A stretch of 64,000 nt of DNA, from NCBI RefSeq assembly GCF_900107485.1, contig NZ_FNQE01000001.1:62001-126000 (forward strand). The letters are read 5' to 3'. Source of the DNA: Proteiniborus ethanoligenes. Lineage in GTDB: Bacteria; Bacillota; Clostridia; Tissierellales; Proteiniboraceae. Numbering within the stretch: the first letter of the stretch is position 1; the number at the start of each line of letters is the position of its first letter. A program made the translations under genes and the position numbers. Below, piece by piece: positions 1 through 64,000 of this stretch. The notes beneath the pieces were generated by a model that saw only the letters and a program-made list of their open reading frames with translations, did not search any database and had not been told where the DNA came from.

Positions 1-939
1 ATAGGCGTAGGAACTGTATATGAAAGAGAAAATGATTATATGGCTCCTGTAACTGCTCATTTTGGCTATAATAACATTCAACAATATGATGAAAATGCAA
101 TAGATAATCCATCTATTTTAATACAAGGATGTACATTTGAAGCTCCAGAAAAAATAGTGTATATTGATGAACTAGATGAAACAGATAATGTAAATGTGAG
201 ATTAGAAGAAACAAAAGAGCTAAGAGAAACAACTCAAATCAAACCTGAAATGGAATGGCAGGGTGACGGCATAGTTCAAATAACACTTTTCATTCCGACA
301 GAGGAAAGAACTGCTGAATTTGCTGCAATAGAAATAGGTAAAAAGCTTGGACTAGAAGATGTAGAGGTAATACACAAGGAAATAATGCAAGCAGCAGAAG
401 GTACTAGAATTGAACTAAAGGGTAGAGTACCATTTACAATTGATACTAGTACACTTATAATTCCACCAAAGCCAGAAATAATGTCAGAGGATGAAATAAG
501 AAAAGAAATAAATAATCATCCAATGAAAATAGTAGCTGGTACAGTTGGGGAAGATGAGCACTCTGTGGGCTTGAGAGAAATAATAGATATTAAACATGGT
601 GGTATTGAAGGCTATGGTATAGAATGCTATTATCTAGGCACTTCAGTGCCAGTAGAAAAGCTTGTAGATGCAGCTATAGAACTAAATGCAGATGCAATAC
701 TTGCCTCAACCATAATTAGCCATGACGATATTCATTACAAGAGCATGAAGCGTTTACATCAATTATGTATAGAAAAGGGAGTAAGAGATAGGATAATTAT
801 TGCCTGTGGTGGAACGCAGGTATCTAATGAGCTAGCAGTAGAGCAAGGAGTAGATGCAGGTTTTGGTAGGGGGACCAAAGGAATACATGTAGCTACTTTC
901 CTTGTAAAGCGAAGAAGGGAATTGTTAAATGAAAATTAA
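1..939 (+). CDS. oraE: D-ornithine 4,5-aminomutase large subunit (OraE), 3' part
   Basis: Adenosylcobalamin- and PLP-dependent mutase converting D-ornithine to 2,4-diaminopentanoate in ornithine fermentation. The frame is open from base 1 and no true start is visible, so 312 C-terminal residues of a protein of about 730 are present. The base-off cobalamin motif D-x-H-x-x-G (DEHSVG) has its His codon at 559-561. A Lys codon at 592-594 lies exactly 11 residues further on, the spacing known between the cobalamin His and the PLP-binding Lys of the characterised clostridial enzyme. The C-terminus is a Rossmann-type B12-binding fold. The stop overlaps the start of the next gene by 11 bases, implying translational coupling in the aminomutase operon. 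Identification is firm; only truncation by the window edge limits it. Confidence 0.93.
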   Translation: MGVGTVYERENDYMAPVTAHFGYNNIQQYDENAIDNPSILIQGCTFEAPEKIVYIDELDETDNVNVRLEETKELRETTQIKPEMEWQGDGIVQITLFIPTEERTAEFAAIEIGKKLGLEDVEVIHKEIMQAAEGTRIELKGRVPFTIDTSTLIIPPKPEIMSEDEIRKEINNHPMKIVAGTVGEDEHSVGLREIIDIKHGGIEGYGIECYYLGTSVPVEKLVDAAIELNADAILASTIISHDDIHYKSMKRLHQLCIEKGVRDRIIIACGGTQVSNELAVEQGVDAGFGRGTKGIHVATFLVKRRRELLNEN

Positions 940-2293
940 TGTTTTAGTAGCTGAAATAGGCAGCACTACAACAGTAATAAATGCCTTTAATGGAGTAAAT
1001 GAACCTTGTCCTACTTTTATAGGGCAAGGTCAGGCTCCTACAACTGTTTTAGAGGGGGATGTAAATATAGGGCTTAAGGCAGCCATAGAAGATTTTAAAA
1101 AAAGCCTTAATATAGACAGCTTAGAATATGATGATTTAATGGCCACTAGCAGCGCTGCAGGAGGGCTGAGAATGACTGTCCATGGTCTTGTATATGATAT
1201 GACAGTAAGAGCGGCAAAGGAAGCAGCCCTAGGCGCAGGTGCCAATCTTCATATGATTACAGCAGGAAAGCTGAGAAGAACGGATTTACTGAAAATAGAA
1301 GACATAAAGCCTAATATCATTCTAATTGCCGGCGGTGTAGATTATGGTGAACGGGACACTGCTATTCATAATGCTGAATTGATCAGTAAGCTAGATTTTA
1401 ATATACCTGTTATATATGCTGGGAATGTAGAAAACGGAGAAGAAATCAGAGAAATATTTAAGGAGACTAAGGCTAAGCTATATATTACAGAAAATGTTTA
1501 TCCTAAAATAGATGAATTAAATATAGAACCAACTAGGAAAATAATTCAACGGGTGTTTGAAGAACATATTATTCACGGGCCAGGCATGGCTAAAATAAGA
1601 GAAATGGTGAGAGGTCCCATTATTCCAACACCAGGGGCTGTAATGCTAGCTGCACAACTACTTAAAGAAGAAATAGGAGATATTCTTGTTTTGGATGTTG
1701 GTGGAGCTACAACTGATGTTCATTCTGTTACAGACGGTAGCGAAGAGGTAAACAGAATACTAATAAGCCCGGAACCAGTTTCAAAAAGAACAGTAGAAGG
1801 AGACTTAGGCGTATATGTGAACTTGGGAAATATAGTTGAGAGAATAGGCTTAGACAATCTAGCTAATAGACTAAGTATCAATATAGAAGAGTTAAGTTTA
1901 TTAGTTAAAAATCACAAGCCTATTCCAGATTCTAATATAGAAAAGAGATTTGTTGAAGAGCTGACTCTTGAAGCCGTAATAGCAGCTGTAAAAAGACATG
2001 CTGGCAAATATAGACATATGTACGGACCTAGCGGTAAAAAAACAATAGCAGAAGGTAAGGACTTAACTAATATTAGGCATATAGTTGGTACTGGGGGGGC
2101 ACTAACTAGATTGCCTAATAGTATAGATGTTATGAAGAAAATAGCTCTTTCAAATAAAGGTAATGAGCTGTTACCAAATAAAGAAGCACAGATATTAGTA
2201 GACAGCAATTATATAATGGCTTCTCTAGGAGTGTTATCTAAAGAATATCCAGAGGCTGCAATAAAGCTTTTGAAACAAAGTCTAAATATCTAA
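929..2293 (+). CDS. MutL/GlmL-family ASKHA protein of the ornithine aminomutase operon
   Basis: A 454-residue protein with the acetate kinase/Hsp70/actin nucleotide-binding fold. The phosphate-1 motif VLVAEIGSTTT is at about residues 5-15 and the phosphate-2 motif DVGGATTDVHSV at about 260-270. This is the GlmL/MutL family found beside B12-dependent mutases such as glutamate mutase. Its start lies inside the end of oraE and ornithine racemase follows 15 bases later, so it belongs to the ornithine-degradation operon. The family role is not settled. By context I infer a chaperone or reactivase that exchanges damaged cobalamin on OraE. No truncation or missing nucleotide-binding motif is seen. 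Confidence 0.85.
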   Translation: MKINVLVAEIGSTTTVINAFNGVNEPCPTFIGQGQAPTTVLEGDVNIGLKAAIEDFKKSLNIDSLEYDDLMATSSAAGGLRMTVHGLVYDMTVRAAKEAALGAGANLHMITAGKLRRTDLLKIEDIKPNIILIAGGVDYGERDTAIHNAELISKLDFNIPVIYAGNVENGEEIREIFKETKAKLYITENVYPKIDELNIEPTRKIIQRVFEEHIIHGPGMAKIREMVRGPIIPTPGAVMLAAQLLKEEIGDILVLDVGGATTDVHSVTDGSEEVNRILISPEPVSKRTVEGDLGVYVNLGNIVERIGLDNLANRLSINIEELSLLVKNHKPIPDSNIEKRFVEELTLEAVIAAVKRHAGKYRHMYGPSGKKTIAEGKDLTNIRHIVGTGGALTRLPNSIDVMKKIALSNKGNELLPNKEAQILVDSNYIMASLGVLSKEYPEAAIKLLKQSLNI

Positions 2294-2308
2294 AGAAAGG
2301 AGAAGAGC

Positions 2309-3373
2309 ATGTATCCAAGAGTAGAGATATCATTAGGTAAAATAAGACATAATGCGGAAAATATAATATCACTTTGCAACAAAGAAGACATCAATGTAGC
2401 TGCTGTGACAAAGGTATTTTGTGGTATACCTGAAATTGCGAAGGTCTTAGTAGAATCAGGAGCCACAATGATTGCAGATTCTAGAATAGAAAATATAAAA
2501 GATATGAAGGATATAAAGGTACCTAAGATATTGTTAAGACTTCCTATGATAAGTCAAGCAGAAGAGGTTGTTGAAGCTACCGATATATCATTGAATTCAG
2601 AACTAGCCACTATAAGAGAATTATCTACTAAAGCTCTTGAAAAAGGTAAGGTTCATAAAATTATATTAATGGTAGATTTAGGCGATTTAAGAGAAGGTAT
2701 CATAGAAGAAGCAGAAGTATTTGAAACAGTAGAAGAAATACTAAATCTAAAAGGGATTGAATTAATAGGAATAGGCACTAATCTTACTTGCTATGGAGGA
2801 GTTATACCAAATCAGGAGAATCTAAGCAGATTGGTACACATAAAAGAAGCTTTAGAAAACAAATTTTCTATTAAGCTAGATATTATTTCTGGAGGCAATT
2901 CTAGTAGCTTATACCTTCTTGAGGGTGAAGGCATCCCCAAGGGAATTAATTATTTTAGACTAGGAGAATCCATAGTTCTAGGGAGAGAAACAGCATATGG
3001 TAATAGAATTAAGGATACCTATGATGATTGCTTTAAGCTAATAGCTGAAATCATAGAGCTAAAAGAAAAGCCTTCTTTGCCTATTGGCGAAATAGGTATG
3101 GATGCATTTGGTAATGTGCCTGTTTTTGAAGATAGGGGAATCAGAAGAAGAGCAATATGTGCCATAGGCAAACAGGATGTAAGTATAGGGGACATAGTTC
3201 CAGAGGACGATAAAATAATTATTCTAGGTGGAAGCAGTGACCATCTAATAATAGATGTGACTAATAGCCTAAATAGCTATAAGGTAGGAGACAAAGTTAG
3301 CTTTAAACTAACCTATGGAGGCATACTAAGTACATCAACCTCTGAATATGTTAAAAAGGTAATTGTTGAATAA
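2309..3373 (+). CDS. orr: Ornithine racemase (PLP-dependent, alanine-racemase fold)
   Basis: Interconverts L- and D-ornithine, feeding the D-isomer to OraE. The 354-residue protein has an N-terminal alanine-racemase barrel, with the PLP lysine in the AAVTKVF segment at about residue 34, and a C-terminal beta domain. A GGAG site lies just upstream of the ATG. It is the last gene of the ornithine module: the following 105 bases hold AT-rich sequence before an unrelated gene. Related PLP racemases of the YhfX type are possible on sequence alone, but position directly after oraE and its ASKHA partner makes Orr much the best reading. Confidence 0.88.
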   Translation: MYPRVEISLGKIRHNAENIISLCNKEDINVAAVTKVFCGIPEIAKVLVESGATMIADSRIENIKDMKDIKVPKILLRLPMISQAEEVVEATDISLNSELATIRELSTKALEKGKVHKIILMVDLGDLREGIIEEAEVFETVEEILNLKGIELIGIGTNLTCYGGVIPNQENLSRLVHIKEALENKFSIKLDIISGGNSSSLYLLEGEGIPKGINYFRLGESIVLGRETAYGNRIKDTYDDCFKLIAEIIELKEKPSLPIGEIGMDAFGNVPVFEDRGIRRRAICAIGKQDVSIGDIVPEDDKIIILGGSSDHLIIDVTNSLNSYKVGDKVSFKLTYGGILSTSTSEYVKKVIVE

Positions 3374-3477
3374 GTAGAGGATTTAAATTTTAATCACACA
3401 AGCATGGTTTCAATAACAATCCCTTTTATTTTGAATAGTATTATATTATAATTATATTAATAAAAGGGAGGGAGATT

Positions 3478-3810
3478 ATGCTTACTACTGAACAAAAACT
3501 TTTATGTGCACTAGCACATCTTGGCACCTTTGTTGGAATACCTATATTAGCTCCTATAATAGCTCTTTTAGTTTCAGGAGATAATTTTGTTAAGATGCAG
3601 GCAAAAGAAGCATTAGGCTTTCAAATAATGCTAATTATAGCTAGTATCATATCAGCAATACTAATTTTTGTGATTATCGGAATACCACTTTTAATAATGA
3701 TTGGAATAGCAACTGTAGTTATACCTATTATTGCATTCATAAAAGTGGTAGATGGAAGGGATTATTCTTATCCTATTTCAGGACCTATTGTAAGAAAACA
3801 TTTTAGTTAA
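3478..3810 (+). CDS. DUF4870 (Tic20-like) small membrane protein
   Basis: A 110-residue protein with three hydrophobic segments at about residues 10-30, 45-70 and 72-95. It contains the Q-A-K-E-A-L-G-F-Q motif at about 42-50 and the C-terminal DGRDYSYPISG motif typical of DUF4870 proteins. The molecular function of this family is not known; it is a cell-membrane protein. A perfect AGGGAGG site precedes the ATG. It is a single-gene unit, closed by a terminator shared with the convergent rarA gene. Confidence 0.85.
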   Translation: MLTTEQKLLCALAHLGTFVGIPILAPIIALLVSGDNFVKMQAKEALGFQIMLIIASIISAILIFVIIGIPLLIMIGIATVVIPIIAFIKVVDGRDYSYPISGPIVRKHFS

Positions 3811-3853
3811 TCGAGTTTAAAAATAAATTTTTAAATAATAAAATAAAGAGATG

Positions 3854-3891
3854 AAAAGTGTGTCTTATTCAAAAAACTAGACACACTTTTT
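3854..3891. terminator. Bidirectional terminator between the DUF4870 gene and rarA
   Basis: A perfect 12-bp stem, AAAAGTGTGTCT pairing with AGACACACTTTT, with a 13-base loop. The T-run on one strand and the A-run on the other make it usable from both sides. It lies between two convergent genes. Confidence 0.85.
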
Positions 3892-3893
3892 AT

Positions 3894-5168
3894 CTAATCA
3901 CCACTTTTTAGTTTTTCAAGATATTCTTTTATTTTAGTCTCTACTTTGTTACTTGAAGACTTATAATAGACTGTATCTTTTAAGTTTTCAGGCAAATAGT
4001 CTTGTTTAACATAATTGTTTGGATAATTGTGAGGATATTTGTATCCAATTCCTCTTCCTAAGTTACTAGAATTCTTGTAATGTCCATCTTTTAGATAAAA
4101 AGGTATATCTCCTATGTTTTTACTGTCTAAATCTTTTAACGCACTATCTATTGCAGATATAGCCGAATTTGATTTAGGAGAGGTGGCTAATAGAATAACT
4201 GCTTGAGCTAAAGGTATCCTTGCTTCTGGAAAACCAAGCTTTAAAGCCGCATCTACACAACTATTAACTATACTTATTGCATTTGGGTAAGCTAAACCAA
4301 TATCCTCAGATGCAATAACCAGTAGTCTTCTACATATACTCAACAAGTCACCAGCTTTTATTAGCTTAGCTAAATAATGAATTGAAGCATCAGGGTCACT
4401 ACCTCTAATGGATTTTTGAAATGCACTCAAAATGTCATAGTGATTATCACCAAATTTATCATAAGCAAAACCAGATGTCTGTGTACACTCCTTAGCTATG
4501 GATATGTCTATTTTAAAGTTATCTGAACCTAGAATAGAACTGCTAGAGTATAAAGCTAATTCTAAATTTGTAATAGCCCTCCTAAGATCACCACCTGAAA
4601 CCTGTGCAATGTAAAGCAATGCTTCTTCATCATAATTAATATGTACATTAAATATTTGCTCTTCTGCTATTTTCAAAGCTCTTTTTATTCCATCTAAAAT
4701 GTCTTCTTCATTTAATTTCTTAAACTCAAAGATTGTAGAGCGGCTTATGATAGCATTGAAAATAGTAAAGTAAGGATTTTCTGTTGTGCTTGAAATAAGG
4801 GTAATTTCTCCACTTTCAATATATTTAAGCAAGGATTGCTGTTGCTTTTTATTAAAGTTTTGGATTTCATCAAGATATAGAAGCACTCCTTTATGGGCAA
4901 AAAGGCTATCCAAATCGTTAATGATATCCTTAATATCCTTGGTAGAAGCCTCTGTAGCATTAAGCTTATATATTCTTTTATCTGTTTCATTTGCAATTAT
5001 ATTAGCGACAGTTGTTTTACCAGTACCTGGTGGACCATAAAAAATCATATTTGGTATATGCTTCGACTCTATTAATTTTCTTAACAATCTTTCTTTTCCT
5101 AAAATATGATCTTGACCTATTACATCATCTATTTTTGCTGGTCTTACTAAATCAGCAAGGGGTTTCAC
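3894..5168 (-). CDS. rarA: Replication-associated recombination protein A (RarA/MgsA), AAA+ ATPase
   Basis: A DNA-dependent ATPase acting at stalled replication forks, related to clamp loaders. The 424-residue length is normal. The Walker A motif GPPGTGKTT is at about residues 45-53 and the Walker B motif LYLDEIQ at about 96-102. A sensor-1/arginine-finger region follows, then the C-terminal MgsA tetramerisation domain with the PRIPLAQA-like segment (written here as ARIPLAQA). The start is a GTG preceded by GAAGGTGAT. The gene is monocistronic and convergent with the DUF4870 gene. Just upstream of its promoter side lies a scar of mobile elements. Confidence 0.93.
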   Translation of the reverse strand: MKPLADLVRPAKIDDVIGQDHILGKERLLRKLIESKHIPNMIFYGPPGTGKTTVANIIANETDKRIYKLNATEASTKDIKDIINDLDSLFAHKGVLLYLDEIQNFNKKQQQSLLKYIESGEITLISSTTENPYFTIFNAIISRSTIFEFKKLNEEDILDGIKRALKIAEEQIFNVHINYDEEALLYIAQVSGGDLRRAITNLELALYSSSSILGSDNFKIDISIAKECTQTSGFAYDKFGDNHYDILSAFQKSIRGSDPDASIHYLAKLIKAGDLLSICRRLLVIASEDIGLAYPNAISIVNSCVDAALKLGFPEARIPLAQAVILLATSPKSNSAISAIDSALKDLDSKNIGDIPFYLKDGHYKNSSNLGRGIGYKYPHNYPNNYVKQDYLPENLKDTVYYKSSSNKVETKIKEYLEKLKSGD

Positions 5169-5285
5169 TTAATCACCTTCTTTTCAAAAATACTATAGCG
5201 TTTTTCATAACTTGCAACGCTTGAAATCACTGTGTTCTATACAGTAATTTTTTCTTATCACTCAAAAATATTTCTATTTTCAAAA

Positions 5286-5640
5286 AGGCTTTTCGCCTCT
5301 TTATGTCAAATAATATAAGTACCACCAAATATTATATTAAGGAGGCGAAGCCCTTGTTTGAACGTCAATTAATCTTTAATAACATTGATTTATTTACATC
5401 TAATAGCAAAACAAAATTTTATGAAAAGATCTTCGATGTTATTTATTTGTCTAGCTTCCCAAAATATCATCCATCTAAAGTGGACCTACTGGTTATTGTC
5501 TTCATGCTCTTTTAAGATCCTTTATCGTTATGAAAACTGAAAAGCTAGCTAAGGTTACTGAATTACTTAGTTTCCTTGATACGAACCCTTATATTTTATG
5601 TCTGTTCCAGATGAATATATATTTGATATTTAATTTTAAA
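5286..5640 (+). pseudogene. Transposase N-terminal remnant, frameshifted
   Basis: The frame from 5303 encodes KPLFERQ and SNSKTKFYEKIFD, the N-terminus of a clostridial DDE transposase type. The reading shifts at about 5480 (AAAGTGGACC): continuing one base over gives GPTGYCLHALLRSF followed by EKLAKVTELLSFLDTNPY, matching the same protein. After about 5620 similarity is lost and no catalytic DDE region follows. The RBS AAGGAGGCG at 5339 can pair with CGCCTC at 5295, the kind of hairpin used to damp transposase translation. The element is therefore a decayed 5' end. The exact IS family (IS4- or IS1182-like) cannot be fixed. Confidence 0.7.
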
Positions 5641-5759
5641 GTTTCTCTAGTCAAATTTTATTAATTATGCTCATCTCTAAAAATGCTATGCTACATAATT
5701 ATAGCATACATATTGAAAAATAATAAATGAAACATTTGCCCCTTTCCATAGGGATTTAA

Positions 5760-6145
5760 TAGTCTAAAAAAATTGGCATAGTCGGATTCACGGCGATGCC
5801 GTTTTTCATCCCTTTTTGGAATATCAACTGCTCCAATACAGTTATAATAGATACGAATTTTCTGCTGTCTTTTGTCATTTGCTTTCTCGGCTTTAAAGAC
5901 GATTATTTTGTTCCAAATTCTCTAATAATTTCAGCATCTAACTCTTTTATTTCACTATACCTTTTTACCAATTTCAAAAATCTATCAGTATTTAATGCTT
6001 CTTCTTTGGCTTTGCTTAATTTTTCTTTTAGAGAAGATACTTTGCCCATTAGTAGCTTTTGCTCTTTTTCATAATCCCTAGACATCTTTATAAAACATTC
6101 TTCTAAAATCTTACCAATAGAATACAGGTATTATCTTTCAGAGTT
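5760..6145 (-). pseudogene. C-terminal remnant of a large serine recombinase (DUF4368-like)
   Basis: Read on the minus strand, the frame encodes EECFIKMSRDYEKEQ followed by a coiled-coil stretch and ELDAEIIREFGT, the standard C-terminal region of Tn4451/TnpX-type serine recombinases. At about 5905 the frame shifts by one. The next frame continues IVFKAEKANDKRQQKIRIYY and NCIGAVDIP, the DUF4368 signature. No catalytic serine domain is present upstream, so only the tail of the integrase of a lost conjugative or mobilisable element survives. This segment separates the transposase remnant from the beheaded methylase gene. Confidence 0.75.
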
Positions 6146-6163
6146 AGCCACGTAGAATAAAAC

Positions 6164-6204
6164 TACGCCAATCATAATTCAATGATTGGCGTACCAATTT
6201 TTTT
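6164..6204 (+). terminator. Strong hairpin with T-run at the mobile-element junction
   Basis: A perfect 12-bp inverted repeat, TACGCCAATCAT and ATGATTGGCGTA, with a 6-base loop, followed by CC and a T-rich stretch. It sits exactly between the recombinase tail and the first methylase-gene homology. It may be an element-end hairpin or a terminator. Confidence 0.5.
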
Positions 6205-9050
6205 ATTATTTCCACTGTCCACTTGACAGGGGCATGTTCACTGGAGTAAAAGCTGGAGAGTTTTTTCATAAAAATGATGTTTGGAGTTTTTTAAATTTAA
6301 TAACAAAAAAAGATGAGGAGAGCCAATATCCATACTCCACAGAGGAATATCGCTCGTTATTTAGACATTCATTATGGATGGTGCCGGGTGTTAATGAAGC
6401 AAAAGCATTAAGTCAAATGATGAAGACGCACCCCATATTTGGCAATGGTGCCTTTAATATAGTTAATGTAGCTGGTGATGGCGATGAGGAAGAAAAATCA
6501 GAAGATGCATTAGAGAAAGTGAAAAATGCTATAAAAAGTGCTGGTAATGAAGGCTACACTATAACTCTTTCTTGTGGTAAACTCACCACTGGAGTCACTG
6601 TGCCAGAATGGACTGCTGTATTCTATTTGGCAGGTTCTTTTTCCACATCTGCAGCTAACTATCTACAAACAATATTTAGAGTACAATCTCCTTGTAATAA
6701 AGATGGTAAGATAAAAACAACAGCCTATGTCTTTGATTTTGCTCCTGATAGAACTTTAAAAATGGTTGCAGAATCAGTGGCCATTTCAACAAAAGCAGGA
6801 AAAACAGATAGCTCTGATAGACTAATTCTAGGTGAGTTTTTAAATTACTGTCCTGTTATAGCTGTCGAAGGCACTAGAATGAAAGAATACGATACTAACA
6901 GGCTTTTACAACAGTTAAAACGTGCTTATGCTGAACGAGCAGTAAAGAATGGATTTGATGATAACAACCTATATAATGATGAATTATTAAAATTAGACAA
7001 TATAGATTTAGAAAACTTTAAAAAACTAAAAGGAATTATAGGTAGCTCCAAGTCCTCACACAAATCTAATGAAATAGATATTAATAGACAAGGTTTTACA
7101 TATGAAGAATATGAAGAAATAGAAAGATTAAAGAAGAAGTCTAAAAAAGAGCGTACTCCTGAGGAGGAAGCTAAATTAAAAGAAGCGAATGAAAAGAGAA
7201 AACAAGCTAGAGATGCCCGTTCAATTCTGCGAGGAATATCTATTAGAATGCCTCTTTTAATATATGGTGCAGACATTGATATTAATGAAGATATTACTAT
7301 GGAGAAACTAGTAGAAATAGTTGATGACTCCTCTTGGGAAGAATTCATGCCAGCAGGTGTTACAAAGGAAATATTTAAACAGTTTATAAAATACTATGAC
7401 CCTGAAATATTTGTGGTTGCTGGTCGTAAAATTCGTGACATTGCTAAAGGGGCAGATGAATTGCCTCCGACAGAAAGAGTAAAGCAAATTGCAGAGTTGT
7501 TTTTAAATTTCAAAAATCCAGATAAAGAAACTGTTCTTACACCATGGAGAGTTGTGAATATGCACCTGGGGGATTGCTTAGGAGGGTATAACTTTTATGA
7601 TGAAAATTATAATGAGATTTTAGAAGAACCTAGATATATTGGCCAAGGACAAGTGACAGAAGATACTTTAAGTAATAAGAATTCTAAAATACTAGAGATT
7701 AATTCTAAGACAGGTCTTTACCCTTTATATGTAACCTATAGTATATTTAGAAAAAGATGTGAAAAATATTCAGAATCAGATTTAACAAAAGAATTAGAGG
7801 ATAAACTTTGGGAAGAAACAATTAAGGAAAATATATTTATAATTTGTAAAACACCAATGGCAAAATCTATCACAAAAAGAACATTAGTAGGACTTAAAGA
7901 TATCTCACCTAATGCTACTTACTTTGATGACTTAAACAATATGATGAAAAATAAGTCAAAGCAATTCATAAATAGAATAACAAGACCAAACTACTGGAAA
8001 AAGAAAGGAAGTGGAAAGATGAAATTTGATGCTGTGGTGGGTAATCCTCCATATCAAGAAATGGATGGCGGAGCTCAAGCTAGTGCAAGTCCGCTATATC
8101 ATCATTTTGTAATGACTGCTAAGAGTCTAAATCCAAAATTCTTTTCGTTTATCATGCCAACAAGATGGTATGTAGGAGGTAAGGGGCTAGATTCTTTTCG
8201 TGATGAAATGCTAAATGATGTTCATTTAAAAGAATTGTACGACTGCTTAACCCCAGAAGATATCTTTCCTAATACAAATATTCGTGGAGGAGTTTGCTAT
8301 TTCTTGTGGGATAAAAATTATGATAATAGTAAGGATTTTACACGTGTTGTTACTTATGAAAATAAAAAAATAATTGCTGATGTTATTAGACCCATGAAGA
8401 TAGATGGCACAGATATTTTTATTAGAGATGGGAAAGCTGTTAATATACTCAGAAAAGTATTTTTCAACAGTGAAATGCCTGTAATGTCAGACCATATTTC
8501 TGTTCGTAAGCCATTTGGATTAGAAGGTAATTTTATTAATTCAACTGATTTTCATGAAACAATTGATGGGCTTAAGGATCCAATAAAATGTTATGGAAGG
8601 GCAAAAACTATTGGTTATGTTGAAAGAGATATAATAAAGACACGCTCTGAATGGATAAATTTATGGAAGGTATATTTGCCATATGCTAATAATATTGGTA
8701 CGGAATTAAACGATGATAATCAAAATACTTTTGTTGGAGAGCCATATTCAATATGCACTGAAACTTTCTTGGTTGCGGGTTCAGACTTGAAATTGAACAA
8801 GGTATCGTCTGAATATTTATCCAATTATTTAAGAACTAAATTTGCTAGATATTTACTTAGCTTAGCAAAAAGTAGTCAACATGCTACAGCAAAAACATAT
8901 TGTTTTGTGCCATTGCAAAACTTTACTACTAGCTCTGATGTTGATTGGAGTAAAAGTATTGCAGAAATTGATCAGCAGCTTTATGCAAAGTATGGATTGA
9001 ACCAAGAAGAAATTGAGTATATTGAAGGTAAAATAAAAGCGATGGATTAG
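6186..9050 (+). pseudogene. 5'-truncated helicase-methyltransferase restriction enzyme (Eco57I/type ISP-like)
   Basis: The open frame starts at a TTG inside non-homologous junction sequence, and recognisable protein begins only at about 6250. What remains is the second RecA helicase domain with GVTVPEWTAVFYLAGSFS and a conserved Q-x-x-x-R-x-Q region, then a helical coupler rich in K/E. An N6-adenine methyltransferase follows, with TPWRVVNMH, a motif-I-like LEINSKTGLYPLY and motif IV NPPYQ at about residue 625. A C-terminal target-recognition region of about 250 residues ends the protein. Members of this class are single chains of about 1500 residues or more. The N-terminal nuclease and the Walker A/DEAD helicase domain are missing here, so restriction is not expected. 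Methylation alone is conceivable if the fragment is expressed, but no ribosome binding site or promoter is evident. Confidence 0.8.
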
Positions 9051-9097
9051 ATGATTTATGTATATAAATTTAGTATGGAATTAAGGGGTAAGGCGTA

Positions 9098-10847
9098 GTG
9101 AATCCAATAGAACATGATTTGCTTCCAAAGCAAAAACCACAAAAAGAAATCTAAATGTGAGAATTGATTTATATCATTATACAAATGAATTGTTTAATGA
9201 GCTCACCTCTCTAAACATAATAGGTCGAGTGAAAGAAATACCACAACTTGGACTTATCAGAGTTAAAAGAAATCTATCAAAATCTAGATATAATTATATT
9301 GTTTTACAACTTTACCTCCACAAATTGATTAGACAGAATTTGCAAGGCGAACTTGAAAGAACTTATAATAATAAAATTAATCCTGTAGAATTTATGCAAG
9401 ACAAGATCAAAATAGACAAAGATAACAGACCTACTATTGGGGATTTACTACAGCAATTAACCATAATATATAATATTGGACATTTTTATAATACTTTCAT
9501 ATCTTCTAGAGCTGTTATAATTTGTGCAAATGAAAATAAAAAATTTGCAGATAAATTGAATAAGAGCTCTCAAGATGAGAGATTATAAGAAATAGCGCAA
9601 AAATATATTAAGGGTAAAGCTATCACAGACTTCATTTACTAAATTCTATACTGATATTAGAAAAATGAAACCAGGAACTAAATTCAGTTAAAATTGCACA
9701 AAAAATCTTATATAATTATATGAATAAAGAAAATCTAAATATAGAAAGTAAAATGTATTACATATTTAATATTTATAAGAAAGTACGAGATGTTTCTTAT
9801 ATTGCATATGATTTACAAATTTCAAATACCCCATTCACTATAGATCTTTGCAATAAAGAATCTTTAGTTTTAATTTTAAAAAAATTATTATCCTTTTATA
9901 ATAACCAGCAGCCTACAGAAGACTTATTTAAATCTATAGGCAAACTTTTAGATGATACCATATATAATGAAAATTCAAATGCAATATGCTATTATCAAAT
10001 CTCAAGAAGAATAGTCAGAAATCTAGATAATGAGCAATGTTGCGATTATTATACGGATTTATGGATTGATAAAAACAGTGTATTAAATTGTAAATATAGC
10101 TAAAGAAAAGACTATTCAAATCATTCAATTTTAAAATTAACTTTTGATTCAAACGATAAACATATTGCACAAGAACTCTTAGATAATCTTGAGAGAACAA
10201 ATAATGTCAGAGTAGGGTACTACGATAGATATTCTGGAGAAAAAACTATTTTAGTTTTAATCAAAAAGAATACTTTTAATAAAATAGAAATAGCTTTAAG
10301 AGTCTTAAAAATAGTAATAAAGTATATGAGAATATTAGAAAATTACTCTTCTAGTGACCCTCGTTTCTTATTGGTTACTAAATTCTTCTTATATTATTTG
10401 TTTCCTGAAAATAGTGTTGTACTTAAAGCCTCTGTTGATGAAAAGGTCTGTGTTTTTTGTACACGTTGGAAAAGCAATCGTATAAACGAATTAAAAAATA
10501 TTCTTGAACAAGATTTAGGTACTGATGATGAGCGGCATGAAGTAGAATTTCTTATTAGTCGTTTAGTTGATGATGATAAAAATGATATAAGTATTACAGT
10601 TCCATCAAGTATTTTAGTAATTGAAAAAGACAGACAAGGAAAAAAATTATGCGAATTCGATGGGATGATTATATATCTAAATCGTAAAAATAATCAGGTT
10701 ATATTCCTAGAAGCTAAAAATACAACTAATTCACCATTTTTTGCAAAAAAATGTTTAGGTGATAAATTAAAAAAATTAAACATTCCTTTTACTGAAGATA
10801 GCGTAGAAATAAGAAATTATGATGCTATGCTTAAAATTAGCATTTAA
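9098..10847 (+). pseudogene. Broken gene downstream of the restriction-methylase (unknown family)
   Basis: A GTG at 9098 preceded by AAGGGGTAAGG opens with NPIEHDLLPKQKPQK. A frame change near 9145 leads into RNLNVRIDLYHYTNEL, which runs to 9588. After a disrupted stretch with stops at 9589-9700, a third frame runs from 9700 to 10847 with a single in-frame TAA at 10101-10103, splitting what would be about 375 codons. Joined together this would be one protein of about 580 residues. Its family is not recognised; the position suggests an accessory gene of the restriction system. At least two frameshifts and one nonsense codon argue for decay. Two or three small independent genes remain possible. 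Confidence 0.55.
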
Positions 10848-10864
10848 TATATTTTTAAGAAAAA

Positions 10865-10898
10865 ACCACACTAAAGAATTCTCATTCTCTAATGTGGT
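10865..10898. terminator. Hairpin after the decayed defence genes
   Basis: A 15-bp stem, ACCACACTAAAGAAT against ATTCTCTAATGTGGT, with two mismatches or wobbles and a 4-base loop. The A-run on its left side makes it a good terminator for minus-strand transcription and a weaker one for plus-strand. Confidence 0.65.
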
Positions 10899-11074
10899 CT
10901 TTCTTGCTACCTCTTAAGGCTGCTTTTCCAAGTTTGTATTCAATCCCCATGAAAAAGCCCTACTTGGTACGTTGTTTTTATGACACCAAATGGAACCTAA
11001 TACAACTAATTGAATAATATAAATAATAGAAAGTATTTTTAATGATTTAATTTAATTGTAAAGAGAGGTGAAAT

Positions 11075-11920
11075 ATGATGGTAAACGTAAGGGCAGAATA
11101 CCCGGAAGATTATAAAGAAATATACATAGATCCAAATATTATACATATAATGTCACAGGAAAAGAAGGAAAATAAAGAATATCCAGAAGAAAAATTGGAA
11201 AGTGAAGAGATTTTTATGGAAAGCTGCCCAAATAAACAGGTTGAAATAGTAGCACTAGCTTCAGGTGCAGTAGTAAAAATTCCAGCTTTACTTGCAGTAT
11301 TAAAAGTTCAAATAAATTTAGAATCTTTAATTGAGCTTTCGGAGCCTATATTTCATATAAAAGAGATAAAGAAAAAAGTAAATATTTCTCAATGTATATT
11401 AATGCAGGACACAGAAGTACTATTTATTAGAGGTTTTATAAGAAAAGATATATCATATTACACAAAGGTTAACTCTGGCTATACTGGAGCATTTGGAGAA
11501 GTACAAACATTAACCATCAATATTCCTTTTAAATGTACAACTCTTGTTAAGTACAATATTATGGAGCCAGATAAAACTGTGAAAAGCACAATCAAGGAAT
11601 TTGTGTGTATTAAGGATAAAAATATTCTAGATGAGGATATATCCGAAAGTGTAAAAATAGTTTATGAGGACCTTGTCTCTATAAATCAAGATACGAATGA
11701 ATATTATAATGAACCAATATATTGTGAAATTGTTAGTAGTAAGATTATAGAAAATGAAAGCTTAATAGTAAATACAGAAGTAATCAATCAAGAACAAAGA
11801 ATTCACGGAATAAAGTGTGATGGTATTTTATATATTACAATAAGAATTTTACAAAACAGACTGATTACTATTCCTGCCATATCCTCAGGTCAAGAACTCA
11901 CTATATTACCAAAATTATGA
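11075..11920 (+). CDS. CsxC-like spore-surface protein, paralogue 1
   Basis: A 281-residue protein with the same core as the next gene: VVKIPALLAVLKVQINLE, then a polar IELSEPIFHIKEIKKKVN segment, ISQCILMQDTEVLFIRGFIRKDI, and NIPFKCTT. This arrangement is found in clostridial CsxC-type exosporium proteins, where the name comes from C. sporogenes. There is no signal peptide, which fits a protein made in the mother cell and assembled on the forespore. A GAGAGGTG site lies 6 bases before the ATG. The N-terminal 60 residues are acidic and unlike the paralogue. Assignment rests on remembered family pattern. Sporulation control is inferred, not seen. Confidence 0.7.
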   Translation: MMVNVRAEYPEDYKEIYIDPNIIHIMSQEKKENKEYPEEKLESEEIFMESCPNKQVEIVALASGAVVKIPALLAVLKVQINLESLIELSEPIFHIKEIKKKVNISQCILMQDTEVLFIRGFIRKDISYYTKVNSGYTGAFGEVQTLTINIPFKCTTLVKYNIMEPDKTVKSTIKEFVCIKDKNILDEDISESVKIVYEDLVSINQDTNEYYNEPIYCEIVSSKIIENESLIVNTEVINQEQRIHGIKCDGILYITIRILQNRLITIPAISSGQELTILPKL

Positions 11921-12073
11921 GAAAAGCTTTTATCCCATTAAATTAAGGAAAGGATTGTTAAAAATTTAACTTTAAAACAAGTGTAACTAATATAGAAGGC
12001 CTGAATACTATATACTAGGATATGGGACTAGGAAAGTTTCATATCCAGAAATAGTCTTAAGGAGGGAAAACTA

Positions 12074-12895
12074 ATGTCTTATACAGACAATTACCAATAT
12101 GGTTCAAAAATAAGCTATGGAAAGGCTGCGACAAACTCTGTTGTTAAAACAGAAGCTAATAGTATCTGCAAACCTGGAAAATCTATATGTACTGATGTCA
12201 CATCCTCAACCTTAATAAGTGCTGAAAATTATCCTGTGGACTTAGCACCTATTGTAACTGGAGTAGTAGCAAAGGTACCAGTTGTATTAGCAGAGCTTAC
12301 AGTGCAAGTAAATGTTGATTCAATTATTGAGCTACCTGAGCCAGCTATTGAAATCAAAAACATTAGAAAGCATCTAAAGATTACTCAATGCTTATTATTA
12401 CAAAACACCAACATGCTATTTGTAAAAGGCTTTGTAAGAAAGAACATTGATTATAGTACACTTGGATGCTCAAATTCTAAAGGTATATGTGGAGATATCA
12501 AGCATTGCACTATAGATGTACCATTTAAGTTTACTACACCAGTTGAGTTTAACGGAATAGAACCAGCCCCAATAGTAAATAGAACCGAATCAGAATTCCA
12601 ATACTTTAGAGAAAGAGAGCTATTTGGACCAGAGTTTGCAGATAAAGATAAGCTTCTGTCTGGCGACCTATCAGAGTTTAATCAAACAACAACTGAATAC
12701 TTCAATGAACTACCTTTCTGTGAACTAATTAGCAGTAGAATTGTAGAATTTGATGAGTATCTAAATCCAACTAAACCTCATAAAACTACAGTACCATTTG
12801 AAGAAAGAGTATTTAAAAACATTGAAGAAAAAATGGTTGTTTTCATCACATTAAAGATACTTCAAAAACGTCAGGTTGCTATTGGCGGATGCTAA
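12074..12895 (+). CDS. CsxC-like spore-surface protein, paralogue 2
   Basis: A 273-residue paralogue of the preceding gene. It keeps the VVAKVPVVLAELTVQVNVD segment, the IELPEPAIEIKNIRKHLK segment, ITQCLLLQNTNMLFVKGF and the VPFKFTTPVEF block. It has more cysteines (for example SICKPGKSICTD near the N-terminus and a terminal GGC), suggesting disulfide cross-linking as in spore coat proteins. A GGAGGG site lies upstream of the ATG. The two genes are separated by about 150 bases with no terminator seen. No signal peptide or membrane segment is present. I infer an exosporium or outer coat location. Confidence 0.72.
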   Translation: MSYTDNYQYGSKISYGKAATNSVVKTEANSICKPGKSICTDVTSSTLISAENYPVDLAPIVTGVVAKVPVVLAELTVQVNVDSIIELPEPAIEIKNIRKHLKITQCLLLQNTNMLFVKGFVRKNIDYSTLGCSNSKGICGDIKHCTIDVPFKFTTPVEFNGIEPAPIVNRTESEFQYFRERELFGPEFADKDKLLSGDLSEFNQTTTEYFNELPFCELISSRIVEFDEYLNPTKPHKTTVPFEERVFKNIEEKMVVFITLKILQKRQVAIGGC

Positions 12896-12926
12896 ACCAA
12901 TAAAAACAAAAACAATAAGCTTGAGA

Positions 12927-12960
12927 ATTAAACATCTGGGTTTTTACCCAGATGTTTAAT
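12927..12960. terminator. Perfect 15-bp hairpin after the CsxC-like pair
   Basis: ATTAAACATCTGGGT pairs fully with ACCCAGATGTTTAAT across a 4-base loop. No long T-run follows, so it could protect mRNA 3' ends as well as terminate. No gene is seen from here to 13132, only AT-rich sequence. Confidence 0.6.
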
Positions 12961-13131
12961 TATATAAGCATCTTAGTAAAAAGATTTTCAATACTATCAT
13001 ATGCGTAAGAAAAAATAGTGTGCATATTGAAAGTAGAAAAACAGGATTTTGTAACATAAACCTTTGATAAAAATATTATAAATAAAGATGTATTATTTGG
13101 AAAATGAAAACACTAAAAAGCAGGTGGTGCA

Positions 13132-14223
13132 ATGAATAAAAAAATATATGTAACACGTCCTTTTCTTCCACCTCTAGAAGAGTATATTCCGTACATAGAA
13201 CAAATATGGGAAAGTGGAATATTAACTAACGATGGTGAAATGGTAAAAAGGCTAGAAAAAGAGCTATCAAATGCTCTAGGGATAGAAAATTTAATAGCTG
13301 TAGCCAACGGAACACTAGGACTTCAAATTGCAATAAAAGCATTGGATTTAACAGGAGAAATAATTACTACACCATTTACTTTTATTGCAACTCTTAGAGC
13401 TATAGATTGGCAGAACTGCACTCCAGTATTTGTAGACATAGATTCAGAAACCTTAAATATAGATTCGAAAAAAATAGAAGCTAAAATTACAGAAAAAACC
13501 TCTGCTATTTTAGGAGTACATGTTTTTAGTAATCCCTGTGATGTAGAATCTATAGAAGCAATATCAAAAAAATACAATCTTAAGGTTATATATGACGCTG
13601 CACATTCATTGTTTGTTAACTATAAAGGGAAATCCATATTAGAATATGGACATATTTCTGTAACTAGCTTTCATGCAGTTAAGCTTTTTAATACTGTTGA
13701 AGGAGGTGGATGTATAACTAAATCAAAGGAGTTAGAAGAAAGGATTAAACAATTAAGGAATTTTGGTTTTGACAAAACTGGAAACATATCAGATATAGGC
13801 ATCAATGCCAAAATGTCTGAGTTACATGCAGCAATGGGATTAGCATCATTAAAATATATAGATAAAATTAAAATATATAGAAAAGAAAAGCATGATCTAT
13901 ATAAAAAAATACTTTCAGAACATGAGAAAATTAATTTTCAAAAAATAGATTCAGAACAATATAATTACAGCTATATGCCAGTGCTTTTTCAATGTGAAAA
14001 AACTCTTTTACGGGCTTTAGAGAATCTTAACAAAAATAATATATTTCCAAGAAGATATTTTTATCCATCCTTAAATAAGCTTAAAATGTTTGGTGTAGAC
14101 ATAGAAAGATTGCCTGTAGCAGAAAGTATTTCAAAAAGAATCTTATGTTTACCCTTATTTTATAGCTTAGAAGATGGAGATATAGAAAATATATGTAAAA
14201 TAATCCTTAGCTCTTTAAAATAA
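13132..14223 (+). CDS. DegT/DnrJ/EryC1/StrS-family sugar aminotransferase
   Basis: A PLP enzyme that transaminates keto-sugars on nucleotide carriers. The 363-residue length is normal. Visible motifs are GILTNDGEMVKRLE near the N-terminus, the AVANGTLGLQIA nucleotide-sugar region, the DAAHS segment, and the PLP lysine in SFHAVKLFNTVEGGG at about residue 185. The start is ATG after CAGGTGGTG. It is followed about 60 bases later by an ATP-grasp/HAD gene and then glycosyltransferases, so it probably makes an amino sugar for a surface glycan. It is functionally comparable to SpsC of the Bacillus spore-coat polysaccharide cluster; the exact sugar is unknown. Confidence 0.88.
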   Translation: MNKKIYVTRPFLPPLEEYIPYIEQIWESGILTNDGEMVKRLEKELSNALGIENLIAVANGTLGLQIAIKALDLTGEIITTPFTFIATLRAIDWQNCTPVFVDIDSETLNIDSKKIEAKITEKTSAILGVHVFSNPCDVESIEAISKKYNLKVIYDAAHSLFVNYKGKSILEYGHISVTSFHAVKLFNTVEGGGCITKSKELEERIKQLRNFGFDKTGNISDIGINAKMSELHAAMGLASLKYIDKIKIYRKEKHDLYKKILSEHEKINFQKIDSEQYNYSYMPVLFQCEKTLLRALENLNKNNIFPRRYFYPSLNKLKMFGVDIERLPVAESISKRILCLPLFYSLEDGDIENICKIILSSLK

Positions 14224-14282
14224 AGAAAAAACAAAAGACTATTTTGTAAAATCGGTAGTGTTAAAATTTATGGAGGTTGAAT

Positions 14283-15563
14283 ATGAAAAAAAGAATTTTA
14301 GTACTTCCCTGTGGATCAGAAACTGGCTTAGAAATTAATAGAGCTCTTGCATATTCTAAGGATTTTGAGTTAGTTGGTGCTTCAAGTCAGGATTCAAATC
14401 ATGGAAGATATGTATATAAGAATTATATAAAAATAAAATCTTATATAGATGATGTGAATTTTATTGAAGAGCTAAACTGGCTTGTAAATAAATATAAAAT
14501 AGATTTTATTTTCCCTGCTCATGACAGTGTAGTACTGAAGCTTTCTGAATGCAGAAATAAGATAGAAGCTACAGTCATATGCCCATCTTACGAAACATGC
14601 AGAGTCTGCAGAGAAAAAAGTAGGACCTATGAGTTATTTAAAAATATAGTCAAAACTCCAATCATATATAGAAATATTCATGCTAGTATAGAATTTCCTG
14701 TTTTTTTAAAGCCAAATGTAGGTCAGGGGTCTAAAGGAACTTACTTAGCTAAATCAATAGAAGAAATAGAGTTTTATCGAAAGCTAGATAATACTCTTTT
14801 AATTTTAGAATATTTACCAGGTAGAGAATATACAGTAGATTGCTTTACAGATAGATTTTCAAAGCTAGTATTTTTTGGAGGAAGGGAAAGAAAAAGAATA
14901 TATAATGGCATTAGTGTAGATACCTGTCCAATTGAAGATAGTCGGTTCAAAGAAATGGCAGAAAAGATAAATAATACTCTAGATATGAGAGGTGTATGGT
15001 TTTTTCAAGTTAAAGAAAATAAGGATGGAGAATTTGTTTTATTAGAAATAGGCCCTAGAGTTGCTGGTTCTATGGGCTTATACAGAAGTCTTGGAGTTAA
15101 TCTTCCTTTATTAAGTCTTTATGACAGACTTGAGGTTAATACAAAACTTATACCTAATTCATTTCATATAGAGATGGATAGAGCATTAAGCTGTAAGTTT
15201 AATATAAACTATTATTATGAAAATATATATGTGGATTTAGATGATTGTCTAATACAAAATGGTAAAGTTAATCCATTAATAATAGGATTCCTGTTTCAGT
15301 GCATAAATAATGGTAAAAAAATATTTCTATTAACAAAACATAGTGGCGACTTATTAGAGCACCTTAAATTGTTTAGAATACGTGAATTATTTGATGGTAT
15401 TATTCAGATTGAAAAAAGTAAAGAAAAGTTAAACTATATTAAAACTTCTGCATCAATATTTATTGATGATTCATTTGATGAAAGATACAAAGTAAATAAA
15501 GAGCTTAACATACCAACCTTTGATATAAATGCAGTAGAAGCTTTATTAGACTGGAAGGTATAG
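14283..15563 (+). CDS. ATP-grasp ligase fused to a HAD-type phosphatase domain
   Basis: A 426-residue two-domain protein. Residues 1-300 form a pre-ATP-grasp Rossmann segment plus an ATP-grasp domain, with FLKPNVGQGSKGTY as ATP lid, LEYLPGREYTVDCF, and LEIGPRVAGS as metal-binding carboxylate region. Residues about 312-425 carry all four HAD motifs: DLDDCL, LLTKHS, SKEKL lysine and FIDDS. ATP-grasp enzymes form amide or ester bonds through acyl-phosphates. The HAD domain may remove a phosphate from the substrate or product. The start is placed at the ATG 6 bases after GGAGGT, not at the TTG six bases earlier. Position between an aminotransferase and glycosyltransferases suggests decoration of an amino sugar. 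Substrate unknown. Confidence 0.82.
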   Translation: MKKRILVLPCGSETGLEINRALAYSKDFELVGASSQDSNHGRYVYKNYIKIKSYIDDVNFIEELNWLVNKYKIDFIFPAHDSVVLKLSECRNKIEATVICPSYETCRVCREKSRTYELFKNIVKTPIIYRNIHASIEFPVFLKPNVGQGSKGTYLAKSIEEIEFYRKLDNTLLILEYLPGREYTVDCFTDRFSKLVFFGGRERKRIYNGISVDTCPIEDSRFKEMAEKINNTLDMRGVWFFQVKENKDGEFVLLEIGPRVAGSMGLYRSLGVNLPLLSLYDRLEVNTKLIPNSFHIEMDRALSCKFNINYYYENIYVDLDDCLIQNGKVNPLIIGFLFQCINNGKKIFLLTKHSGDLLEHLKLFRIRELFDGIIQIEKSKEKLNYIKTSASIFIDDSFDERYKVNKELNIPTFDINAVEALLDWKV

Positions 15564-15567
15564 AAGT

Positions 15568-15601
15568 AAACAAGTCACTCTTTAAAGATAGTGACTTGTT
15601 T
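15568..15601. terminator. Bidirectional terminator between convergent genes
   Basis: AAACAAGTCACT and AGTGACTTGTTT form a perfect 12-bp stem with a 10-base loop, with T-rich tails in both directions. It overlaps the last codons of the minus-strand glycosyltransferase gene. Confidence 0.8.
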
Positions 15602-16451
15602 GTTGGTTAATATCGACATGCTTTATAAAGTTCTTTGTTTTACCTAAGACAAAAAAAGGTAGAGATAGAAAATTTTCATCTTCTATTTTCCATGTATGCA
15701 TATCCTTGGATGCTTTTCTAATATAGCAAAAATTTTCTTTATTTATGGAGTAAATTTTTATATTAGCCTTAGTACAATCATATGATAGCTGTAAATCTGC
15801 CATATCTGAGTCTATATATTTTACCTTTTTGAATATACTCTTTTTAAAAAATACTGTAGGACCGTCAATAAAGTCAACATATTTGTTTTCGCTATTTGGA
15901 TTTCTGATGGCAAGAGTATTTGACTTTTCAAAAAAAACAAATTGTGTTTTTTTACCGAACAAGCCTGCATCTACATTCTTTACAACCTTCATAAAATCGT
16001 TCAAATAATTTTGCCCATAATAGTCATCGTGGTCAAAATTTGCTATAAAATTATATTTACTTTTCTTTACAGCAAAGTTCATACAAGAGCCTACAGTTAT
16101 TTTTTCATCAATTTTAAAAATTTTTATATTTTTATAAGCTTTTACTTTCAGTTTCCATTCCTTAAGATTTAGACTGTTATTGTTTAGAATAATAATTAGT
16201 TCTTTTTTTTTGTAGTTTTGTCTTAAAAAATTGTTTATTATATTGTTCATATAGCAGTACATGTGAGTACAAGTTATAACTGATACACCATTATTACCAG
16301 TAGTATTAGCATTTTTAGGAGAGAGTTTATTATCTCCAATATTTTTGTCGGTTTTAGAAGCATTAATTTTTTTGTTTACAGGATTGTTTTTTTTTGCATT
16401 CGCTAGTTTATATTTTATGGACTTAGACAATATTTTACTAGTATTTTTCAA
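15582..16451 (-). CDS. GT2-type glycosyltransferase with N-terminal PVN tag
   Basis: A 289-residue predicted glycosyltransferase. A lysine/asparagine-rich N-terminal region of about 50 residues carries the motif NNPVNKKI at 22-29. It is followed by a GT-A fold beginning GVSVITCTHM, with KELIIILNNN and the DXD-like metal site NFDHDDYYG at about residue 137. Further conserved blocks are TLAIRNP, FIDGPTVFF and DMHTWKIE. It is paralogous to the genes ending at 34914, 38247 and 39137, which have FDDDDYYG instead. No transmembrane segment is seen. It is divergent from the GT14 gene. A role in spore-surface or cell-surface glycan synthesis is inferred. Confidence 0.82.
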   Translation of the reverse strand: MKNTSKILSKSIKYKLANAKKNNPVNKKINASKTDKNIGDNKLSPKNANTTGNNGVSVITCTHMYCYMNNIINNFLRQNYKKKELIIILNNNSLNLKEWKLKVKAYKNIKIFKIDEKITVGSCMNFAVKKSKYNFIANFDHDDYYGQNYLNDFMKVVKNVDAGLFGKKTQFVFFEKSNTLAIRNPNSENKYVDFIDGPTVFFKKSIFKKVKYIDSDMADLQLSYDCTKANIKIYSINKENFCYIRKASKDMHTWKIEDENFLSLPFFVLGKTKNFIKHVDINQQTSHYL

Positions 16452-16509
16452 ACTTTCACCTCGCCTAGTAATATTTATTAAAACAATGTATTCGTATTAA
16501 CATAATACG

Positions 16510-16525
16510 TACTTAATATTAAGTA
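16510..16525. promoter_or_regulatory. Perfect 16-bp palindrome in a divergent intergenic region
   Basis: TACTTAATATTAAGTA is fully self-complementary and sits midway between two divergent glycosyltransferase genes, where a shared operator would be expected. The sequence is AT-rich, so chance is possible. Confidence 0.35.
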
Positions 16526-16615
16526 TGTTAAAAAAATCATCTAAGTCTAATAGAATAAAATGAGTAGTTGCATACAATATTAAAAGAAACCAAAATAAAC
16601 AATCGAGGTGATCTG

Positions 16616-17494
16616 ATGAAGATTGGCTATTTAATATTGGCACATAAAAGCCCTAATCAGCTAAAAAGACTTGTTAATAGGCTATATGTAAGTGACTCTG
16701 TCATATATATACACTTAGATAAAAAGACTAAAGAATTGGATTTTTATGAAGCTTTAGCAGATAAAAAAGATGTAAAGTTCATTAAGAATAATATTGTAGC
16801 TAATTGGGGAGGTTTTAGCCTTGTAGAAGCTACTCTGATTGGACTTAGAGAAATGTTAAAAAATCATAAAGATATTGAATATATATCATTGCTGAGCGGG
16901 CTAGATTATCCAATTAAAAGCAACAGATATATTGCAGATTACTTTAAAAAAAGAAGGGGAAAAGAGTTTATTCACTTTGATCCGTTCCCTACTAAAGAAC
17001 TACAAGATGGAGGTATGGATAGGATTGAATACTATTACGATTATGATAATAATATTATGAGGAAAGACAAATATGAACTTGAAATGAAAGCAATGGGAGT
17101 AAAAAGAAAGTTCATAAAAGGTTTAAAACCGTATCATGGTTCTCAGTGGTGGTCATTAACTAGACAATGCTTAGAATATGTTTTGGATTATATAGATAAT
17201 AATAAAGAGATAATTAATTTCTATAGATACACAAGATTTTCAGATGAGCAGATATTTCAGACTGTTATAATGAACTCTGGCTTTTCTAAGAATGTAATTA
17301 ACAATAACTTAAGATATATTGATTGGTCAAATATAAACAAAAAAACATTACATTGGATAGACAATCCCCCACATCCCAAGATCCTTACTGCCTCAGATTA
17401 TAATTTATTAATTAAATCAAGGCATTTATTTGCAAGGAAATTTGAAGAAGAAGTTGATAGAAATATATTAGATAAAATTGATACCTTCTTGTAG
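16616..17494 (+). CDS. GT14 (core-2/I-branching type) beta-glycosyltransferase
   Basis: A 292-residue protein starting MKIGYLILAHKSP, the hallmark of GT14-family enzymes, which transfer N-acetylglucosamine or xylose to acceptor sugars. Conserved parts visible are IYIHLDKKT, ANWGGFSLVEATL, SLLSGLDYPIK, GSQWWSLTR at about residue 180, and the FSDEQIFQTVIMNS acidic site. The start is the ATG after GAGGTGATCTG, 48 bases into the longest frame. Its 3' end overlaps the convergent truncated GT2 gene by 27 bases. No membrane anchor is seen. Acceptor and donor are unknown; glycan-cluster context fits surface polysaccharide or glycoprotein synthesis. Confidence 0.85.
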   Translation: MKIGYLILAHKSPNQLKRLVNRLYVSDSVIYIHLDKKTKELDFYEALADKKDVKFIKNNIVANWGGFSLVEATLIGLREMLKNHKDIEYISLLSGLDYPIKSNRYIADYFKKRRGKEFIHFDPFPTKELQDGGMDRIEYYYDYDNNIMRKDKYELEMKAMGVKRKFIKGLKPYHGSQWWSLTRQCLEYVLDYIDNNKEIINFYRYTRFSDEQIFQTVIMNSGFSKNVINNNLRYIDWSNINKKTLHWIDNPPHPKILTASDYNLLIKSRHLFARKFEEEVDRNILDKIDTFL

Positions 17495-17929
17495 TATTTG
17501 TTTATTTTTATATATTGCACGTTCAATGCAATAATCAATGCATTCGTCAGAGTTCAAATAATTAAGTATATAAATTCTTATCATAGAGTGTTGTCTTGAT
17601 TTATCAAGCCACTTATCAGCATTACAAGAAGTACTTATTAATGCTAGGATCATTTCTTTATATTTATACAGTTGATGATAATAATATTCAAATACTTTAT
17701 CTAACATATTATCGCTATCTATTACAATAATTATTGAAATAGCATTATTCTCCCTCTCATTATTTTTTGAGGCTATGGATTTTTTGTTTCTTCTTTTTAT
17801 ATTTTCGGATTTGTAATACTTATCTCTAATTTTTTTGTTTACTGGATTGCATGATCTACCATCATAATCCTTTAGGCTTAAAGCTATCTTATTTTTGTGT
17901 AGCAATTTATTATTCTTCGATACTTCCAT
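17468..17929 (-). CDS. Truncated GT2-like protein keeping only the PVN-tagged N-terminal part
   Basis: A 153-residue protein aligned with the start of its larger paralogues. A basic N-terminal region contains SCNPVNKKI at about residues 26-34, followed by AISIIIVIDSDNMLDKVFEYY, KEMILALI and DECIDYCIERA, which correspond to the GT2 Rossmann half. It stops just where the paralogues have the DXD metal site, so catalysis is not expected. It has a good AAGGAG ribosome site, so it may be translated. Either it is the stub of a gene cut by arrival of the neighbouring GT14 gene, with which it overlaps tail to tail, or a small non-catalytic protein keeping the tag. Confidence 0.6.
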   Translation of the reverse strand: MEVSKNNKLLHKNKIALSLKDYDGRSCNPVNKKIRDKYYKSENIKRRNKKSIASKNNERENNAISIIIVIDSDNMLDKVFEYYYHQLYKYKEMILALISTSCNADKWLDKSRQHSMIRIYILNYLNSDECIDYCIERAIYKNKQILQEGINFI

Positions 17930-18065
17930 TTAAATATCTCCTTTATCAATTAGAATTTGAATAATACTGAGTTACATAGAAAAGTTTAAAAAATAAATAC
18001 TTATTAAATTTTATTCAGAAGTATTATAATAGGACACTACTAATAAATATTTTCCAAAATAATAT

Positions 18066-18094
18066 TTGACAAAATAGGGCATAAATATTATAAT
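18066..18094 (+). promoter_or_regulatory. Sigma-A promoter for the asnS T-box leader
   Basis: TTGACA at 18066-18071 and TATAAT at 18089-18094 with exact 17-base spacing, just upstream of the T-box leader. Confidence 0.85.
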
Positions 18095-18104
18095 ACTGGT
18101 AAAT

Positions 18105-18378
18105 AAAACAAATCAAAAGCAATGAAGAGAAGAGTAGATATAGAAGGTAGTCAAAGAGAGTCGACGATGGTGGGAGTTCGACACGAAATCTATATTGAAG
18201 AACATCTCAGAGTTTCTAACCGAAATTGTAAAAGAGTAGGCTTAGACGGAATCGAACCGTTATTAGCGAGCAGTATTTAAATAAGTACTGTTAAAGAGTT
18301 GGTCATGTTATGTGACAATTAGGGTGGTACCGCGAAATATAGCCTTTCGTCCCTTTATGGGAGAATAGGCTTTTTTTA
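18105..18378 (+). ncRNA. T-box riboswitch leader of asnS
   Basis: A tRNA-sensing leader. The conserved T-box sequence AGGGTGGTACCGCG lies at 18321-18334. It is followed by a terminator hairpin (AGCCT...AGGCT and seven T) ending at 18378 that competes with the antiterminator. Stem I spans about 18125-18215. By its position before the closing strand of stem I, AAC at 18201-18203 is the probable specifier triplet, matching asparagine and the downstream gene. Uncharged tRNA-Asn would permit readthrough into asnS. Confidence 0.92.
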
Positions 18379-18434
18379 TTGCTTCAAAACTATAAATATA
18401 AATTCTTATGAGTTAATGAAAAGGAGGAAGTAGT

Positions 18435-19826
18435 ATGGATTATACTTTATTAAAAGACATTTACAGACAGCAACATGATTACCTAGATAAAACTGTTAAA
18501 ATATCTGGGTGGGTAAGAACTATCAGAAGTTCTAAATCATTTGGGTTTATAGAAATTAATGACGGAAGCTTTTTCAAGAACATTCAAATCGTATTTGACG
18601 AAAGCTTATCAAATTTTGAGGAAGTATCAAAATATCCGATTAGCTCAGCTTTATCAATAGAGGGAACATTAGTAGAAACTCCTAATGCCAAGCAACCTTT
18701 CGAGATTAAAGCTGAAAAAATTGAACTAGAAGGTGTCTCTAGCCAAGATTATCCATTACAAAAGAAAAGACATAGTATGGAATACTTGAGGACTATTGCT
18801 CATTTAAGACCTAGAAGCAATACATTTTCAGCTGTATTTAGGGTTAGATCATTGGCAGCATATGCTATTCATAAATTTTTCCAAGAAAGAGGATTTGTTT
18901 ATGTACACACACCTATAATAACAGGAAGTGATGCAGAAGGTGCAGGAGAAATGTTTAGAGTATCTACTCTTGATCTTTTAAATGTGCCTAAAACTGAAGG
19001 TGGAAAAGTGGATTTCACTGAGGATTTTTTTGGAAAAGAAACAAATTTAACTGTAAGCGGTCAGCTAGAAGCAGAAAGCTATGCATTAGCTTTTAGAAAT
19101 GTTTATACTTTTGGTCCTACATTTAGAGCAGAGAACTCAAATACTGCAAGACATGCTGCAGAGTTTTGGATGATAGAGCCAGAAATAGCTTTTGCAGATT
19201 TAAAGGATGATATGGAATTAGCTGAGGATATGCTAAAATATATAATTGAATATGTTTTAGAAAATGCTCCTGAAGAAATGGAGTTTTTCAACTCCTTTAT
19301 TGATAAAGGCTTAATTGAAAGATTAACTAATATAGTAAATTCAGATTTTGGCAGCATTACCTATACTGAGGCAATTGAGTTGCTAGAAAAAGTTAAAGAT
19401 AGATTCGAGTATCCTGTAGAATGGGGATGCGATCTTCAAACAGAGCATGAAAGATATTTGACTGAAGAAGTATTTAAAAAGCCTGTATTTGTAATTAATT
19501 ATCCAAAGGATATAAAGGCTTTTTATATGAGATTAAATGATGATAACAAAACAGTTGCAGCAATGGATTTATTAGTACCAGGAATAGGCGAAATAATTGG
19601 TGGAAGCCAAAGAGAAGAGAGATTGGAAATTCTAGAAAAAAGAATGGAAGAAATGGATCTTGATAAAAGAGAATACTGGTGGTATTTAGAATTAAGAAAA
19701 TATGGTGGAACTAAGCATGCAGGTTTTGGCTTAGGCTTTGAAAGGGCTATTATGTATCTAACAGGAATGAGTAATATTAGAGATGTTATTCCTTTTCCTA
19801 GAACAGTAAATTCAGCTGAATTCTAA
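18435..19826 (+). CDS. asnS: Asparagine-tRNA ligase
   Basis: Charges tRNA-Asn in the cytoplasm. The 463-residue class IIb synthetase has an N-terminal OB fold ([20 protein letters not shown] at about 22-41). Its catalytic core shows [21 protein letters not shown] (motif 2 region, about 230-250) and [16 protein letters not shown] with [10 protein letters not shown] at the C-terminus (motif 3). The 463-residue length is typical of bacterial AsnRS. A GGAGG site precedes the ATG. It sits alone behind a T-box leader, so expression responds to uncharged tRNA-Asn. Confidence 0.97.
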
Positions 19827-19844
19827 TTAAATATAATAACATAA

Positions 19845-19925
19845 GCTTACTAGGCTAATTAAACTAAGGCTGTTTAAGGTTGATTTGATTTAATCTTAGA
19901 GTTGATACTAATTAGCTTAGTAAGC
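19845..19925. repeat. Long inverted repeat upstream of the SEC-C gene
   Basis: GCTTACTAGGCTAATTA at 19845-19861 pairs with TAATTAGCTTAGTAAGC at 19909-19925, 16 of 17 positions. An inner CTAAG/CTTAG pair extends the stem. There is no T-run. It ends about 25 bases before the start codon of the next gene, so it may be a structured leader or the end of the asnS transcript. Confidence 0.6.
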
Positions 19926-19949
19926 AGCTAAATAGAGGAGGACTAAAAC

Positions 19950-20447
19950 ATGAGTTTATATAAAGAATGGACAAATATAGCATATGAAGAAAGAGACCAA
20001 AAAGAATATAATGAATTTTGGAGCATTTATTTAGATAAAGAAAAAAATGTATATAAGAGCATACTAGAAAGTAAAGAAAATATTTTAACTGGTAGCATTG
20101 AAGAGCTTTCAGACAAATACAATCTGGATTCTACTACATTTGTAGGCTTTATAGATGGAATAAATACAAGCTTAATAAACCCCGTTGAAATAGAAAAACT
20201 TGAAGAAAATAGTGATGTTAAATTAGAGATAGATTTTGAAAAACTATATTTCAATATGCTAAATGCTAAGGCACCTTGGCTTTACGAGCTTCCAGAGTGG
20301 GAAGAAATCTTAAGCAAGGAAAAGAGGAAGGAAATAACAAAGGAATATAGAGCATCTAAAGTAATCGTAAAAGAAAAGAAGATAGGAAGGAATGAACCTT
20401 GTCCATGTGGCAGCGGTAAAAAGTATAAGAAATGCTGTGGACAATAA
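19950..20447 (+). CDS. SEC-C metal-binding motif protein
   Basis: A 165-residue protein, mostly helical and acidic, ending in [19 protein letters not shown] at about residues 147-165. That is the zinc-binding SEC-C motif known from the SecA tail and many small proteins. The upstream part is an uncharacterised domain found alone with SEC-C in clostridia. No enzymatic residues are recognised. The AGGAGG site fits the ATG. It may bind ribosomes or proteins through the zinc motif, as SEC-C does in SecA, but function is unknown. Confidence 0.8.
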
Positions 20448-20549
20448 TTTCATGGAATCAATATCCTAAAACTATTTAAGCTTAGTTTTATGATCAAGCA
20501 AAACTTTCATAGCTATCATAAATTTTGTGATTTTTATATATTATTATAA

Positions 20550-20597
20550 AAATAGTAGTAAATACTAGATTTAAGTATTTACTACTATTTTTTTTGT
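20550..20597 (+). terminator. Rho-independent terminator after the SEC-C gene region
   Basis: AAATAGTAGTAAATACT and AGTATTTACTACTATTT form a perfect 17-bp stem with a 7-base loop, followed by TTTTT. It ends transcription coming from asnS and the SEC-C gene. Confidence 0.9.
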
Positions 20598-20669
20598 TGC
20601 TTTTTTTATTGTGTTCTGATAACATATAATAAACAAAAGTTTAGTATATAAACAAAGGTTGGTGACGTG

Positions 20670-21767
20670 ATGACCTCAAGGGAAAAAGAAATTCTTTCAA
20701 TGATAAAGCAAAATTCAATGATATCTCAGCAGGAGATTGCTGATACATTAGGAATTGCAAGATCATCAGTTGCAGTGCATATTGCTAATTTGGTTAAAAA
20801 AGGCTATATAAAAGGCAAGGGATATGTACTAGGTGACAATAAATATGTAACAGTGATTGGTGGGGCTAATGTAGACATCCAAGGATTTTCATTTGAGGAG
20901 CTTAGATTTAAGGATTCTAATCCTGGGAAAGTCAAGGTATCTGCTGGGGGAGTAGGGAGAAATATTGCAGAAAACCTATCTAGACTAGGAATTCAAACTA
21001 AATTGATATCAGCATTTGGAGACGATTTATATGGTGAAAAAATAACAATTGAATGTAGAACTGCTGGGGTAGACATTGAAAACTGCTTAGTTTTAAAAAA
21101 TTCTCCTTCTTCATCTTATTTATCAATATTAGACGGAAATGGTGATATGAAAGTGGCCATTTCAGATATGGATATTATTAACGAGTTAAATATTGACTTT
21201 ATTAAATCAAAATCTCATATTATTGAGAACTCATCTGCTATAGTTATAGATACAAATTTATCCCAAGGTGTGATTGAATATCTTTTAAACAATTTTAGAC
21301 ATAAGACTTTTTTTATGGATACTGTGTCTATAACCAAGGCAAGAAAAGTAAGTGAGTTAATTGGTTACTTTCACACTATTAAGCCTAATATTTATGAAAC
21401 AGAGGAATTGACAGGTATTAAAATTAGTGGAGACAATGAATTAAGAAAAGCTGCTGAAGTGTTGATAAATAAAGGAGTAAAGCGAGTATTTATTAGCTTA
21501 GGAAGTAAGGGCGTATTCTACAAAGACCAGCATATAGAAAAACATGTAGATGCTACAGCTATTAAAGTAGTAAATGCTACAGGAGCAGGAGATGCTTTTA
21601 TGGCAGGCCTATTATATTGCTATATTAACAATATGGATATTGATGAAACAATAGTTTTTTCCATGTCAGCAGCTGAAATGGCCTTAAGTCATGAAAATAC
21701 AATTAACCCTAATATATCTGCTGAAAAATTATTAGAAAAAGTGAGGAGTGATAGAAATGTTAAATAA
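20670..21767 (+). CDS. psuK: HTH-containing PfkB-family pseudouridine kinase
   Basis: Phosphorylates pseudouridine to the 5'-phosphate, the first step of pseudouridine degradation. An N-terminal winged helix-turn-helix occupies residues 1-55 (SQQEIADTLGIARSSVAVHI), as in the YeiC-type kinases. A PfkB sugar kinase domain follows, with GGANVDIQG, SAGGVGRNIAENLSRLG and the catalytic NATGAGDAFMAGLLY at about residue 310. The ATG follows GGTGACG directly after an in-frame GTG. Its end overlaps the start of psuG by 11 bases, so the two are coupled. The HTH could make it autoregulatory; this is inference. Confidence 0.9.
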   Translation: MTSREKEILSMIKQNSMISQQEIADTLGIARSSVAVHIANLVKKGYIKGKGYVLGDNKYVTVIGGANVDIQGFSFEELRFKDSNPGKVKVSAGGVGRNIAENLSRLGIQTKLISAFGDDLYGEKITIECRTAGVDIENCLVLKNSPSSSYLSILDGNGDMKVAISDMDIINELNIDFIKSKSHIIENSSAIVIDTNLSQGVIEYLLNNFRHKTFFMDTVSITKARKVSELIGYFHTIKPNIYETEELTGIKISGDNELRKAAEVLINKGVKRVFISLGSKGVFYKDQHIEKHVDATAIKVVNATGAGDAFMAGLLYCYINNMDIDETIVFSMSAAEMALSHENTINPNISAEKLLEKVRSDRNVK

Positions 21768-22674
21768 ATATTTATCCATAAAACCAGAAATAGAATCTGC
21801 ATTAAAAAATGGTGACCCTGTAGTAGCTTTAGAATCAACAATTATATCTCATGGAATGCCTTATCCGGAAAATATAAAAACTGCTAGAGAAGTTGAAAGG
21901 ATAGTAAGGGATAATGGAGCAATTCCAGCAACTATAGCAATAATAAATGGGAAGCTAGTAGTTGGGCTAGATGAAGATGAGCTAGAGCTTTTAGGAAAAG
22001 GAAAAAATATAGTAAAAGCTAGTAGGAGAGATTTACCTTTTATTATAGCTAAAGAAATGAATGGCGCTACTACTGTAGCTGCAACTATGATAATAGCAGC
22101 TATGGCTGGTATAAAGGTATTTGCTACTGGAGGTATTGGTGGTGTTCATAGGCAGGCACAAGAAACCTTTGATATTTCTGCCGATTTGCAAGAGCTATCA
22201 AATACAAATGTGGCTGTAGTGTGTGCAGGAGCAAAGTCCATATTAGACATTGGTCTTACATTAGAGTATCTTGAAACCCAAGGCGTTCCAGTAGTTGGCT
22301 TTGGAACAGATGAATTTCCTGCTTTTTATACTAGAAAGAGCGGTTATAAGGTAGATTATAAAGTAGACTCTGAAATAGAGCTGGCAAAGGCAATAAAAGC
22401 AAAATGGGACTTACAGCTAAAGGGTGGTTTAGTAATAGGAAATCCAATACCATATGAATATGAAATGAGCTATGAAGAGATAAACAAAGCTATAGAGAAT
22501 GCCTTAATGGAAGCAGATAACAATGGAATAAAAGGCAAAGAAGCTACGCCTTTCCTACTTTCTAAGGTAAAAGAAATAACTGCTGGAAAAAGCTTAGATT
22601 CAAACATTCAGTTAGTATACAACAATGCTAGACTAGCAGCAAAATTATCTGTTGAACTAAGCAAGCTGTATTAA
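21757..22674 (+). CDS. psuG: Pseudouridine-5'-phosphate glycosidase
   Basis: Splits pseudouridine 5'-phosphate reversibly into uracil and ribose 5-phosphate. The 305-residue protein shows PVVALESTIISHGMPYP at the N-terminus, the catalytic-lysine strand region near NGATTVAATM and FATGGIGGVHR, and the RKSGY segment. The start is placed at the ATG after GAGGAGTGATAGAA. Together with the preceding kinase it forms a complete pathway for salvaging modified nucleoside from RNA turnover. No transporter gene accompanies the pair. Confidence 0.95.
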   Translation: MLNKYLSIKPEIESALKNGDPVVALESTIISHGMPYPENIKTAREVERIVRDNGAIPATIAIINGKLVVGLDEDELELLGKGKNIVKASRRDLPFIIAKEMNGATTVAATMIIAAMAGIKVFATGGIGGVHRQAQETFDISADLQELSNTNVAVVCAGAKSILDIGLTLEYLETQGVPVVGFGTDEFPAFYTRKSGYKVDYKVDSEIELAKAIKAKWDLQLKGGLVIGNPIPYEYEMSYEEINKAIENALMEADNNGIKGKEATPFLLSKVKEITAGKSLDSNIQLVYNNARLAAKLSVELSKLY

Positions 22675-22755
22675 TTATAAGAAACAAAATTGCTGCAAGT
22701 TGTCATTTGTTTTGTAGAAAAATGTCTAAAACATAATAATTATTGCAAAAACAGC

Positions 22756-22784
22756 TTGACATATATATAGATATAGTCCATAAT
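22756..22784 (+). promoter_or_regulatory. Promoter of the lysine-riboswitch transcript
   Basis: TTGACA at 22756-22761 and CATAAT at 22779-22784 with 17-base spacing, immediately before the riboswitch. Confidence 0.75.
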
Positions 22785-22800
22785 AGTAAAAAAGTGAATA

Positions 22801-22975
22801 TTTTGTAGGTAGAGGTGCAATGTTTAATAGTAATATAGTGGAGGTAAGCACTGTGAAGCTATATGAAAGGAAATATTGCCGAAACATACAACTGATGCTT
22901 TAAGGTTGTATAGTTGGTTTTGCATAGAATATGTGCGGAACTGTCACAAAGTTATTTGTGGAGAGCTATCATTCA
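22801..22975 (+). ncRNA. Lysine riboswitch (L box)
   Basis: The leader carries the conserved L-box landmarks in order: GTAGAGGTGC at 22809, the AGTAA stretch, GGAGGTAAGC, ATTGCCGAAAC at about 22875, the ACTGTCAC element at about 22940 and the closing GGAGAGCTATC at about 22960. A terminator follows at 23010-23045. When lysine is bound, transcription should stop before the transporter genes, so the ABC transporter downstream is predicted to import lysine. Confidence 0.88.
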
Positions 22976-23009
22976 AATTAGTACACATATTATTTTTTAT
23001 TTTTGTGTG

Positions 23010-23045
23010 TAAGACTCTGAGTGAAGGCCCAGAGTCTTTTTTATT
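23010..23045 (+). terminator. Regulated terminator of the lysine riboswitch
   Basis: AAGACTCTG and CAGAGTCTT with a 10-base loop, followed by TTTTTT. It is the expression platform of the upstream riboswitch. Confidence 0.9.
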
Positions 23046-23105
23046 TTGATGAACTCTTCTCTTTTACCACTTCACTTAATTTAACTTAAAACAGGAGGAG
23101 ATATT

Positions 23106-23972
23106 ATGAAAGGATTTAGTTTTAATTATGGTGTAGTTATTAGGAAAAAAGTTTCAATATTAATGGCATTAGCTTTATTAGCTGTAGTGCTATTGACAGG
23201 ATGTGGATCAAATAGTAAAAATCCATCAACAACTGATGCAGGAACATTTAAGGTAGGTCTTGAAGCAGGATATGCACCATTTAACTGGACTCAAATGGAT
23301 GATTCAAATGGTGGTGTTAAAATTGAAGGTAATCCAGAATATGCAGGTGGATATGATGTGGAAATAGCTAAAAGAATTGCTGAAGGATTGGGCAAAGAAT
23401 TAGTTATTGTTAAAACCGAATGGGATGGACTTTTACCAGCATTAACTTCTGGTACAATAGATGCAATAATAGCTGGAATGTCTCCAACAGCAGAAAGAGC
23501 AGAGTCTATAGATTTTTCAGATAATTATTATAAATCAGATTTAGTTATGGTTGTTAAAAAAGGTGGAAGCTATGAAGGAGCTACTTCTATTCAAGATTTT
23601 AATGGTGCAAGAATAACAGCTCAATTAAATACTTTCCATTATACAGTAATAGATCAAATTCAAGGAGTAATAAAAGAAACTGCAATGGACAATTTTCCAG
23701 CAATGAGAGTCGCTCTTGAATCTGGCATTATAGATGGATATGTTTCAGAGCGCCCAGAGGGGGTTAGCGCTTCATCTGCAAACGAAAACTTTACATTCGT
23801 AGAATTTAGTGATGGTTTTGTTACATCAGATGAAGATACAGCAATTGCTGTAGGCCTTGTAAAAGGTAGTGAATTAACTGAAAAGATAAATGAGATATTA
23901 GCAGGTATATCAGAGGAAGAACGTCAGAGCATTATGGATAATGCTATAAAAAATCAACCAGCAGCTCAATAA
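23106..23972 (+). CDS. Amino acid (probably lysine) ABC transporter substrate-binding lipoprotein
   Basis: Type 3 periplasmic-binding-protein fold, 288 residues. The N-terminal hydrophobic segment ends in the lipobox LTGC at about residues 30-33, so the protein is lipid-anchored on the outside of the membrane. Typical features follow: FKVGLEAGYAPFNW, YDVEIAKRIAEGLG, WDGLLPALTSGTIDAIIAGMS and SIDFSDNYY. It lies behind a lysine riboswitch and is followed by permease and ATPase genes, so lysine or a close cationic relative is the likely ligand. A hairpin after the gene may trim mRNA so that the binding protein is made in excess. Confidence 0.92.
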   Translation: MKGFSFNYGVVIRKKVSILMALALLAVVLLTGCGSNSKNPSTTDAGTFKVGLEAGYAPFNWTQMDDSNGGVKIEGNPEYAGGYDVEIAKRIAEGLGKELVIVKTEWDGLLPALTSGTIDAIIAGMSPTAERAESIDFSDNYYKSDLVMVVKKGGSYEGATSIQDFNGARITAQLNTFHYTVIDQIQGVIKETAMDNFPAMRVALESGIIDGYVSERPEGVSASSANENFTFVEFSDGFVTSDEDTAIAVGLVKGSELTEKINEILAGISEEERQSIMDNAIKNQPAAQ

Positions 23973-23980
23973 TCATGTTT

Positions 23981-24014
23981 TGAAACTGACTTCACTATAA
24001 GATAGTCAGTTTCA
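23981..24014 (+). terminator. Intra-operon hairpin after the binding-protein gene
   Basis: TGAAACTGACT and AGTCAGTTTCA form a perfect stem with a loop of about 12 bases, followed by a short T-rich tail. Such stems between binding-protein and permease genes commonly act as leaky terminators or 3'-end stabilisers. Confidence 0.65.
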
Positions 24015-24039
24015 TAATTTTATTTGAGGAGGTAAAAAT

Positions 24040-24822
24040 ATGAGCTTTGAATCCGTAGTAAAAATCGCTGTAAACAATTGGCCAATGTTTGTTCGTGGAG
24101 CTGGTATGACGCTTCTAATTTCTATTATAGGTACTATTGCAGGTCTTATTATAGGATTATTAGTTGGTATTATAAGAACTATACCAATACCCGAGAAAGG
24201 AATAAAAAGAAGATATCTTAAAGTTATAAATACTGTTCTATCTATTTATATAGAATTTTTCAGAGGTACACCTATGATAGTGCAGGCAATGGTAATATAT
24301 TATGGTTCTGCTCAAGCATTTGGGATACGTATGGACCCAATAGCTGCAGCAATATTCATCGTATCTATTAATACAGGTGCCTATATGTCAGAAATAGTTC
24401 GAGGAGGCATTATTTCAATAGATAGAGGACAGTTTGAAGCTGCTCATGCTCTAGGCATGAATCATGTTCAAACAATGACTAATGTAGTATTGCCACAAGT
24501 AATCCGAAACATTTTACCAGCAACCGGTAACGAGTTTGTAATCAATATTAAAGATACCTCAGTACTAAATGTAATAACTGTAACAGAGTTATTTTTCCAA
24601 ACAAAATCAATTGCAGGTAGTACCTTTAAGTTTTTCGAACCCTTCTTTGTGGCAAGTATTATATATTTAGTAATGACCTTTACCGTCACTAGAATATTAC
24701 GTTTGATTGAGAAAAAAATGGATGGTCCAGCTAATTACATCATGGCAGGAAATCAAATGCAAGTAGAAAGACCCGAGGACATAGTTCGCAAGGTACAAAA
24801 TAAAGACAGGACTAAATATTAG
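24040..24822 (+). CDS. Amino acid ABC transporter permease
   Basis: A 260-residue HisM/GlnP-type membrane protein with about five transmembrane segments. The EAA loop contacting the ATPase reads [17 protein letters not shown] at about residue 130, and [11 protein letters not shown], the conserved polar amino acid permease motif, is at about 70. It is the only permease in the operon, so it presumably homodimerises. A GGAGG site precedes the ATG. It lies 17 bases before the ATPase gene. By the upstream lysine riboswitch it should transport lysine. Confidence 0.93.
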
Positions 24823-24838
24823 GGACAGGAGGGTAAAT

Positions 24839-25579
24839 ATGGAAAAGGTAATTAACATACAACATTTAAGCAAATCCTTCGGAACCCATGAAGTGTTAAA
24901 GGATATTAATTTTTCAGTAAATAAAGGAGAAGTGGTTTGCATTATTGGTTCATCTGGTTCTGGCAAATCAACATTACTTCGTTGTATCAATCTATTAGAA
25001 AAGCCAAGTAGTGGGGAAATAATATATAATGGTGAAAATATATTAGATGATAAGCACGATATATATGGATATAGGACAAAATTAGGTATGGTATTTCAGC
25101 AGTTTAATCTGTTCAATAATCACAATGTTTTAAATAACTGTATAGTTGGTCAGATGAAGGTGCTTAAACGTTCAAAAGAAGAAGCAGAGCAGATAGCCAT
25201 GAAGTATTTAAAAACTGTTGGAATGGAAGGATTTATAAATGCAAATCCAAAGCAGTTATCTGGTGGTCAAAAACAGCGTGTTGCTATTGCTAGAGCACTT
25301 GCAATGGAACCGGATGTTATGCTATTTGATGAACCTACGTCAGCTCTTGATCCAGAGATGGTAGGTGAAGTTCTTAAGGTCATGAAAGAACTTGCTGAAA
25401 CAGGACTTACTATGTTAATAGTTACTCATGAAATGGGATTTGCTAAGGAAGTGTCTGACCGTGTTGTATTTATGGATAATGGAGTTATTGCAGAAGAAGG
25501 AACTCCAGAGCAAATTTTTAATAATCCAACCCAAGAACGTACCAAGGAGTTTTTACAACGTATATTGAAACAAATGTAG
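24839..25579 (+). CDS. Amino acid ABC transporter ATP-binding protein
   Basis: A 246-residue ATPase of the GlnQ/HisP type. The Walker A motif GSSGSGKST is at about residues 38-46, the Q-loop at VFQQFNLF, the signature [15 protein letters not shown] at about 140, the Walker B region [12 protein letters not shown], and the H-loop in VTHEMGF. It energises the upstream permease. It is the last gene of the riboswitch-controlled operon, closed by a terminator at 25639-25673. Confidence 0.96.
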
Positions 25580-25638
25580 TAAAGACTTTTACTAATATTT
25601 ATTGAGATTAACCATATATGTTCACTTCCTATAATATA

Positions 25639-25673
25639 AAAACTCATCTATTGCTTCAAGGATGAGTTTTTTG
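25639..25673 (+). terminator. Terminator of the ABC transporter operon
   Basis: AAAACTCATC and GATGAGTTTT flank a loop of about 13 bases and are followed by a short T-run. Confidence 0.85.
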
Positions 25674-25776
25674 ATTTATTGCAAAAAGTTGATAATATAC
25701 ATGCGAATTTAGTTGACATAATTTGTTCATTGAATTCCTCTAGCTGTTCCTTTAAGGTATAGTAAGGAGGGGTTAT

Positions 25777-27387
25777 ATGAAAGGAAAAAAATTATTGTTC
25801 GCAATTGTATCATTAGTTATAATAATGATTGTATCTGTTATTTTTATTAAACCAGAAGAGGGACAAGCCGAAATTAATAGATTTAATATGAGTTATTTAT
25901 ATTTTGGAGATGTAAATAGCCAAATAAAACTTGTTGAAAATACTAATAGTTCATTAAATGTAGTCTCTCCTAGTTATTTTGATATAAACCAGGATGGGAG
26001 TTTAAAGATTACTAGTTTAATAGATACTAAATTTATAAAAAGCATGCATAATCAAAATATTAAGGTAGTTCCCTTTATAAGCAACCATTGGAATAGAGAA
26101 TTAGGTAGAATTGCATTATTAAATAGAGAAAAACTAGCCCAGGAAGTAGTTGAGGCAGTAAAAAAATATAATCTAGATGGGGTCAACATAGATATTGAAA
26201 ACGTAACTGAAGCTGATAAGGAGAATTATACTGACTTTGTTAGGCTTATTAAAAGTAAGCTACCTCTAGGAAAAGAGGTTTCTGTGGCAGTAGCTGCGAA
26301 TCCTAGAGGATTTACTACTGGCTGGCACGGTTCATATGACTATAAATCACTGGCAAAACATTGTGATTATCTAATGATAATGGCCTATGATGAAAGCTAC
26401 TATGGAAGTAAACCTGGTCCTGTGGCAAGCAAAGCCTTTGTGGAAAACTCAATAAAATATGCACTAGGCCAAGTGAGTCCTGAAAAGATAGTGTTAGGCA
26501 TACCTTTTTTTGGTAGATATTGGTCCGAAAGTGAAGCCATAGGCGGTACAGGTATAAGTTTAGCAAGAGTTGATTCGGTAATTAAAGCTTACAATGGGAA
26601 GAAATATTTTGATAAAACAACTATGTCACCATATGCAACTTTTACAATTAATGAAAATGATGAGAAAATACTTGTTAATGGGAAAATATTGTCTGCTGGA
26701 AGTTATACTATATGGTATGAAAATGAGGATTCTATTAAGGACAAGCTGCAATTAGTTCATAAATATAATTTAAAAGGCACAGGTAGCTGGTCCTTAGGCC
26801 AGGAGCTGCCTAGCACATGGGATTATTATAAATTATGGCTTAATAGTAAGTATTTTTCAGATATACAAGAGAGCTGGGCAAAGGATGATATAATTTCAAT
26901 AGTTGGTATAGGATGGATGAAAGGAACATCAAATGTAAATTTTTCTCCTAATTCAATTATAACAAGAGCACAAGCGGCAGTTACTTTAGTTAGAGCATTA
27001 GAATTGGAAGAAATAAATGTGCCTGAGGAAATAAAGTTTGATGATGTTTCTAAAAATCATTGGGCATATAGAGAAGTTCAAATAGCTGCAAATAAGGATA
27101 TTTTTAAAGGTATGGGTGGTAATAAATTTGATCCTGAGCAACATATAACCAGAGAGCAAATGGCAACTTTATTAAGCAGAATCATCGAGAAAGATGAAAA
27201 CACTATTATAGATAATAAAAATCCATTTATTGATGTTAAAAACGGATGGTCATACAATTCAATAATTGAGATGAATAGCTTAGGTATTTTTAAGGGATTT
27301 GAGGATAAAACCTTTAGACCAAGTGAGAAAATGTCTAGGGCACAAATGGCTGCAGTACTCAATAGAATAAAAGATTTAATTAAGTAA
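25777..27387 (+). CDS. GH18 glycosidase with three SLH domains
   Basis: A secreted 536-residue protein. Residues 1-31 are a signal peptide or anchor. Residues about 40-360 form a GH18 barrel like the spore cortex/coat hydrolases YaaH and YdhD, with the catalytic-strand motif DGVNIDIE at about 133-140 (final Glu is the acid) and LMIMAYDESYY. Three S-layer homology repeats cover about 365-535 (ITRAQAAVTLVRAL, ITREQMATLLSRI, MSRAQMAAVLNRI), which bind pyruvylated wall polymer. It probably hydrolyses N-acetylglucosaminyl bonds in peptidoglycan while held on the wall. GGAGGGG precedes the ATG. Monocistronic, with its own terminator. Confidence 0.88.
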   Translation: MKGKKLLFAIVSLVIIMIVSVIFIKPEEGQAEINRFNMSYLYFGDVNSQIKLVENTNSSLNVVSPSYFDINQDGSLKITSLIDTKFIKSMHNQNIKVVPFISNHWNRELGRIALLNREKLAQEVVEAVKKYNLDGVNIDIENVTEADKENYTDFVRLIKSKLPLGKEVSVAVAANPRGFTTGWHGSYDYKSLAKHCDYLMIMAYDESYYGSKPGPVASKAFVENSIKYALGQVSPEKIVLGIPFFGRYWSESEAIGGTGISLARVDSVIKAYNGKKYFDKTTMSPYATFTINENDEKILVNGKILSAGSYTIWYENEDSIKDKLQLVHKYNLKGTGSWSLGQELPSTWDYYKLWLNSKYFSDIQESWAKDDIISIVGIGWMKGTSNVNFSPNSIITRAQAAVTLVRALELEEINVPEEIKFDDVSKNHWAYREVQIAANKDIFKGMGGNKFDPEQHITREQMATLLSRIIEKDENTIIDNKNPFIDVKNGWSYNSIIEMNSLGIFKGFEDKTFRPSEKMSRAQMAAVLNRIKDLIK

Positions 27388-27401
27388 ATATATAATAAAT
27401 A

Positions 27402-27434
27402 AAATACGAGCAGAAATTTTTCTGCTCATATTTT
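27402..27434 (+). terminator. Terminator after the GH18-SLH gene
   Basis: GAGCAGAAA and TTTCTGCTC with a 2-base spacer, flanked by A-rich and T-rich sequence on either side. Confidence 0.8.
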
Positions 27435-27650
27435 ATTTATATACATGTATTAACTATTATCTATGTGAAATTACTATAATATAAAAAAAGTGTAATAATT
27501 AATAATATTAAAGTTTAAATACTTTTGTGATATAATTATCGAAGAGCTCATAATTATTAGGTATTATCACTATTTCCATTAATTAAACCAAATATTATGA
27601 GTAAAACATGTAATAATAATGATTGTTAGCCAAATAACGGAGGTGCAAGC

Positions 27651-28607
27651 ATGAAAAAAATTTTAGTTACTGGTGCTTTAGGTCAAATAGGTACGGAATT
27701 AGTTATGTATTTAAGAAAGCATTATGGAGAGGATAATGTAATTGCTAGTAGCAGAAGTAGAAAAGCTGGAGCTGAAAAGCTTATTGAATCTGGTAAATTT
27801 GAGCTTGTTGATGTAACTAATGCACAGCAAATCGCAGATGTAGTAAAAAAACATAATGTCGACACAGTAATTAACCTTGCAGCTGTACTTTCTGCAGTTG
27901 GAGAGAAAAATCCAACTCTTACTTGGGAAATAAACATGGGTGGATTGTTCAATATTTTAGAAGTTGCAAGAGAAACAGGTATATCAGTATTCACACCTAG
28001 CTCTATTGCAGCATTTGGACCATCTACGCCTGCAGATAACACACCACAAGATACAATACAAAGACCAACTACTATGTATGGAGTTACAAAGGTATCAGGA
28101 GAATTATTGTGTGATTATTATTTCCAAAAATATGGTGTTGATACTAGGGGAGTTAGATTTCCCGGACTTATCTCTTATGAAGCTCTTCCAGGTGGAGGAA
28201 CTACAGATTATGCTGTACATATATATTATGATGCAATTGAAAAAGGAAAATATACTAGCTTTATAGCAGAAGGGACATATATGGACATGATGTATATGCC
28301 AGATGCTATAGATGCTATTGTTCAGCTTGCAGAAGCAGATCCATCTAAGCTGGTTCATAGAAATGCTTTCAATGTTTCTGCTATGAGTTTTGCTCCAGAG
28401 CATGTATGTGCTGAAATTCAAAAGCATATTCCAAACTTTGTAATGGATTATGATGTTGACCCAATAAGACAAAGCATTGCAGATTCATGGCCAAATTCAT
28501 TAGATGATAGTGCGGCACGTGAAGAGTGGGGCTGGAATCCAAAATATAACTTATCATCAATGACTGTTGATATGCTAGAAAAATTAAAGATTAAATTAGG
28601 GAAATAG
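27651..28607 (+). CDS. L-threonine 3-dehydrogenase, SDR (epimerase-like) type
   Basis: NAD-dependent oxidation of L-threonine to 2-amino-3-ketobutyrate. The 318-residue extended SDR has ILVTGALGQIGTELV at the N-terminus (NAD site) and NLAAVLSAVGE, with the catalytic Tyr and Lys in MYGVTKVSGE at about residues 142-151. The substrate-loop motif GLISYEALPGGGTTDYAVHIYY is the diagnostic feature of this class as opposed to sugar epimerases. It is a single gene with GGAGGTG before the ATG and its own terminator, in line with amino acid fermentation. The 263 bases upstream are AT-rich with no recognised riboswitch. Confidence 0.9.
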   Translation: MKKILVTGALGQIGTELVMYLRKHYGEDNVIASSRSRKAGAEKLIESGKFELVDVTNAQQIADVVKKHNVDTVINLAAVLSAVGEKNPTLTWEINMGGLFNILEVARETGISVFTPSSIAAFGPSTPADNTPQDTIQRPTTMYGVTKVSGELLCDYYFQKYGVDTRGVRFPGLISYEALPGGGTTDYAVHIYYDAIEKGKYTSFIAEGTYMDMMYMPDAIDAIVQLAEADPSKLVHRNAFNVSAMSFAPEHVCAEIQKHIPNFVMDYDVDPIRQSIADSWPNSLDDSAAREEWGWNPKYNLSSMTVDMLEKLKIKLGK

Positions 28608-28634
28608 AATAAAAGATTATATAAGAAGTTAATG

Positions 28635-28668
28635 AAACCTTGACTCACTAAGAGTTAAGGTTTTTTTA
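28635..28668 (+). terminator. Terminator after the threonine dehydrogenase gene
   Basis: AACCTTGACTC pairs with GAGTTAAGGTT (one G-T wobble) and is followed by seven T. Confidence 0.88.
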
Positions 28669-28931
28669 TTGAGCCACCACATAAGCTACTTGCAGAAAAT
28701 CAAATATTTCGGCAATATGATTGTCTAGAAAAGCCTAATAACTACAAGATTCTGCATATCTATTTACATATTAATACAAAAAATCAAAAAAAGTAAGAAC
28801 AAAAAGAGCGTATGTCGCTATTTGACTATTACCCAGGCAATAGAGCAATTAAAAGTATCAGATAATAGGCTAATTCATATAATGAATTACAAAAGGGTTA
28901 GAAGTATTTTAAATGAATTAGGAGGTTTGGA
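28669..28931 (+). other. Gap before rfbC with a possible short HTH-like coding remnant
   Basis: No regular gene is seen. One frame stays open from about 28760 to 28950 and reads YLTITQAIEQLKVSDNRL followed by NYKRVRSILNELGG. It has no ATG or GTG start, and a TTG at 28822 would give 42 residues. The pattern resembles the helix-turn-helix of excisionase-type regulators. It runs into the start of rfbC and may be a decayed fragment or chance. Confidence 0.25.
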
Positions 28932-29489
28932 ATGGCTAAGTTCAATATAATAAATACTGATATAGAGGGACTTTATATTATTGAACCAAAAGTATTTATT
29001 GATAATAGAGGTTATTTTTCTGAAATATATAATGAAGCTGAGTTTAAGAATATTGGTATCTATAAAAGTTTTCTTCAAGACAACATATCTTATTCTAAGA
29101 AGGGAGTACTAAGAGGATTGCACTTCCAACACAAAAGGCCTCAAGGAAAGTTGACTAGAGTAGTAAATGGTCAAGTCTACGATGTTGCAGTAGACTTAAG
29201 GGTAGGTTCAAAGACTTATGGGAAATGGTATGGAATAGTATTATCAGAAAATAATAAAAAAATGCTATATATACCAGAAGGATTTGCACATGGATTTTAT
29301 GTTCTTTCTGATTTTGCTATTTTTGAATATAAATGTACTGATTATTATGTTCCATCAGATCAACAGGGAATAATTTGGAACGATTCTGAACTAGGAATAG
29401 AATGGCCCATAGACACATCAACAGATATTATATTATCGGAGCAAGATAAAAAATGGGGAACAGTCAAAGACTTTCAAAAATGTATTTAG
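28932..29489 (+). CDS. rfbC: dTDP-4-dehydrorhamnose 3,5-epimerase-type cupin (RmlC)
   Basis: A 185-residue cupin that epimerises dTDP-4-keto-6-deoxyglucose at C3 and C5. Active-site features are intact: VLRGLHFQ (catalytic His) at about residue 60, RPQGKLTRVVNGQVYDVAVDLR, and the FAHGFYVLSD segment. The GGAGG site precedes the ATG. It opens a four-gene run with a SAF-domain oxidoreductase, a thymidylyltransferase and an SDR. No rfbB or rfbD gene is present in the window, so the product sugar may not be ordinary rhamnose. Confidence 0.92.
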   Translation: MAKFNIINTDIEGLYIIEPKVFIDNRGYFSEIYNEAEFKNIGIYKSFLQDNISYSKKGVLRGLHFQHKRPQGKLTRVVNGQVYDVAVDLRVGSKTYGKWYGIVLSENNKKMLYIPEGFAHGFYVLSDFAIFEYKCTDYYVPSDQQGIIWNDSELGIEWPIDTSTDIILSEQDKKWGTVKDFQKCI

Positions 29490-29545
29490 CTTTTAATGCA
29501 TATAGATAATTTTTAAATTTGAACCTATAATGGGAGGTTAAATCA

Positions 29546-30832
29546 ATGGTATCTCAACATATTATAGATAAGCTTAATGAAAGAGATAAGGAAAAGAATC
29601 CTATAAAAGTTGCAATAGCAGGAACAGGATTCATTGGAAGAGGGTTAATAAATCAAATTAGCTTAATGAAAGGAATCAAAGTAATTGCTATCGGTAATAG
29701 AAATGTAAGAAAAGCTGAAGAAGTAGTTAATCAAATAGGAATAAATATAACAGGTAAGATTTGTAACCATAGCTTGGAATTGAATAACTCAGTAAAAGAA
29801 GGGAAAATTGGTATAGTGTCTAATCCCTTACTCCTAGCTGAAACAGAAGCAGATATAATAGTTGATTGCACAGGAGATGTAATGACTGGAGCGAGCTTAG
29901 GCTTTGCAACACTAAACAATAATAAGCATTTTATATCAAATCCCGAAATGGATGTGACAATAGGTCCGGTTCTTAATAAAATCGCAGAAACTAAAGGGGT
30001 AATATATAGTGATCAAGAAGGGGATGAACCTGGAGTAATAATGGGACTTTATCGTTATGTTAAACTCCTTGGATTAGATGTTATTGCTGCAGGAAAATTC
30101 AAGAAATTTTATGATAGGCATGCTAATCCTACAACAGTTAAAAAATGGGCTGATAAGGCAGAGCAGAGTCCCTATAAGATAAGCTCTTTTACTGATGGTA
30201 GCAAAATGAGCATAGAGATGGCAATAGTTTCAAATGCAACGGGCTTAGTACCCGATGTTAGAGGGATGCACTTGCCAAGTTCTACTTTGAATACAGCGGC
30301 TAATGTCTTGACAACAAAAGAAACAGGAGGCATACTGTCATCCAAGGGAATCGTAGATATTGTTTTTGATGTAGAGCCTAGCGGAGGAGTTTATATTGTT
30401 GCTACTACCTCACACCCTAGAATAATAAAAGATTTACAATATTATAAAATGGGAGAGGGACCTAATTATTTATTTTATCGACCTTATCATTTATGTTCCT
30501 TTGAAATGGCAATAGGAATAATAAGAGCTGTCATAGACGGAGATTCTACCATAAAGCCTATAGGAAAACCAGTAGCTGATGTAATAACTGTAGCTAAAAA
30601 AGATTTATTTCCAGGAGATACTCTGGATAGCATAGGAGGATATAGCTATTATGGACTCATTGACAAGGCTGACATAATAAAGAGAGAAAATATTCTTCCT
30701 ATAGGTTTAGCTAAAGGAGCTAAAATTGTAAAGCCAGTTAAAATGGATACACCTATTTCTTTTAATGATATAGAAATTGATACTACAACTATTTTATGGG
30801 AACTTAGACAGCAGTACAATAATATGATTTAA
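29546..30832 (+). CDS. NAD(P)-dependent oxidoreductase with homoserine-dehydrogenase-like and SAF domains
   Basis: A 428-residue protein. The Rossmann segment VAIAGTGFIGRGLI at about residues 20-33 binds NAD(P). IVDCTGDVM and GDEPGVIMGLYRY follow, then a C-terminal SAF-like domain with KKDLFPGDTLDSIGGYSYYG. Homologues are annotated as homoserine dehydrogenase-like or FlgA/SAF proteins and occur in sugar-nucleotide clusters. It is located between rfbC and a thymidylyltransferase gene, spaced by 56 and 22 bases, so it is very likely part of the same pathway. It may reduce or dehydrate a keto-deoxysugar. The reaction is not established. Confidence 0.7.
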   Translation: MVSQHIIDKLNERDKEKNPIKVAIAGTGFIGRGLINQISLMKGIKVIAIGNRNVRKAEEVVNQIGINITGKICNHSLELNNSVKEGKIGIVSNPLLLAETEADIIVDCTGDVMTGASLGFATLNNNKHFISNPEMDVTIGPVLNKIAETKGVIYSDQEGDEPGVIMGLYRYVKLLGLDVIAAGKFKKFYDRHANPTTVKKWADKAEQSPYKISSFTDGSKMSIEMAIVSNATGLVPDVRGMHLPSSTLNTAANVLTTKETGGILSSKGIVDIVFDVEPSGGVYIVATTSHPRIIKDLQYYKMGEGPNYLFYRPYHLCSFEMAIGIIRAVIDGDSTIKPIGKPVADVITVAKKDLFPGDTLDSIGGYSYYGLIDKADIIKRENILPIGLAKGAKIVKPVKMDTPISFNDIEIDTTTILWELRQQYNNMI

Positions 30833-30854
30833 AATTGATTTTGGAGGGATGTAA

Positions 30855-31919
30855 ATGAAGGGTGTTATATTGTGTGGAGGATTAGGAACTAGACTAAGGC
30901 CTATAACCTATTCCATGCCTAAACAGCTTATACCAATTGCAAATAGACCTATTATTTTTCATATTATAGATTCTTTAGTAAAGGCAAACATAACAGAAAT
31001 AGGTATAGTTATTAACGGCAAGGAAGATATATTTAAGAATGTCCTTAAGGAATATGAGAATAAGGATATAAGCTATGAGTTTATCTATCAAAATGAGCCA
31101 TTAGGATTGGCAGATGCAGTCCTTGCATCTGAAAGGTTTGTTAAGGATGATGACTTCATTGTAATCTTAGGAGATAATTTCTATGAGGTTAATTTAACAA
31201 GTCTAATAAAAGACTTTTACCATACATCCAGTAGCTGTAGTATTCTTCTTTATGAGGTAGAAGAACCTCATAAATATGGAGTTGCAGAAGTAAAGGAAGA
31301 TCAGGTTTTAAACCTTGAGGAGAAACCTAAGAATCCCAAAACAAATTTAGCTATTACGGGAATTTATATTTTTGATAGCAATATTTTTAAAGGCTGCAAA
31401 GAAATAGGTCCTTCTTGGAGAGGAGAATTTGAGATTACCGATAGCATAAATTGGCTTTTATACAATGGCTATAAAGTGACTTATAAAATTTTAAAATCCT
31501 TATGGATAGACCTTGGTACTCCAGGAGATATACTTTATGCTAATAATTATAAATTAAGCAAAATAAAATCTAATATTAATGGACTAATTGATGAAAAAAG
31601 CAAAACCTGGGGCAATATTTTTGTAGGAGAAAATTCAAAAATTTATAATAGTATAGTAAGAGGTCCTGCAATCATTGGAAATAACACAATTATCGAAAAT
31701 TCCTATATTGGCCCCTACACTTCTATTATGAATAGTGTAAAGATTATAGATTCTCAAATTGAGAGTAGTATTATTTTAGATAAATGCCTAATATCAAAAG
31801 TTAGCCATGTAGTTGATTCTAGTATTGTTGGAAGTAATAGTACTATTACTTCCAACAATTCTCAGAAAAAGGCAAACAGCTTTGTTTTAGGTATGGATAG
31901 CAACCTAATACTGTATTGA
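30855..31919 (+). CDS. Glucose-1-phosphate thymidylyltransferase, long form
   Basis: Activates a sugar 1-phosphate with dTTP to give a dTDP-sugar. Residues 1-235 form the nucleotidyltransferase core: GVILCGGLGTRLRPITYSMP, the GDNFYEV metal site and the WRGEFEITD region. Residues about 255-345 are a left-handed beta-helix with hexapeptide-like repeats (NSIVRGPAIIGNNTII). The 354-residue length matches the long RmlA subclass found in many actinobacterial and clostridial pathways, rather than the 290-residue rhamnose enzyme. It is 22 bases after the SAF oxidoreductase and 22 bases before the SDR start. Confidence 0.9.
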   Translation: MKGVILCGGLGTRLRPITYSMPKQLIPIANRPIIFHIIDSLVKANITEIGIVINGKEDIFKNVLKEYENKDISYEFIYQNEPLGLADAVLASERFVKDDDFIVILGDNFYEVNLTSLIKDFYHTSSSCSILLYEVEEPHKYGVAEVKEDQVLNLEEKPKNPKTNLAITGIYIFDSNIFKGCKEIGPSWRGEFEITDSINWLLYNGYKVTYKILKSLWIDLGTPGDILYANNYKLSKIKSNINGLIDEKSKTWGNIFVGENSKIYNSIVRGPAIIGNNTIIENSYIGPYTSIMNSVKIIDSQIESSIILDKCLISKVSHVVDSSIVGSNSTITSNNSQKKANSFVLGMDSNLILY

Positions 31920-31941
31920 GAGTCCAAAGGGAGTGATGATT

Positions 31942-32961
31942 TTGAGCAAGGTGCTTGTAACAGGAGGGGCAGGGTATATAGGCTCTACCTTAGTTAGATT
32001 ATTACTAGAAAAAGGATATGAGGTTAAGGTTGTAGATAGATTATTTTTTGGTGAGAAACCACTTTCAGAAATTGAGAATAAAATAGAACTTATTAAAGAA
32101 GATATTAGAGACGTAAGAAAAGAAATTTTTGAGGATGTGGATACTGTAATGGATTTAGCAGCAATATCTAATGATCCTTCAGGTGAGCTAGATAAGCAAA
32201 AGACTTTAGATATAAACTATCTTGGTAGATGTAGAGTGGCACATTTAGCAAAATTATCAGGAGTCAAAAGATATATATTAGCTAGTTCCTGTAGTGTATA
32301 TGGATTTCAAGATGGAATACTGACAGAAAGTTCTAATGTAAATCCTTTGACAACATATGCAGAAGCTAATTATTTAGCTGAGAAGGGAATTTTACCATTA
32401 GGTGATGAAAACTTCTGTGTTACAGCCTTAAGGCAGGCTACGGTTTTTGGATATTCCCACAGAATGAGGTTTGATTTAGTTGTAAATGGGATGGTAGGTG
32501 CTTATTATAAGTATGGTCATTTTAATCTTCTAAGAGATGGAACACAGTGGAGACCTCATATATATGTAAAGGACACAGCCAGAGCATTCATTGCAGTAAT
32601 GGAAGGAGATAAGGCTAAAGTTAACAAGGAGATATTCAATATTGGCTCAAACGATTTAAATATTCAAATATTGGAGTTAGGAGAAAGAATTTGTAAGGGT
32701 ATTGAAAAGCCATTTAAATTTATCTGGTATGGAGATACTGACAAAAGGTCCTATAGAGTAAATTTTGATAAAATTAATAAAGCTTTAGGATTCAAGACTA
32801 AATATAATGTTGAAGATGCTGCAAAAGAAATATGGGAAAAATTAGAAGAAAAATCATTGGATTGGGATGATCCAACTACAAGAACAGTAAATTGGTATGA
32901 TACTCTGATTAATTGGAACCTTAAAACAAAACAGATTTTAAGGAATGGGGAGATTTTATAA
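31942..32961 (+). CDS. NAD-dependent epimerase/dehydratase (extended SDR)
   Basis: A nucleotide-sugar SDR of about 340 residues. VLVTGGAGYIGSTLVRLL at the N-terminus binds NAD, DLAAISNDPSGE and LASSCSVYG follow, and ALRQATVFGYSHRMR is typical of the family. The catalytic Tyr lies in TTYAEANYLAEK at about residue 145. The canonical YxxxK spacing would put lysine where asparagine stands, which is odd. The TTG at 31942 lies 8 bases after AAAGGGAG and is preferred to the ATG two codons earlier. It is the last gene of the dTDP-sugar cassette, ended by a long hairpin. Which sugar it acts on is unknown. Confidence 0.85.
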   Translation: MSKVLVTGGAGYIGSTLVRLLLEKGYEVKVVDRLFFGEKPLSEIENKIELIKEDIRDVRKEIFEDVDTVMDLAAISNDPSGELDKQKTLDINYLGRCRVAHLAKLSGVKRYILASSCSVYGFQDGILTESSNVNPLTTYAEANYLAEKGILPLGDENFCVTALRQATVFGYSHRMRFDLVVNGMVGAYYKYGHFNLLRDGTQWRPHIYVKDTARAFIAVMEGDKAKVNKEIFNIGSNDLNIQILELGERICKGIEKPFKFIWYGDTDKRSYRVNFDKINKALGFKTKYNVEDAAKEIWEKLEEKSLDWDDPTTRTVNWYDTLINWNLKTKQILRNGEIL

Positions 32962-32964
32962 ATA

Positions 32965-33009
32965 AAAGCACATTACCTTCTAAAAGCATATTAGAAAGTA
33001 ATGTGCTTT
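32965..33009. terminator. Bidirectional terminator, 19-bp stem
   Basis: AAAGCACATTACCTTCTAA pairs with TTAGAAAGTAATGTGCTTT at 18 of 19 positions. It lies between the plus-strand sugar cassette and the convergent transporter gene. Confidence 0.88.
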
Positions 33010-33010
33010 A

Positions 33011-33943
33011 CTAAATAAGCATTAAGGTGTAAAAAGGAATAATAATAATACTAGCTATAGTGGTAAAGGTAATAAGCCATGAAGCATATTCAGACTCATT
33101 ATCATAATGCTTAGCCACAACAGCTATTTGTGCCATAATAGGCATAGCAGATTCAAGGATGAAAACATTCTGCATTAAAGCTGGGAAATCATAAATTTTC
33201 AAGAGCAAAAAAATCATAAGTGGATTAATAAAAAACTTTCCTATTACTATAAGATAGCTGTATAAATCAAATTTAATGTTTTTAAGATTTAACGAGCTAA
33301 TTATCATTCCTATAAAAAGCATTGACATAGGTGTAGTTAAATTACCTATATATTTTAATCCGTCGGCAAGAAAAATAGGTAATTTTATATTTAATAGTAC
33401 TATTCCTATACCAATTAAGAAACCAAGTAAAGGAGGAGAAAACACCTTTTTTATAATATGAAATTCTCTAACCTCAGAAATATGGTTGTTTGTTGCTTTT
33501 TTGATATTATACAAGCCTAGTGTCCAAAATAAGGTTGTGTTAGCAAAGTAATATAGTAGTACAAAAGGTATACTTTCCTCTCCAAGTATGGCTATATTAA
33601 CAGGTAAACCTATGAAGATAGTATTTGAGAAGGTAAATAAAGCACAAAAAATTCCTAGCTTAGTTTTATTGATTTTAGTGATTTTTCCAATAATATAGCT
33701 AATAAAGTAAGAAATAATTATACAAGTAAAGGCGATTATAATTCCAAATTTATATTGTGAAAAAGTGTTAATGCTAAACTCTTTAGAAATATTTATTATC
33801 ATAAGTGATGGTAGGGAGATATTAATGACAATTTTAGAAAAAGCTTCTCCAATTTTATTGTCTAGCCACCCAATTTTTGAAAGTATAAAACCTACGGTTA
33901 TTATGAACAAAATACTTAATATGCTAGATGCTCCAGCTACCAT
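33011..33943 (-). CDS. AEC-family (auxin efflux carrier type) transporter
   Basis: A 310-residue integral membrane protein with about ten hydrophobic segments. It belongs to the AEC family, which exports or imports small carboxylates and amino-acid-like compounds. Visible features are the LPSLMIINIS segment near residue 45, FSNTIFIGLPVNIAILG at about 105, and the C-terminal SAMPIMAQIAVVAKHYD. The start is set at the ATG following GGGGAGAGGATT, six codons into the longest frame. Substrate cannot be told. It is not obviously part of the glycan genes and stands alone on the minus strand. Confidence 0.85.
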   Translation of the reverse strand: MVAGASSILSILFIITVGFILSKIGWLDNKIGEAFSKIVINISLPSLMIINISKEFSINTFSQYKFGIIIAFTCIIISYFISYIIGKITKINKTKLGIFCALFTFSNTIFIGLPVNIAILGEESIPFVLLYYFANTTLFWTLGLYNIKKATNNHISEVREFHIIKKVFSPPLLGFLIGIGIVLLNIKLPIFLADGLKYIGNLTTPMSMLFIGMIISSLNLKNIKFDLYSYLIVIGKFFINPLMIFLLLKIYDFPALMQNVFILESAMPIMAQIAVVAKHYDNESEYASWLITFTTIASIIIIPFYTLMLI

Positions 33944-33972
33944 ATAATCCTCTCCCCACACTTCTAAAGTCT

Positions 33973-34875
33973 TTAATTATTTATTTTAAAATTCTTTACT
34001 AATTGGATTAATTTTGTAGCTCTTTTTTCGTAGGTGTATTCATTTATAATTATCTCAGATGCCCTATTGACTTTTTCTATTACAGATGGATAATTAAGAT
34101 TTATTTCATCAATACATTTTTTAAATTCCTTTTTGTTGTTATAATACAAAATCTCTTTTGGAAATAAGTTATACAGTTCTTCACTATAATCAGATATTAC
34201 TGGCAATCCACAAGCTAGAGCATCAAAAACTCTATTATTAATAAATCCATACTCTAACATATCGGGCCAGTGATTATTTAGAGTGACTTTAGCTTTAGAA
34301 TATAAATTTACAAGCTTTTCATTAGCTATATATTCATCCACGATATATTTTTTATCTATGAACTTTTCCCAACCTCTTCCCCATACCTTAAGTGGTAATT
34401 TGTACTCTATTGCCCAAAGGACACAGTCTCTTTTTACTCCACGAGTATTACCTACAAAGATAAAACCCTTTCTTTCTAAGTCTGTATTTTTATTATAAAA
34501 TTCCTCATGATCAGTGCAAAGCAAGAATGGAAATACTGGCTTGTTTAACTGTTTTTTTAAAATACTAGAATAATGTTTTGATGCAATTAAAATTATATCG
34601 TATGCTTCATATTCTTTTTTTGTTACGTCCTCAGGATGGCCAAAGTTCCACATTATATTGATACTAGAGTTCTTATTCGGCTTATAAGGGTATTTACCCC
34701 TAAGAACCAGCACTACATCAGACTTTTTTTTATTATACCAATCAGTGTAATAATCAGTTTCTACTTTTTCTCCAAGTCTAGTTAAATATTTTGTGAGACA
34801 CCTACCTATATGATAGTCACCCCATTTATTTTGTCTATAATCTGTAGGAGAAGGATTTTTAATTATCCATTTCAT
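33973..34875 (-). CDS. CgeB-like glycosyltransferase (Glyco_trans_1_2 domain)
   Basis: A 300-residue GT-B type protein. The C-terminal half carries NNHWPDMLEYGFINNRVFDA and ALACGLPVISD at about residues 215-245, the donor-binding region of the CgeB/YkvP spore-maturation family. The N-terminal half contains DYHIGRCLTKYLTRLG and GRGWEKFI. Bacillus CgeB acts in the outermost spore layer (crust) as a glycosyltransferase. The neighbourhood of CsxC-like proteins and other transferases makes a spore-surface role likely here. Cytosolic, no signal peptide. It is followed on the same strand by an AEC transporter gene about 30 bases away. Confidence 0.82.
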   Translation of the reverse strand: MKWIIKNPSPTDYRQNKWGDYHIGRCLTKYLTRLGEKVETDYYTDWYNKKKSDVVLVLRGKYPYKPNKNSSINIMWNFGHPEDVTKKEYEAYDIILIASKHYSSILKKQLNKPVFPFLLCTDHEEFYNKNTDLERKGFIFVGNTRGVKRDCVLWAIEYKLPLKVWGRGWEKFIDKKYIVDEYIANEKLVNLYSKAKVTLNNHWPDMLEYGFINNRVFDALACGLPVISDYSEELYNLFPKEILYYNNKKEFKKCIDEINLNYPSVIEKVNRASEIIINEYTYEKRATKLIQLVKNFKINN

Positions 34876-34913
34876 TTATATTCCTCCAATGTATTGACTA
34901 TATAGATAAAAAT

Positions 34914-35729
34914 TTAAATGTCTGCATATGATTTGTATCCTTTAGCTGATGATAGAAGTGTGAACCCCTTCATAAATTTGGTATTATCAATTTTCCAAGT
35001 ATGGTTTTCTAGTGATAAATGTCTAATATAAACGAAATTTTTTTTGCTAGTTGAGTAAATTTTTATGCCATTCTTTAAACAATCTTTCAAAAAATGCTGA
35101 TCTGCTCCATGACTCATGTTTTTAAATTTATATTTTTTAATTATACTTCGTTTCATAACAAGAGTTGGACCATGAATATAATTTGTGTATTTATTTTCGG
35201 CACCACTCTTTCTTAGGCCTGTCTTTTTAATATCTTCAAAATATGCATAGTATTTAGACTTGCCCACAACACTCGCTTTTGTAGAGGTAATAGCTTCTAT
35301 AGCTTCATTTAAATAATTTGGACCATAATAGTCATCATCGTCAAATTTTGCTATTAAATCTGCAGATGATTGAGATACTCCAAAATTTATACAATCAGAC
35401 AGATCCTTTTTTTCATCAACTTGAAAGACTTTTACATTTTCATGTTGTTCGGCTTCCTTTCTCCAGAGTTTTATATCCATTATATTATTATTTAAAATAA
35501 TTATTAATTCTTTATTGTTATAATCTTGTCTTTGATAATTTTTAAATATGTTATTCATATATTTTGGCTTGTTTGTAGAGGCTATAATTGAAATACTTAA
35601 ACTAGAAGTCGATTTTATAGTTTTCTCCAAGTCTTTTTTTGTCTCTTTTTTTATTATTATAGAGACGTTTTTGGAGGCTATCTTTTTATTTACTGGTTTT
35701 GTAAAGCTAGTTTTTTTCTTAATTTTCAT
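34914..35729 (-). CDS. GT2-type glycosyltransferase with N-terminal PVN tag
   Basis: A protein of about 271 residues. The basic N-terminal segment has FTKPVNKKI at about residues 9-17. The GT-A fold follows with SIIASTNKPKYMNNIF, KELIIILNNN, DLIAKFDDDDYYGPNYL (metal-binding DXD) at about 130, YIHGPTLVMKR and NHTWKID. It is paralogous to the genes ending at 15582, 38247 and 39137. The ATG at 35729 is preferred because AAAGGATG lies 8 bases upstream; the ATG nine bases earlier would overlap that site. Role inferred: sugar addition to a surface glycan. Confidence 0.85.
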   Translation of the reverse strand: MKIKKKTSFTKPVNKKIASKNVSIIIKKETKKDLEKTIKSTSSLSISIIASTNKPKYMNNIFKNYQRQDYNNKELIIILNNNIMDIKLWRKEAEQHENVKVFQVDEKKDLSDCINFGVSQSSADLIAKFDDDDYYGPNYLNEAIEAITSTKASVVGKSKYYAYFEDIKKTGLRKSGAENKYTNYIHGPTLVMKRSIIKKYKFKNMSHGADQHFLKDCLKNGIKIYSTSKKNFVYIRHLSLENHTWKIDNTKFMKGFTLLSSAKGYKSYADI

Positions 35730-35780
35730 ACTTGACATCCTTTCAAAGCCTAATAGTTATATCTACTTAATGTTTAAGCA

Positions 35781-36617
35781 CTACATAAAATCCTTTAGTA
35801 TTTTTTTTGCTTTTTTATTATCAGCTATAATATTTTTTCTATTAGCAAGCCTAAAAGTAGACGAATCGTTTACAGAATGAACAAGCCTAATATAATTAGG
35901 TTTTTTGATGGTTTCATATTTTAACAGCTTAATAACATTTGGATGGCCTCCTGGTATTTTGTATCTTTTACCATCTATATAGTCAACTACTTTATAAACT
36001 AAAGTATAGTAATTCGGAGATTTTTGAGGGAATTTTGCAAGAAGCTTCTTTATAGAATCATATATATAGCCATTTTGGTTAACAATTGCTTCAGTTGATA
36101 TATGATGATTAAAATCATATAGTTGCTGTATAAAGCTTTTATGATACATATCATCTGAATCAAGTCTTACTAGATATAAATATTTAAATCCTTTTATAGT
36201 TTGGAGTACCTTATTTTCATATTCACTTTTTGAGATAAACTTAATATTGTCTGGAAGCTTTGGATACTTATCTAAGATATTTGCGATGATGTCATTAGTT
36301 TTATCTTCATATTTTATTAGAGCTAGAAAATTTTGATTTGTTTGAGCTTTTAAACTTTGCAAAGTGAATTTCATAAAAATATCTATTCTTTTTTCTATCC
36401 AACTCTTAGTAAGCCTTTTATTGCTAAAAGGTAAGGTATTAAAATCACTCCAAATAATAATGACTTTAGAACCCGGAATATGTTTCTTTTTTTTATTTTT
36501 TGTATTTAAGTTGAGACTACTTTTCTTCTTATTAGATATTGTTTTCTCACAACTATATTCTTTGTTAACAGCCTTTAATTTTTTGATATAATTAACAGGA
36601 TTTTTTTTATCTTTCAT
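35781..36617 (-). CDS. Putative rhamnosyltransferase-type glycosyltransferase with PVN tag
   Basis: A 278-residue protein starting MKDKKNPVNYIKKL. The ATG follows TAGGGGTGT, and the longer upstream frame has no ribosome site. After a basic spacer it shows KVIIIWSDFNTLPFSNKRLT, WIEKRIDIFMKFTLQSLKAQ and LYLVRLDSDDMYH (DSDD metal site) at about residue 130. HSVNDSSTF follows. This is the pattern of the putative rhamnosyltransferase family PF11316, a different family from its GT2 neighbours. It shares their N-terminal PVN motif, so the tag crosses family boundaries. Confidence 0.72.
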   Translation of the reverse strand: MKDKKNPVNYIKKLKAVNKEYSCEKTISNKKKSSLNLNTKNKKKKHIPGSKVIIIWSDFNTLPFSNKRLTKSWIEKRIDIFMKFTLQSLKAQTNQNFLALIKYEDKTNDIIANILDKYPKLPDNIKFISKSEYENKVLQTIKGFKYLYLVRLDSDDMYHKSFIQQLYDFNHHISTEAIVNQNGYIYDSIKKLLAKFPQKSPNYYTLVYKVVDYIDGKRYKIPGGHPNVIKLLKYETIKKPNYIRLVHSVNDSSTFRLANRKNIIADNKKAKKILKDFM

Positions 36618-36880
36618 TTTTACACCCCTAAATAACAAGATATTAAAGAGACTCACATACAAAAAAATTGCACATTTCACATAAATGGATAATAATTTAT
36701 TTTCTAATAGCTGAATATGAAAACGTCTACTTAATCCTACTTTAATATATGAATAATAAGTGGATTTGTGATTTATGGTGTACAAAAGTTATCACAAAAC
36801 TTAGCTATTTCATAGAATATATTAAAACTAGCGCACTACTAAATATTAGTTATTAATATATGAAATGAGAAGGTGAATAG

Positions 36881-38176
36881 ATGAACATATGTGTTGTTGG
36901 TACAGGATATGTAGGGCTAGTAACTGCATTGGGATTTGCAAAGCTAGGTAATAGAGTAATATGTGTAGATAAAGACGATGATAAAATAGGTAATTTAAAT
37001 AAGGGAATACCTAGTATATACGAAGAAGGGATAGAAGAGATCCTAAGGGAGTGCTTAGAAAAAAAAAGAATTGCTTTTACTAATGACTTATCGGAAGGTA
37101 TAAATAACTCTGAAATAATTTTTATAGCTGTAGGCACACCTGAAAAAGACGATTGGAACATTGATATGACACAAGTCCATGAAGTAGTAAATCAAATTTC
37201 AAATATAATATCCAGCTATAAAATCATTGTAATCAAGAGTACAGTTCCTGTTGGAACTCAAAGAGAAACCAAGAAGCATTTACGTGAGAAAGGTGTTCCA
37301 GAAGAAAACTTTGATATTGTTTCTAATCCTGAATTTTTAAGTGAAGGAAGAGCCTTAAATGATTTCTTAAATGGTGATAGAATAGTAATAGGTTGTGATT
37401 CATCTAAAGGTAAAATTATAATGAGAAAAGTATATGAGCATTTTAATAGCGAAATTATTTATACTTTACCTGAAACTGCTGAAATTATTAAATATGCATC
37501 AAATGCTTTTTTAGCTACAAAGATTTCCTTTATTAATGAGATAGCGAATTTGTGTACTAAGGTGGGAGCAAATATAGAAACTGTAGCCTATGCTATGGGA
37601 CTAGATAAAAGAATAGCTCCAGAATTTCTAAGAGCAGGTATAGGGTTTGGAGGATCTTGCTTTCCTAAAGATACTAAAGCATTAGTTAAAATTGGTGAAA
37701 ATCATGGAATCGATTTAAAAATAATTAGAAGTGCAATTAGAGTAAATGAAAAACAAAGATTAATTCCAATTAAAATATTATTAAATAAATACGGAAAGCT
37801 TGAAAATAAAACTATAACTATTTTAGGATTAGCATTTAAGCCAAAAACAGATGACATTAGAAATGCACCATCTTTAACTATTATAGAGGAATTGATAAAA
37901 AATAAAGCCAGGATAAAATGCTATGATCCTATAGCAACAGATAAGGTGAAAAATATGCAATGGGATATTTTATGTTATAAAAATTTATATGATGCTGTAG
38001 ATAAAAGCGATTGTGCCATTATATGTACTGAATGGGATGAAATATATTCTATGGATTTAAGCATAGTAAAAGAAAGGATGAACTATCCTATGATAATCGA
38101 TGGGAGAAATATTTTGGATTTAGAAAAGGTTAAAGAAAGTGAAATAGAGTACTATTCTATAGGGAGATTAAATTAA
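36881..38176 (+). CDS. UDP-glucose/UDP-hexose 6-dehydrogenase
   Basis: NAD-dependent two-fold oxidation of a UDP-hexose to the uronic acid. The 431-residue length is typical of the UGD/TuaD family. Motifs are ICVVGTGYVGLVTALGFA at the N-terminus, SNPEFLSEGRALNDF, the catalytic Cys in GGSCFPKDTKAL at about residue 260, and the C-terminal GLAFKPKTDDIRNAPSL. GAAGGTG precedes the ATG. Monocistronic with a bidirectional terminator, and divergent from the PVN-tagged transferase. It supplies a uronic acid, probably for the same surface glycan. UDP-glucose against UDP-ManNAc or GlcNAc substrate cannot be told for sure. Confidence 0.92.
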   Translation: MNICVVGTGYVGLVTALGFAKLGNRVICVDKDDDKIGNLNKGIPSIYEEGIEEILRECLEKKRIAFTNDLSEGINNSEIIFIAVGTPEKDDWNIDMTQVHEVVNQISNIISSYKIIVIKSTVPVGTQRETKKHLREKGVPEENFDIVSNPEFLSEGRALNDFLNGDRIVIGCDSSKGKIIMRKVYEHFNSEIIYTLPETAEIIKYASNAFLATKISFINEIANLCTKVGANIETVAYAMGLDKRIAPEFLRAGIGFGGSCFPKDTKALVKIGENHGIDLKIIRSAIRVNEKQRLIPIKILLNKYGKLENKTITILGLAFKPKTDDIRNAPSLTIIEELIKNKARIKCYDPIATDKVKNMQWDILCYKNLYDAVDKSDCAIICTEWDEIYSMDLSIVKERMNYPMIIDGRNILDLEKVKESEIEYYSIGRLN

Positions 38177-38198
38177 TATCCATAAGAATGGTTATAAA

Positions 38199-38239
38199 AA
38201 AACCGCTAAAAAATAAATTATATTCTTTTAGCGGTTTTT
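38199..38239. terminator. Bidirectional terminator after the UDP-hexose dehydrogenase gene
   Basis: AAAACCGCTAAAA and TTTTAGCGGTTTT with a loop of about 15 bases and T-runs outside on both strands. Confidence 0.88.
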
Positions 38240-38246
38240 GGCTGTT

Positions 38247-39041
38247 TTATATATCGACATAAGGAGTAAAATCCACTATATCCTGTTTTACTTTTTTACA
38301 CATTCTCAATAAATCATTCTCAGAAATTTTCCAAGTATGAGAGTCAGGGAATTCACTTCTAATATAAACATGATGGAATCTATTTGTAGAATATATTTTA
38401 AAGCCCTTTTCAACGCAGTCTTTAGAAAATCTGGTATCAACGCCTCTTGGTATATCGGCAAATTTAACACTGTTGAAAACGTGTTTTTTTATTATTAATG
38501 TAGGTCCATCCATGTGCTTTACATACTTATTTTCATTTTTAGGAGAACGAATTGCAAGAATTTTACTTTTTTTAAAATAAACAAAAGAAGAGGCTTTACC
38601 GATTATATCAGCATATTTTAAAGCTTCAATAGAATTTGACAGGTATTTTGGTCCATAATAATCGTCATCATCAAATTTAGCTATAATATTAGCCCTCGCT
38701 TTAGATACACCAAAATTAAGGCAACTTCCTAAAGTTACATTCTCATCAAGCTGAAATACACTTATATTTTTATAAGATTTTACTTGTTCATCCCATATAC
38801 TTTTATTTATATTATTATTATTTAGAATTATTATCATTTCTTTATTTTTGTGTATTTGCCTATTATAATTTTCAAATACATTATCTAAGGAATTTTCTCT
38901 CATTGTGCATACTATAACTGATATAGCGGGATAATCATCTTTTGATTTTACTTTAAATATATCCTTATTTTTTTTCCCTGCAAACTTTGTTTTGATTTTT
39001 ATGAATTTAGTTATTATTTTATTTACAGGTTTATTATTCAA
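38247..39041 (-). CDS. GT2-type glycosyltransferase with N-terminal PVN tag
   Basis: A protein of about 264 residues starting at TTG, 6 bases after AGGGGG. The ATG 18 bases upstream has no ribosome site. The tag NNKPVNKI lies at residues 2-9, followed by a basic stretch of about 35 residues. The GT-A fold shows ISVIVCTMRENSLDNVFENY, KEMIIILNNNN, NIIAKFDDDDYYGPKYL, LAIRSPKNENKYV, HMDGPTLIIKK and SHTWKIS. It is the closest in motif spelling to the gene ending at 39137. Each is transcribed separately. Surface-glycan function is inferred. Confidence 0.85.
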   Translation of the reverse strand: MNNKPVNKIITKFIKIKTKFAGKKNKDIFKVKSKDDYPAISVIVCTMRENSLDNVFENYNRQIHKNKEMIIILNNNNINKSIWDEQVKSYKNISVFQLDENVTLGSCLNFGVSKARANIIAKFDDDDYYGPKYLSNSIEALKYADIIGKASSFVYFKKSKILAIRSPKNENKYVKHMDGPTLIIKKHVFNSVKFADIPRGVDTRFSKDCVEKGFKIYSTNRFHHVYIRSEFPDSHTWKISENDLLRMCKKVKQDIVDFTPYVDI

Positions 39042-39136
39042 TTTTTTACCCCCTAGCATAATTGTATATATGTGAGTCTAATTTATCTTATGCAGTATAT
39101 GCATACTTGTGAAATTTGAACAAAGGCAATAAAAAA

Positions 39137-39859
39137 TTACTTTTTATTTATATATTTTTTATAGTCATCTACCTTACCAATTATCAAACACAATTTCATA
39201 AAAAGCTCATCTTTAATATTCCAAGCATGCTTATCTATTAGACCATGTCTTACATAAACATAGTTATACTTGTCAATGGCATACATTTTGATTCCATTTT
39301 TAGTACAATCCTTGCAAAATTGAATATCCTCACCTAAGGATTTTTCAACAAACCTTATTTTATTAAAAATTTCCCTTTTAAACATGAGGGTAGGGCCTTC
39401 AATTCGATAAACATATCTATTATCTCTTTTCGGATTTCTTATGGCTAAAGTTTGAGTGTTTTGAAAATATACAAATGTAGTATATTTGCCAATGACATCT
39501 GCATATTTAAACCCTTTAATTGATTGCGATAGATATTCAGGTCCATAATAGTCATCATCGTCAAATTTTGCAATGATATTATATTTTGCTTTTTCAATAC
39601 CAAAGTTTAAACAGTAACCTAAAGTTTTTTTCTCATCAACTTGAAAAACAGATATATTATCATGTTTTTTTGCTTCTCTAGTCCATTCCTGCATGTTCAT
39701 TTTATTATTGTTGAGAACTAGAATTAGTTCTTTATCCTTAAAGGATTGTTGATTGTAGTTTTCAAAAACATTTTGCATATATCTAGGCCTGTTTGTACAT
39801 GTAATGACAGAGATATTGTAATTCACGGTATGGACTTTAGAAACCTGTTCGTTTTTCAT
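39137..39859 (-). CDS. GT2-type glycosyltransferase, paralogue without the PVN tag
   Basis: A 240-residue protein. The start is placed at the ATG after GGAGAGCATAATT, 15 codons into the longest frame. The short N-terminus KNEQVSKVHTVNYN replaces the long tagged leader of its paralogues. The GT-A fold then follows directly with ISVITCTNRPRYMQNVFENY, KELILVLNNN, NIIAKFDDDDYYGPEYL at about residue 108, TLAIRNPKRDNRYV, EGPTLMFKR and HAWNIK. All metal-site residues are kept. This comparison shows that the catalytic unit needs no tagged extension. Confidence 0.85.
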   Translation of the reverse strand: MKNEQVSKVHTVNYNISVITCTNRPRYMQNVFENYNQQSFKDKELILVLNNNKMNMQEWTREAKKHDNISVFQVDEKKTLGYCLNFGIEKAKYNIIAKFDDDDYYGPEYLSQSIKGFKYADVIGKYTTFVYFQNTQTLAIRNPKRDNRYVYRIEGPTLMFKREIFNKIRFVEKSLGEDIQFCKDCTKNGIKMYAIDKYNYVYVRHGLIDKHAWNIKDELFMKLCLIIGKVDDYKKYINKK

Positions 39860-39947
39860 AATTATGCTCTCCAAAATAAAAGTTTTTGTAACAACAATAA
39901 ACATTAATTACATATTGATATTATATAAACTTAAAGGAAGTGAAAGT

Positions 39948-40241
39948 ATGGATATAAAGTTAGCTAGTAGTGGGGGTTATTACCTAGCTGTGTTTAAATC
40001 AAAAAACTATGCTGTTCAACTTTATTACAAATTAGAAAAAGCTGGTTATGGCATATTTCAATTAGTATCTACACCCTGTCAATTAAAAGGAGGATGCAGT
40101 TACTCAATTAAATTCTATAAGCTTAGCGATGTAAATTATCTTAAAAAGTATTCTACTGATTTTGATGAAGACATATCAGGAATTTATTATGCAGAAAAAA
40201 AAGATGGAGCAAAAGTTTATAAAATAATAAGCAACATCTAA
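39948..40241 (+). CDS. DUF3343 (putative Se/S carrier-like) protein
   Basis: A 97-residue protein of the DUF3343 type, proposed in the literature of the family to be selenium or sulfur carriers because many members hold cysteines. Here YLAVFKSKNYAVQLYYKLEK at the N-terminus and STPCQLKGGCSYSIKF with two cysteines at about residues 45-58 are visible. The start is the ATG after AAGGAAGTGAAAGT. Its last four bases overlap the convergent downstream gene. Function is not known. Confidence 0.75.
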   Translation: MDIKLASSGGYYLAVFKSKNYAVQLYYKLEKAGYGIFQLVSTPCQLKGGCSYSIKFYKLSDVNYLKKYSTDFDEDISGIYYAEKKDGAKVYKIISNI

Positions 40242-41677
40242 TATCTATTAAAAAGTCTTGACCAAAATCCTCTTTTTGATCTTTTAATAGTTAAGTCATA
40301 TAATTTTTTATCTATATCCAAAAAGCATTGATTATTTAAATCAATAGACTCGTTGAAAATTTGGAGAGTATCTTCTATGGTTTCAAATTGAGATGTCAAA
40401 AGAGTCATCATTTTTTTTAGTTCAATAATTTCGTTTGAAACAGTGGATATTAATTGATAAACGGATTCTATCTCATGTTTGATGTCTATGAATTTACTAG
40501 TTTGATCTACTGCTTTTTCTTCATTTTCATTTTGAAAGCTTTTTTGTTCAATACTATCTTCTTCATCAATTATATCTTTATTGGATATATTACTGTTTAA
40601 ATTGTAGTCATAATTCTGTGAAGAATAGTCTTGTAAATGCTTTATGGGACCAGATTTAAGTAAACAAGGGATACTATCTAATAGTAGATAAACATGATTA
40701 AACTTTTGCATATTTCTATCTGAAGTGCTGCTTATTATATATTTTGCAGAACAGATTTTGGACTCTTTATTTATATAATAGGTGTCATTTTGGCTCCAAT
40801 GAAATCCATAGTCATTAGAAGTTAAACATGTAATTTCGTTTTTGAATATGGATAATATATTTAAAGAATCCTTGTATTGAAAAATAACAGGATGTAGACT
40901 GTCGCTATAAAGCTCATAGAGAGTTTCTTCTCTCCATGTGTTTTTGTTAATGCCTAGTCCAGAATAATGCTTATATTTTGCTTTAAAAAGATTGCCATCA
41001 TGAACTAACCAAAGGGCATGGATATTATCCTTTAAGTCAACTAAAATTTGTGGGTTTGTATTTATTAATTCTGTTTTTGCAATTAATTGAGGGACTTGGC
41101 ACCATTTTTTTGAAGATGAGTTGAAATAAACATATTGAATTGCCTGAGAACCTTCTAAGTTTGAAGTATATAACATATGAATGTTATCAAATCTATCAAA
41201 ATCAAATGAATATAAAGGCATCATTTTACTCGATGTGAAGCTAATAGCATTTATTTTTTCCCAATTTCCTTTTGTTCCGATTAAATGCTGAATAGTCCAT
41301 ACTTTTTTATTTACAAGATTAGAAAAGGAGAAGAATATATGTACACTTTCTTTATTGAGCTTTAACGTCAAATAATTATAATAGTTTGATTTAATATCTA
41401 GTTGAGTTAGTGTTTTTTTTGCCCATTTATTACTTGAGTAAAGATAATAGTTAATTTTTCCTTCATTATTTAAATAAATTAAATGGATTCTGTCGTTGCT
41501 ATCAATATCTACTGAAAAACTAATGATTTTATCATCAGATACTAAGTACTCATCAGTTAAAAATTGGTTACTATCATAAAATTCATACTTAATTTTTTTA
41601 TCTTTATCCATATAAAACCTAAAAGCTTCATTTGTGGAATTCATAACAATATAATTGCTAGTGCAATAACCATTCAT
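40238..41677 (-). CDS. Unrecognised 479-residue protein: beta-rich repeats plus C-terminal coiled coil
   Basis: I do not recognise a named family. Residues 1-330 alternate short beta-like strands with recurring patterns such as DSNDRIHLIYLN, DRFDNIHMLYTS and DLKDNIHALWLV, about 60-70 residues apart. That looks like a beta-propeller (sialidase or BNR-like blades). Residues about 330-390 are acidic and low in complexity. Residues about 390-455 have heptad-like hydrophobic spacing, probably a coiled coil. It ends in a basic RSKRGFWSRLFNRY tail. No signal peptide is present. It lies between the DUF3343 gene and a clostridial surface-type protein, at the edge of the glycan region. A structural spore or surface component is possible. 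Confidence 0.6.
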   Translation of the reverse strand: MNGYCTSNYIVMNSTNEAFRFYMDKDKKIKYEFYDSNQFLTDEYLVSDDKIISFSVDIDSNDRIHLIYLNNEGKINYYLYSSNKWAKKTLTQLDIKSNYYNYLTLKLNKESVHIFFSFSNLVNKKVWTIQHLIGTKGNWEKINAISFTSSKMMPLYSFDFDRFDNIHMLYTSNLEGSQAIQYVYFNSSSKKWCQVPQLIAKTELINTNPQILVDLKDNIHALWLVHDGNLFKAKYKHYSGLGINKNTWREETLYELYSDSLHPVIFQYKDSLNILSIFKNEITCLTSNDYGFHWSQNDTYYINKESKICSAKYIISSTSDRNMQKFNHVYLLLDSIPCLLKSGPIKHLQDYSSQNYDYNLNSNISNKDIIDEEDSIEQKSFQNENEEKAVDQTSKFIDIKHEIESVYQLISTVSNEIIELKKMMTLLTSQFETIEDTLQIFNESIDLNNQCFLDIDKKLYDLTIKRSKRGFWSRLFNRY

Positions 41678-41790
41678 CGAGCATCGCTCCTTTAAATTAA
41701 TTAAAAATCAATCACAATTCTACCTATAATTCATAATATGAAAGTAAAGATGAATTTATTAAATAATATTTGGTAAAGGAGTGAAAAGCT

Positions 41791-42423
41791 ATGGTAAACG
41801 GATTCGATCCAAGTCCTGGTGAAGAATTCATGCCAGATGATCTAAGTTATATTACTGAAACAGTATGTATAATTACTGATAAGGTATATGCTCATTGTCA
41901 GCAAAGAGAATGTTTCCCAAGAGTAGATGTTGATTTAGGAGAGAAGACATTTTCAAGTATTAGATTCAGACCAGGTTTTATTGTTGAGAACACATTAATT
42001 GTAACAGACATACAAAACAGACCAAACTTTAGAAGAGTAAGATTCACATTAAGAGTACCATTTGAAGTAGTAGCTAATGACGGTAGTATTATCAAAGGAT
42101 TTCTTCCAGATATTTTTAAGGACATAATACTATTTATTCCAAATGCAAGGGATGAATTTGATTTTAGAATAGTAGTTGAAACAGCATCAAGAGTACTAGG
42201 GGAACCTACTCTAAGTGGATGTGTGCTTTCATTTGCTGTTGGAGTTTTCATAATCGTAAAAGTTGTGGGTAGAGTACAGTTACTTATTCCAGCATTCGGT
42301 TTCTGCCCTGAGCCACCAGAGTGCGTAGAGTTTAGCCCGACAGATATTTGCGACAATTTCGATTATGAGCCATTCCCTGATTTTTTCCCTCCACAATTTG
42401 AAGATTTGTTCCCAGATGCATAA
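41791..42423 (+). CDS. Clostridial surface-type protein, 210 residues, Pro/Phe-rich C-terminus
   Basis: No enzymatic motif. The protein contains TDKVYAHCQQRECFPRVDVD near the N-terminus and NRPNFRRVRFTLRVPFEVV. These are followed by FIPNARDEFDFRIVVET, a hydrophobic FAVGVFIIVKVVG segment, and an acidic, aromatic tail (EPFPDFFPPQFEDLF). I recall this type as a conserved protein of spore-forming clostridia without known function. Strand-rich cysteine-bearing layout resembles spore coat/exosporium proteins and is loosely like the CsxC-type pair at 11-13 kb. No signal peptide is present, in keeping with assembly from the mother cell. AAGGAGTG precedes the ATG. Confidence 0.6.
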   Translation: MVNGFDPSPGEEFMPDDLSYITETVCIITDKVYAHCQQRECFPRVDVDLGEKTFSSIRFRPGFIVENTLIVTDIQNRPNFRRVRFTLRVPFEVVANDGSIIKGFLPDIFKDIILFIPNARDEFDFRIVVETASRVLGEPTLSGCVLSFAVGVFIIVKVVGRVQLLIPAFGFCPEPPECVEFSPTDICDNFDYEPFPDFFPPQFEDLFPDA

Positions 42424-42424
42424 A

Positions 42425-42477
42425 AAAGAGGAGCATTTGCTCCTCTTGGGCTGCTAACTAAGTTAGTAGCTTTTTTT
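42425..42477 (+). terminator. Double hairpin terminator
   Basis: AAGAGGAGC/GCTCCTCTT is directly followed by GCTACTAACT-type stem (GCTGCTAACT/AGTTAGTAGC) and eight T. The second is the canonical terminator; the gene on the other strand begins to end here too. Confidence 0.88.
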
Positions 42478-42480
42478 TAT

Positions 42481-43293
42481 TTATTTTCCAATGAAAATTT
42501 CTGTATAGTATCCATTTACAATTCCAATTCCCACATGAGTATAATTAGGATTTAGGATGTTTTTTCTATGACCTTCAGAGTTCATTAAGCTATTGTGAGC
42601 ATTTTCAACACTATAATTTTTAGCTATATTTTCACCGAAATATCTATAGGAAACACCTTCGTTTTTCAAAAGGGTTGTGGAACTACCAAAGGTAGGAGAA
42701 GTATGAGAGAAATATGAGTTGTCATTCATGTCTTGAGATTTTATTTTTGCTGCCTTAAAGGTCTTTTCGTCTATTTGAAGAGGGCTTACTCCTGCTTTCT
42801 TTCTCTCTTGATTTATTAAATCAAATAATTTTCTTTCCTCAGCACTAATTCCTTTATATTCTTGTTGTGTAGATTCAGTGCTAGTGTTCCCATTGTTGCT
42901 TGGTGTGGTAGTTTCGTCTTTAGCACCACTATTATTACTTGGTGTATTAGACTCAGTGTTAGTGTTGCCATTACTACTTGGTGTATTAGAACCAGTGTTA
43001 TCATTTCCAGTATTGCTTTGGCTATTAGGGATAGTAACTAGGTTTGAATTTCCTTTACTACCGTAATATCTAAATACAATATTAGAATATTTATTTGATA
43101 TTCCAGTTCCTTTTATAATACTGCAGTTGGTAGACTGATTATCTGTGTATGTTTTACAATTTTTAATACTATAGCCATAGGAGTTATTAGCATTAAGGTT
43201 ATCAATTAACACATCAGCCTTTACTGTTGAACTAGAGCCTAAAAATACTAGAGTTCCAACCACCATTCCTAAGATTTTTTTATTGTGCTTCAT
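42481..43293 (-). CDS. Secreted CAP-domain (SCP/YkwD-like) protein
   Basis: A 270-residue protein exported by an N-terminal signal peptide (KKILGMVVGTLVFLGSSSTVKA). Residues about 27-90 are a small unrecognised domain with three cysteines. Residues about 92-145 are a low-complexity linker of repeated SNTPSNNGNT-type units. Residues about 150-270 form a CAP domain with LFDLINQERKKAG, FGENIA and NSEGHRKNILNPNYTHVGIG. The same CAP layout occurs in the spore-associated YkwD/SafA-partner proteins. CAP proteins act outside the cell, and their biochemical activity in bacteria is mostly unknown. Monocistronic. Confidence 0.87.
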   Translation of the reverse strand: MKHNKKILGMVVGTLVFLGSSSTVKADVLIDNLNANNSYGYSIKNCKTYTDNQSTNCSIIKGTGISNKYSNIVFRYYGSKGNSNLVTIPNSQSNTGNDNTGSNTPSSNGNTNTESNTPSNNSGAKDETTTPSNNGNTSTESTQQEYKGISAEERKLFDLINQERKKAGVSPLQIDEKTFKAAKIKSQDMNDNSYFSHTSPTFGSSTTLLKNEGVSYRYFGENIAKNYSVENAHNSLMNSEGHRKNILNPNYTHVGIGIVNGYYTEIFIGK

Positions 43294-43433
43294 AAAATAT
43301 CAACTCCCTTGTAATTTTTTAGTCTATGCTTAACTCCTTGTTAAACATTTTAACACAAGGTTTTACAAAAAACGACAAAAAGTTTGTATGTAATTTTTGG
43401 ATATAACAAAAAAATAATACAAACAAATGAATG

Positions 43434-43462
43434 TTGACAGAAATGGTAGGGTATAATATACT
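43434..43462 (+). promoter_or_regulatory. Promoter of the iscRSU operon
   Basis: TTGACA at 43434-43439 and TATACT at 43457-43462 are spaced by 17 bases. An alternative TATAAT at 43452 would give only 12 bases. Confidence 0.75.
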
Positions 43463-43470
43463 TAATAAAG

Positions 43471-43495
43471 AATACCTAGTAGTATACTTGGAATT
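43471..43495 (+). promoter_or_regulatory. iscR: Putative IscR/Rrf2 operator
   Basis: An imperfect palindrome with half-sites AATACCTAG and CTTGGAATT (7 of 9 symmetric positions) separated by 7 bases. It sits just after the -10 element and before the iscR ribosome site, where autoregulation by an Rrf2 protein would act. Confidence 0.45.
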
Positions 43496-43511
43496 AAAAA
43501 GAGGTGGTTAA

Positions 43512-43961
43512 ATGAAACTTTCAACTAAAGGAAGATATGGGCTAAAGGCTATGTTTGAATTAGCTCTCCATTATGGAGAAGGTCCTATACCTTTAAAAAA
43601 TATTGCCGAGAGCCAAGATATTTCTGAGAATTATTTAGAGCAATTGATAGCAGTGTTAAGAAGAAATGGTTTAGCTACTAGTGTAAGAGGGGCTCAAGGA
43701 GGATATATGCTCAACGAAAGTCCTAATAACATAACTGTTGGTGATATTATTAGAGCATTAGAAGGAGATATTGCACCCTCAGATTGTGTACTAGATGAAA
43801 ATTTAAATAAATGTTTTAAAGAAGAGTTCTGTGTTACCAAAAATGTATGGATTAAGATTAGAGATAGCATCAATGACGTAATTGATTCAATCACTCTAAA
43901 AGATATGGTTGATGATTTTGAAAAAATAAACGAAGAAAAAGAATATATGTACTATATCTAA
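43512..43961 (+). CDS. iscR: Rrf2-family iron-sulfur cluster regulator (IscR-like)
   Basis: A 149-residue DNA-binding protein. The winged helix contains STKGRYGLKAMFELA, ISENYLEQLIAVLRRNGLA and the wing GAQGGYML. Three cysteines at about residues 95, 104 and 110 (CVLDENLNKC, EEFC) are spaced as in cluster-binding IscR-type members. It is the first gene of iscR-iscS-iscU and probably senses cluster supply and represses its own operon. AAAGAGGTG precedes the ATG. Confidence 0.9.
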   Translation: MKLSTKGRYGLKAMFELALHYGEGPIPLKNIAESQDISENYLEQLIAVLRRNGLATSVRGAQGGYMLNESPNNITVGDIIRALEGDIAPSDCVLDENLNKCFKEEFCVTKNVWIKIRDSINDVIDSITLKDMVDDFEKINEEKEYMYYI

Positions 43962-43998
43962 TAAAATTTTTGATATGCAGTCCTTAGGAGGGTGAAAA

Positions 43999-45174
43999 AT
44001 GATTAGACAAGTGTATTTAGATAATGCAGCTACTACTCCTGTAAAAAAACAGGTTCTTGATGAGATGCTACCATTTTTTAAGGAAAAATACGGGAATCCA
44101 TCAAGCATATATAGACTTGGACAAGAAACTAGAAATGCTATTGATGAGGTTAGAGAAAAGGTAGCAAATGTAATAAATGCTAAGCCAAGAGAAATTTATT
44201 TTACAGCTGGTGGCTCTGAAGCTGATAACTGGGCAATAAAGGGTATTGCCTTTGCAAATAAAGATAAAGGAAATCATATTATTACTTCTAAAATAGAACA
44301 CCATGGAGTTTTACATACATGTGAATATTTAGAAAAAAATGGTTTTGAAGTTACCTACTTAGATGTTGACGAAAATGGGATAGTAAATATGGAGCAATTA
44401 AAGGATTCAATAACAGACAAAACAATATTGATTTCTATAATGTTCGCAAATAATGAGATTGGAACAATACAACCAATAGAAGAAATAGGTAAAATAGCTC
44501 GTGATAATAAGGTTTATTTTCACACAGATGCTGTACAGGCAATAGGTAATATTAATATTGATGTTGAGAAGCTAAATATAGACTTATTATCTATGTCTGC
44601 ACATAAACTATACGGTCCAAAGGGTGTAGGAGCGCTTTATATTAAACAAGGAGTAAAAATTCACCCATATATGCACGGAGGTGCTCAAGAGAGAAATAGA
44701 AGAGCTGGAACAGAAAATATACCAGGTATTATAGGCTTTGGCAAAGCTATAGAGTTGGCTTATGAAACACTGGATGAACATAATGAAAGATTAACGAAAT
44801 TAAGGGATAAATTAATAAGAGATATAAAAGAAAATATTGAGTATGTTAGATTAAATGGACATCCAGATAAGAGACTACCAGGAAACGTTAATTTTTCATT
44901 TGAGTTTATTGAAGGCGAATCATTATTACTTAGCTTAGATATGCTAGGTATATGTGCATCAAGTGGATCTGCATGTACTTCAGGCTCTCTAGATCCATCC
45001 CATGTGCTACTTGCAATAGGGCTTCCACATGAAATTGCCCACGGCTCTTTAAGATTGACTTTAGGAGACTTTAACACTGAAGAAGATGTAGACTATGTAG
45101 TAGAGAGTTTAATAAAAGTTGTAGATAGATTAAGACAGATGTCACCATTATACGAAAACGTTAAGAAAAAGTAA
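43999..45174 (+). CDS. Cysteine desulfurase (IscS/NifS type)
   Basis: A PLP enzyme that takes sulfur from cysteine for iron-sulfur cluster assembly. The 391-residue protein has YLDNAATTPV at the N-terminus and HHGVLH. The PLP lysine is in SMSAHKLYGPKG at about residue 206, and the active-site Cys loop is in CASSGSACTSGS at about 323-333. The long flexible loop is typical of group I enzymes. It lies 37 bases after iscR and 15 bases before iscU. GGAGGGTG precedes the ATG. Confidence 0.95.
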   Translation: MIRQVYLDNAATTPVKKQVLDEMLPFFKEKYGNPSSIYRLGQETRNAIDEVREKVANVINAKPREIYFTAGGSEADNWAIKGIAFANKDKGNHIITSKIEHHGVLHTCEYLEKNGFEVTYLDVDENGIVNMEQLKDSITDKTILISIMFANNEIGTIQPIEEIGKIARDNKVYFHTDAVQAIGNINIDVEKLNIDLLSMSAHKLYGPKGVGALYIKQGVKIHPYMHGGAQERNRRAGTENIPGIIGFGKAIELAYETLDEHNERLTKLRDKLIRDIKENIEYVRLNGHPDKRLPGNVNFSFEFIEGESLLLSLDMLGICASSGSACTSGSLDPSHVLLAIGLPHEIAHGSLRLTLGDFNTEEDVDYVVESLIKVVDRLRQMSPLYENVKKK

Positions 45175-45189
45175 GGGGGTAAATAAATT

Positions 45190-45630
45190 ATGTATTCAGA
45201 TAAAGTAATGGAACACTTTATGAATCCAAGAAATGTAGGAGAAATTGAAAATGCTGATGGCGTAGGTCAAGTAGGTAATGCCAAATGTGGAGATATTATG
45301 AAAATGTATCTTAAAATAGAAGATGAAACTATTGTAGATGTAAAGTTTAAAACTTTTGGCTGCGGTTCTGCTATAGCTTCTTCAAGCATGGCTACAGAAA
45401 TGATAAAAGGGAAAACCATTAGTGAAGCTATGAATCTTTCTAACAAAGCAGTAGCACAAGCTTTAGATGGTTTGCCTCCAGTTAAAATGCATTGTTCAGT
45501 ATTAGCCGAACAAGCTATTAAAGCAGCTTTATATGATTATTCAAAAAAATATAATAAGACTATAGAAGGATTAGAAGATTTCAATCCAGATGATGATGCG
45601 CATGACCATGATCATGCAGAAGAGCATTAA
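45190..45630 (+). CDS. iscU: Iron-sulfur cluster assembly scaffold IscU/NifU N-terminal type
   Basis: A 146-residue scaffold on which [2Fe-2S] clusters are built with sulfur from the upstream desulfurase. The three conserved cysteines are visible: GNAKCGD at about residue 36, FGCGSA at about 60 and KMHCSVLAE at about 103. The Asp next to the first Cys is kept. The C-terminal extension ends in a histidine/aspartate-rich stretch (DDDAHDHDHAEEH), commonly seen in clostridial members. It is the last gene of the isc operon, closed by a strong terminator. Confidence 0.94.
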   Translation: MYSDKVMEHFMNPRNVGEIENADGVGQVGNAKCGDIMKMYLKIEDETIVDVKFKTFGCGSAIASSSMATEMIKGKTISEAMNLSNKAVAQALDGLPPVKMHCSVLAEQAIKAALYDYSKKYNKTIEGLEDFNPDDDAHDHDHAEEH

Positions 45631-45633
45631 AAC

Positions 45634-45665
45634 TAAAGCTACTGTTAATTCAGTAGCTTTTTTTA
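45634..45665 (+). terminator. Terminator of the isc operon
   Basis: AAAGCTACTG and CAGTAGCTTT with a 6-base loop, followed by a run of T. Confidence 0.9.
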
Positions 45666-45907
45666 TGACCTAACCCGATTTCCTGAATGCTTTTATCAGG
45701 AAATCGATGGTAGGTCAAACGCAATGAGAACCAAATTTGCACGACCGAAGGGAGTGAACAAATTTGTATTTCGAAACTGCGGGAAATGACCTAACCCGAT
45801 TTCCTGAATGCTTTTATCAGGAAATCGATGGTAGGTCAAACGCAATGAGAACCAAATTTATGTGAGAGACAGCAAGTAAATAAATTTGTGTAGCGAGACT
45901 ATGGGAA
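45666..45907. repeat. Tandem direct repeat, two 121-bp units with paired hairpins
   Basis: Unit 1 is at 45666-45786 and unit 2 at 45787-45907. The first 73 bases are identical. They fold as an outer TGACCTA/TAGGTCA stem around CGATTTCCTGA/TCAGGAAATCG. The remaining 48 bases differ at many positions, but both can form a second stem: CAAATTTG/CAAATTTG in unit 1 and CAAATTTAT/ATAAATTTG in unit 2. Pairing is retained through matched changes. There is no open frame of note. This intergenic stretch lies between iscU and a PRC-barrel gene. It could be a palindromic mobile repeat or a structured RNA. Confidence 0.85.
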
Positions 45908-45977
45908 ATTTATTAAAAATATTAGTTATAAAGATATGGAATACTAATCATATAATTTTTGAAAAGAGGTAATAAAA

Positions 45978-46511
45978 TTGAAGAAGGAAAGCGAACTAAT
46001 AGGACTTCCTGTTGTGTGCAAAAAAAACGGAAGTAAACTAGGGACTATTAAAGAAATAATATATTCAAGAAAAAAATATAGAGTGTTAGGCTTTATAATA
46101 AAGGAAGGAAGAATATTTAAAGATATAAAAATCATACAATTTCAAAATATAGATTCAATTGGGAAAGATGCAGTAATAATAAAAAATGAGGCTGTAATTG
46201 AAAAGGCTAACTCGTTGCCTGAAATAAAAGAGTTACTTAAAGATAAGAAGCTGACCGAAGAAGAAGTTTTAACAGAGAGTGGAGAAAGCATAGGTCATGT
46301 TAAGGACATATTAATAGATAGACATAAAGGGAAAATAATAGGTTTTATACTCACTGATGGCTTATTTCAAGATTTAAAAGAAGGAAGAAATGTGCTGCTT
46401 TATAGTAGAGAAATTTTCTTTGGTGAAAGCTCAATTATCATAAGCAACAAAGACAGAGAGCTGTTTTACAAATATAAGAATGATTACAAAAAATTACTAG
46501 AATTACTTTAA
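45978..46511 (+). CDS. Protein with two PRC-barrel domains
   Basis: A 177-residue cytoplasmic protein built of two similar halves. ELIGLPVVCKKNGSKLGTIKEI with GFIIKEGRIFKD lies at about residues 5-55. TEEEVLTESGESIGHVKDILID with GFILTDGLFQD lies at about 90-140. PRC-barrel domains bind RNA or protein partners, as in RimM and sporulation YlmC/YmxH. The start is a TTG at 45978 with AGAGGT 8 bases upstream. It is followed by a small membrane-associated protein gene, probably co-transcribed. Confidence 0.85.
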   Translation: MKKESELIGLPVVCKKNGSKLGTIKEIIYSRKKYRVLGFIIKEGRIFKDIKIIQFQNIDSIGKDAVIIKNEAVIEKANSLPEIKELLKDKKLTEEEVLTESGESIGHVKDILIDRHKGKIIGFILTDGLFQDLKEGRNVLLYSREIFFGESSIIISNKDRELFYKYKNDYKKLLELL

Positions 46512-46560
46512 AGATTTGTATCAAACTAATAATAAAGAATCTATAAAAAGAGGTGAGGAT

Positions 46561-46722
46561 GTGAAGAGTAGATTTGTATCTGGTATTGTGGCTGGTAGCC
46601 TAGTTGGAGCAACAGCAGGAATGTATGCAATAACAAGAATGAGTCCAAGACAAAGAAGAAGAATGATGAGAGTTAGTAAGAAAGTTATGTCCAACATTAT
46701 TGATAACATAAGTTTATTTTAG
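46561..46722 (+). CDS. Small glycine-zipper (YtxH-like) membrane protein
   Basis: A 53-residue protein starting at GTG after AGAGGTGAGGAT. It consists of one glycine-rich hydrophobic segment (VSGIVAGSLVGATAGMYAI) and then a strongly basic stretch (SPRQRRRMMRVSKK). The layout resembles YtxH-type small membrane proteins. Function unknown. It lies 50 bases after the PRC-barrel gene and before a terminator. Confidence 0.7.
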   Translation: MKSRFVSGIVAGSLVGATAGMYAITRMSPRQRRRMMRVSKKVMSNIIDNISLF

Positions 46723-46724
46723 TA

Positions 46725-46746
46725 AGGCAGCTTAGCTGCCTTTAAT
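46725..46746 (+). terminator. Terminator after the small membrane protein gene
   Basis: AAGGCAGC and GCTGCCTT with a 3-base loop and a short T-rich tail. Confidence 0.75.
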
Positions 46747-46767
46747 TCAGTTTGGGGGAGCCACATT

Positions 46768-47946
46768 ATGGAAAGCATCCTAAAAATAAGTAGTTATTTG
46801 AAGACATTGTTTTTAACAGCATTTTGGGGGCTATGTATTTATTTTTTAATAAATATTGGGAATAATTATGTGCAATCAGATAAAAAAATTAAACTTTCAA
46901 AGAAAAAAATAAGTTTTATGTTTTTAATTATTGTTTTTATAATAGCTATATACTATATTTTTAAAGGCTCTAGCAAAATTGGCCAAGTGTTATTATTAGT
47001 TTTCTATTCTGCTGTTCTAGCATATTTATTAAATCCTTTAGTTAGTTTAATTGAAAAGCTGGGTATAAAAAGAACTCTGAGTATATTATTAGTATTTTTA
47101 CTTTTAATAGGATTCTTAATTATAGTGGCTGTATCTATTGTTCCTAAATTAATGAATGAATTTGAAAACCTTATAATAGTACTTCCTAGTTATTTTAACA
47201 AAATATATGACTATTTTGATTATTTGCATATAAAATATTTTAAACATATAGACAACTTACCACCAGAGTTTCAAGCAATTAAGGAAGTGTTTTTAGAAAA
47301 CCTAAACTCCTTTCAACTACACATTATAAATTGGATTAAAAGCCTAATTAACTCATCTATCAGAAAATTTTCAAAACTTATTAGTTTTTTTATTGTTCCA
47401 ATTTTAACTTTTTATTTTTTAAAGGATAAAGACTTTTTTAGGAAAAAAATAATTTTGTTTATCCCAAAAGATTATAGGCATGATGCTTTAAAGATTAGCA
47501 GAGAAATAGATAATGTGTTAGGCAAATTTATTAAAGGACAACTTTTGGTTGCTGCTTACGTTGGAGCAGCCACATCTGTGGTACTGCTGATTATTGGTAT
47601 TGATTTTGCAATTATTATTGGATTGATTGCAGGAATAGCAGATATAATACCATATTTTGGACCAATCATAGGAATATTACCTGCAGTAACATTTGCATTA
47701 TTAGAAAGTCCTGTAAAAGCATTATGGGTTATAGTATCATTTGTTTTTATTCAGCAGTTAGAATGTAATGTTATAGAGCCTAAAATAATTGGCAATAGCG
47801 TTGGACTTCATCCTGTGGTAATAATTTTTTCCTTAATAATAAGTGGTAGTTATTTTGGAATTATAGGAATGTTGTTTGCTATACCTGCTACATTAATAAT
47901 CAAAATAGTATCTAGCTTTATAATAGATAGAAAATCTGGACTATAA
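46768..47946 (+). CDS. AI-2E (PerM/YtvI) family membrane transporter
   Basis: A 392-residue polytopic protein with about eight transmembrane segments. It shows the family's marks: a YSAVLAYLLNPLVSLIEKLG segment at about residue 88, FFIVPILTFYFLKDKDFFR at about 210, GKFIKGQLLVAAYVGAAT at about 252, and the C-terminal VIEPKIIGNSVGLHPVVIIFSL. Family members export signalling molecules, ions or unknown solutes. Substrate here is unknown. In many Firmicutes a member lies upstream of alaS, as here, so the position is conserved. GGGGGAG precedes the ATG. Confidence 0.92.
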   Translation: MESILKISSYLKTLFLTAFWGLCIYFLINIGNNYVQSDKKIKLSKKKISFMFLIIVFIIAIYYIFKGSSKIGQVLLLVFYSAVLAYLLNPLVSLIEKLGIKRTLSILLVFLLLIGFLIIVAVSIVPKLMNEFENLIIVLPSYFNKIYDYFDYLHIKYFKHIDNLPPEFQAIKEVFLENLNSFQLHIINWIKSLINSSIRKFSKLISFFIVPILTFYFLKDKDFFRKKIILFIPKDYRHDALKISREIDNVLGKFIKGQLLVAAYVGAATSVVLLIIGIDFAIIIGLIAGIADIIPYFGPIIGILPAVTFALLESPVKALWVIVSFVFIQQLECNVIEPKIIGNSVGLHPVVIIFSLIISGSYFGIIGMLFAIPATLIIKIVSSFIIDRKSGL

Positions 47947-47952
47947 CTAATA

Positions 47953-47981
47953 TTGACAAAATACGGCTTTTTAATTATAAT
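47953..47981 (+). promoter_or_regulatory. Sigma-A promoter for the alaS T-box leader
   Basis: TTGACA at 47953-47958 and TATAAT at 47976-47981 with 17-base spacing. Confidence 0.88.
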
Positions 47982-48049
47982 CCTATCTATAAAGATAAAC
48001 ATATTTTATTTTATAAATCCTAATAGTTAACTTAATAATTTTAATAACT

Positions 48050-48274
48050 TTGATGGGGAATAGTAAATATCTCTAACCTTAAAGAGAGAATGCCCAAGGC
48101 TGGAAGGCATTTAGGAAAGTATATTGAAGCAGCCCCTGAGTTGAAGCCTTGAAACAATAGTAGAGGCTTTCGGTTTAACCGTTATCTTCTTTAAAGAGAC
48201 TATTTTTAGTAAATAGGGTGGTACCGCGGGTAAACTCGTCCCTAAGTTATATAATATTGGGGCGGGTTTTTTTA
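48050..48274 (+). ncRNA. T-box riboswitch leader of alaS
   Basis: The T-box sequence AGGGTGGTACCGCGGG starts at 48215. A terminator hairpin at 48234-48274 follows (ACTCGTCCC/GGGGCGGGT and a T-run). Stem I begins near 48050. By alignment with the asnS leader (both have ATATTGAAG before the specifier region), GCA at 48129-48131 is the likely specifier for alanine. The neighbouring GCC at 48132-48134 cannot be excluded. Confidence 0.92.
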
Positions 48275-48307
48275 TATTTAAAAAAGACTTAAAGGGGAGA
48301 TGAAACT

Positions 48308-50947
48308 ATGAAAAAAACTGGGTTAAATGAGATTAGAAAAGAATTTCTAGATTTTTTTAAAGAAAAAGAACATTTAGTAGTTCCAAGCTTTTCTCTATTA
48401 CCTAAAAACGACAAAAGCTTATTGTTAATAAATGCAGGAATGGCCCCATTAAAACCGTATTTTACAGGAGCCCAAGAACCTCCGAACAGGAGAATGGCAA
48501 CATGTCAAAAATGCGTTAGAACGGGCGATATAGAAAATGTAGGAAAAACTGCAAGGCATGCTACGTTTTTTGAAATGTTAGGCAATTTTTCTTTTGGAGA
48601 TTACTTTAAGAGAGAAGCTATCGAGTGGGCATGGGAATTCATGACTGAAAGAATGGGAATATCTGAGAAAGAACTTTGGGTTTCGGTATATGAAGAAGAT
48701 GATGAAGCATACGACATATGGAACAAGCATATTGGAATTAGCCATGATAAGATTGTTAGATTAGGAAAAGAAGATAATTTTTGGGAGCTTGAGGTAGGAC
48801 CTTGTGGGCCCTGCTCTGAAATCTATGTAGATAGAGGCGAAAAATATGGCTGTGGAAGTGAAAGCTGTAAGCCAGGCTGTGATTGTGATAGATATGTTGA
48901 AGTTTGGAATCTAGTATTTTCTCAATTCGATAAAGATGAAAAGGGTAACTATAATCCTGTGCCACATCCTAATATAGATACTGGAATGGGCCTCGAAAGA
49001 ATTGCTGCAGTAATGCAAAATGCAGATAGTATATTTGATACTGATGTAATAGGAAGACTATTGAAAAAAGTTGAAGAAAAAAGTGGCATTACTTATGGTG
49101 AAAATGAAAAGAAAGATATGTCTATAAGAGTAGTAACTGACCACATTAGAGCAGTAACTTTTTTAGTTGCAGATGGAGTGCTGCCAAGCAATGAAGGCAG
49201 AGGATATGTATTAAGAAGACTAATTAGAAGAGCATCTAGACATGGAAAGCTTTTAGGTATAGAGAATGATTTCTTAAATACTTTAGCCCTTACAGTTTCT
49301 GAACTATGGGGAGAAGCATACCCTGAAATTATTGAAAGGTTATCTCAGATTCAAAAGGTAATAAAAGTTGAAGAAGATAAATTTCAAGAAACAATAGATC
49401 AAGGGATTACAATATTAAACGAATATATTCAAAAAATCATTGAAGAAAAAGGAAATATACTAAGTGGTGAAATAGCATTTAAGCTATATGACACTTACGG
49501 TTTTCCCCTTGATTTGACTAAAGAAATATTAGAAGAAAATAACCTAAGAGTAGATGAAATAGCGTTTAATAATGAAATGGAAAAGCAAAGAGAGAGAGCT
49601 AGAAAAGCAAGAGAAGAAGGAGACAATCAAGCGTGGAGTAAAGACAGCACATTAGAAATAGATAGTACATTAAAAACTGAGTTTGTTGGATATACTAATA
49701 TTGATTTTAAAGGGAATATTATTGGAGTTTTAAAAGATGGAATACAAGTAGAACAACTAGATTTAAATGAGAAAGGCATAGTGCTTTTAGATAAAACTCC
49801 ATTCTATCCTGAAGGCGGAGGACAGGTTGGAGATACGGGCTTCTTGAGGGGGAAAAATTTTGTTTTAAGAATAAATGATACACAAAAAAATAGTCATGAA
49901 CAAATTTTACACTTTGCAGAAGTAATTGAAGGTACTGTAGTTGCTGGAGCAGAAGTTTGCGCAGAGGTTGATAAAAACTTAAGATTATCTACAGCTAGAA
50001 ACCATTCAGTAACTCATTTGCTTCATAAAGCCCTAAGGGAAGTACTAGGAGAGCATGTAAACCAAGCAGGTTCACTAGTGATGTCAGATAGATTAAGATT
50101 TGACTTTACTCATTTTGAAGCTGTGAAGAAAGAAGAATTAGATAGAATTGAAGAAATAGTAAATGACAAGATATTTGAAGGTTTAGAAATAGAAGCAATA
50201 GAGACAACACTAGAGGATGCTAGAAAACAGGGTGCAGCTGCATTATTTGATGAAAAATATGGAGATGTAGTCAGATTAATTAAAATAGGTGATTATAGCA
50301 AGGAGTTATGTGGTGGTACTCATGTTTCAAATTCTAGTCAGATAGGTATGTTCAAGATAATCAGTGAATCAGGAATTGCTTCAGGAGTTAGAAGGATAGA
50401 AGCTATTACTGGTAAAAAAGCCTATGAATACCTTGTTGATATGGATACACAAATATCTAAAATGGCAGATATTCTTAAAACAAATAAAAGAGACATAGTA
50501 ATTAGAGTACAGCAAGTAACAGAAGAGACAAGGCATTTAGAAAAAGAAGTTGAAAAAATGAAGTCTGATTTGGCTATATCAAAATTAGATGATATAATTA
50601 AGGAAAGTGTGGATATAAATGGAGTAAGTGTAGTCTATAAAAGAATAGATGGAATGGATATGAATAGTCTTAGACAATTAGGAGACAGGATAAGAGATTC
50701 AATGAATTCAGTTGTAGTTGTCTTCGCCTCTGTTGCAGATGAAAAAGTTTCATTCGTATCTATGGCTACTAAAGATTTAGTTAATAAAGGCATACACGCG
50801 GGTAATATTATAAAAGAAGTAGCTAAAATAGCAGGTGGTGGAGGCGGTGGAAGACCTGATATGGCTCAAGCTGGAGGTAAGGACCCATCAAAAGTAGACG
50901 AAGCCTTAAGTATAGTAAAGGATATTATCATATCACAGATTAAGTAA
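48308..50947 (+). CDS. alaS: Alanine-tRNA ligase
   Basis: Charges and proofreads tRNA-Ala. The full-length 879-residue protein has the catalytic core at the N-terminus with FTGAQEPPNRRMATCQKC and FFEMLGNFSFGDYFK. The editing domain shows NHSVTHLLHKAL (first two zinc ligands) at about 565 and ELCGGTHVSNSS at about 660. The C-terminal DHHA1 domain has GGGGGGRPDMAQAGG. The unusual Cys-rich loop (CGSESCKPGCDCDRYVEVWN) is normal for bacterial AlaRS. It is controlled by a T-box leader and starts the conserved alaS-ireB-ruvX gene order. Confidence 0.98.
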   Translation: MKKTGLNEIRKEFLDFFKEKEHLVVPSFSLLPKNDKSLLLINAGMAPLKPYFTGAQEPPNRRMATCQKCVRTGDIENVGKTARHATFFEMLGNFSFGDYFKREAIEWAWEFMTERMGISEKELWVSVYEEDDEAYDIWNKHIGISHDKIVRLGKEDNFWELEVGPCGPCSEIYVDRGEKYGCGSESCKPGCDCDRYVEVWNLVFSQFDKDEKGNYNPVPHPNIDTGMGLERIAAVMQNADSIFDTDVIGRLLKKVEEKSGITYGENEKKDMSIRVVTDHIRAVTFLVADGVLPSNEGRGYVLRRLIRRASRHGKLLGIENDFLNTLALTVSELWGEAYPEIIERLSQIQKVIKVEEDKFQETIDQGITILNEYIQKIIEEKGNILSGEIAFKLYDTYGFPLDLTKEILEENNLRVDEIAFNNEMEKQRERARKAREEGDNQAWSKDSTLEIDSTLKTEFVGYTNIDFKGNIIGVLKDGIQVEQLDLNEKGIVLLDKTPFYPEGGGQVGDTGFLRGKNFVLRINDTQKNSHEQILHFAEVIEGTVVAGAEVCAEVDKNLRLSTARNHSVTHLLHKALREVLGEHVNQAGSLVMSDRLRFDFTHFEAVKKEELDRIEEIVNDKIFEGLEIEAIETTLEDARKQGAAALFDEKYGDVVRLIKIGDYSKELCGGTHVSNSSQIGMFKIISESGIASGVRRIEAITGKKAYEYLVDMDTQISKMADILKTNKRDIVIRVQQVTEETRHLEKEVEKMKSDLAISKLDDIIKESVDINGVSVVYKRIDGMDMNSLRQLGDRIRDSMNSVVVVFASVADEKVSFVSMATKDLVNKGIHAGNIIKEVAKIAGGGGGGRPDMAQAGGKDPSKVDEALSIVKDIIISQIK

Positions 50948-50958
50948 ATTACTGAACA

Positions 50959-50999
50959 TATTCTACCTAGTAGATTTATACGATCTACTAGGTAGAATA
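50959..50999. terminator. Long hairpin between alaS and ireB
   Basis: ATTCTACCTAGTAGAT pairs perfectly with ATCTACTAGGTAGAAT across a loop of about 7 bases. No T-run follows, so it may be a processing or stability stem rather than a true terminator. Confidence 0.65.
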
Positions 51000-51060
51000 A
51001 TAATAAATAGGTGTATACAAATGAAAATATATGATATAAATATATTAAGGGGGTGTTTTC

Positions 51061-51312
51061 ATGAACAACATTAATCAAACAATGAAATTCAGTGTTACAA
51101 AGGATAACAAAAGTCAGGCTGAAGAAATATTGTTTTCCGTTTATGAAGCATTAGAAGAGAAAGGCTATAATCCAATAAATCAAATAATAGGCTACATATT
51201 ATCTGGAGATCCAACCTACATAACTAGTCATAATAATGCTAGAACACTAATAAGAAAACTGGAGAGAGATGAACTTTTAGAAGAATTACTAATGAAATAT
51301 TTAGATAAATAA
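51061..51312 (+). CDS. IreB-family regulatory phosphoprotein (UPF0297)
   Basis: An 83-residue protein that in enterococci is phosphorylated by the PASTA kinase IreK and affects cell-wall stress resistance. The family signature is clear: [40 protein letters not shown] and [18 protein letters not shown]. The N-terminal threonine that is the phosphorylation target region is present. GGGGGTG precedes the ATG. Genomic position after alaS is conserved in Firmicutes, but here two extra genes separate it from ruvX. Confidence 0.95.
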
Positions 51313-51328
51313 ATTAGGAGAGTTCTAA

Positions 51329-53479
51329 TTGAGAAGCAATTTACAAAAGATAAGCATTATTTTAGCAATATTAGTATGTTTGCCATTATCATCATTGTTA
51401 GTATATGCTGAAGAAATGGATGAACAGAATAAAGTCTATTTAGTTATAGCGAATAGACTATCTTTTTATGATATTGAAAGCATGCATAATCTTAAATCTA
51501 TAATAGATAATGGAAGCATTGGTTTAATGAATACAAGAGGAGTTACGGGCTATAGGGGTGCGGAAGGATATATAACTGTAAACACTTCAGCAAAGGCCTA
51601 TTCAACTTATGATACTGCAAACTCTTTTAATTTGGACAAAGATACCCTACCTATTTACGAAAGAAGAGTAGGAAAAATTCAAGGTAAATATAATATTGCA
51701 AATATTGAACTGAATAGACTTAAAAGCTTAAATATCAATAACGCTTATAATCCTATAATAGGTGCTTTAGGAGATAACTTACATAATAGTGGTCAAAAAA
51801 CAGCAGTATTTGGGAATTCAGATACTGCTGATAGTTTTGTTAGAACCAATTGTCTTATTCCTATAGATAGCAAAGGTTTAATTGATTTTGGAAATGTTGA
51901 TAATATTCTAATAAATGATAGTAGCTATCCCTTTGGTTTAAGGACAGACTTTAATAAAATTTTAGCAGAAATAAAGGATGTTCAATCAGAAGCAGCATTA
52001 TTTGTAATTGAAACTGGTGATTTAAATAGGCTCAATATGTACAATAATGAGCTTTCTGATAATATGTTTTTAGAGCTTAGAGGGCAAATATTAAAAAATA
52101 TCGACGGATTTATAGGTGAACTATTTCAAGAAATAAAAAATAAAAATTCTATGCTAATTATCATTAGTCCAAATTCACCTGAGGAAAGATTAGATACGAG
52201 TTTACTTTCTCCGTTGATAATATGGGGCGGTAAAGAATACAAAGGCATTTTGACATCAGACACAACAAGAAGACAAGGAATAGTCACCAATTTAGATGTG
52301 GCTCCAACTATTACAAATTTTTTAAAAGCAGAAAAAAATAATTTTATAGGTCATGTAATCAAAGCAATAAATGAGAAGGATAATTTTAGCTTTATAAATG
52401 AACTTAATAACAGAACTAATATTACCTCAAAGCTTAGGTCTCCATATTTGAAATTATATAGTATATTAATCATACTCATTATTATATTAGGGACAATTAC
52501 CGTATATACAAAAGGGATTCATAGCAATAGAATGAAAATGATTATAAAATTTTCTCTATTATTAATTATGTCTTTACCATTAGTTTTTTTATTATCTGCT
52601 TTTATTTACATAAAAGATTATTTTATTTATTTTATATTTACATTTATACTATTAATGATTATAATGGCAATTATATGTTTTATTAATTCTAAACATCGGC
52701 TTCTAGTGTTATTTTCCATTATTTATTCTAGCTTAGTTATAGATTTATTATTAGGAGGAAAGCTCTTAAAATATTCCATATTAAGCTATGACCCAATTAT
52801 TGGAGCTAGATATTTTGGAATTGGAAATGAATATGCAGGCGTTATACTAGGAGTTATGGTTTTAATGACGGCAATTTATATGGAAAAATCAAAAGGTTGT
52901 AAAATATTTTTATCCATATTACCAATTACAATCTTTATAGTATCTAATCCTAAGATGGGTGCAAATTTAGGAGGTACTATTTCTATACTTGCTACAGCCG
53001 TAATTTACATAGTATATTTATATAAAATAAGAATAGATTTGAAAAAGATAATTATTGTTGGTACTATATTTATATTATTTTTTATAATTTTAGGTTTAAT
53101 CGATATATATGCAAATGACAACCCTACACATTTAGGTGGTACTCTTTTATTGATAATTGAAAAGGGGCCAAAATCATTGCTAGATATAATAACTAGAAAA
53201 GCTCAAATGAATATAAAGCTAATGAAAAGTTCAATTTGGTCTAAGGTTTTGCTAATCACTATATTATCTGAATCTTGTATATTAATTAGATATAAAAAGA
53301 AAATCCAAAGCATTGTTAGAGAAAATAAATATTTTTCAGCAGGTCTATTTAGTGCTATTTTAGGAAGCACTATAGGACTATTATTAAATGATTCAGGAGT
53401 TTTATTGGGAGCTATTTCAAATACATATATAATTGGGACCTTAATGTATTTATTACTAGACAATATGATGGCTGCTTAA
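51329..53479 (+). CDS. Large membrane protein with extracytoplasmic phosphatase-like domain
   Basis: A 716-residue protein starting at TTG with AGGAG upstream. A signal-type hydrophobic segment covers residues 5-26. Residues about 30-370 are an external domain whose end (TTRRQGIVTNLDVAPTITNFL) resembles the alkaline-phosphatase/sulfatase superfamily. The usual metal-ligand clusters (DG[TS] near the start, HG near the end) are not evident. Residues about 375-710 hold about ten transmembrane segments with ARYFGIGNEYAGVILG and LNDSGVLLGAISNTYI, suggestive of a polymer- or lipid-handling enzyme. I do not know a characterised homologue. It lies between ireB and the aldo/keto reductase, probably in one operon. 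Confidence 0.65.
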   Translation: MRSNLQKISIILAILVCLPLSSLLVYAEEMDEQNKVYLVIANRLSFYDIESMHNLKSIIDNGSIGLMNTRGVTGYRGAEGYITVNTSAKAYSTYDTANSFNLDKDTLPIYERRVGKIQGKYNIANIELNRLKSLNINNAYNPIIGALGDNLHNSGQKTAVFGNSDTADSFVRTNCLIPIDSKGLIDFGNVDNILINDSSYPFGLRTDFNKILAEIKDVQSEAALFVIETGDLNRLNMYNNELSDNMFLELRGQILKNIDGFIGELFQEIKNKNSMLIIISPNSPEERLDTSLLSPLIIWGGKEYKGILTSDTTRRQGIVTNLDVAPTITNFLKAEKNNFIGHVIKAINEKDNFSFINELNNRTNITSKLRSPYLKLYSILIILIIILGTITVYTKGIHSNRMKMIIKFSLLLIMSLPLVFLLSAFIYIKDYFIYFIFTFILLMIIMAIICFINSKHRLLVLFSIIYSSLVIDLLLGGKLLKYSILSYDPIIGARYFGIGNEYAGVILGVMVLMTAIYMEKSKGCKIFLSILPITIFIVSNPKMGANLGGTISILATAVIYIVYLYKIRIDLKKIIIVGTIFILFFIILGLIDIYANDNPTHLGGTLLLIIEKGPKSLLDIITRKAQMNIKLMKSSIWSKVLLITILSESCILIRYKKKIQSIVRENKYFSAGLFSAILGSTIGLLLNDSGVLLGAISNTYIIGTLMYLLLDNMMAA

Positions 53480-53491
53480 GGATGTGGGAAC

Positions 53492-54442
53492 ATGGAAAGT
53501 AGAATATTAGGTAATACGGGGATAAAGATATCAGAGCTGTGTTTTGGGTCCTTAACAATTGGCCCATTACAAGCAAATCTTGATATTTATCATGGGGGAC
53601 AGATAATCAGTCACGCTTTTAATAATGGAATTAACTTTATAGACACAGCAGAAATATATGAAAATTATTTACATATTAGAGAAGCACTGAAAACAGTAAA
53701 TAGAAAAGATATAGTTATAGCAACAAAATCTTATTCTTATTCAAAGGAAACTGCTGAAAAAAGTTTAATGAAAGCATTAAGGGAACTAAATACTGACTAT
53801 ATAGATATTTTTCTTCTACATGAGCAAGAAAGCAAACACACTATTAGAGGACACTATGAAGCTATAGAATATTTTTTAAAAGCAAAGGAAAAGGGAATTA
53901 TCAGAGCTATTGGTATATCTACTCATAGAATAGAAGGAGTTGTAGCTGCAACTCAATATAGTGAAATAGAAGTAATTCATCCTATAATAAATAAACTTGG
54001 CATAGGTATTCAGGACGGAAGCGTAGATGATATGCTAATTGCTTTAAAAGCCGCTTATAATAGTGGAAAAGGCATATATGGAATGAAGCCCTTAGGTGGA
54101 GGACATTTAATTAAAGATGTAGAAGATTCAATTAGATTTGTAAAGGGTATACCATATTTACATTCATTTGCTATGGGGATGCAAAGCAAAGACGAAGTGG
54201 ATGCCAACATAAGCTTAGTTAATAATGGTTATATCCCAAAGGATATTAAACTAAAGATTGATAAAAAAGAACGAAGGCTTCATATTTCTGATTGGTGTAT
54301 AGGATGCGGCTCTTGTGTGGAAACATGTAAAAATGGAGGAATTAAACTTATAGATAATAAAGCAGTCCCGATTATGGAAAGCTGTGTACTTTGTGGCTAT
54401 TGTGCGCCAAAATGCCCAGAGTTCTGTATAAAAGTAATATAA
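53492..54442 (+). CDS. Aldo/keto reductase with C-terminal 4Fe-4S ferredoxin domain
   Basis: A 316-residue protein. The N-terminal barrel has NTGIKISELCFGSLTIGP and GINFIDTAEIYENY (catalytic Asp and Tyr), then LHEQES and a conserved KPLGGG at about 200. The C-terminal 50 residues carry two ferredoxin cysteine clusters, CIGCGSCVETC and CVLCGYCAPKCPEFC. Such fused proteins are common in anaerobes, and their substrates are mostly unknown. It follows the membrane phosphatase-like gene by 12 bases and precedes ruvX by 13 bases, so it is in the same operon. Confidence 0.88.
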   Translation: MESRILGNTGIKISELCFGSLTIGPLQANLDIYHGGQIISHAFNNGINFIDTAEIYENYLHIREALKTVNRKDIVIATKSYSYSKETAEKSLMKALRELNTDYIDIFLLHEQESKHTIRGHYEAIEYFLKAKEKGIIRAIGISTHRIEGVVAATQYSEIEVIHPIINKLGIGIQDGSVDDMLIALKAAYNSGKGIYGMKPLGGGHLIKDVEDSIRFVKGIPYLHSFAMGMQSKDEVDANISLVNNGYIPKDIKLKIDKKERRLHISDWCIGCGSCVETCKNGGIKLIDNKAVPIMESCVLCGYCAPKCPEFCIKVI

Positions 54443-54455
54443 TTTGGAGGAATAT

Positions 54456-54878
54456 ATGATTAGAATAATGGGCTTAGATGTTGGAGATAAAACCATTGGA
54501 GTAGCAATAAGTGATCCTCTAGGATTTACTGCCCAGGGGGTTACTACAATAAGACGAAAGGGTATTAAGAGTGATTTATCTCAGCTTAGAACAATAATTG
54601 AACAATATGATATAAAAGAGGTAGTGGTGGGGCTTCCCAAGAATATGAACAATACAATAGGACCGCAGGGTGAAAAGGTACTAAATTTTGTTGATAAATT
54701 TAAAAAAGAATTTGATCTAGAAGTAATACTTCAAGATGAAAGACTTACAACAGTATCTGCAGAGAGAATGTTAATAGATGCAGATGTAAGTAGAAAAAAA
54801 AGAAAAGATGTAATAGATAAGGTAGCTGCAACATATATTTTAGGCTCTTATTTAGAAAAAAAGAATAGAGGAGAGTGA
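54456..54878 (+). CDS. ruvX: Putative pre-16S rRNA nuclease / Holliday-junction resolvase-like (YqgF)
   Basis: A 140-residue RNase H-fold protein needed for 16S rRNA 5'-end maturation in E. coli. Conserved parts are IMGLDVGDKTIGVAISDPLG at the N-terminus, VVGLPKNMNNTIGPQGEKV and LQDERLTTVSAERML. The acidic catalytic residues (D7, E in DER, D in the C-terminal RKKRKDVIDKVAA) are in place. The start is set at the ATG after GGAGGAATAT, four codons into the longest frame. Part of the alaS-ireB-ruvX-yrzB order. Confidence 0.95.
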   Translation: MIRIMGLDVGDKTIGVAISDPLGFTAQGVTTIRRKGIKSDLSQLRTIIEQYDIKEVVVGLPKNMNNTIGPQGEKVLNFVDKFKKEFDLEVILQDERLTTVSAERMLIDADVSRKKRKDVIDKVAATYILGSYLEKKNRGE

Positions 54879-54882
54879 CAAA

Positions 54883-55146
54883 ATGTCTAAGGATGATAAT
54901 ATTATTTCATTAATTGATGAAAATGGTAAAGAACAGGATTTTGAATTAATGGCAACATTTGAGGTTGAAGATTTTGAGTATGCAGTATTGTTTCCTTTGT
55001 CAGAAGAAGATGAAGAAGAAGGTGCCTATATACTTAGAATTGAATATGAAGAAGATGGTCAGCTTGTTTTAATTAATATTGAAGATGAAGAAGAATTTGA
55101 GAATGTAGTGGCTGCATATGAAGCAATTGTAGATGAAATATTGTAG
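54883..55146 (+). CDS. DUF1292 protein (UPF0473, YrzB-like)
   Basis: An 87-residue, very acidic protein. Its conserved core reads ISLIDENGKEQDFELMATFE, EYAVLFPLSEEDEEEGAYIL and EDEEEFENVVAAYEAI. Function is unknown; the family almost always lies after ruvX in Firmicutes, as here, 4 bases downstream. It probably ends the operon begun at ireB, before the separately transcribed fur-family gene. Confidence 0.93.
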   Translation: MSKDDNIISLIDENGKEQDFELMATFEVEDFEYAVLFPLSEEDEEEGAYILRIEYEEDGQLVLINIEDEEEFENVVAAYEAIVDEIL

Positions 55147-55267
55147 CAAATATTATTAAATATGAATAGAAAATGTATAGTATAATTTTTAACTATTACA
55201 TATTTGTTGACTTTTTTTTGTTAAAATAATAGACTATACTATAGAAAGCTATAGAGCAGGTGGGGTA

Positions 55268-55702
55268 ATGGATAATTTCTTCGATGATTTAAAGATTAAA
55301 TTAAAAGAAAACGGATATAAGCTTACAACGCAAAGAAGAGTAATTTTAGATGTTATTTTAGAGAATCAAGGTAAACATTTGAGTCCTGAAGAGATTTATG
55401 ATAGTGTAAGAGATAAATATCCGGAAATAGGTCTTGCCACTATTTATAGAACATTGCAGTTATTTGAGCAACTAAATATTATATACAAACTTAATTTTAA
55501 CGATGGGTGCGGTAGATATGAACTAAGTTCAACTTCTAATGATCATAGACATCATCATCTTGTTTGCTTAAATTGCAATAAAGTCATAGAGGTAGAATTG
55601 GACTTGCTTGATAATCTTGAATCTGAAATCGAAAAACAAAAGAATTTTAAAATAATGGATCACAATGTAAAGTTTTTTGGTTATTGTAAAGATTGTAGAT
55701 AG
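55268..55702 (+). CDS. Fur-family transcriptional regulator
   Basis: A 144-residue metal-responsive repressor. The N-terminal winged helix has LTTQRRVILDVILENQGKHLSPEEIYD and GLATIYRTLQLFEQL. A DHRHHHLVCLNCNKVIEV metal-binding segment lies at about 98-115, with the structural zinc CXXC pairs CLNC and CKDC. It could be Fur, PerR or Zur. The absence of clear PerR-specific features and the general Fur/Zur layout leave it open. It lies between the ruvX operon and rnj, with its own terminator. Confidence 0.9.
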   Translation: MDNFFDDLKIKLKENGYKLTTQRRVILDVILENQGKHLSPEEIYDSVRDKYPEIGLATIYRTLQLFEQLNIIYKLNFNDGCGRYELSSTSNDHRHHHLVCLNCNKVIEVELDLLDNLESEIEKQKNFKIMDHNVKFFGYCKDCR

Positions 55703-55703
55703 T

Positions 55704-55731
55704 GAATCCCGCTTAGGGATTTATTTTTTTG
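55704..55731 (+). terminator. Terminator after the fur-family gene
   Basis: AATCCC and GGGATT with a 5-base loop, followed by TATTTTTTT. Confidence 0.85.
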
Positions 55732-55912
55732 TGTTGTATTTATTTATGTAAAAAAAGCTAATATAGGATTTTGTTGTATAGAAATTTTATCTGTTTTTAT
55801 GGATAAAATATAGAGTAGATATAAAACGAATATTTTAAAATGTAAATATATATAAATATGTTTTATGTGCGTGAAATCATTATTTATATAGGAATTTAAG
55901 GAGAGTGTTATA

Positions 55913-57571
55913 GTGAAATCGTCAAAATTAAAAATAATACCATTAGGTGGGCTGTACGAAATAGGAAAAAATATTACAGCTATAGAATACGGAAATGAAA
56001 TCATTGTGATAGACTGTGGTTTGATTTTCCCAGAAGATGAAATGTTAGGGATAGATGTTGTTATTCCAGACATTACTTATTTATTAAAAAACAGAGAAAA
56101 GGTAAAGGGTATTATATTAACTCATGGGCATGAAGATCATATTGGTGCATTACCTTATGTATTGAAAAAAATAAACGTACCTGTGTATGGAACTAGGCTT
56201 ACACTAGGATTAGTTGAAAACAAGTTTAAAGAACATAATATTAATAATGCAAATCTAAATGTAGTTAAACCATCTCAAAGTATTAATCTTGGAGTGTTTA
56301 ATATTGAGTTTATAAGAACTAGTCATAGTATTCCTGACTCAGTAGCTTTAGCCATTCATACACCTGCTGGAACTGTAGTTCATACTGGTGATTTTAAAAT
56401 TGATTATACACCTATTAATGGAGAGGTTATGGACTTTCATAAGCTTGCTGAGCTAGGGCAAAAAGGAGTTCTAGTACTACTTGCTGATAGCACTAATGTT
56501 GAAAGACCAGGATATACAATGTCTGAAAGTACTGTCGGTGATACCTTTAATGACATCTTTTTAACAGCAAAACAAAGAATTATTGTAGCTACTTTTGCTT
56601 CAAACATTCATAGAGTCCAGCAGATAGTTAATTCTGCCATACTTTTTGATAGAAAGGTCGCTGTTTCAGGGAGAAGCATGGTTAATGTAGTTAAGGTTGC
56701 TTCAGAACTAGGATATTTAAATATACCAGAAGGGACATTAATTGATATAAATGATATGCATAAATACCCTGATAATAAAATAGTAGTTATTACTACTGGT
56801 AGCCAAGGTGAACCTATGTCTGCACTAGCAAGAATGGCTTCATCAGATCATAGAAAAATGGAGTTAATACCAGGGGATCTAGTTATTATTTCTGCAACTC
56901 CTATTCCTGGCAATGAAAAAACAGTAGCAAAAGTAATTAATCAATTGTTCAAAAAAGGTGTTGACGTTATATATGAAGCATTAGCCGATGTCCATGTTTC
57001 AGGTCATGCTTGTCAAGAAGAATTAAAACTAATGCATAGCTTAGTTAAACCTAAATATTTCATTCCTGTACATGGCGAATATAGGCATTTAAAACAACAT
57101 GCTAAGTTAGCTAGTGAGCTAGGAATGCCAAAAGAAAATATTTTCATTACAGAAAATGGTTCGATAATTGAATTTACTAAGAATAGTGGAGCTATTGTAG
57201 GTAGTGTCCCTGCAGGAAACATATTAGTTGATGGACTAGGAATTGGAGATGTAGGTAATATAGTGCTTAGAGATAGAAAGCATCTTTCAGAGGACGGATT
57301 AATAGTCATAGTAGTTACAATAAGCAAGCAGGATGGAAGTGTAATATCAGGACCAGATATAGTTTCAAGAGGATTTGTATATGTTAGAGAATCTGAAGAT
57401 TTGATGGAAGAAGCTAGAAAGTTAGTAAGAGAAGTGCTAATGGAATGTGAGAAGAATAAAATAACAGACTGGGCTACATTAAAATCTAGTATAAGAGATG
57501 CATTGAGGAATTTCTTATATGAAAAAATAAAAAGAAATCCAATGATTCTTCCAATTATCATGGAGGTATAA
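55913..57571 (+). CDS. Ribonuclease J
   Basis: A 552-residue metallo-beta-lactamase/beta-CASP nuclease with 5'-3' exonuclease and endonuclease activity in mRNA decay and rRNA maturation. The metal site is LTHGHEDHIGALPYVL at about residues 69-84, followed by HTGDFKIDYTP. The beta-CASP part has FASNIHRVQQIV, TTGSQGEPMSALARMA and VHVSGHACQEEL. The C-terminal RNase J domain shows SRGFVYVRESEDLMEEAR. The start is GTG after AAGGAGAGTGTTATA. It is monocistronic by its terminator at 57573. RNase J1 against J2 type cannot be separated by eye. Confidence 0.95.
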   Translation: MKSSKLKIIPLGGLYEIGKNITAIEYGNEIIVIDCGLIFPEDEMLGIDVVIPDITYLLKNREKVKGIILTHGHEDHIGALPYVLKKINVPVYGTRLTLGLVENKFKEHNINNANLNVVKPSQSINLGVFNIEFIRTSHSIPDSVALAIHTPAGTVVHTGDFKIDYTPINGEVMDFHKLAELGQKGVLVLLADSTNVERPGYTMSESTVGDTFNDIFLTAKQRIIVATFASNIHRVQQIVNSAILFDRKVAVSGRSMVNVVKVASELGYLNIPEGTLIDINDMHKYPDNKIVVITTGSQGEPMSALARMASSDHRKMELIPGDLVIISATPIPGNEKTVAKVINQLFKKGVDVIYEALADVHVSGHACQEELKLMHSLVKPKYFIPVHGEYRHLKQHAKLASELGMPKENIFITENGSIIEFTKNSGAIVGSVPAGNILVDGLGIGDVGNIVLRDRKHLSEDGLIVIVVTISKQDGSVISGPDIVSRGFVYVRESEDLMEEARKLVREVLMECEKNKITDWATLKSSIRDALRNFLYEKIKRNPMILPIIMEV

Positions 57572-57572
57572 T

Positions 57573-57601
57573 AGTCGTAGTGCTTACTACGACTTCTCTT
57601 T
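57573..57601 (+). terminator. Terminator after rnj
   Basis: AGTCGTAGT and ACTACGACT form a perfect 9-bp stem with a 4-base loop and a T/C-rich tail. Confidence 0.8.
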
Positions 57602-57633
57602 GATTAGTTTGTTATGAAATTCAGGAGGGGAAA

Positions 57634-58119
57634 ATGAACACTAAATATTTGTCAAAAGCAGGAATGATAGCGGCATTATATGTTATTCTAGTAGTACTAG
57701 AAATACCATTAGGACAATTAGCATTTGGACCTATTCAAGTGAGGATAGCAGAAGCTTTAGTTCTACTTCCTTTAGTAGAAGCAGCGGCTATACCAGGTGT
57801 TTTTGTTGGGTGCTTAATTGCCAATTTAATACTTACATTTGCATCAGGATTCGGTCTTATTGATATAATAGGGGGAAGCTTAATTACTTTAGTTTCAGCA
57901 TATTTAACTAGTAAAATGCCAAATAAATTTTTAGCTATACTTCCGCCAGTAATTCTTAATGGTCTAATAGTTGCAATATGGGTGTCTTCCTTTTTCCCTG
58001 AACTGAATTATTGGACAGTTGTTGCAGGAATAGGAATAGGAGAATTAATAGCTGTTGGTATATTTGGAAACATAGTGCTTTATGCATATGATAGAATCAA
58101 AAGACATGGCTATAAATAA
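57634..58119 (+). CDS. queT: QueT-family transporter (queuosine precursor S component)
   Basis: A 161-residue membrane protein with about five hydrophobic segments, belonging to the QueT family, the substrate-binding component of an ECF transporter for queuosine precursors such as preQ1. The family signature GPIQVRIAEALVLLPLVEAAAIPGVFVGCLIANL is present at about residues 31-65, together with FGNIVLYAYDRIKR at the end. GGAGGGG precedes the ATG. The general ECF module genes are not in this window. I see no preQ1 riboswitch upstream, where one is often found. Confidence 0.88.
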   Translation: MNTKYLSKAGMIAALYVILVVLEIPLGQLAFGPIQVRIAEALVLLPLVEAAAIPGVFVGCLIANLILTFASGFGLIDIIGGSLITLVSAYLTSKMPNKFLAILPPVILNGLIVAIWVSSFFPELNYWTVVAGIGIGELIAVGIFGNIVLYAYDRIKRHGYK

Positions 58120-58248
58120 CATATTCAATAACGATAGAAGAATTATTGTTTACTCTGGTTTAAAGCTAAAGCAATGTAAATAACCATAATCATATTATGT
58201 AAACATACTAATGTATTTTGCTTAATTGTAGATTTTTGTTTATATTTC

Positions 58249-58278
58249 TTGTATTTAGAACATTAATTATTGTATAAT
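58249..58278 (+). promoter_or_regulatory. Probable promoter of the mltG operon
   Basis: TTGTAT at 58249-58254 and TATAAT at 58273-58278, spaced by 18 bases, upstream of the GGGGGAG ribosome site of mltG. Confidence 0.5.
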
Positions 58279-58309
58279 TTAAGAAACAATTAAGTAAAGG
58301 GGGAGTATT

Positions 58310-59383
58310 ATGACCCAAGCTTTTGAAAAAAACAAGAAAAAAAGAAAAAAGCCAGTTGGACTATATGTATTTATAATATTATTAATGATAATTGCTGGTG
58401 CATCTATAGGCTTTAAAAAATATGTGGACAACCAATTAACACCGATTGCTATAGATAACATTGAAGAAACTCAAATATCAATTCCGAAGGGTACATCTAC
58501 AAGTAATATCGCAAAAATTTTAAAAGATAATAACCTGATTAAAAACGAACTAGTATTTAGGATTTTTGCAAAGTATGAAAAGATGGATGGAAATTTTAAA
58601 GCAGGGAATTATCTGTTAAACAATGGGATGACACCGGAGGAAATAATGAGAAAATTAGTAGCAGGAGGAATAGGAAAGGAATCCGTTACTTTTACTATAC
58701 CAGAGGGGTTTGAATTAGAGCAAATTGCAGAAAGATTAAATGAAATGAAAATAGTCAATAAAGATATTTTTCTTGAGTTAACTTCAAAAGCTTCAAACTT
58801 TGAAGATGAGTTTGAATTTTTGAAGGATGTACCAGAGGGATTGTCTCTTGAAGGGTATTTGTATCCTGATACTTATGAAGTATATACAGACGCAAGTGAA
58901 AAAGATGTTATAAGGAAAATGCTTAGTAGATTTAATAATCTATATTCTGATGAAATTAAAAGCAAGGCTCAGGAATTAAATTTAGATTTAAATCAAGTTG
59001 TTACATTGGCATCTATTATTGAAAGAGAAGGCAAAGCCGATAGTGAAAGAGAAATAATATCAGGCGTTTTTCATAATAGATTAAAATCAGGCATGATGCT
59101 GCAGTCTTGTGCAACAGTACAATATATATTAGGAGAAAGAAAGCCAGTATTAACAAATCAAGACACTTCAATTGATTCTCCGTATAATACCTATATGAAT
59201 TTAGGATTACCTCCAGGACCGATTGCTTCTCCTGGAATAAGGTCTATTGAAGCTGCCGTTAATCCTGCTGAAGTGGAATATAAGTATTTTGTCTTCAACG
59301 AAGATGAAGCTGGTACTCATACCTTTAGCGTAACTTATGAAGAACACTTAAGAGCAATAAATAGGATACGAAAAAGGAACTAG
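58310..59383 (+). CDS. mltG: Endolytic murein transglycosylase MltG (YceG-like)
   Basis: A single-pass membrane protein of 357 residues that cuts nascent glycan strands outside the membrane. A basic cytoplasmic N-terminus is followed by one hydrophobic segment at about 20-38. The YceG domain has LEGYLYPDTYEV, the catalytic glutamate in ASIIEREGKADSERE at about 240, GVFHNRLKSGMMLQSCATVQY and GLPPGPIASPGI. The family often lies next to trmR/udk genes (yrrL-yrrO-udk in Bacillus), as it does here. The operon promoter is predicted just upstream. Confidence 0.95.
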   Translation: MTQAFEKNKKKRKKPVGLYVFIILLMIIAGASIGFKKYVDNQLTPIAIDNIEETQISIPKGTSTSNIAKILKDNNLIKNELVFRIFAKYEKMDGNFKAGNYLLNNGMTPEEIMRKLVAGGIGKESVTFTIPEGFELEQIAERLNEMKIVNKDIFLELTSKASNFEDEFEFLKDVPEGLSLEGYLYPDTYEVYTDASEKDVIRKMLSRFNNLYSDEIKSKAQELNLDLNQVVTLASIIEREGKADSEREIISGVFHNRLKSGMMLQSCATVQYILGERKPVLTNQDTSIDSPYNTYMNLGLPPGPIASPGIRSIEAAVNPAEVEYKYFVFNEDEAGTHTFSVTYEEHLRAINRIRKRN

Positions 59384-59481
59384 ATCAATCCATAAGAGAA
59401 TATATTCATAATGAGGTTATACATGTAAATATGAATAGTATTTTAATTATTATTCTTGGATAGAATACTTTAAAAAGAAGG

Positions 59482-59515
59482 TAATACGTGGAGATTTTAC
59501 CCACGTATTATTTAT
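59482..59515 (+). terminator. Hairpin between mltG and the methyltransferase gene
   Basis: TAATACGTGG and CCACGTATTA with a loop of about 9 bases, then TTTATG. Either a leaky terminator or a processing stem. Confidence 0.55.
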
Positions 59516-59542
59516 GAGTTTTTATAGCAAGGAGAGAGTTCG

Positions 59543-60199
59543 TTGAGCAATATAAATGAAAAAGGTGTAGAAGAATATATAAGAAATATAATTCCATTAA
59601 AAGAAAGTTTTCTAATGGATATAGAAAAGTATGCAGAAAATAATCATGTTCCTATAATTCATCCAGAAGTGGCTCAACTTATAAGAGTTTTGATTAAAAT
59701 CTCTAAGCCAAAAAGGATACTAGAGATAGGAACTGCTATAGGATATTCTGCCTTAGTAATGGCAAATGCTATGGATAAGGATGGGAAGATAATAACCATT
59801 GAAAAAAGAGATGATATGATTCAGATTGCAAAAAAGAACATACATGATAATGGATATTCAAGCATGATAGAGATAATTAAGGGAGAAGCAGAGGAAGTAC
59901 TTCCAAATATTAATGATGAATTTGATTTAATATTCATAGATGCTGCTAAAGGTCATTATATGGAATTTTTTCCACATTGTATAAGAAACTTAGTCAAAGG
60001 TGGAATAATTGTCTCTGATAATGTATTATATAAGGGCATGGTTGCTTGCGATGAGTTTGTTGTAAGGAGAAAGAAAACTATAGTAAAGAGAATGAGAGGA
60101 TATTTAGATTATATTAGTAATCATAAGGATTTAGAAACTAGTGTTATACCTATAGGAGATGGTGTTGCCATAACCTACAAGAAAGGAGGCAAAGAATAA
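59543..60199 (+). CDS. trmR: O-methyltransferase, TrmR (tRNA 5-hydroxyuridine methyltransferase) type
   Basis: A 218-residue SAM-dependent methyltransferase. SAM-binding motif I is ILEIGTAIGYSALVMANAM at about 52-70. DLIFIDAAKGHYMEFF and the metal-region VSDNVLYKGMV follow. In Bacillus the orthologue (YrrM/TrmR) makes 5-methoxyuridine at position 34 of tRNAs from the hydroxyuridine produced by the neighbouring U32 proteins. The start is TTG after AAGGAGAG. The stop overlaps the next start (TAATG), and the next gene is indeed a U32 protein, supporting this role. Confidence 0.9.
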   Translation: MSNINEKGVEEYIRNIIPLKESFLMDIEKYAENNHVPIIHPEVAQLIRVLIKISKPKRILEIGTAIGYSALVMANAMDKDGKIITIEKRDDMIQIAKKNIHDNGYSSMIEIIKGEAEEVLPNINDEFDLIFIDAAKGHYMEFFPHCIRNLVKGGIIVSDNVLYKGMVACDEFVVRRKKTIVKRMRGYLDYISNHKDLETSVIPIGDGVAITYKKGGKE

Positions 60200-61428
60200 T
60201 GAGAAAACTAGAATTATTAGCACCAGCTGGAGACTTGGAAAAGCTGAAAATGGCTATTATTTATGGTGCTGATGCTGTGTACCTTGGTGGAGAAGCCTTT
60301 GGTTTAAGAGCTTCTGCAAAAAACTTTTCGATTGAACAACTTAAGGAAGGACTTGCATTTGCCCATGCAAGAGGTAAAAAAGTATATGTGACCTTAAATA
60401 TAATCCCACATAATGAAGATTTAGAGGGACTACCTGAGTATGTAAAAACATTGGAGGAAATAGGAGTAGATGCAGTTATTATCTCTGATCCTGGAGTAAT
60501 ATCAGTTGTAAAAGAAGTAACCCCCAATATGGAAATACATCTAAGTACTCAAGCCAATACTACTAATTATTTATCTGCAAACTTTTGGCATAAGCAAGGA
60601 GTAAAAAGGATAGTTTTAGCTAGGGAATTATCCATCGATGAGATTAAGGAAATTATAGAAAAATCCTCAGAGGAGTTAGAAATAGAAGCTTTTATACATG
60701 GTGCCATGTGTATCTCTTATTCAGGAAGATGTCTGTTAAGTAATTATATGGCTAATAGAGATGCTAATAGAGGTGAGTGTGCTCAATCCTGTAGATGGAA
60801 ATATCATTTAGTAGAAGAAAAAAGACCAAATGAATACTATCCAATCTATGAAGATGAAAAAGGCACTTACATTTTCAATTCAAAGGACTTATGCATGATA
60901 GAGCATATGCCTGAACTAATAGATGCTGGTGTAAAGAGCTTTAAAATTGAGGGGAGAATGAAAAGCCCATATTATGTTGCAACTATAGTTAGATCCTATA
61001 GAATGGCAATAGATGCATATTTAGCAGATAAAGCAAATTACAGCTATGATGAAAAATGGTTAGAAGAAATAAAAAAGGCTAGTCATAGAGATCATACTAC
61101 AGGATTTTATTTTAGCAAGCCTTCAGGAGATGAGCAGCTTTATACTAGTAGTTCATACATTAGAGATTATGATTTTGTAGGTTTAGTACTAGATTATGAC
61201 AAAGATACTGGAGTAGCAACCGTTGAACAAAGAAACAGAATCTTTGTAGGGGATGAAGTTGAAGTATTTGGCCCTAACAAAGATTATTTTAATCAGATAG
61301 TTGAAAAAATGTGGAACAGTGAAGATAGCGAAATTGATGTTGCTCCCCATGCTCAACAGATTATTAAAATAAAAATGGATAAGCCTGTTGAAGCCTGGGA
61401 TATTATAAGAAAACCTAGAAAGGAATGA
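60199..61428 (+). CDS. Peptidase U32-family tRNA hydroxylation protein (TrhP/YrrO-like)
   Basis: A 409-residue member of the U32 family. It shows [28 protein letters not shown] at the N-terminus and [19 protein letters not shown]. The four-cysteine cluster region [11 protein letters not shown] follows, then [14 protein letters not shown]. In spite of the name, this group is needed for hydroxylation of uridine 34 in tRNA using prephenate, and cysteines probably hold an iron-sulfur cluster. It lies between trmR (stop-start overlap) and udk (ATGA overlap). Bacillus has two such proteins (yrrN, yrrO); only one is present here, as in many clostridia. Confidence 0.92.
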
Positions 61429-62054
61429 TAGCTGTGAACAGACCGATTCTAATTGGAATTACAGGGGGTACTGGTTCGGGGAAAAGCACTGTTGCAATGG
61501 AAATTTTCGGGTCATTACCAGAAAAAAATATTGTCATCATTGAGCAAGATTCGTACTATAAAGACCAAAGCAATTTGTCTTTTGAAGAAAGAGTTAAAAC
61601 CAATTATGATCATCCTTTTGCCTTTGATAATGACCTTCTCATAGAGCATCTGAAAATGTTAATGGATGGAAAACCTATTGATAAACCTATATATAACTTT
61701 GAAGAACATACAAGAAAGAAGGAAGCAGTAAAAGTATATCCTAAAGATATTATAATTTTAGAAGGCATTCTAATTTTAGATGATAAAAGAATTAGAGAGT
61801 TGTTGGATATTAAAATATTTGTTGATACTGACTCAGACGTAAGAATTATAAGAAGAATAACTAGGGATATTAAAGAAAGAGGAAGAACCTTAGATTCGGT
61901 CATAGAACAGTATATGACTACTGTAAGACCAGCTCATATGCAGTTTGTAGAGCCAAGTAAAAGATATGCAGATATTATCATTCCAGAAGGTGGATACAAC
62001 AAGGTAGCTATTGATTTAATGGTTACTAAAGTAAAATCTATTATTTCAAAATAG
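61425..62054 (+). CDS. udk: Uridine kinase
   Basis: Phosphorylates uridine and cytidine to the monophosphates. The 209-residue P-loop kinase has [20 protein letters not shown] at about residues 8-27, [24 protein letters not shown] and [19 protein letters not shown]. The ATG overlaps the stop of the U32 gene (ATGA), implying coupling. A GTG 9 bases later, at ideal distance from AAAGGA, is an equally good start. It is the last gene of the mltG-trmR-U32-udk run. Confidence 0.96.
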
Positions 62055-62061
62055 ACATTAT

Positions 62062-62110
62062 ACCTCCATAGCAAGTTGGGAATAATTATTCCATAGACTT
62101 ATATGGAGGT
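62062..62110 (+). promoter_or_regulatory. Hairpin that can bury the ribosome binding site of the PBP gene
   Basis: ACCTCCATA at 62062-62070 is fully complementary to TATGGAGGT at 62102-62110, which contains the GGAGG of the following gene. Inside lies a perfect 14-base palindrome GGAATAATTATTCC. The TTTT after the stem also gives it terminator character. Confidence 0.6.
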
Positions 62111-62116
62111 TTTATT

Positions 62117-63757
62117 ATGGATAAAATGAAAAAAAAGCAAATATATATGAGAACTAAAAAGATTGTCACATTGTTTGTTATTCTATTTTCTTTGCTCATA
62201 TCAAGACTATTTTGGATACAAATAGTAAAGGGGGCTAGCTATAGGAATGTGGCAGATAAGCAGCATGCAAGAGAAATAAGAGTAGCACCAGCAAGAGGTA
62301 ATATTTTTGATAGAAATAATGTTCAACTTACTAACAGCTTAACTCAAAAAACTCTTTTCATATTTAAGGATGTAATTCTAAATGATAGCCAATCATTAGA
62401 GCTTTTAAAGGATAAATTATACCTTTCGGACGAAGAAATAGAGATAATAAGTAGGTCAAATAATAAAATCATAGAGATTCCTTTAAAAGAGCCTATATCT
62501 GATGATGTATATATTAAGGGAGTTATTATTGAAGACAAGATATTAAGATACGATAATAAAAACATACTCTCACATGTAATAGGATATTTAAAAAAAAGTG
62601 AAAATACTGGCGAATATGGTATAGAGAAAGAATATAATGATATTTTAAAAATGAATGAAAAATATGGAATCAAATCCGTTACAGTAGATGGTAAACAGAG
62701 AATAATTCCAGGTTTAAATGACACTCTAGTTATTAGTGAAAAAAAAACTAATACAAATAGTGTAAAATTAACTGTAGACATAAACATGCAAAATATAGTT
62801 GAAAAAGCTATGGATGAAAAAAATGTAAAAGGGGCCATTATAATTGTAGAAGTGGCAACAGGAGATATATTAGCCATAGCAAGTAGGCCTAATATAAATC
62901 AAAATGATGTAGAGACGAACTTTGGAAGTAGTGAGATGGATTTTTACAATAAAGCATTAGAGGTGTCTTATCCTCCAGGTTCAATTTTTAAAACTGTAGT
63001 TCTAATATCAGCTCTGGAAAAGGGTTTAATTGGTTTAGATGATGTTTTTTTTTGTAAGGGGTATGAAGATTTGAGTAATTTTCAGATTAAATGTAATAAT
63101 AGTGATGGTCATGGAGAAATAACTGCATATGATGCCTTTTGTCAATCATGCAACTCTGCTTTTATTCAGATTGGTAAACTAATTGGTTCTAAAGAGATAA
63201 TTCAAACTGCTAAGAGATTAGGATTTGGAAGTAAGGTTCAAAACATATTAATTGAAGCTGAAGGCAACCTTCCTGCCCATAATGAGTTGTTAGGACCTGC
63301 TATAGGAAATATATCAATTGGTCAATCAAGTATAGAAGTCACTCCAATACAGGTTTCTAATATGATGATGATTATTGCTAATGATGGACTTAGAAAGAGT
63401 ATAAGTATAGTAGACAGTATAGTAACTGAGGAAGGAAGATTAGTTAAAAAGGTAAATAGAATAGAGGAAGAACGAGTATTTTCAAAAGCTTTGTGTAAAG
63501 ATATAAAGAAATGTTTAGAAGGAGTTGTAAACAGCGGAACTGCAAAAAATATGAATGTATCAGGCATAGGGGGAGCAGCAGGTAAAACAGGCTCTGCAGA
63601 AAATATAAAAGAGAAAACTCATGCATGGTTTTCAGGATATTTTCCAACAGATAATCCCAAATATGTAATAACGGTGTTTATAGAAGAGGGAGGTTCAGGC
63701 AGCAAAATAGCTGTGCCAATATTTGAAAAAATAGTTAAAAGTATTTCTAATATATAA
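62117..63757 (+). CDS. Class B penicillin-binding protein (transpeptidase)
   Basis: A 546-residue protein with one N-terminal membrane segment at about 15-35. The usual pedestal region follows, with VAPARGNIFDRNNVQLTNS. The transpeptidase domain has active-site serine SIFK in YPPGSIFKTVV at about residue 295, SCN in CQSCNSAF at about 350 and KTG in GKTGSAE at about 495. It cross-links peptidoglycan and is inhibited by beta-lactams. No PASTA domains are present. It is similar in layout to the SpoVD/PBP2 types. Proximity to sigK may hint at a sporulation role, but this is only inference. Its translation may be limited by the upstream hairpin. Confidence 0.93.
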   Translation: MDKMKKKQIYMRTKKIVTLFVILFSLLISRLFWIQIVKGASYRNVADKQHAREIRVAPARGNIFDRNNVQLTNSLTQKTLFIFKDVILNDSQSLELLKDKLYLSDEEIEIISRSNNKIIEIPLKEPISDDVYIKGVIIEDKILRYDNKNILSHVIGYLKKSENTGEYGIEKEYNDILKMNEKYGIKSVTVDGKQRIIPGLNDTLVISEKKTNTNSVKLTVDINMQNIVEKAMDEKNVKGAIIIVEVATGDILAIASRPNINQNDVETNFGSSEMDFYNKALEVSYPPGSIFKTVVLISALEKGLIGLDDVFFCKGYEDLSNFQIKCNNSDGHGEITAYDAFCQSCNSAFIQIGKLIGSKEIIQTAKRLGFGSKVQNILIEAEGNLPAHNELLGPAIGNISIGQSSIEVTPIQVSNMMMIIANDGLRKSISIVDSIVTEEGRLVKKVNRIEEERVFSKALCKDIKKCLEGVVNSGTAKNMNVSGIGGAAGKTGSAENIKEKTHAWFSGYFPTDNPKYVITVFIEEGGSGSKIAVPIFEKIVKSISNI

Positions 63758-63832
63758 GTGTACTTGCACACAAATTAAAACATCTTCATATAATTAAATA
63801 TAATGCACATTATTATGGAGGTGTTTGCTTCA

Positions 63833-64000
63833 ATGCTGACGGCAGTATTAGCAATCCTTGGATGTTTTGTCAAGCCGATTTTGCCATTAGTGGGTTATGT
63901 TTCAAATAGTAGCTCATTTCCAAAGCCCTTATCCCAAGAAGAAGAAGAAAATTATTTAATACTGTATGAACAAGGAGATGAGGATGCTAAAAATATTCTA
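63833..64000 (+). CDS. sigK: RNA polymerase sporulation sigma factor SigK, 5' part
   Basis: The first 56 residues are present, the rest lies beyond the window. They read VLAILGCFVKPILPLVGYVS, then SFPKPLSQEEEENYL and QGDEDAKNIL, matching the pro-sequence and start of region 1.2 of SigK (pro-sigma-K, with its membrane-inserting hydrophobic N-terminus that is removed by SpoIVFB). GGAGGTG lies 9 bases before the ATG. A CATATAAT at 63787 upstream might be part of a mother-cell promoter. No skin-like insertion is seen in the visible portion. Confidence 0.88.
   Translation, partial: MLTAVLAILGCFVKPILPLVGYVSNSSSFPKPLSQEEEENYLILYEQGDEDAKNIL

Follow-up and report, generated by a model that had tools for sequence, protein, structure and literature searches.

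The two head-to-tail 121-bp units between iscU and a PRC-barrel gene of Proteiniborus ethanoligenes are probably copies of a non-autonomous mobile element, about 121 bp long and without protein, that is recognised in folded single-stranded form and attached to a T-run. They occupy positions 45665-45907 of the window, i.e., the whole stretch of 64,000 nucleotides that was analysed. In the first-pass annotation, the pair was suggested to be under selection for structure and to be either a mobile palindromic repeat or a structured RNA. This reading is supported by massive covariation among the aligned units, in which the second stem is maintained, by many further copies in the home genome and its relatives, and by empty sites in sister genomes. 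The position of the element next to terminators was overlooked at that stage.

Small structured repeats are common in bacteria. To our knowledge, the mode of movement has not been established for many of them. The precise T-run target, clean empty sites, polar truncation and very strong covariation of the present family make its mechanism testable.

The two units and their fold

Both units lie on the + strand behind the intrinsic terminator of iscU (45635-45664, + strand), the insertion target, whose 10-pair stem ends at 45660 and is followed by a T-run ending at 45664. Unit 1, consisting of a leading A and 121 bases (45665-45786), scores 131 bits against the family model and contains hairpin A at 45666-45717 and hairpin B at 45721-45780. 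Unit 2 (45787-45907) scores 117 bits, with an identical hairpin A at 45787-45838 and a hairpin B of another apical subtype at 45842-45902. The first 73 bases are indeed the same in both units, as had been claimed (45666-45738 and 45787-45859; 74 of 74 with the preceding A). On the + strand, both units fold far better than shuffled sequences (z of -6.5 and -3.8). No ORF is found in the 121-bp unit, and the element is without coding capacity. As for promoters on the + strand, none was found in or before the unit except one inside iscU, which is fewer than in shuffled sequences.

The second stem had been described as carrying a compensatory change. The pairs in question exist: unit 2 has A45860-T45881 in the place of G45739-C45759 of unit 1, and its second stem is longer by one pair, T45861-A45880. 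Nevertheless, the difference is a swap between two apical subfamilies of hairpin B and not one compensatory point change. Unit 1 has the apex CACGACC-GAA-GGGAGTG, and the other subfamily reads GTGAG..-GNNA-..GAGC; they occur at about 20:48 among 68 units.

Hairpin A is 52 nt long; its outer stem (TGACCTA/TAGGTCA) is conserved, and the inner one varies freely yet in step, e.g., TTTCCTGA/TCAGGAAA, TTTTCCGA/TCGGAAAA and GTTTCGG/CCGAAAG. Hairpin B is laid out as CGCA..GAGCACCAAATTT[apex]AAATTTGTGTTGCGAG..TGCG and holds tandem G.A/A.G pairs at two places. The lower of these is replaced by Watson-Crick pairs in a few copies (CAAGCA/TGCTTG, CTCTT/AAGAG, GGGCT/AGCCC), which supports the helix of hairpin B.

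Covariation strongly supports this fold. Across the 68 units of the genus, from which the covariance model was built, 96.4% of cells pair and double changes occur at 16 of the 34 pairs; 131 double-changed cells were counted versus 37 in shuffles, and pairing falls to 22-39% when the partner is slid. Double changes reach 38 of 40 pairs among 96 matches from other genomes, a cross-genus set whose alignment was fitted to the covariance model, which favours the model, and whose copies are not independent. In that set, 94.8% of pairs are kept (78% in shuffles, 28-38% when slid), and the double-changed cells number 546 versus 155 in shuffles. Several pairs show all four Watson-Crick types, and four types at one position point to repeated changes despite the model-fitted alignment and the non-independent copies. 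Since G.T mispairs exceed A.C mispairs (71:27 and 76:45), the + strand, which is the sense strand of the upstream gene, appears to be the one that folds, be it as RNA or as single-stranded DNA.

Two kinds of optional modules add hairpins to the unit. One lies inside hairpin B (AACCCTGTTGTAGG...GTCCGTTAGGACC), and the other turns hairpin A into a multibranch structure. Moreover, the nested pattern ATGCCC-TTTATGACC...CTGCG-AACCCC was seen at L170, L180 (from Tissierellia MAGs) and L209, where one unit appears to be inserted inside the outer stem of another.

Insertion behind terminators

Of 83 arrays whose 5' end is intact, 56 start behind a hairpin followed by a T-run under strict criteria; at random positions of the same loci, the share is 1.9% for TTA and 7.5% for TTTTA. 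By a second measure, a hairpin is present at 60 of 82 starts versus 12-15% in the controls. The bases preceding the unit are T (99%), T (98%) and A (99%). Among the other starts, several come after tRNA genes (L043, L044, L087 and L091; in other genomes L141, L159, L174 and L313), and some adjoin rRNA genes. Part of the terminator bias could come from selection against insertions at other places. The orientation of the copies relative to replication was examined for signs of single-stranded DNA. In one sister genome (G001), 37 of the 40 copies are co-oriented with replication, which is uninformative because it is about what the genes lead one to expect (about 86%).

Comparison of the home genome with sister genomes, from species about 75-85% identical, suggests that the element moves. 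In G002 the same iscU terminator is present but the site behind it is empty (CAGTAGTTTTTTTTATAATC), and in G001 that site holds a decayed copy. Further empty sites with both flanks aligned were found in sister genomes for L054, L057 and L066. For L102, occupied in G002, the empty counterpart is the window itself at 59514-59520. Of the empty sites and target-site duplications considered in the first-pass annotation, the former are thus present, and no duplication is evident at the empty sites compared between sister genomes. The empty site has CTTTTT|G at L057 and L066, against CTTTTT|ATGA.. in the occupied one, so the leading A probably belongs to the element.

The junction on the terminator side is exact, whereas the distal side is ragged. 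Many arrays are tandem. About one third of the arrays end, away from the terminator, in a unit truncated at varied positions, a few of these ends being cut by contig ends. Hairpin A is more alike within arrays than between sites (0.89 versus 0.78), whereas hairpin B is not (0.77 versus 0.76), the within-array comparison comprising ten pairs only. In the window and at L032, L048 and L051, a near-identical hairpin A is combined with different hairpins B. Gene conversion or re-copying by way of hairpin A would account for this pattern, in keeping with the earlier suggestion of gene conversion or re-insertion.

Candidate mechanisms and related repeats

In the favoured reading of a mobile folded strand, an integrating enzyme acting in trans would take that strand, either single-stranded DNA or RNA, as its substrate. 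The putative enzyme would join it to a 3' end in the T-run; tandem copies would arise where copying continues into the next unit, and 3'-truncated ones where it breaks off early. Because insertion behind a terminator would be almost neutral, copies would persist, and they would decay once in place. A mobilising enzyme was not found: the home genome has no Y1 transposase gene, and the repeat is associated with the genes of neither Y1 nor group II reverse transcriptase (RT). Nor does IS200 or the group IIC intron, the two known systems of the genus with the same target, track the repeat. The single-stranded-DNA route is slightly favoured over the retro route. The likelihoods attached below to a Y1 enzyme, to a retroelement and to movement by no dedicated enzyme all presuppose a mobile folded strand.

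Tentatively, the element can be seen as a miniature of the IS200/IS605 or REP type, a candidate of some weight though short of even chances, in which hairpins A and B would be the left-end and right-end hairpins and a Y1 (HuH) transposase would move single-stranded DNA. All three IS200 copies in G001 (L211, L213 and L215) lie directly after terminator T-runs, in the same polarity as the repeat. An exact junction on the left, two hairpins on one strand and the lack of any evident target duplication fit Y1 chemistry, and RAYT-like genes are present in G001 and G002. The home genome, however, has 28 matches to the repeat and no Y1 gene at E 0.001; across 199 genomes, Y1 and the repeat are not associated (p=0.35), and within the genus no element lies within about 1.5 kb of any Y1 gene. 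The unit carries no transposase, its ends are unlike those of the IS200 of G001, and ragged right ends are not expected for movement of this type. A Y1 transposase (IS200 or RAYT) as obligate partner was rejected as a general rule on account of the home genome and the lack of association. REP and BIME sequences, which occur with RAYT transposases, are likewise intergenic palindromic repeats (PMC3733652). REPs measure 20-40 bp and bear a GTAG or CGTC tag at one end; the present unit has 121 bp and two hairpins, with GTAG found only inside a stem. No RAYT gene adjoins a copy of the repeat, the home genome having no Y1 and none standing beside the copies in G001 and G002.

Rather unlikely is a retroelement resembling a bacterial SINE, whose RNA would be copied at the T-run by a group IIC-type or another RT. 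Bacterial-C (group IIC) introns share the target of the repeat, as they insert immediately behind intrinsic terminators (PMC8919778). The home genome contains three introns of group IIC-like type (L116, L119 and L121), identical to one another and each with a 471-aa RT; the only readable upstream flank among them is AGTTTTTCTTA. Polar truncation and tandem arrays also resemble primed copying with early stops. Against this, related RTs show no association with the repeat in the 199 genomes (p=0.25), and 18 of 34 high-copy genomes are without one; a group II RT as obligate partner was rejected for the lack of association. Copying primed from the T-run would need an antisense template, whereas the fold is carried by the sense strand. 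Furthermore, group IIC introns are ribozymes of about 2 kb that encode an RT, whereas the unit has neither a catalytic domain (no domain V and no intron 5' end) nor a protein, and no Rfam intron matches it. As an observation apart, a degenerate copy of the repeat lies directly downstream of one of the three introns.

A more elaborate version, in which a borrowed or other enzyme reverse-transcribes a protein-free small structured RNA into terminator T-runs and the modular domains of this RNA (the apical G.A hairpins and the two inserted modules) are exchanged between copies, is unlikely. We know of no retroposon class of this kind described in bacteria.

Movement without a dedicated enzyme seems quite unlikely. 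A replication fork or repair end stalled at the terminator hairpin would switch templates through the shared T-run to another copy and return after one or more units. The T-run as the sole invariant target feature, the ragged distal ends, the tandem arrays and the missing target duplication would be accommodated, and none of the gene families tested co-occurs with the repeat; neither the strict conservation of the fold nor the unit's invariable first base would be accounted for. A non-selfish role, in which a structured RNA or DNA would benefit the host by acting in cis behind genes (e.g., in termination, at mRNA 3' ends or on local supercoiling), is improbable: the strong structure conservation and the position behind terminators suit it, but occupancy at the same gene differs between sister species, copies decay, copy number varies widely between genomes, the element lies past the terminator and would be mostly untranscribed from the upstream gene, and no promoter was found in or before the unit on the + strand, apart from the one inside iscU.

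Among described repeats, the bcr1-bcr18 repeats of the Bacillus cereus group come close. These are structured, mobile-looking chromosomal repeats of 100-400 bp with dozens of copies, reported as confined to that group, with no mobilising enzyme established and a TTTAT motif tied to mobility (PMC6542083). The likeness in size class, structure, mobile look and copy number is one of description. Most 5' junctions of the present repeat contain TTTAT, with TTA plus the T of TGACC at nearly all of them, and its 3' ends vary. Terminator targeting, present here, is not mentioned for bcr in the passages drawn on (PMC6542083). The BOX elements of Streptococcus pneumoniae are modular interspersed repeats too, with optional internal hairpin modules and tandem copies (PMC3049150). 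They follow the order boxA-boxB(n)-boxC, whereas the present family consists of whole two-hairpin units behind terminator T-runs, and the likeness is in modular design only. A classical MITE was rejected, as the ends are not inverted repeats and no duplication is evident at the empty sites. The repeat is regarded as an undescribed small structured non-autonomous interspersed repeat, distinct by its terminator target and its modular tandem-G.A fold and set apart from bcr and BOX by description. Since terminators are the common target of a group IIC intron, IS200 and the repeat within one genus, they may be a shared safe harbour for unrelated mobile DNA.

Size and spread of the family

In the three genomes of the genus, an iterated profile search of the fetched loci counted about 137 units, distributed over about 92 places. 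By matches, the home genome has 28 and the two others 58 and 42. The copies of the home genome were gathered by search, and their number is a lower bound because several of its contigs (C19, C43, C48, C56 and others) end inside a unit. The family thus breaks draft assemblies, and it could also inflate counts of candidate structured RNAs.

Within the order, the covariance model matched 93 of 199 genomes, Tissierella and Sedimentibacter among them, and copy numbers differ widely; elsewhere matches are rare. Only 7 of 391 genomes drawn from the class matched at E 1e-6, just one of them outside the order, in a scan with stricter threshold and filters than that of the order. A scan of named genomes for the exact pattern gave 67 stretches, mostly in Tissierella, Sedimentibacter and other Tissierellia, as well as in Gallicola, Tepidimicrobium, Alkaliphilus, [Clostridium] ultunense, Emergencia and Gallibacter. 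Some of these have no model match and may be due to chance. The Tissierella pigra locus L186 shares its match with genome G061 (equal score, coordinates shifted by a round number), which suggests that the order is the one to which Tissierella belongs. No Rfam 15 family lies above the gathering threshold at the element, no match was found in plasmid, phage and viral collections, and no description of the repeat family was found in the open-access literature searched.

One lineage of copies sits within prophage-like genes. In two genera, a copy is located near the start of a phage tail-like gene (L314:1439-1653 in G091 and L315:1452-1666 in G083), and the two loci are 97% identical over 3.1 kb. 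About 48 bp including the gene start occur on both sides of the element with 83% identity, which leaves a full-length gene downstream of it. In [Clostridium] ultunense (L174), several units stand just after tRNA or rRNA 3' ends in a long rRNA/tRNA cluster, inside what should be a transcribed operon.
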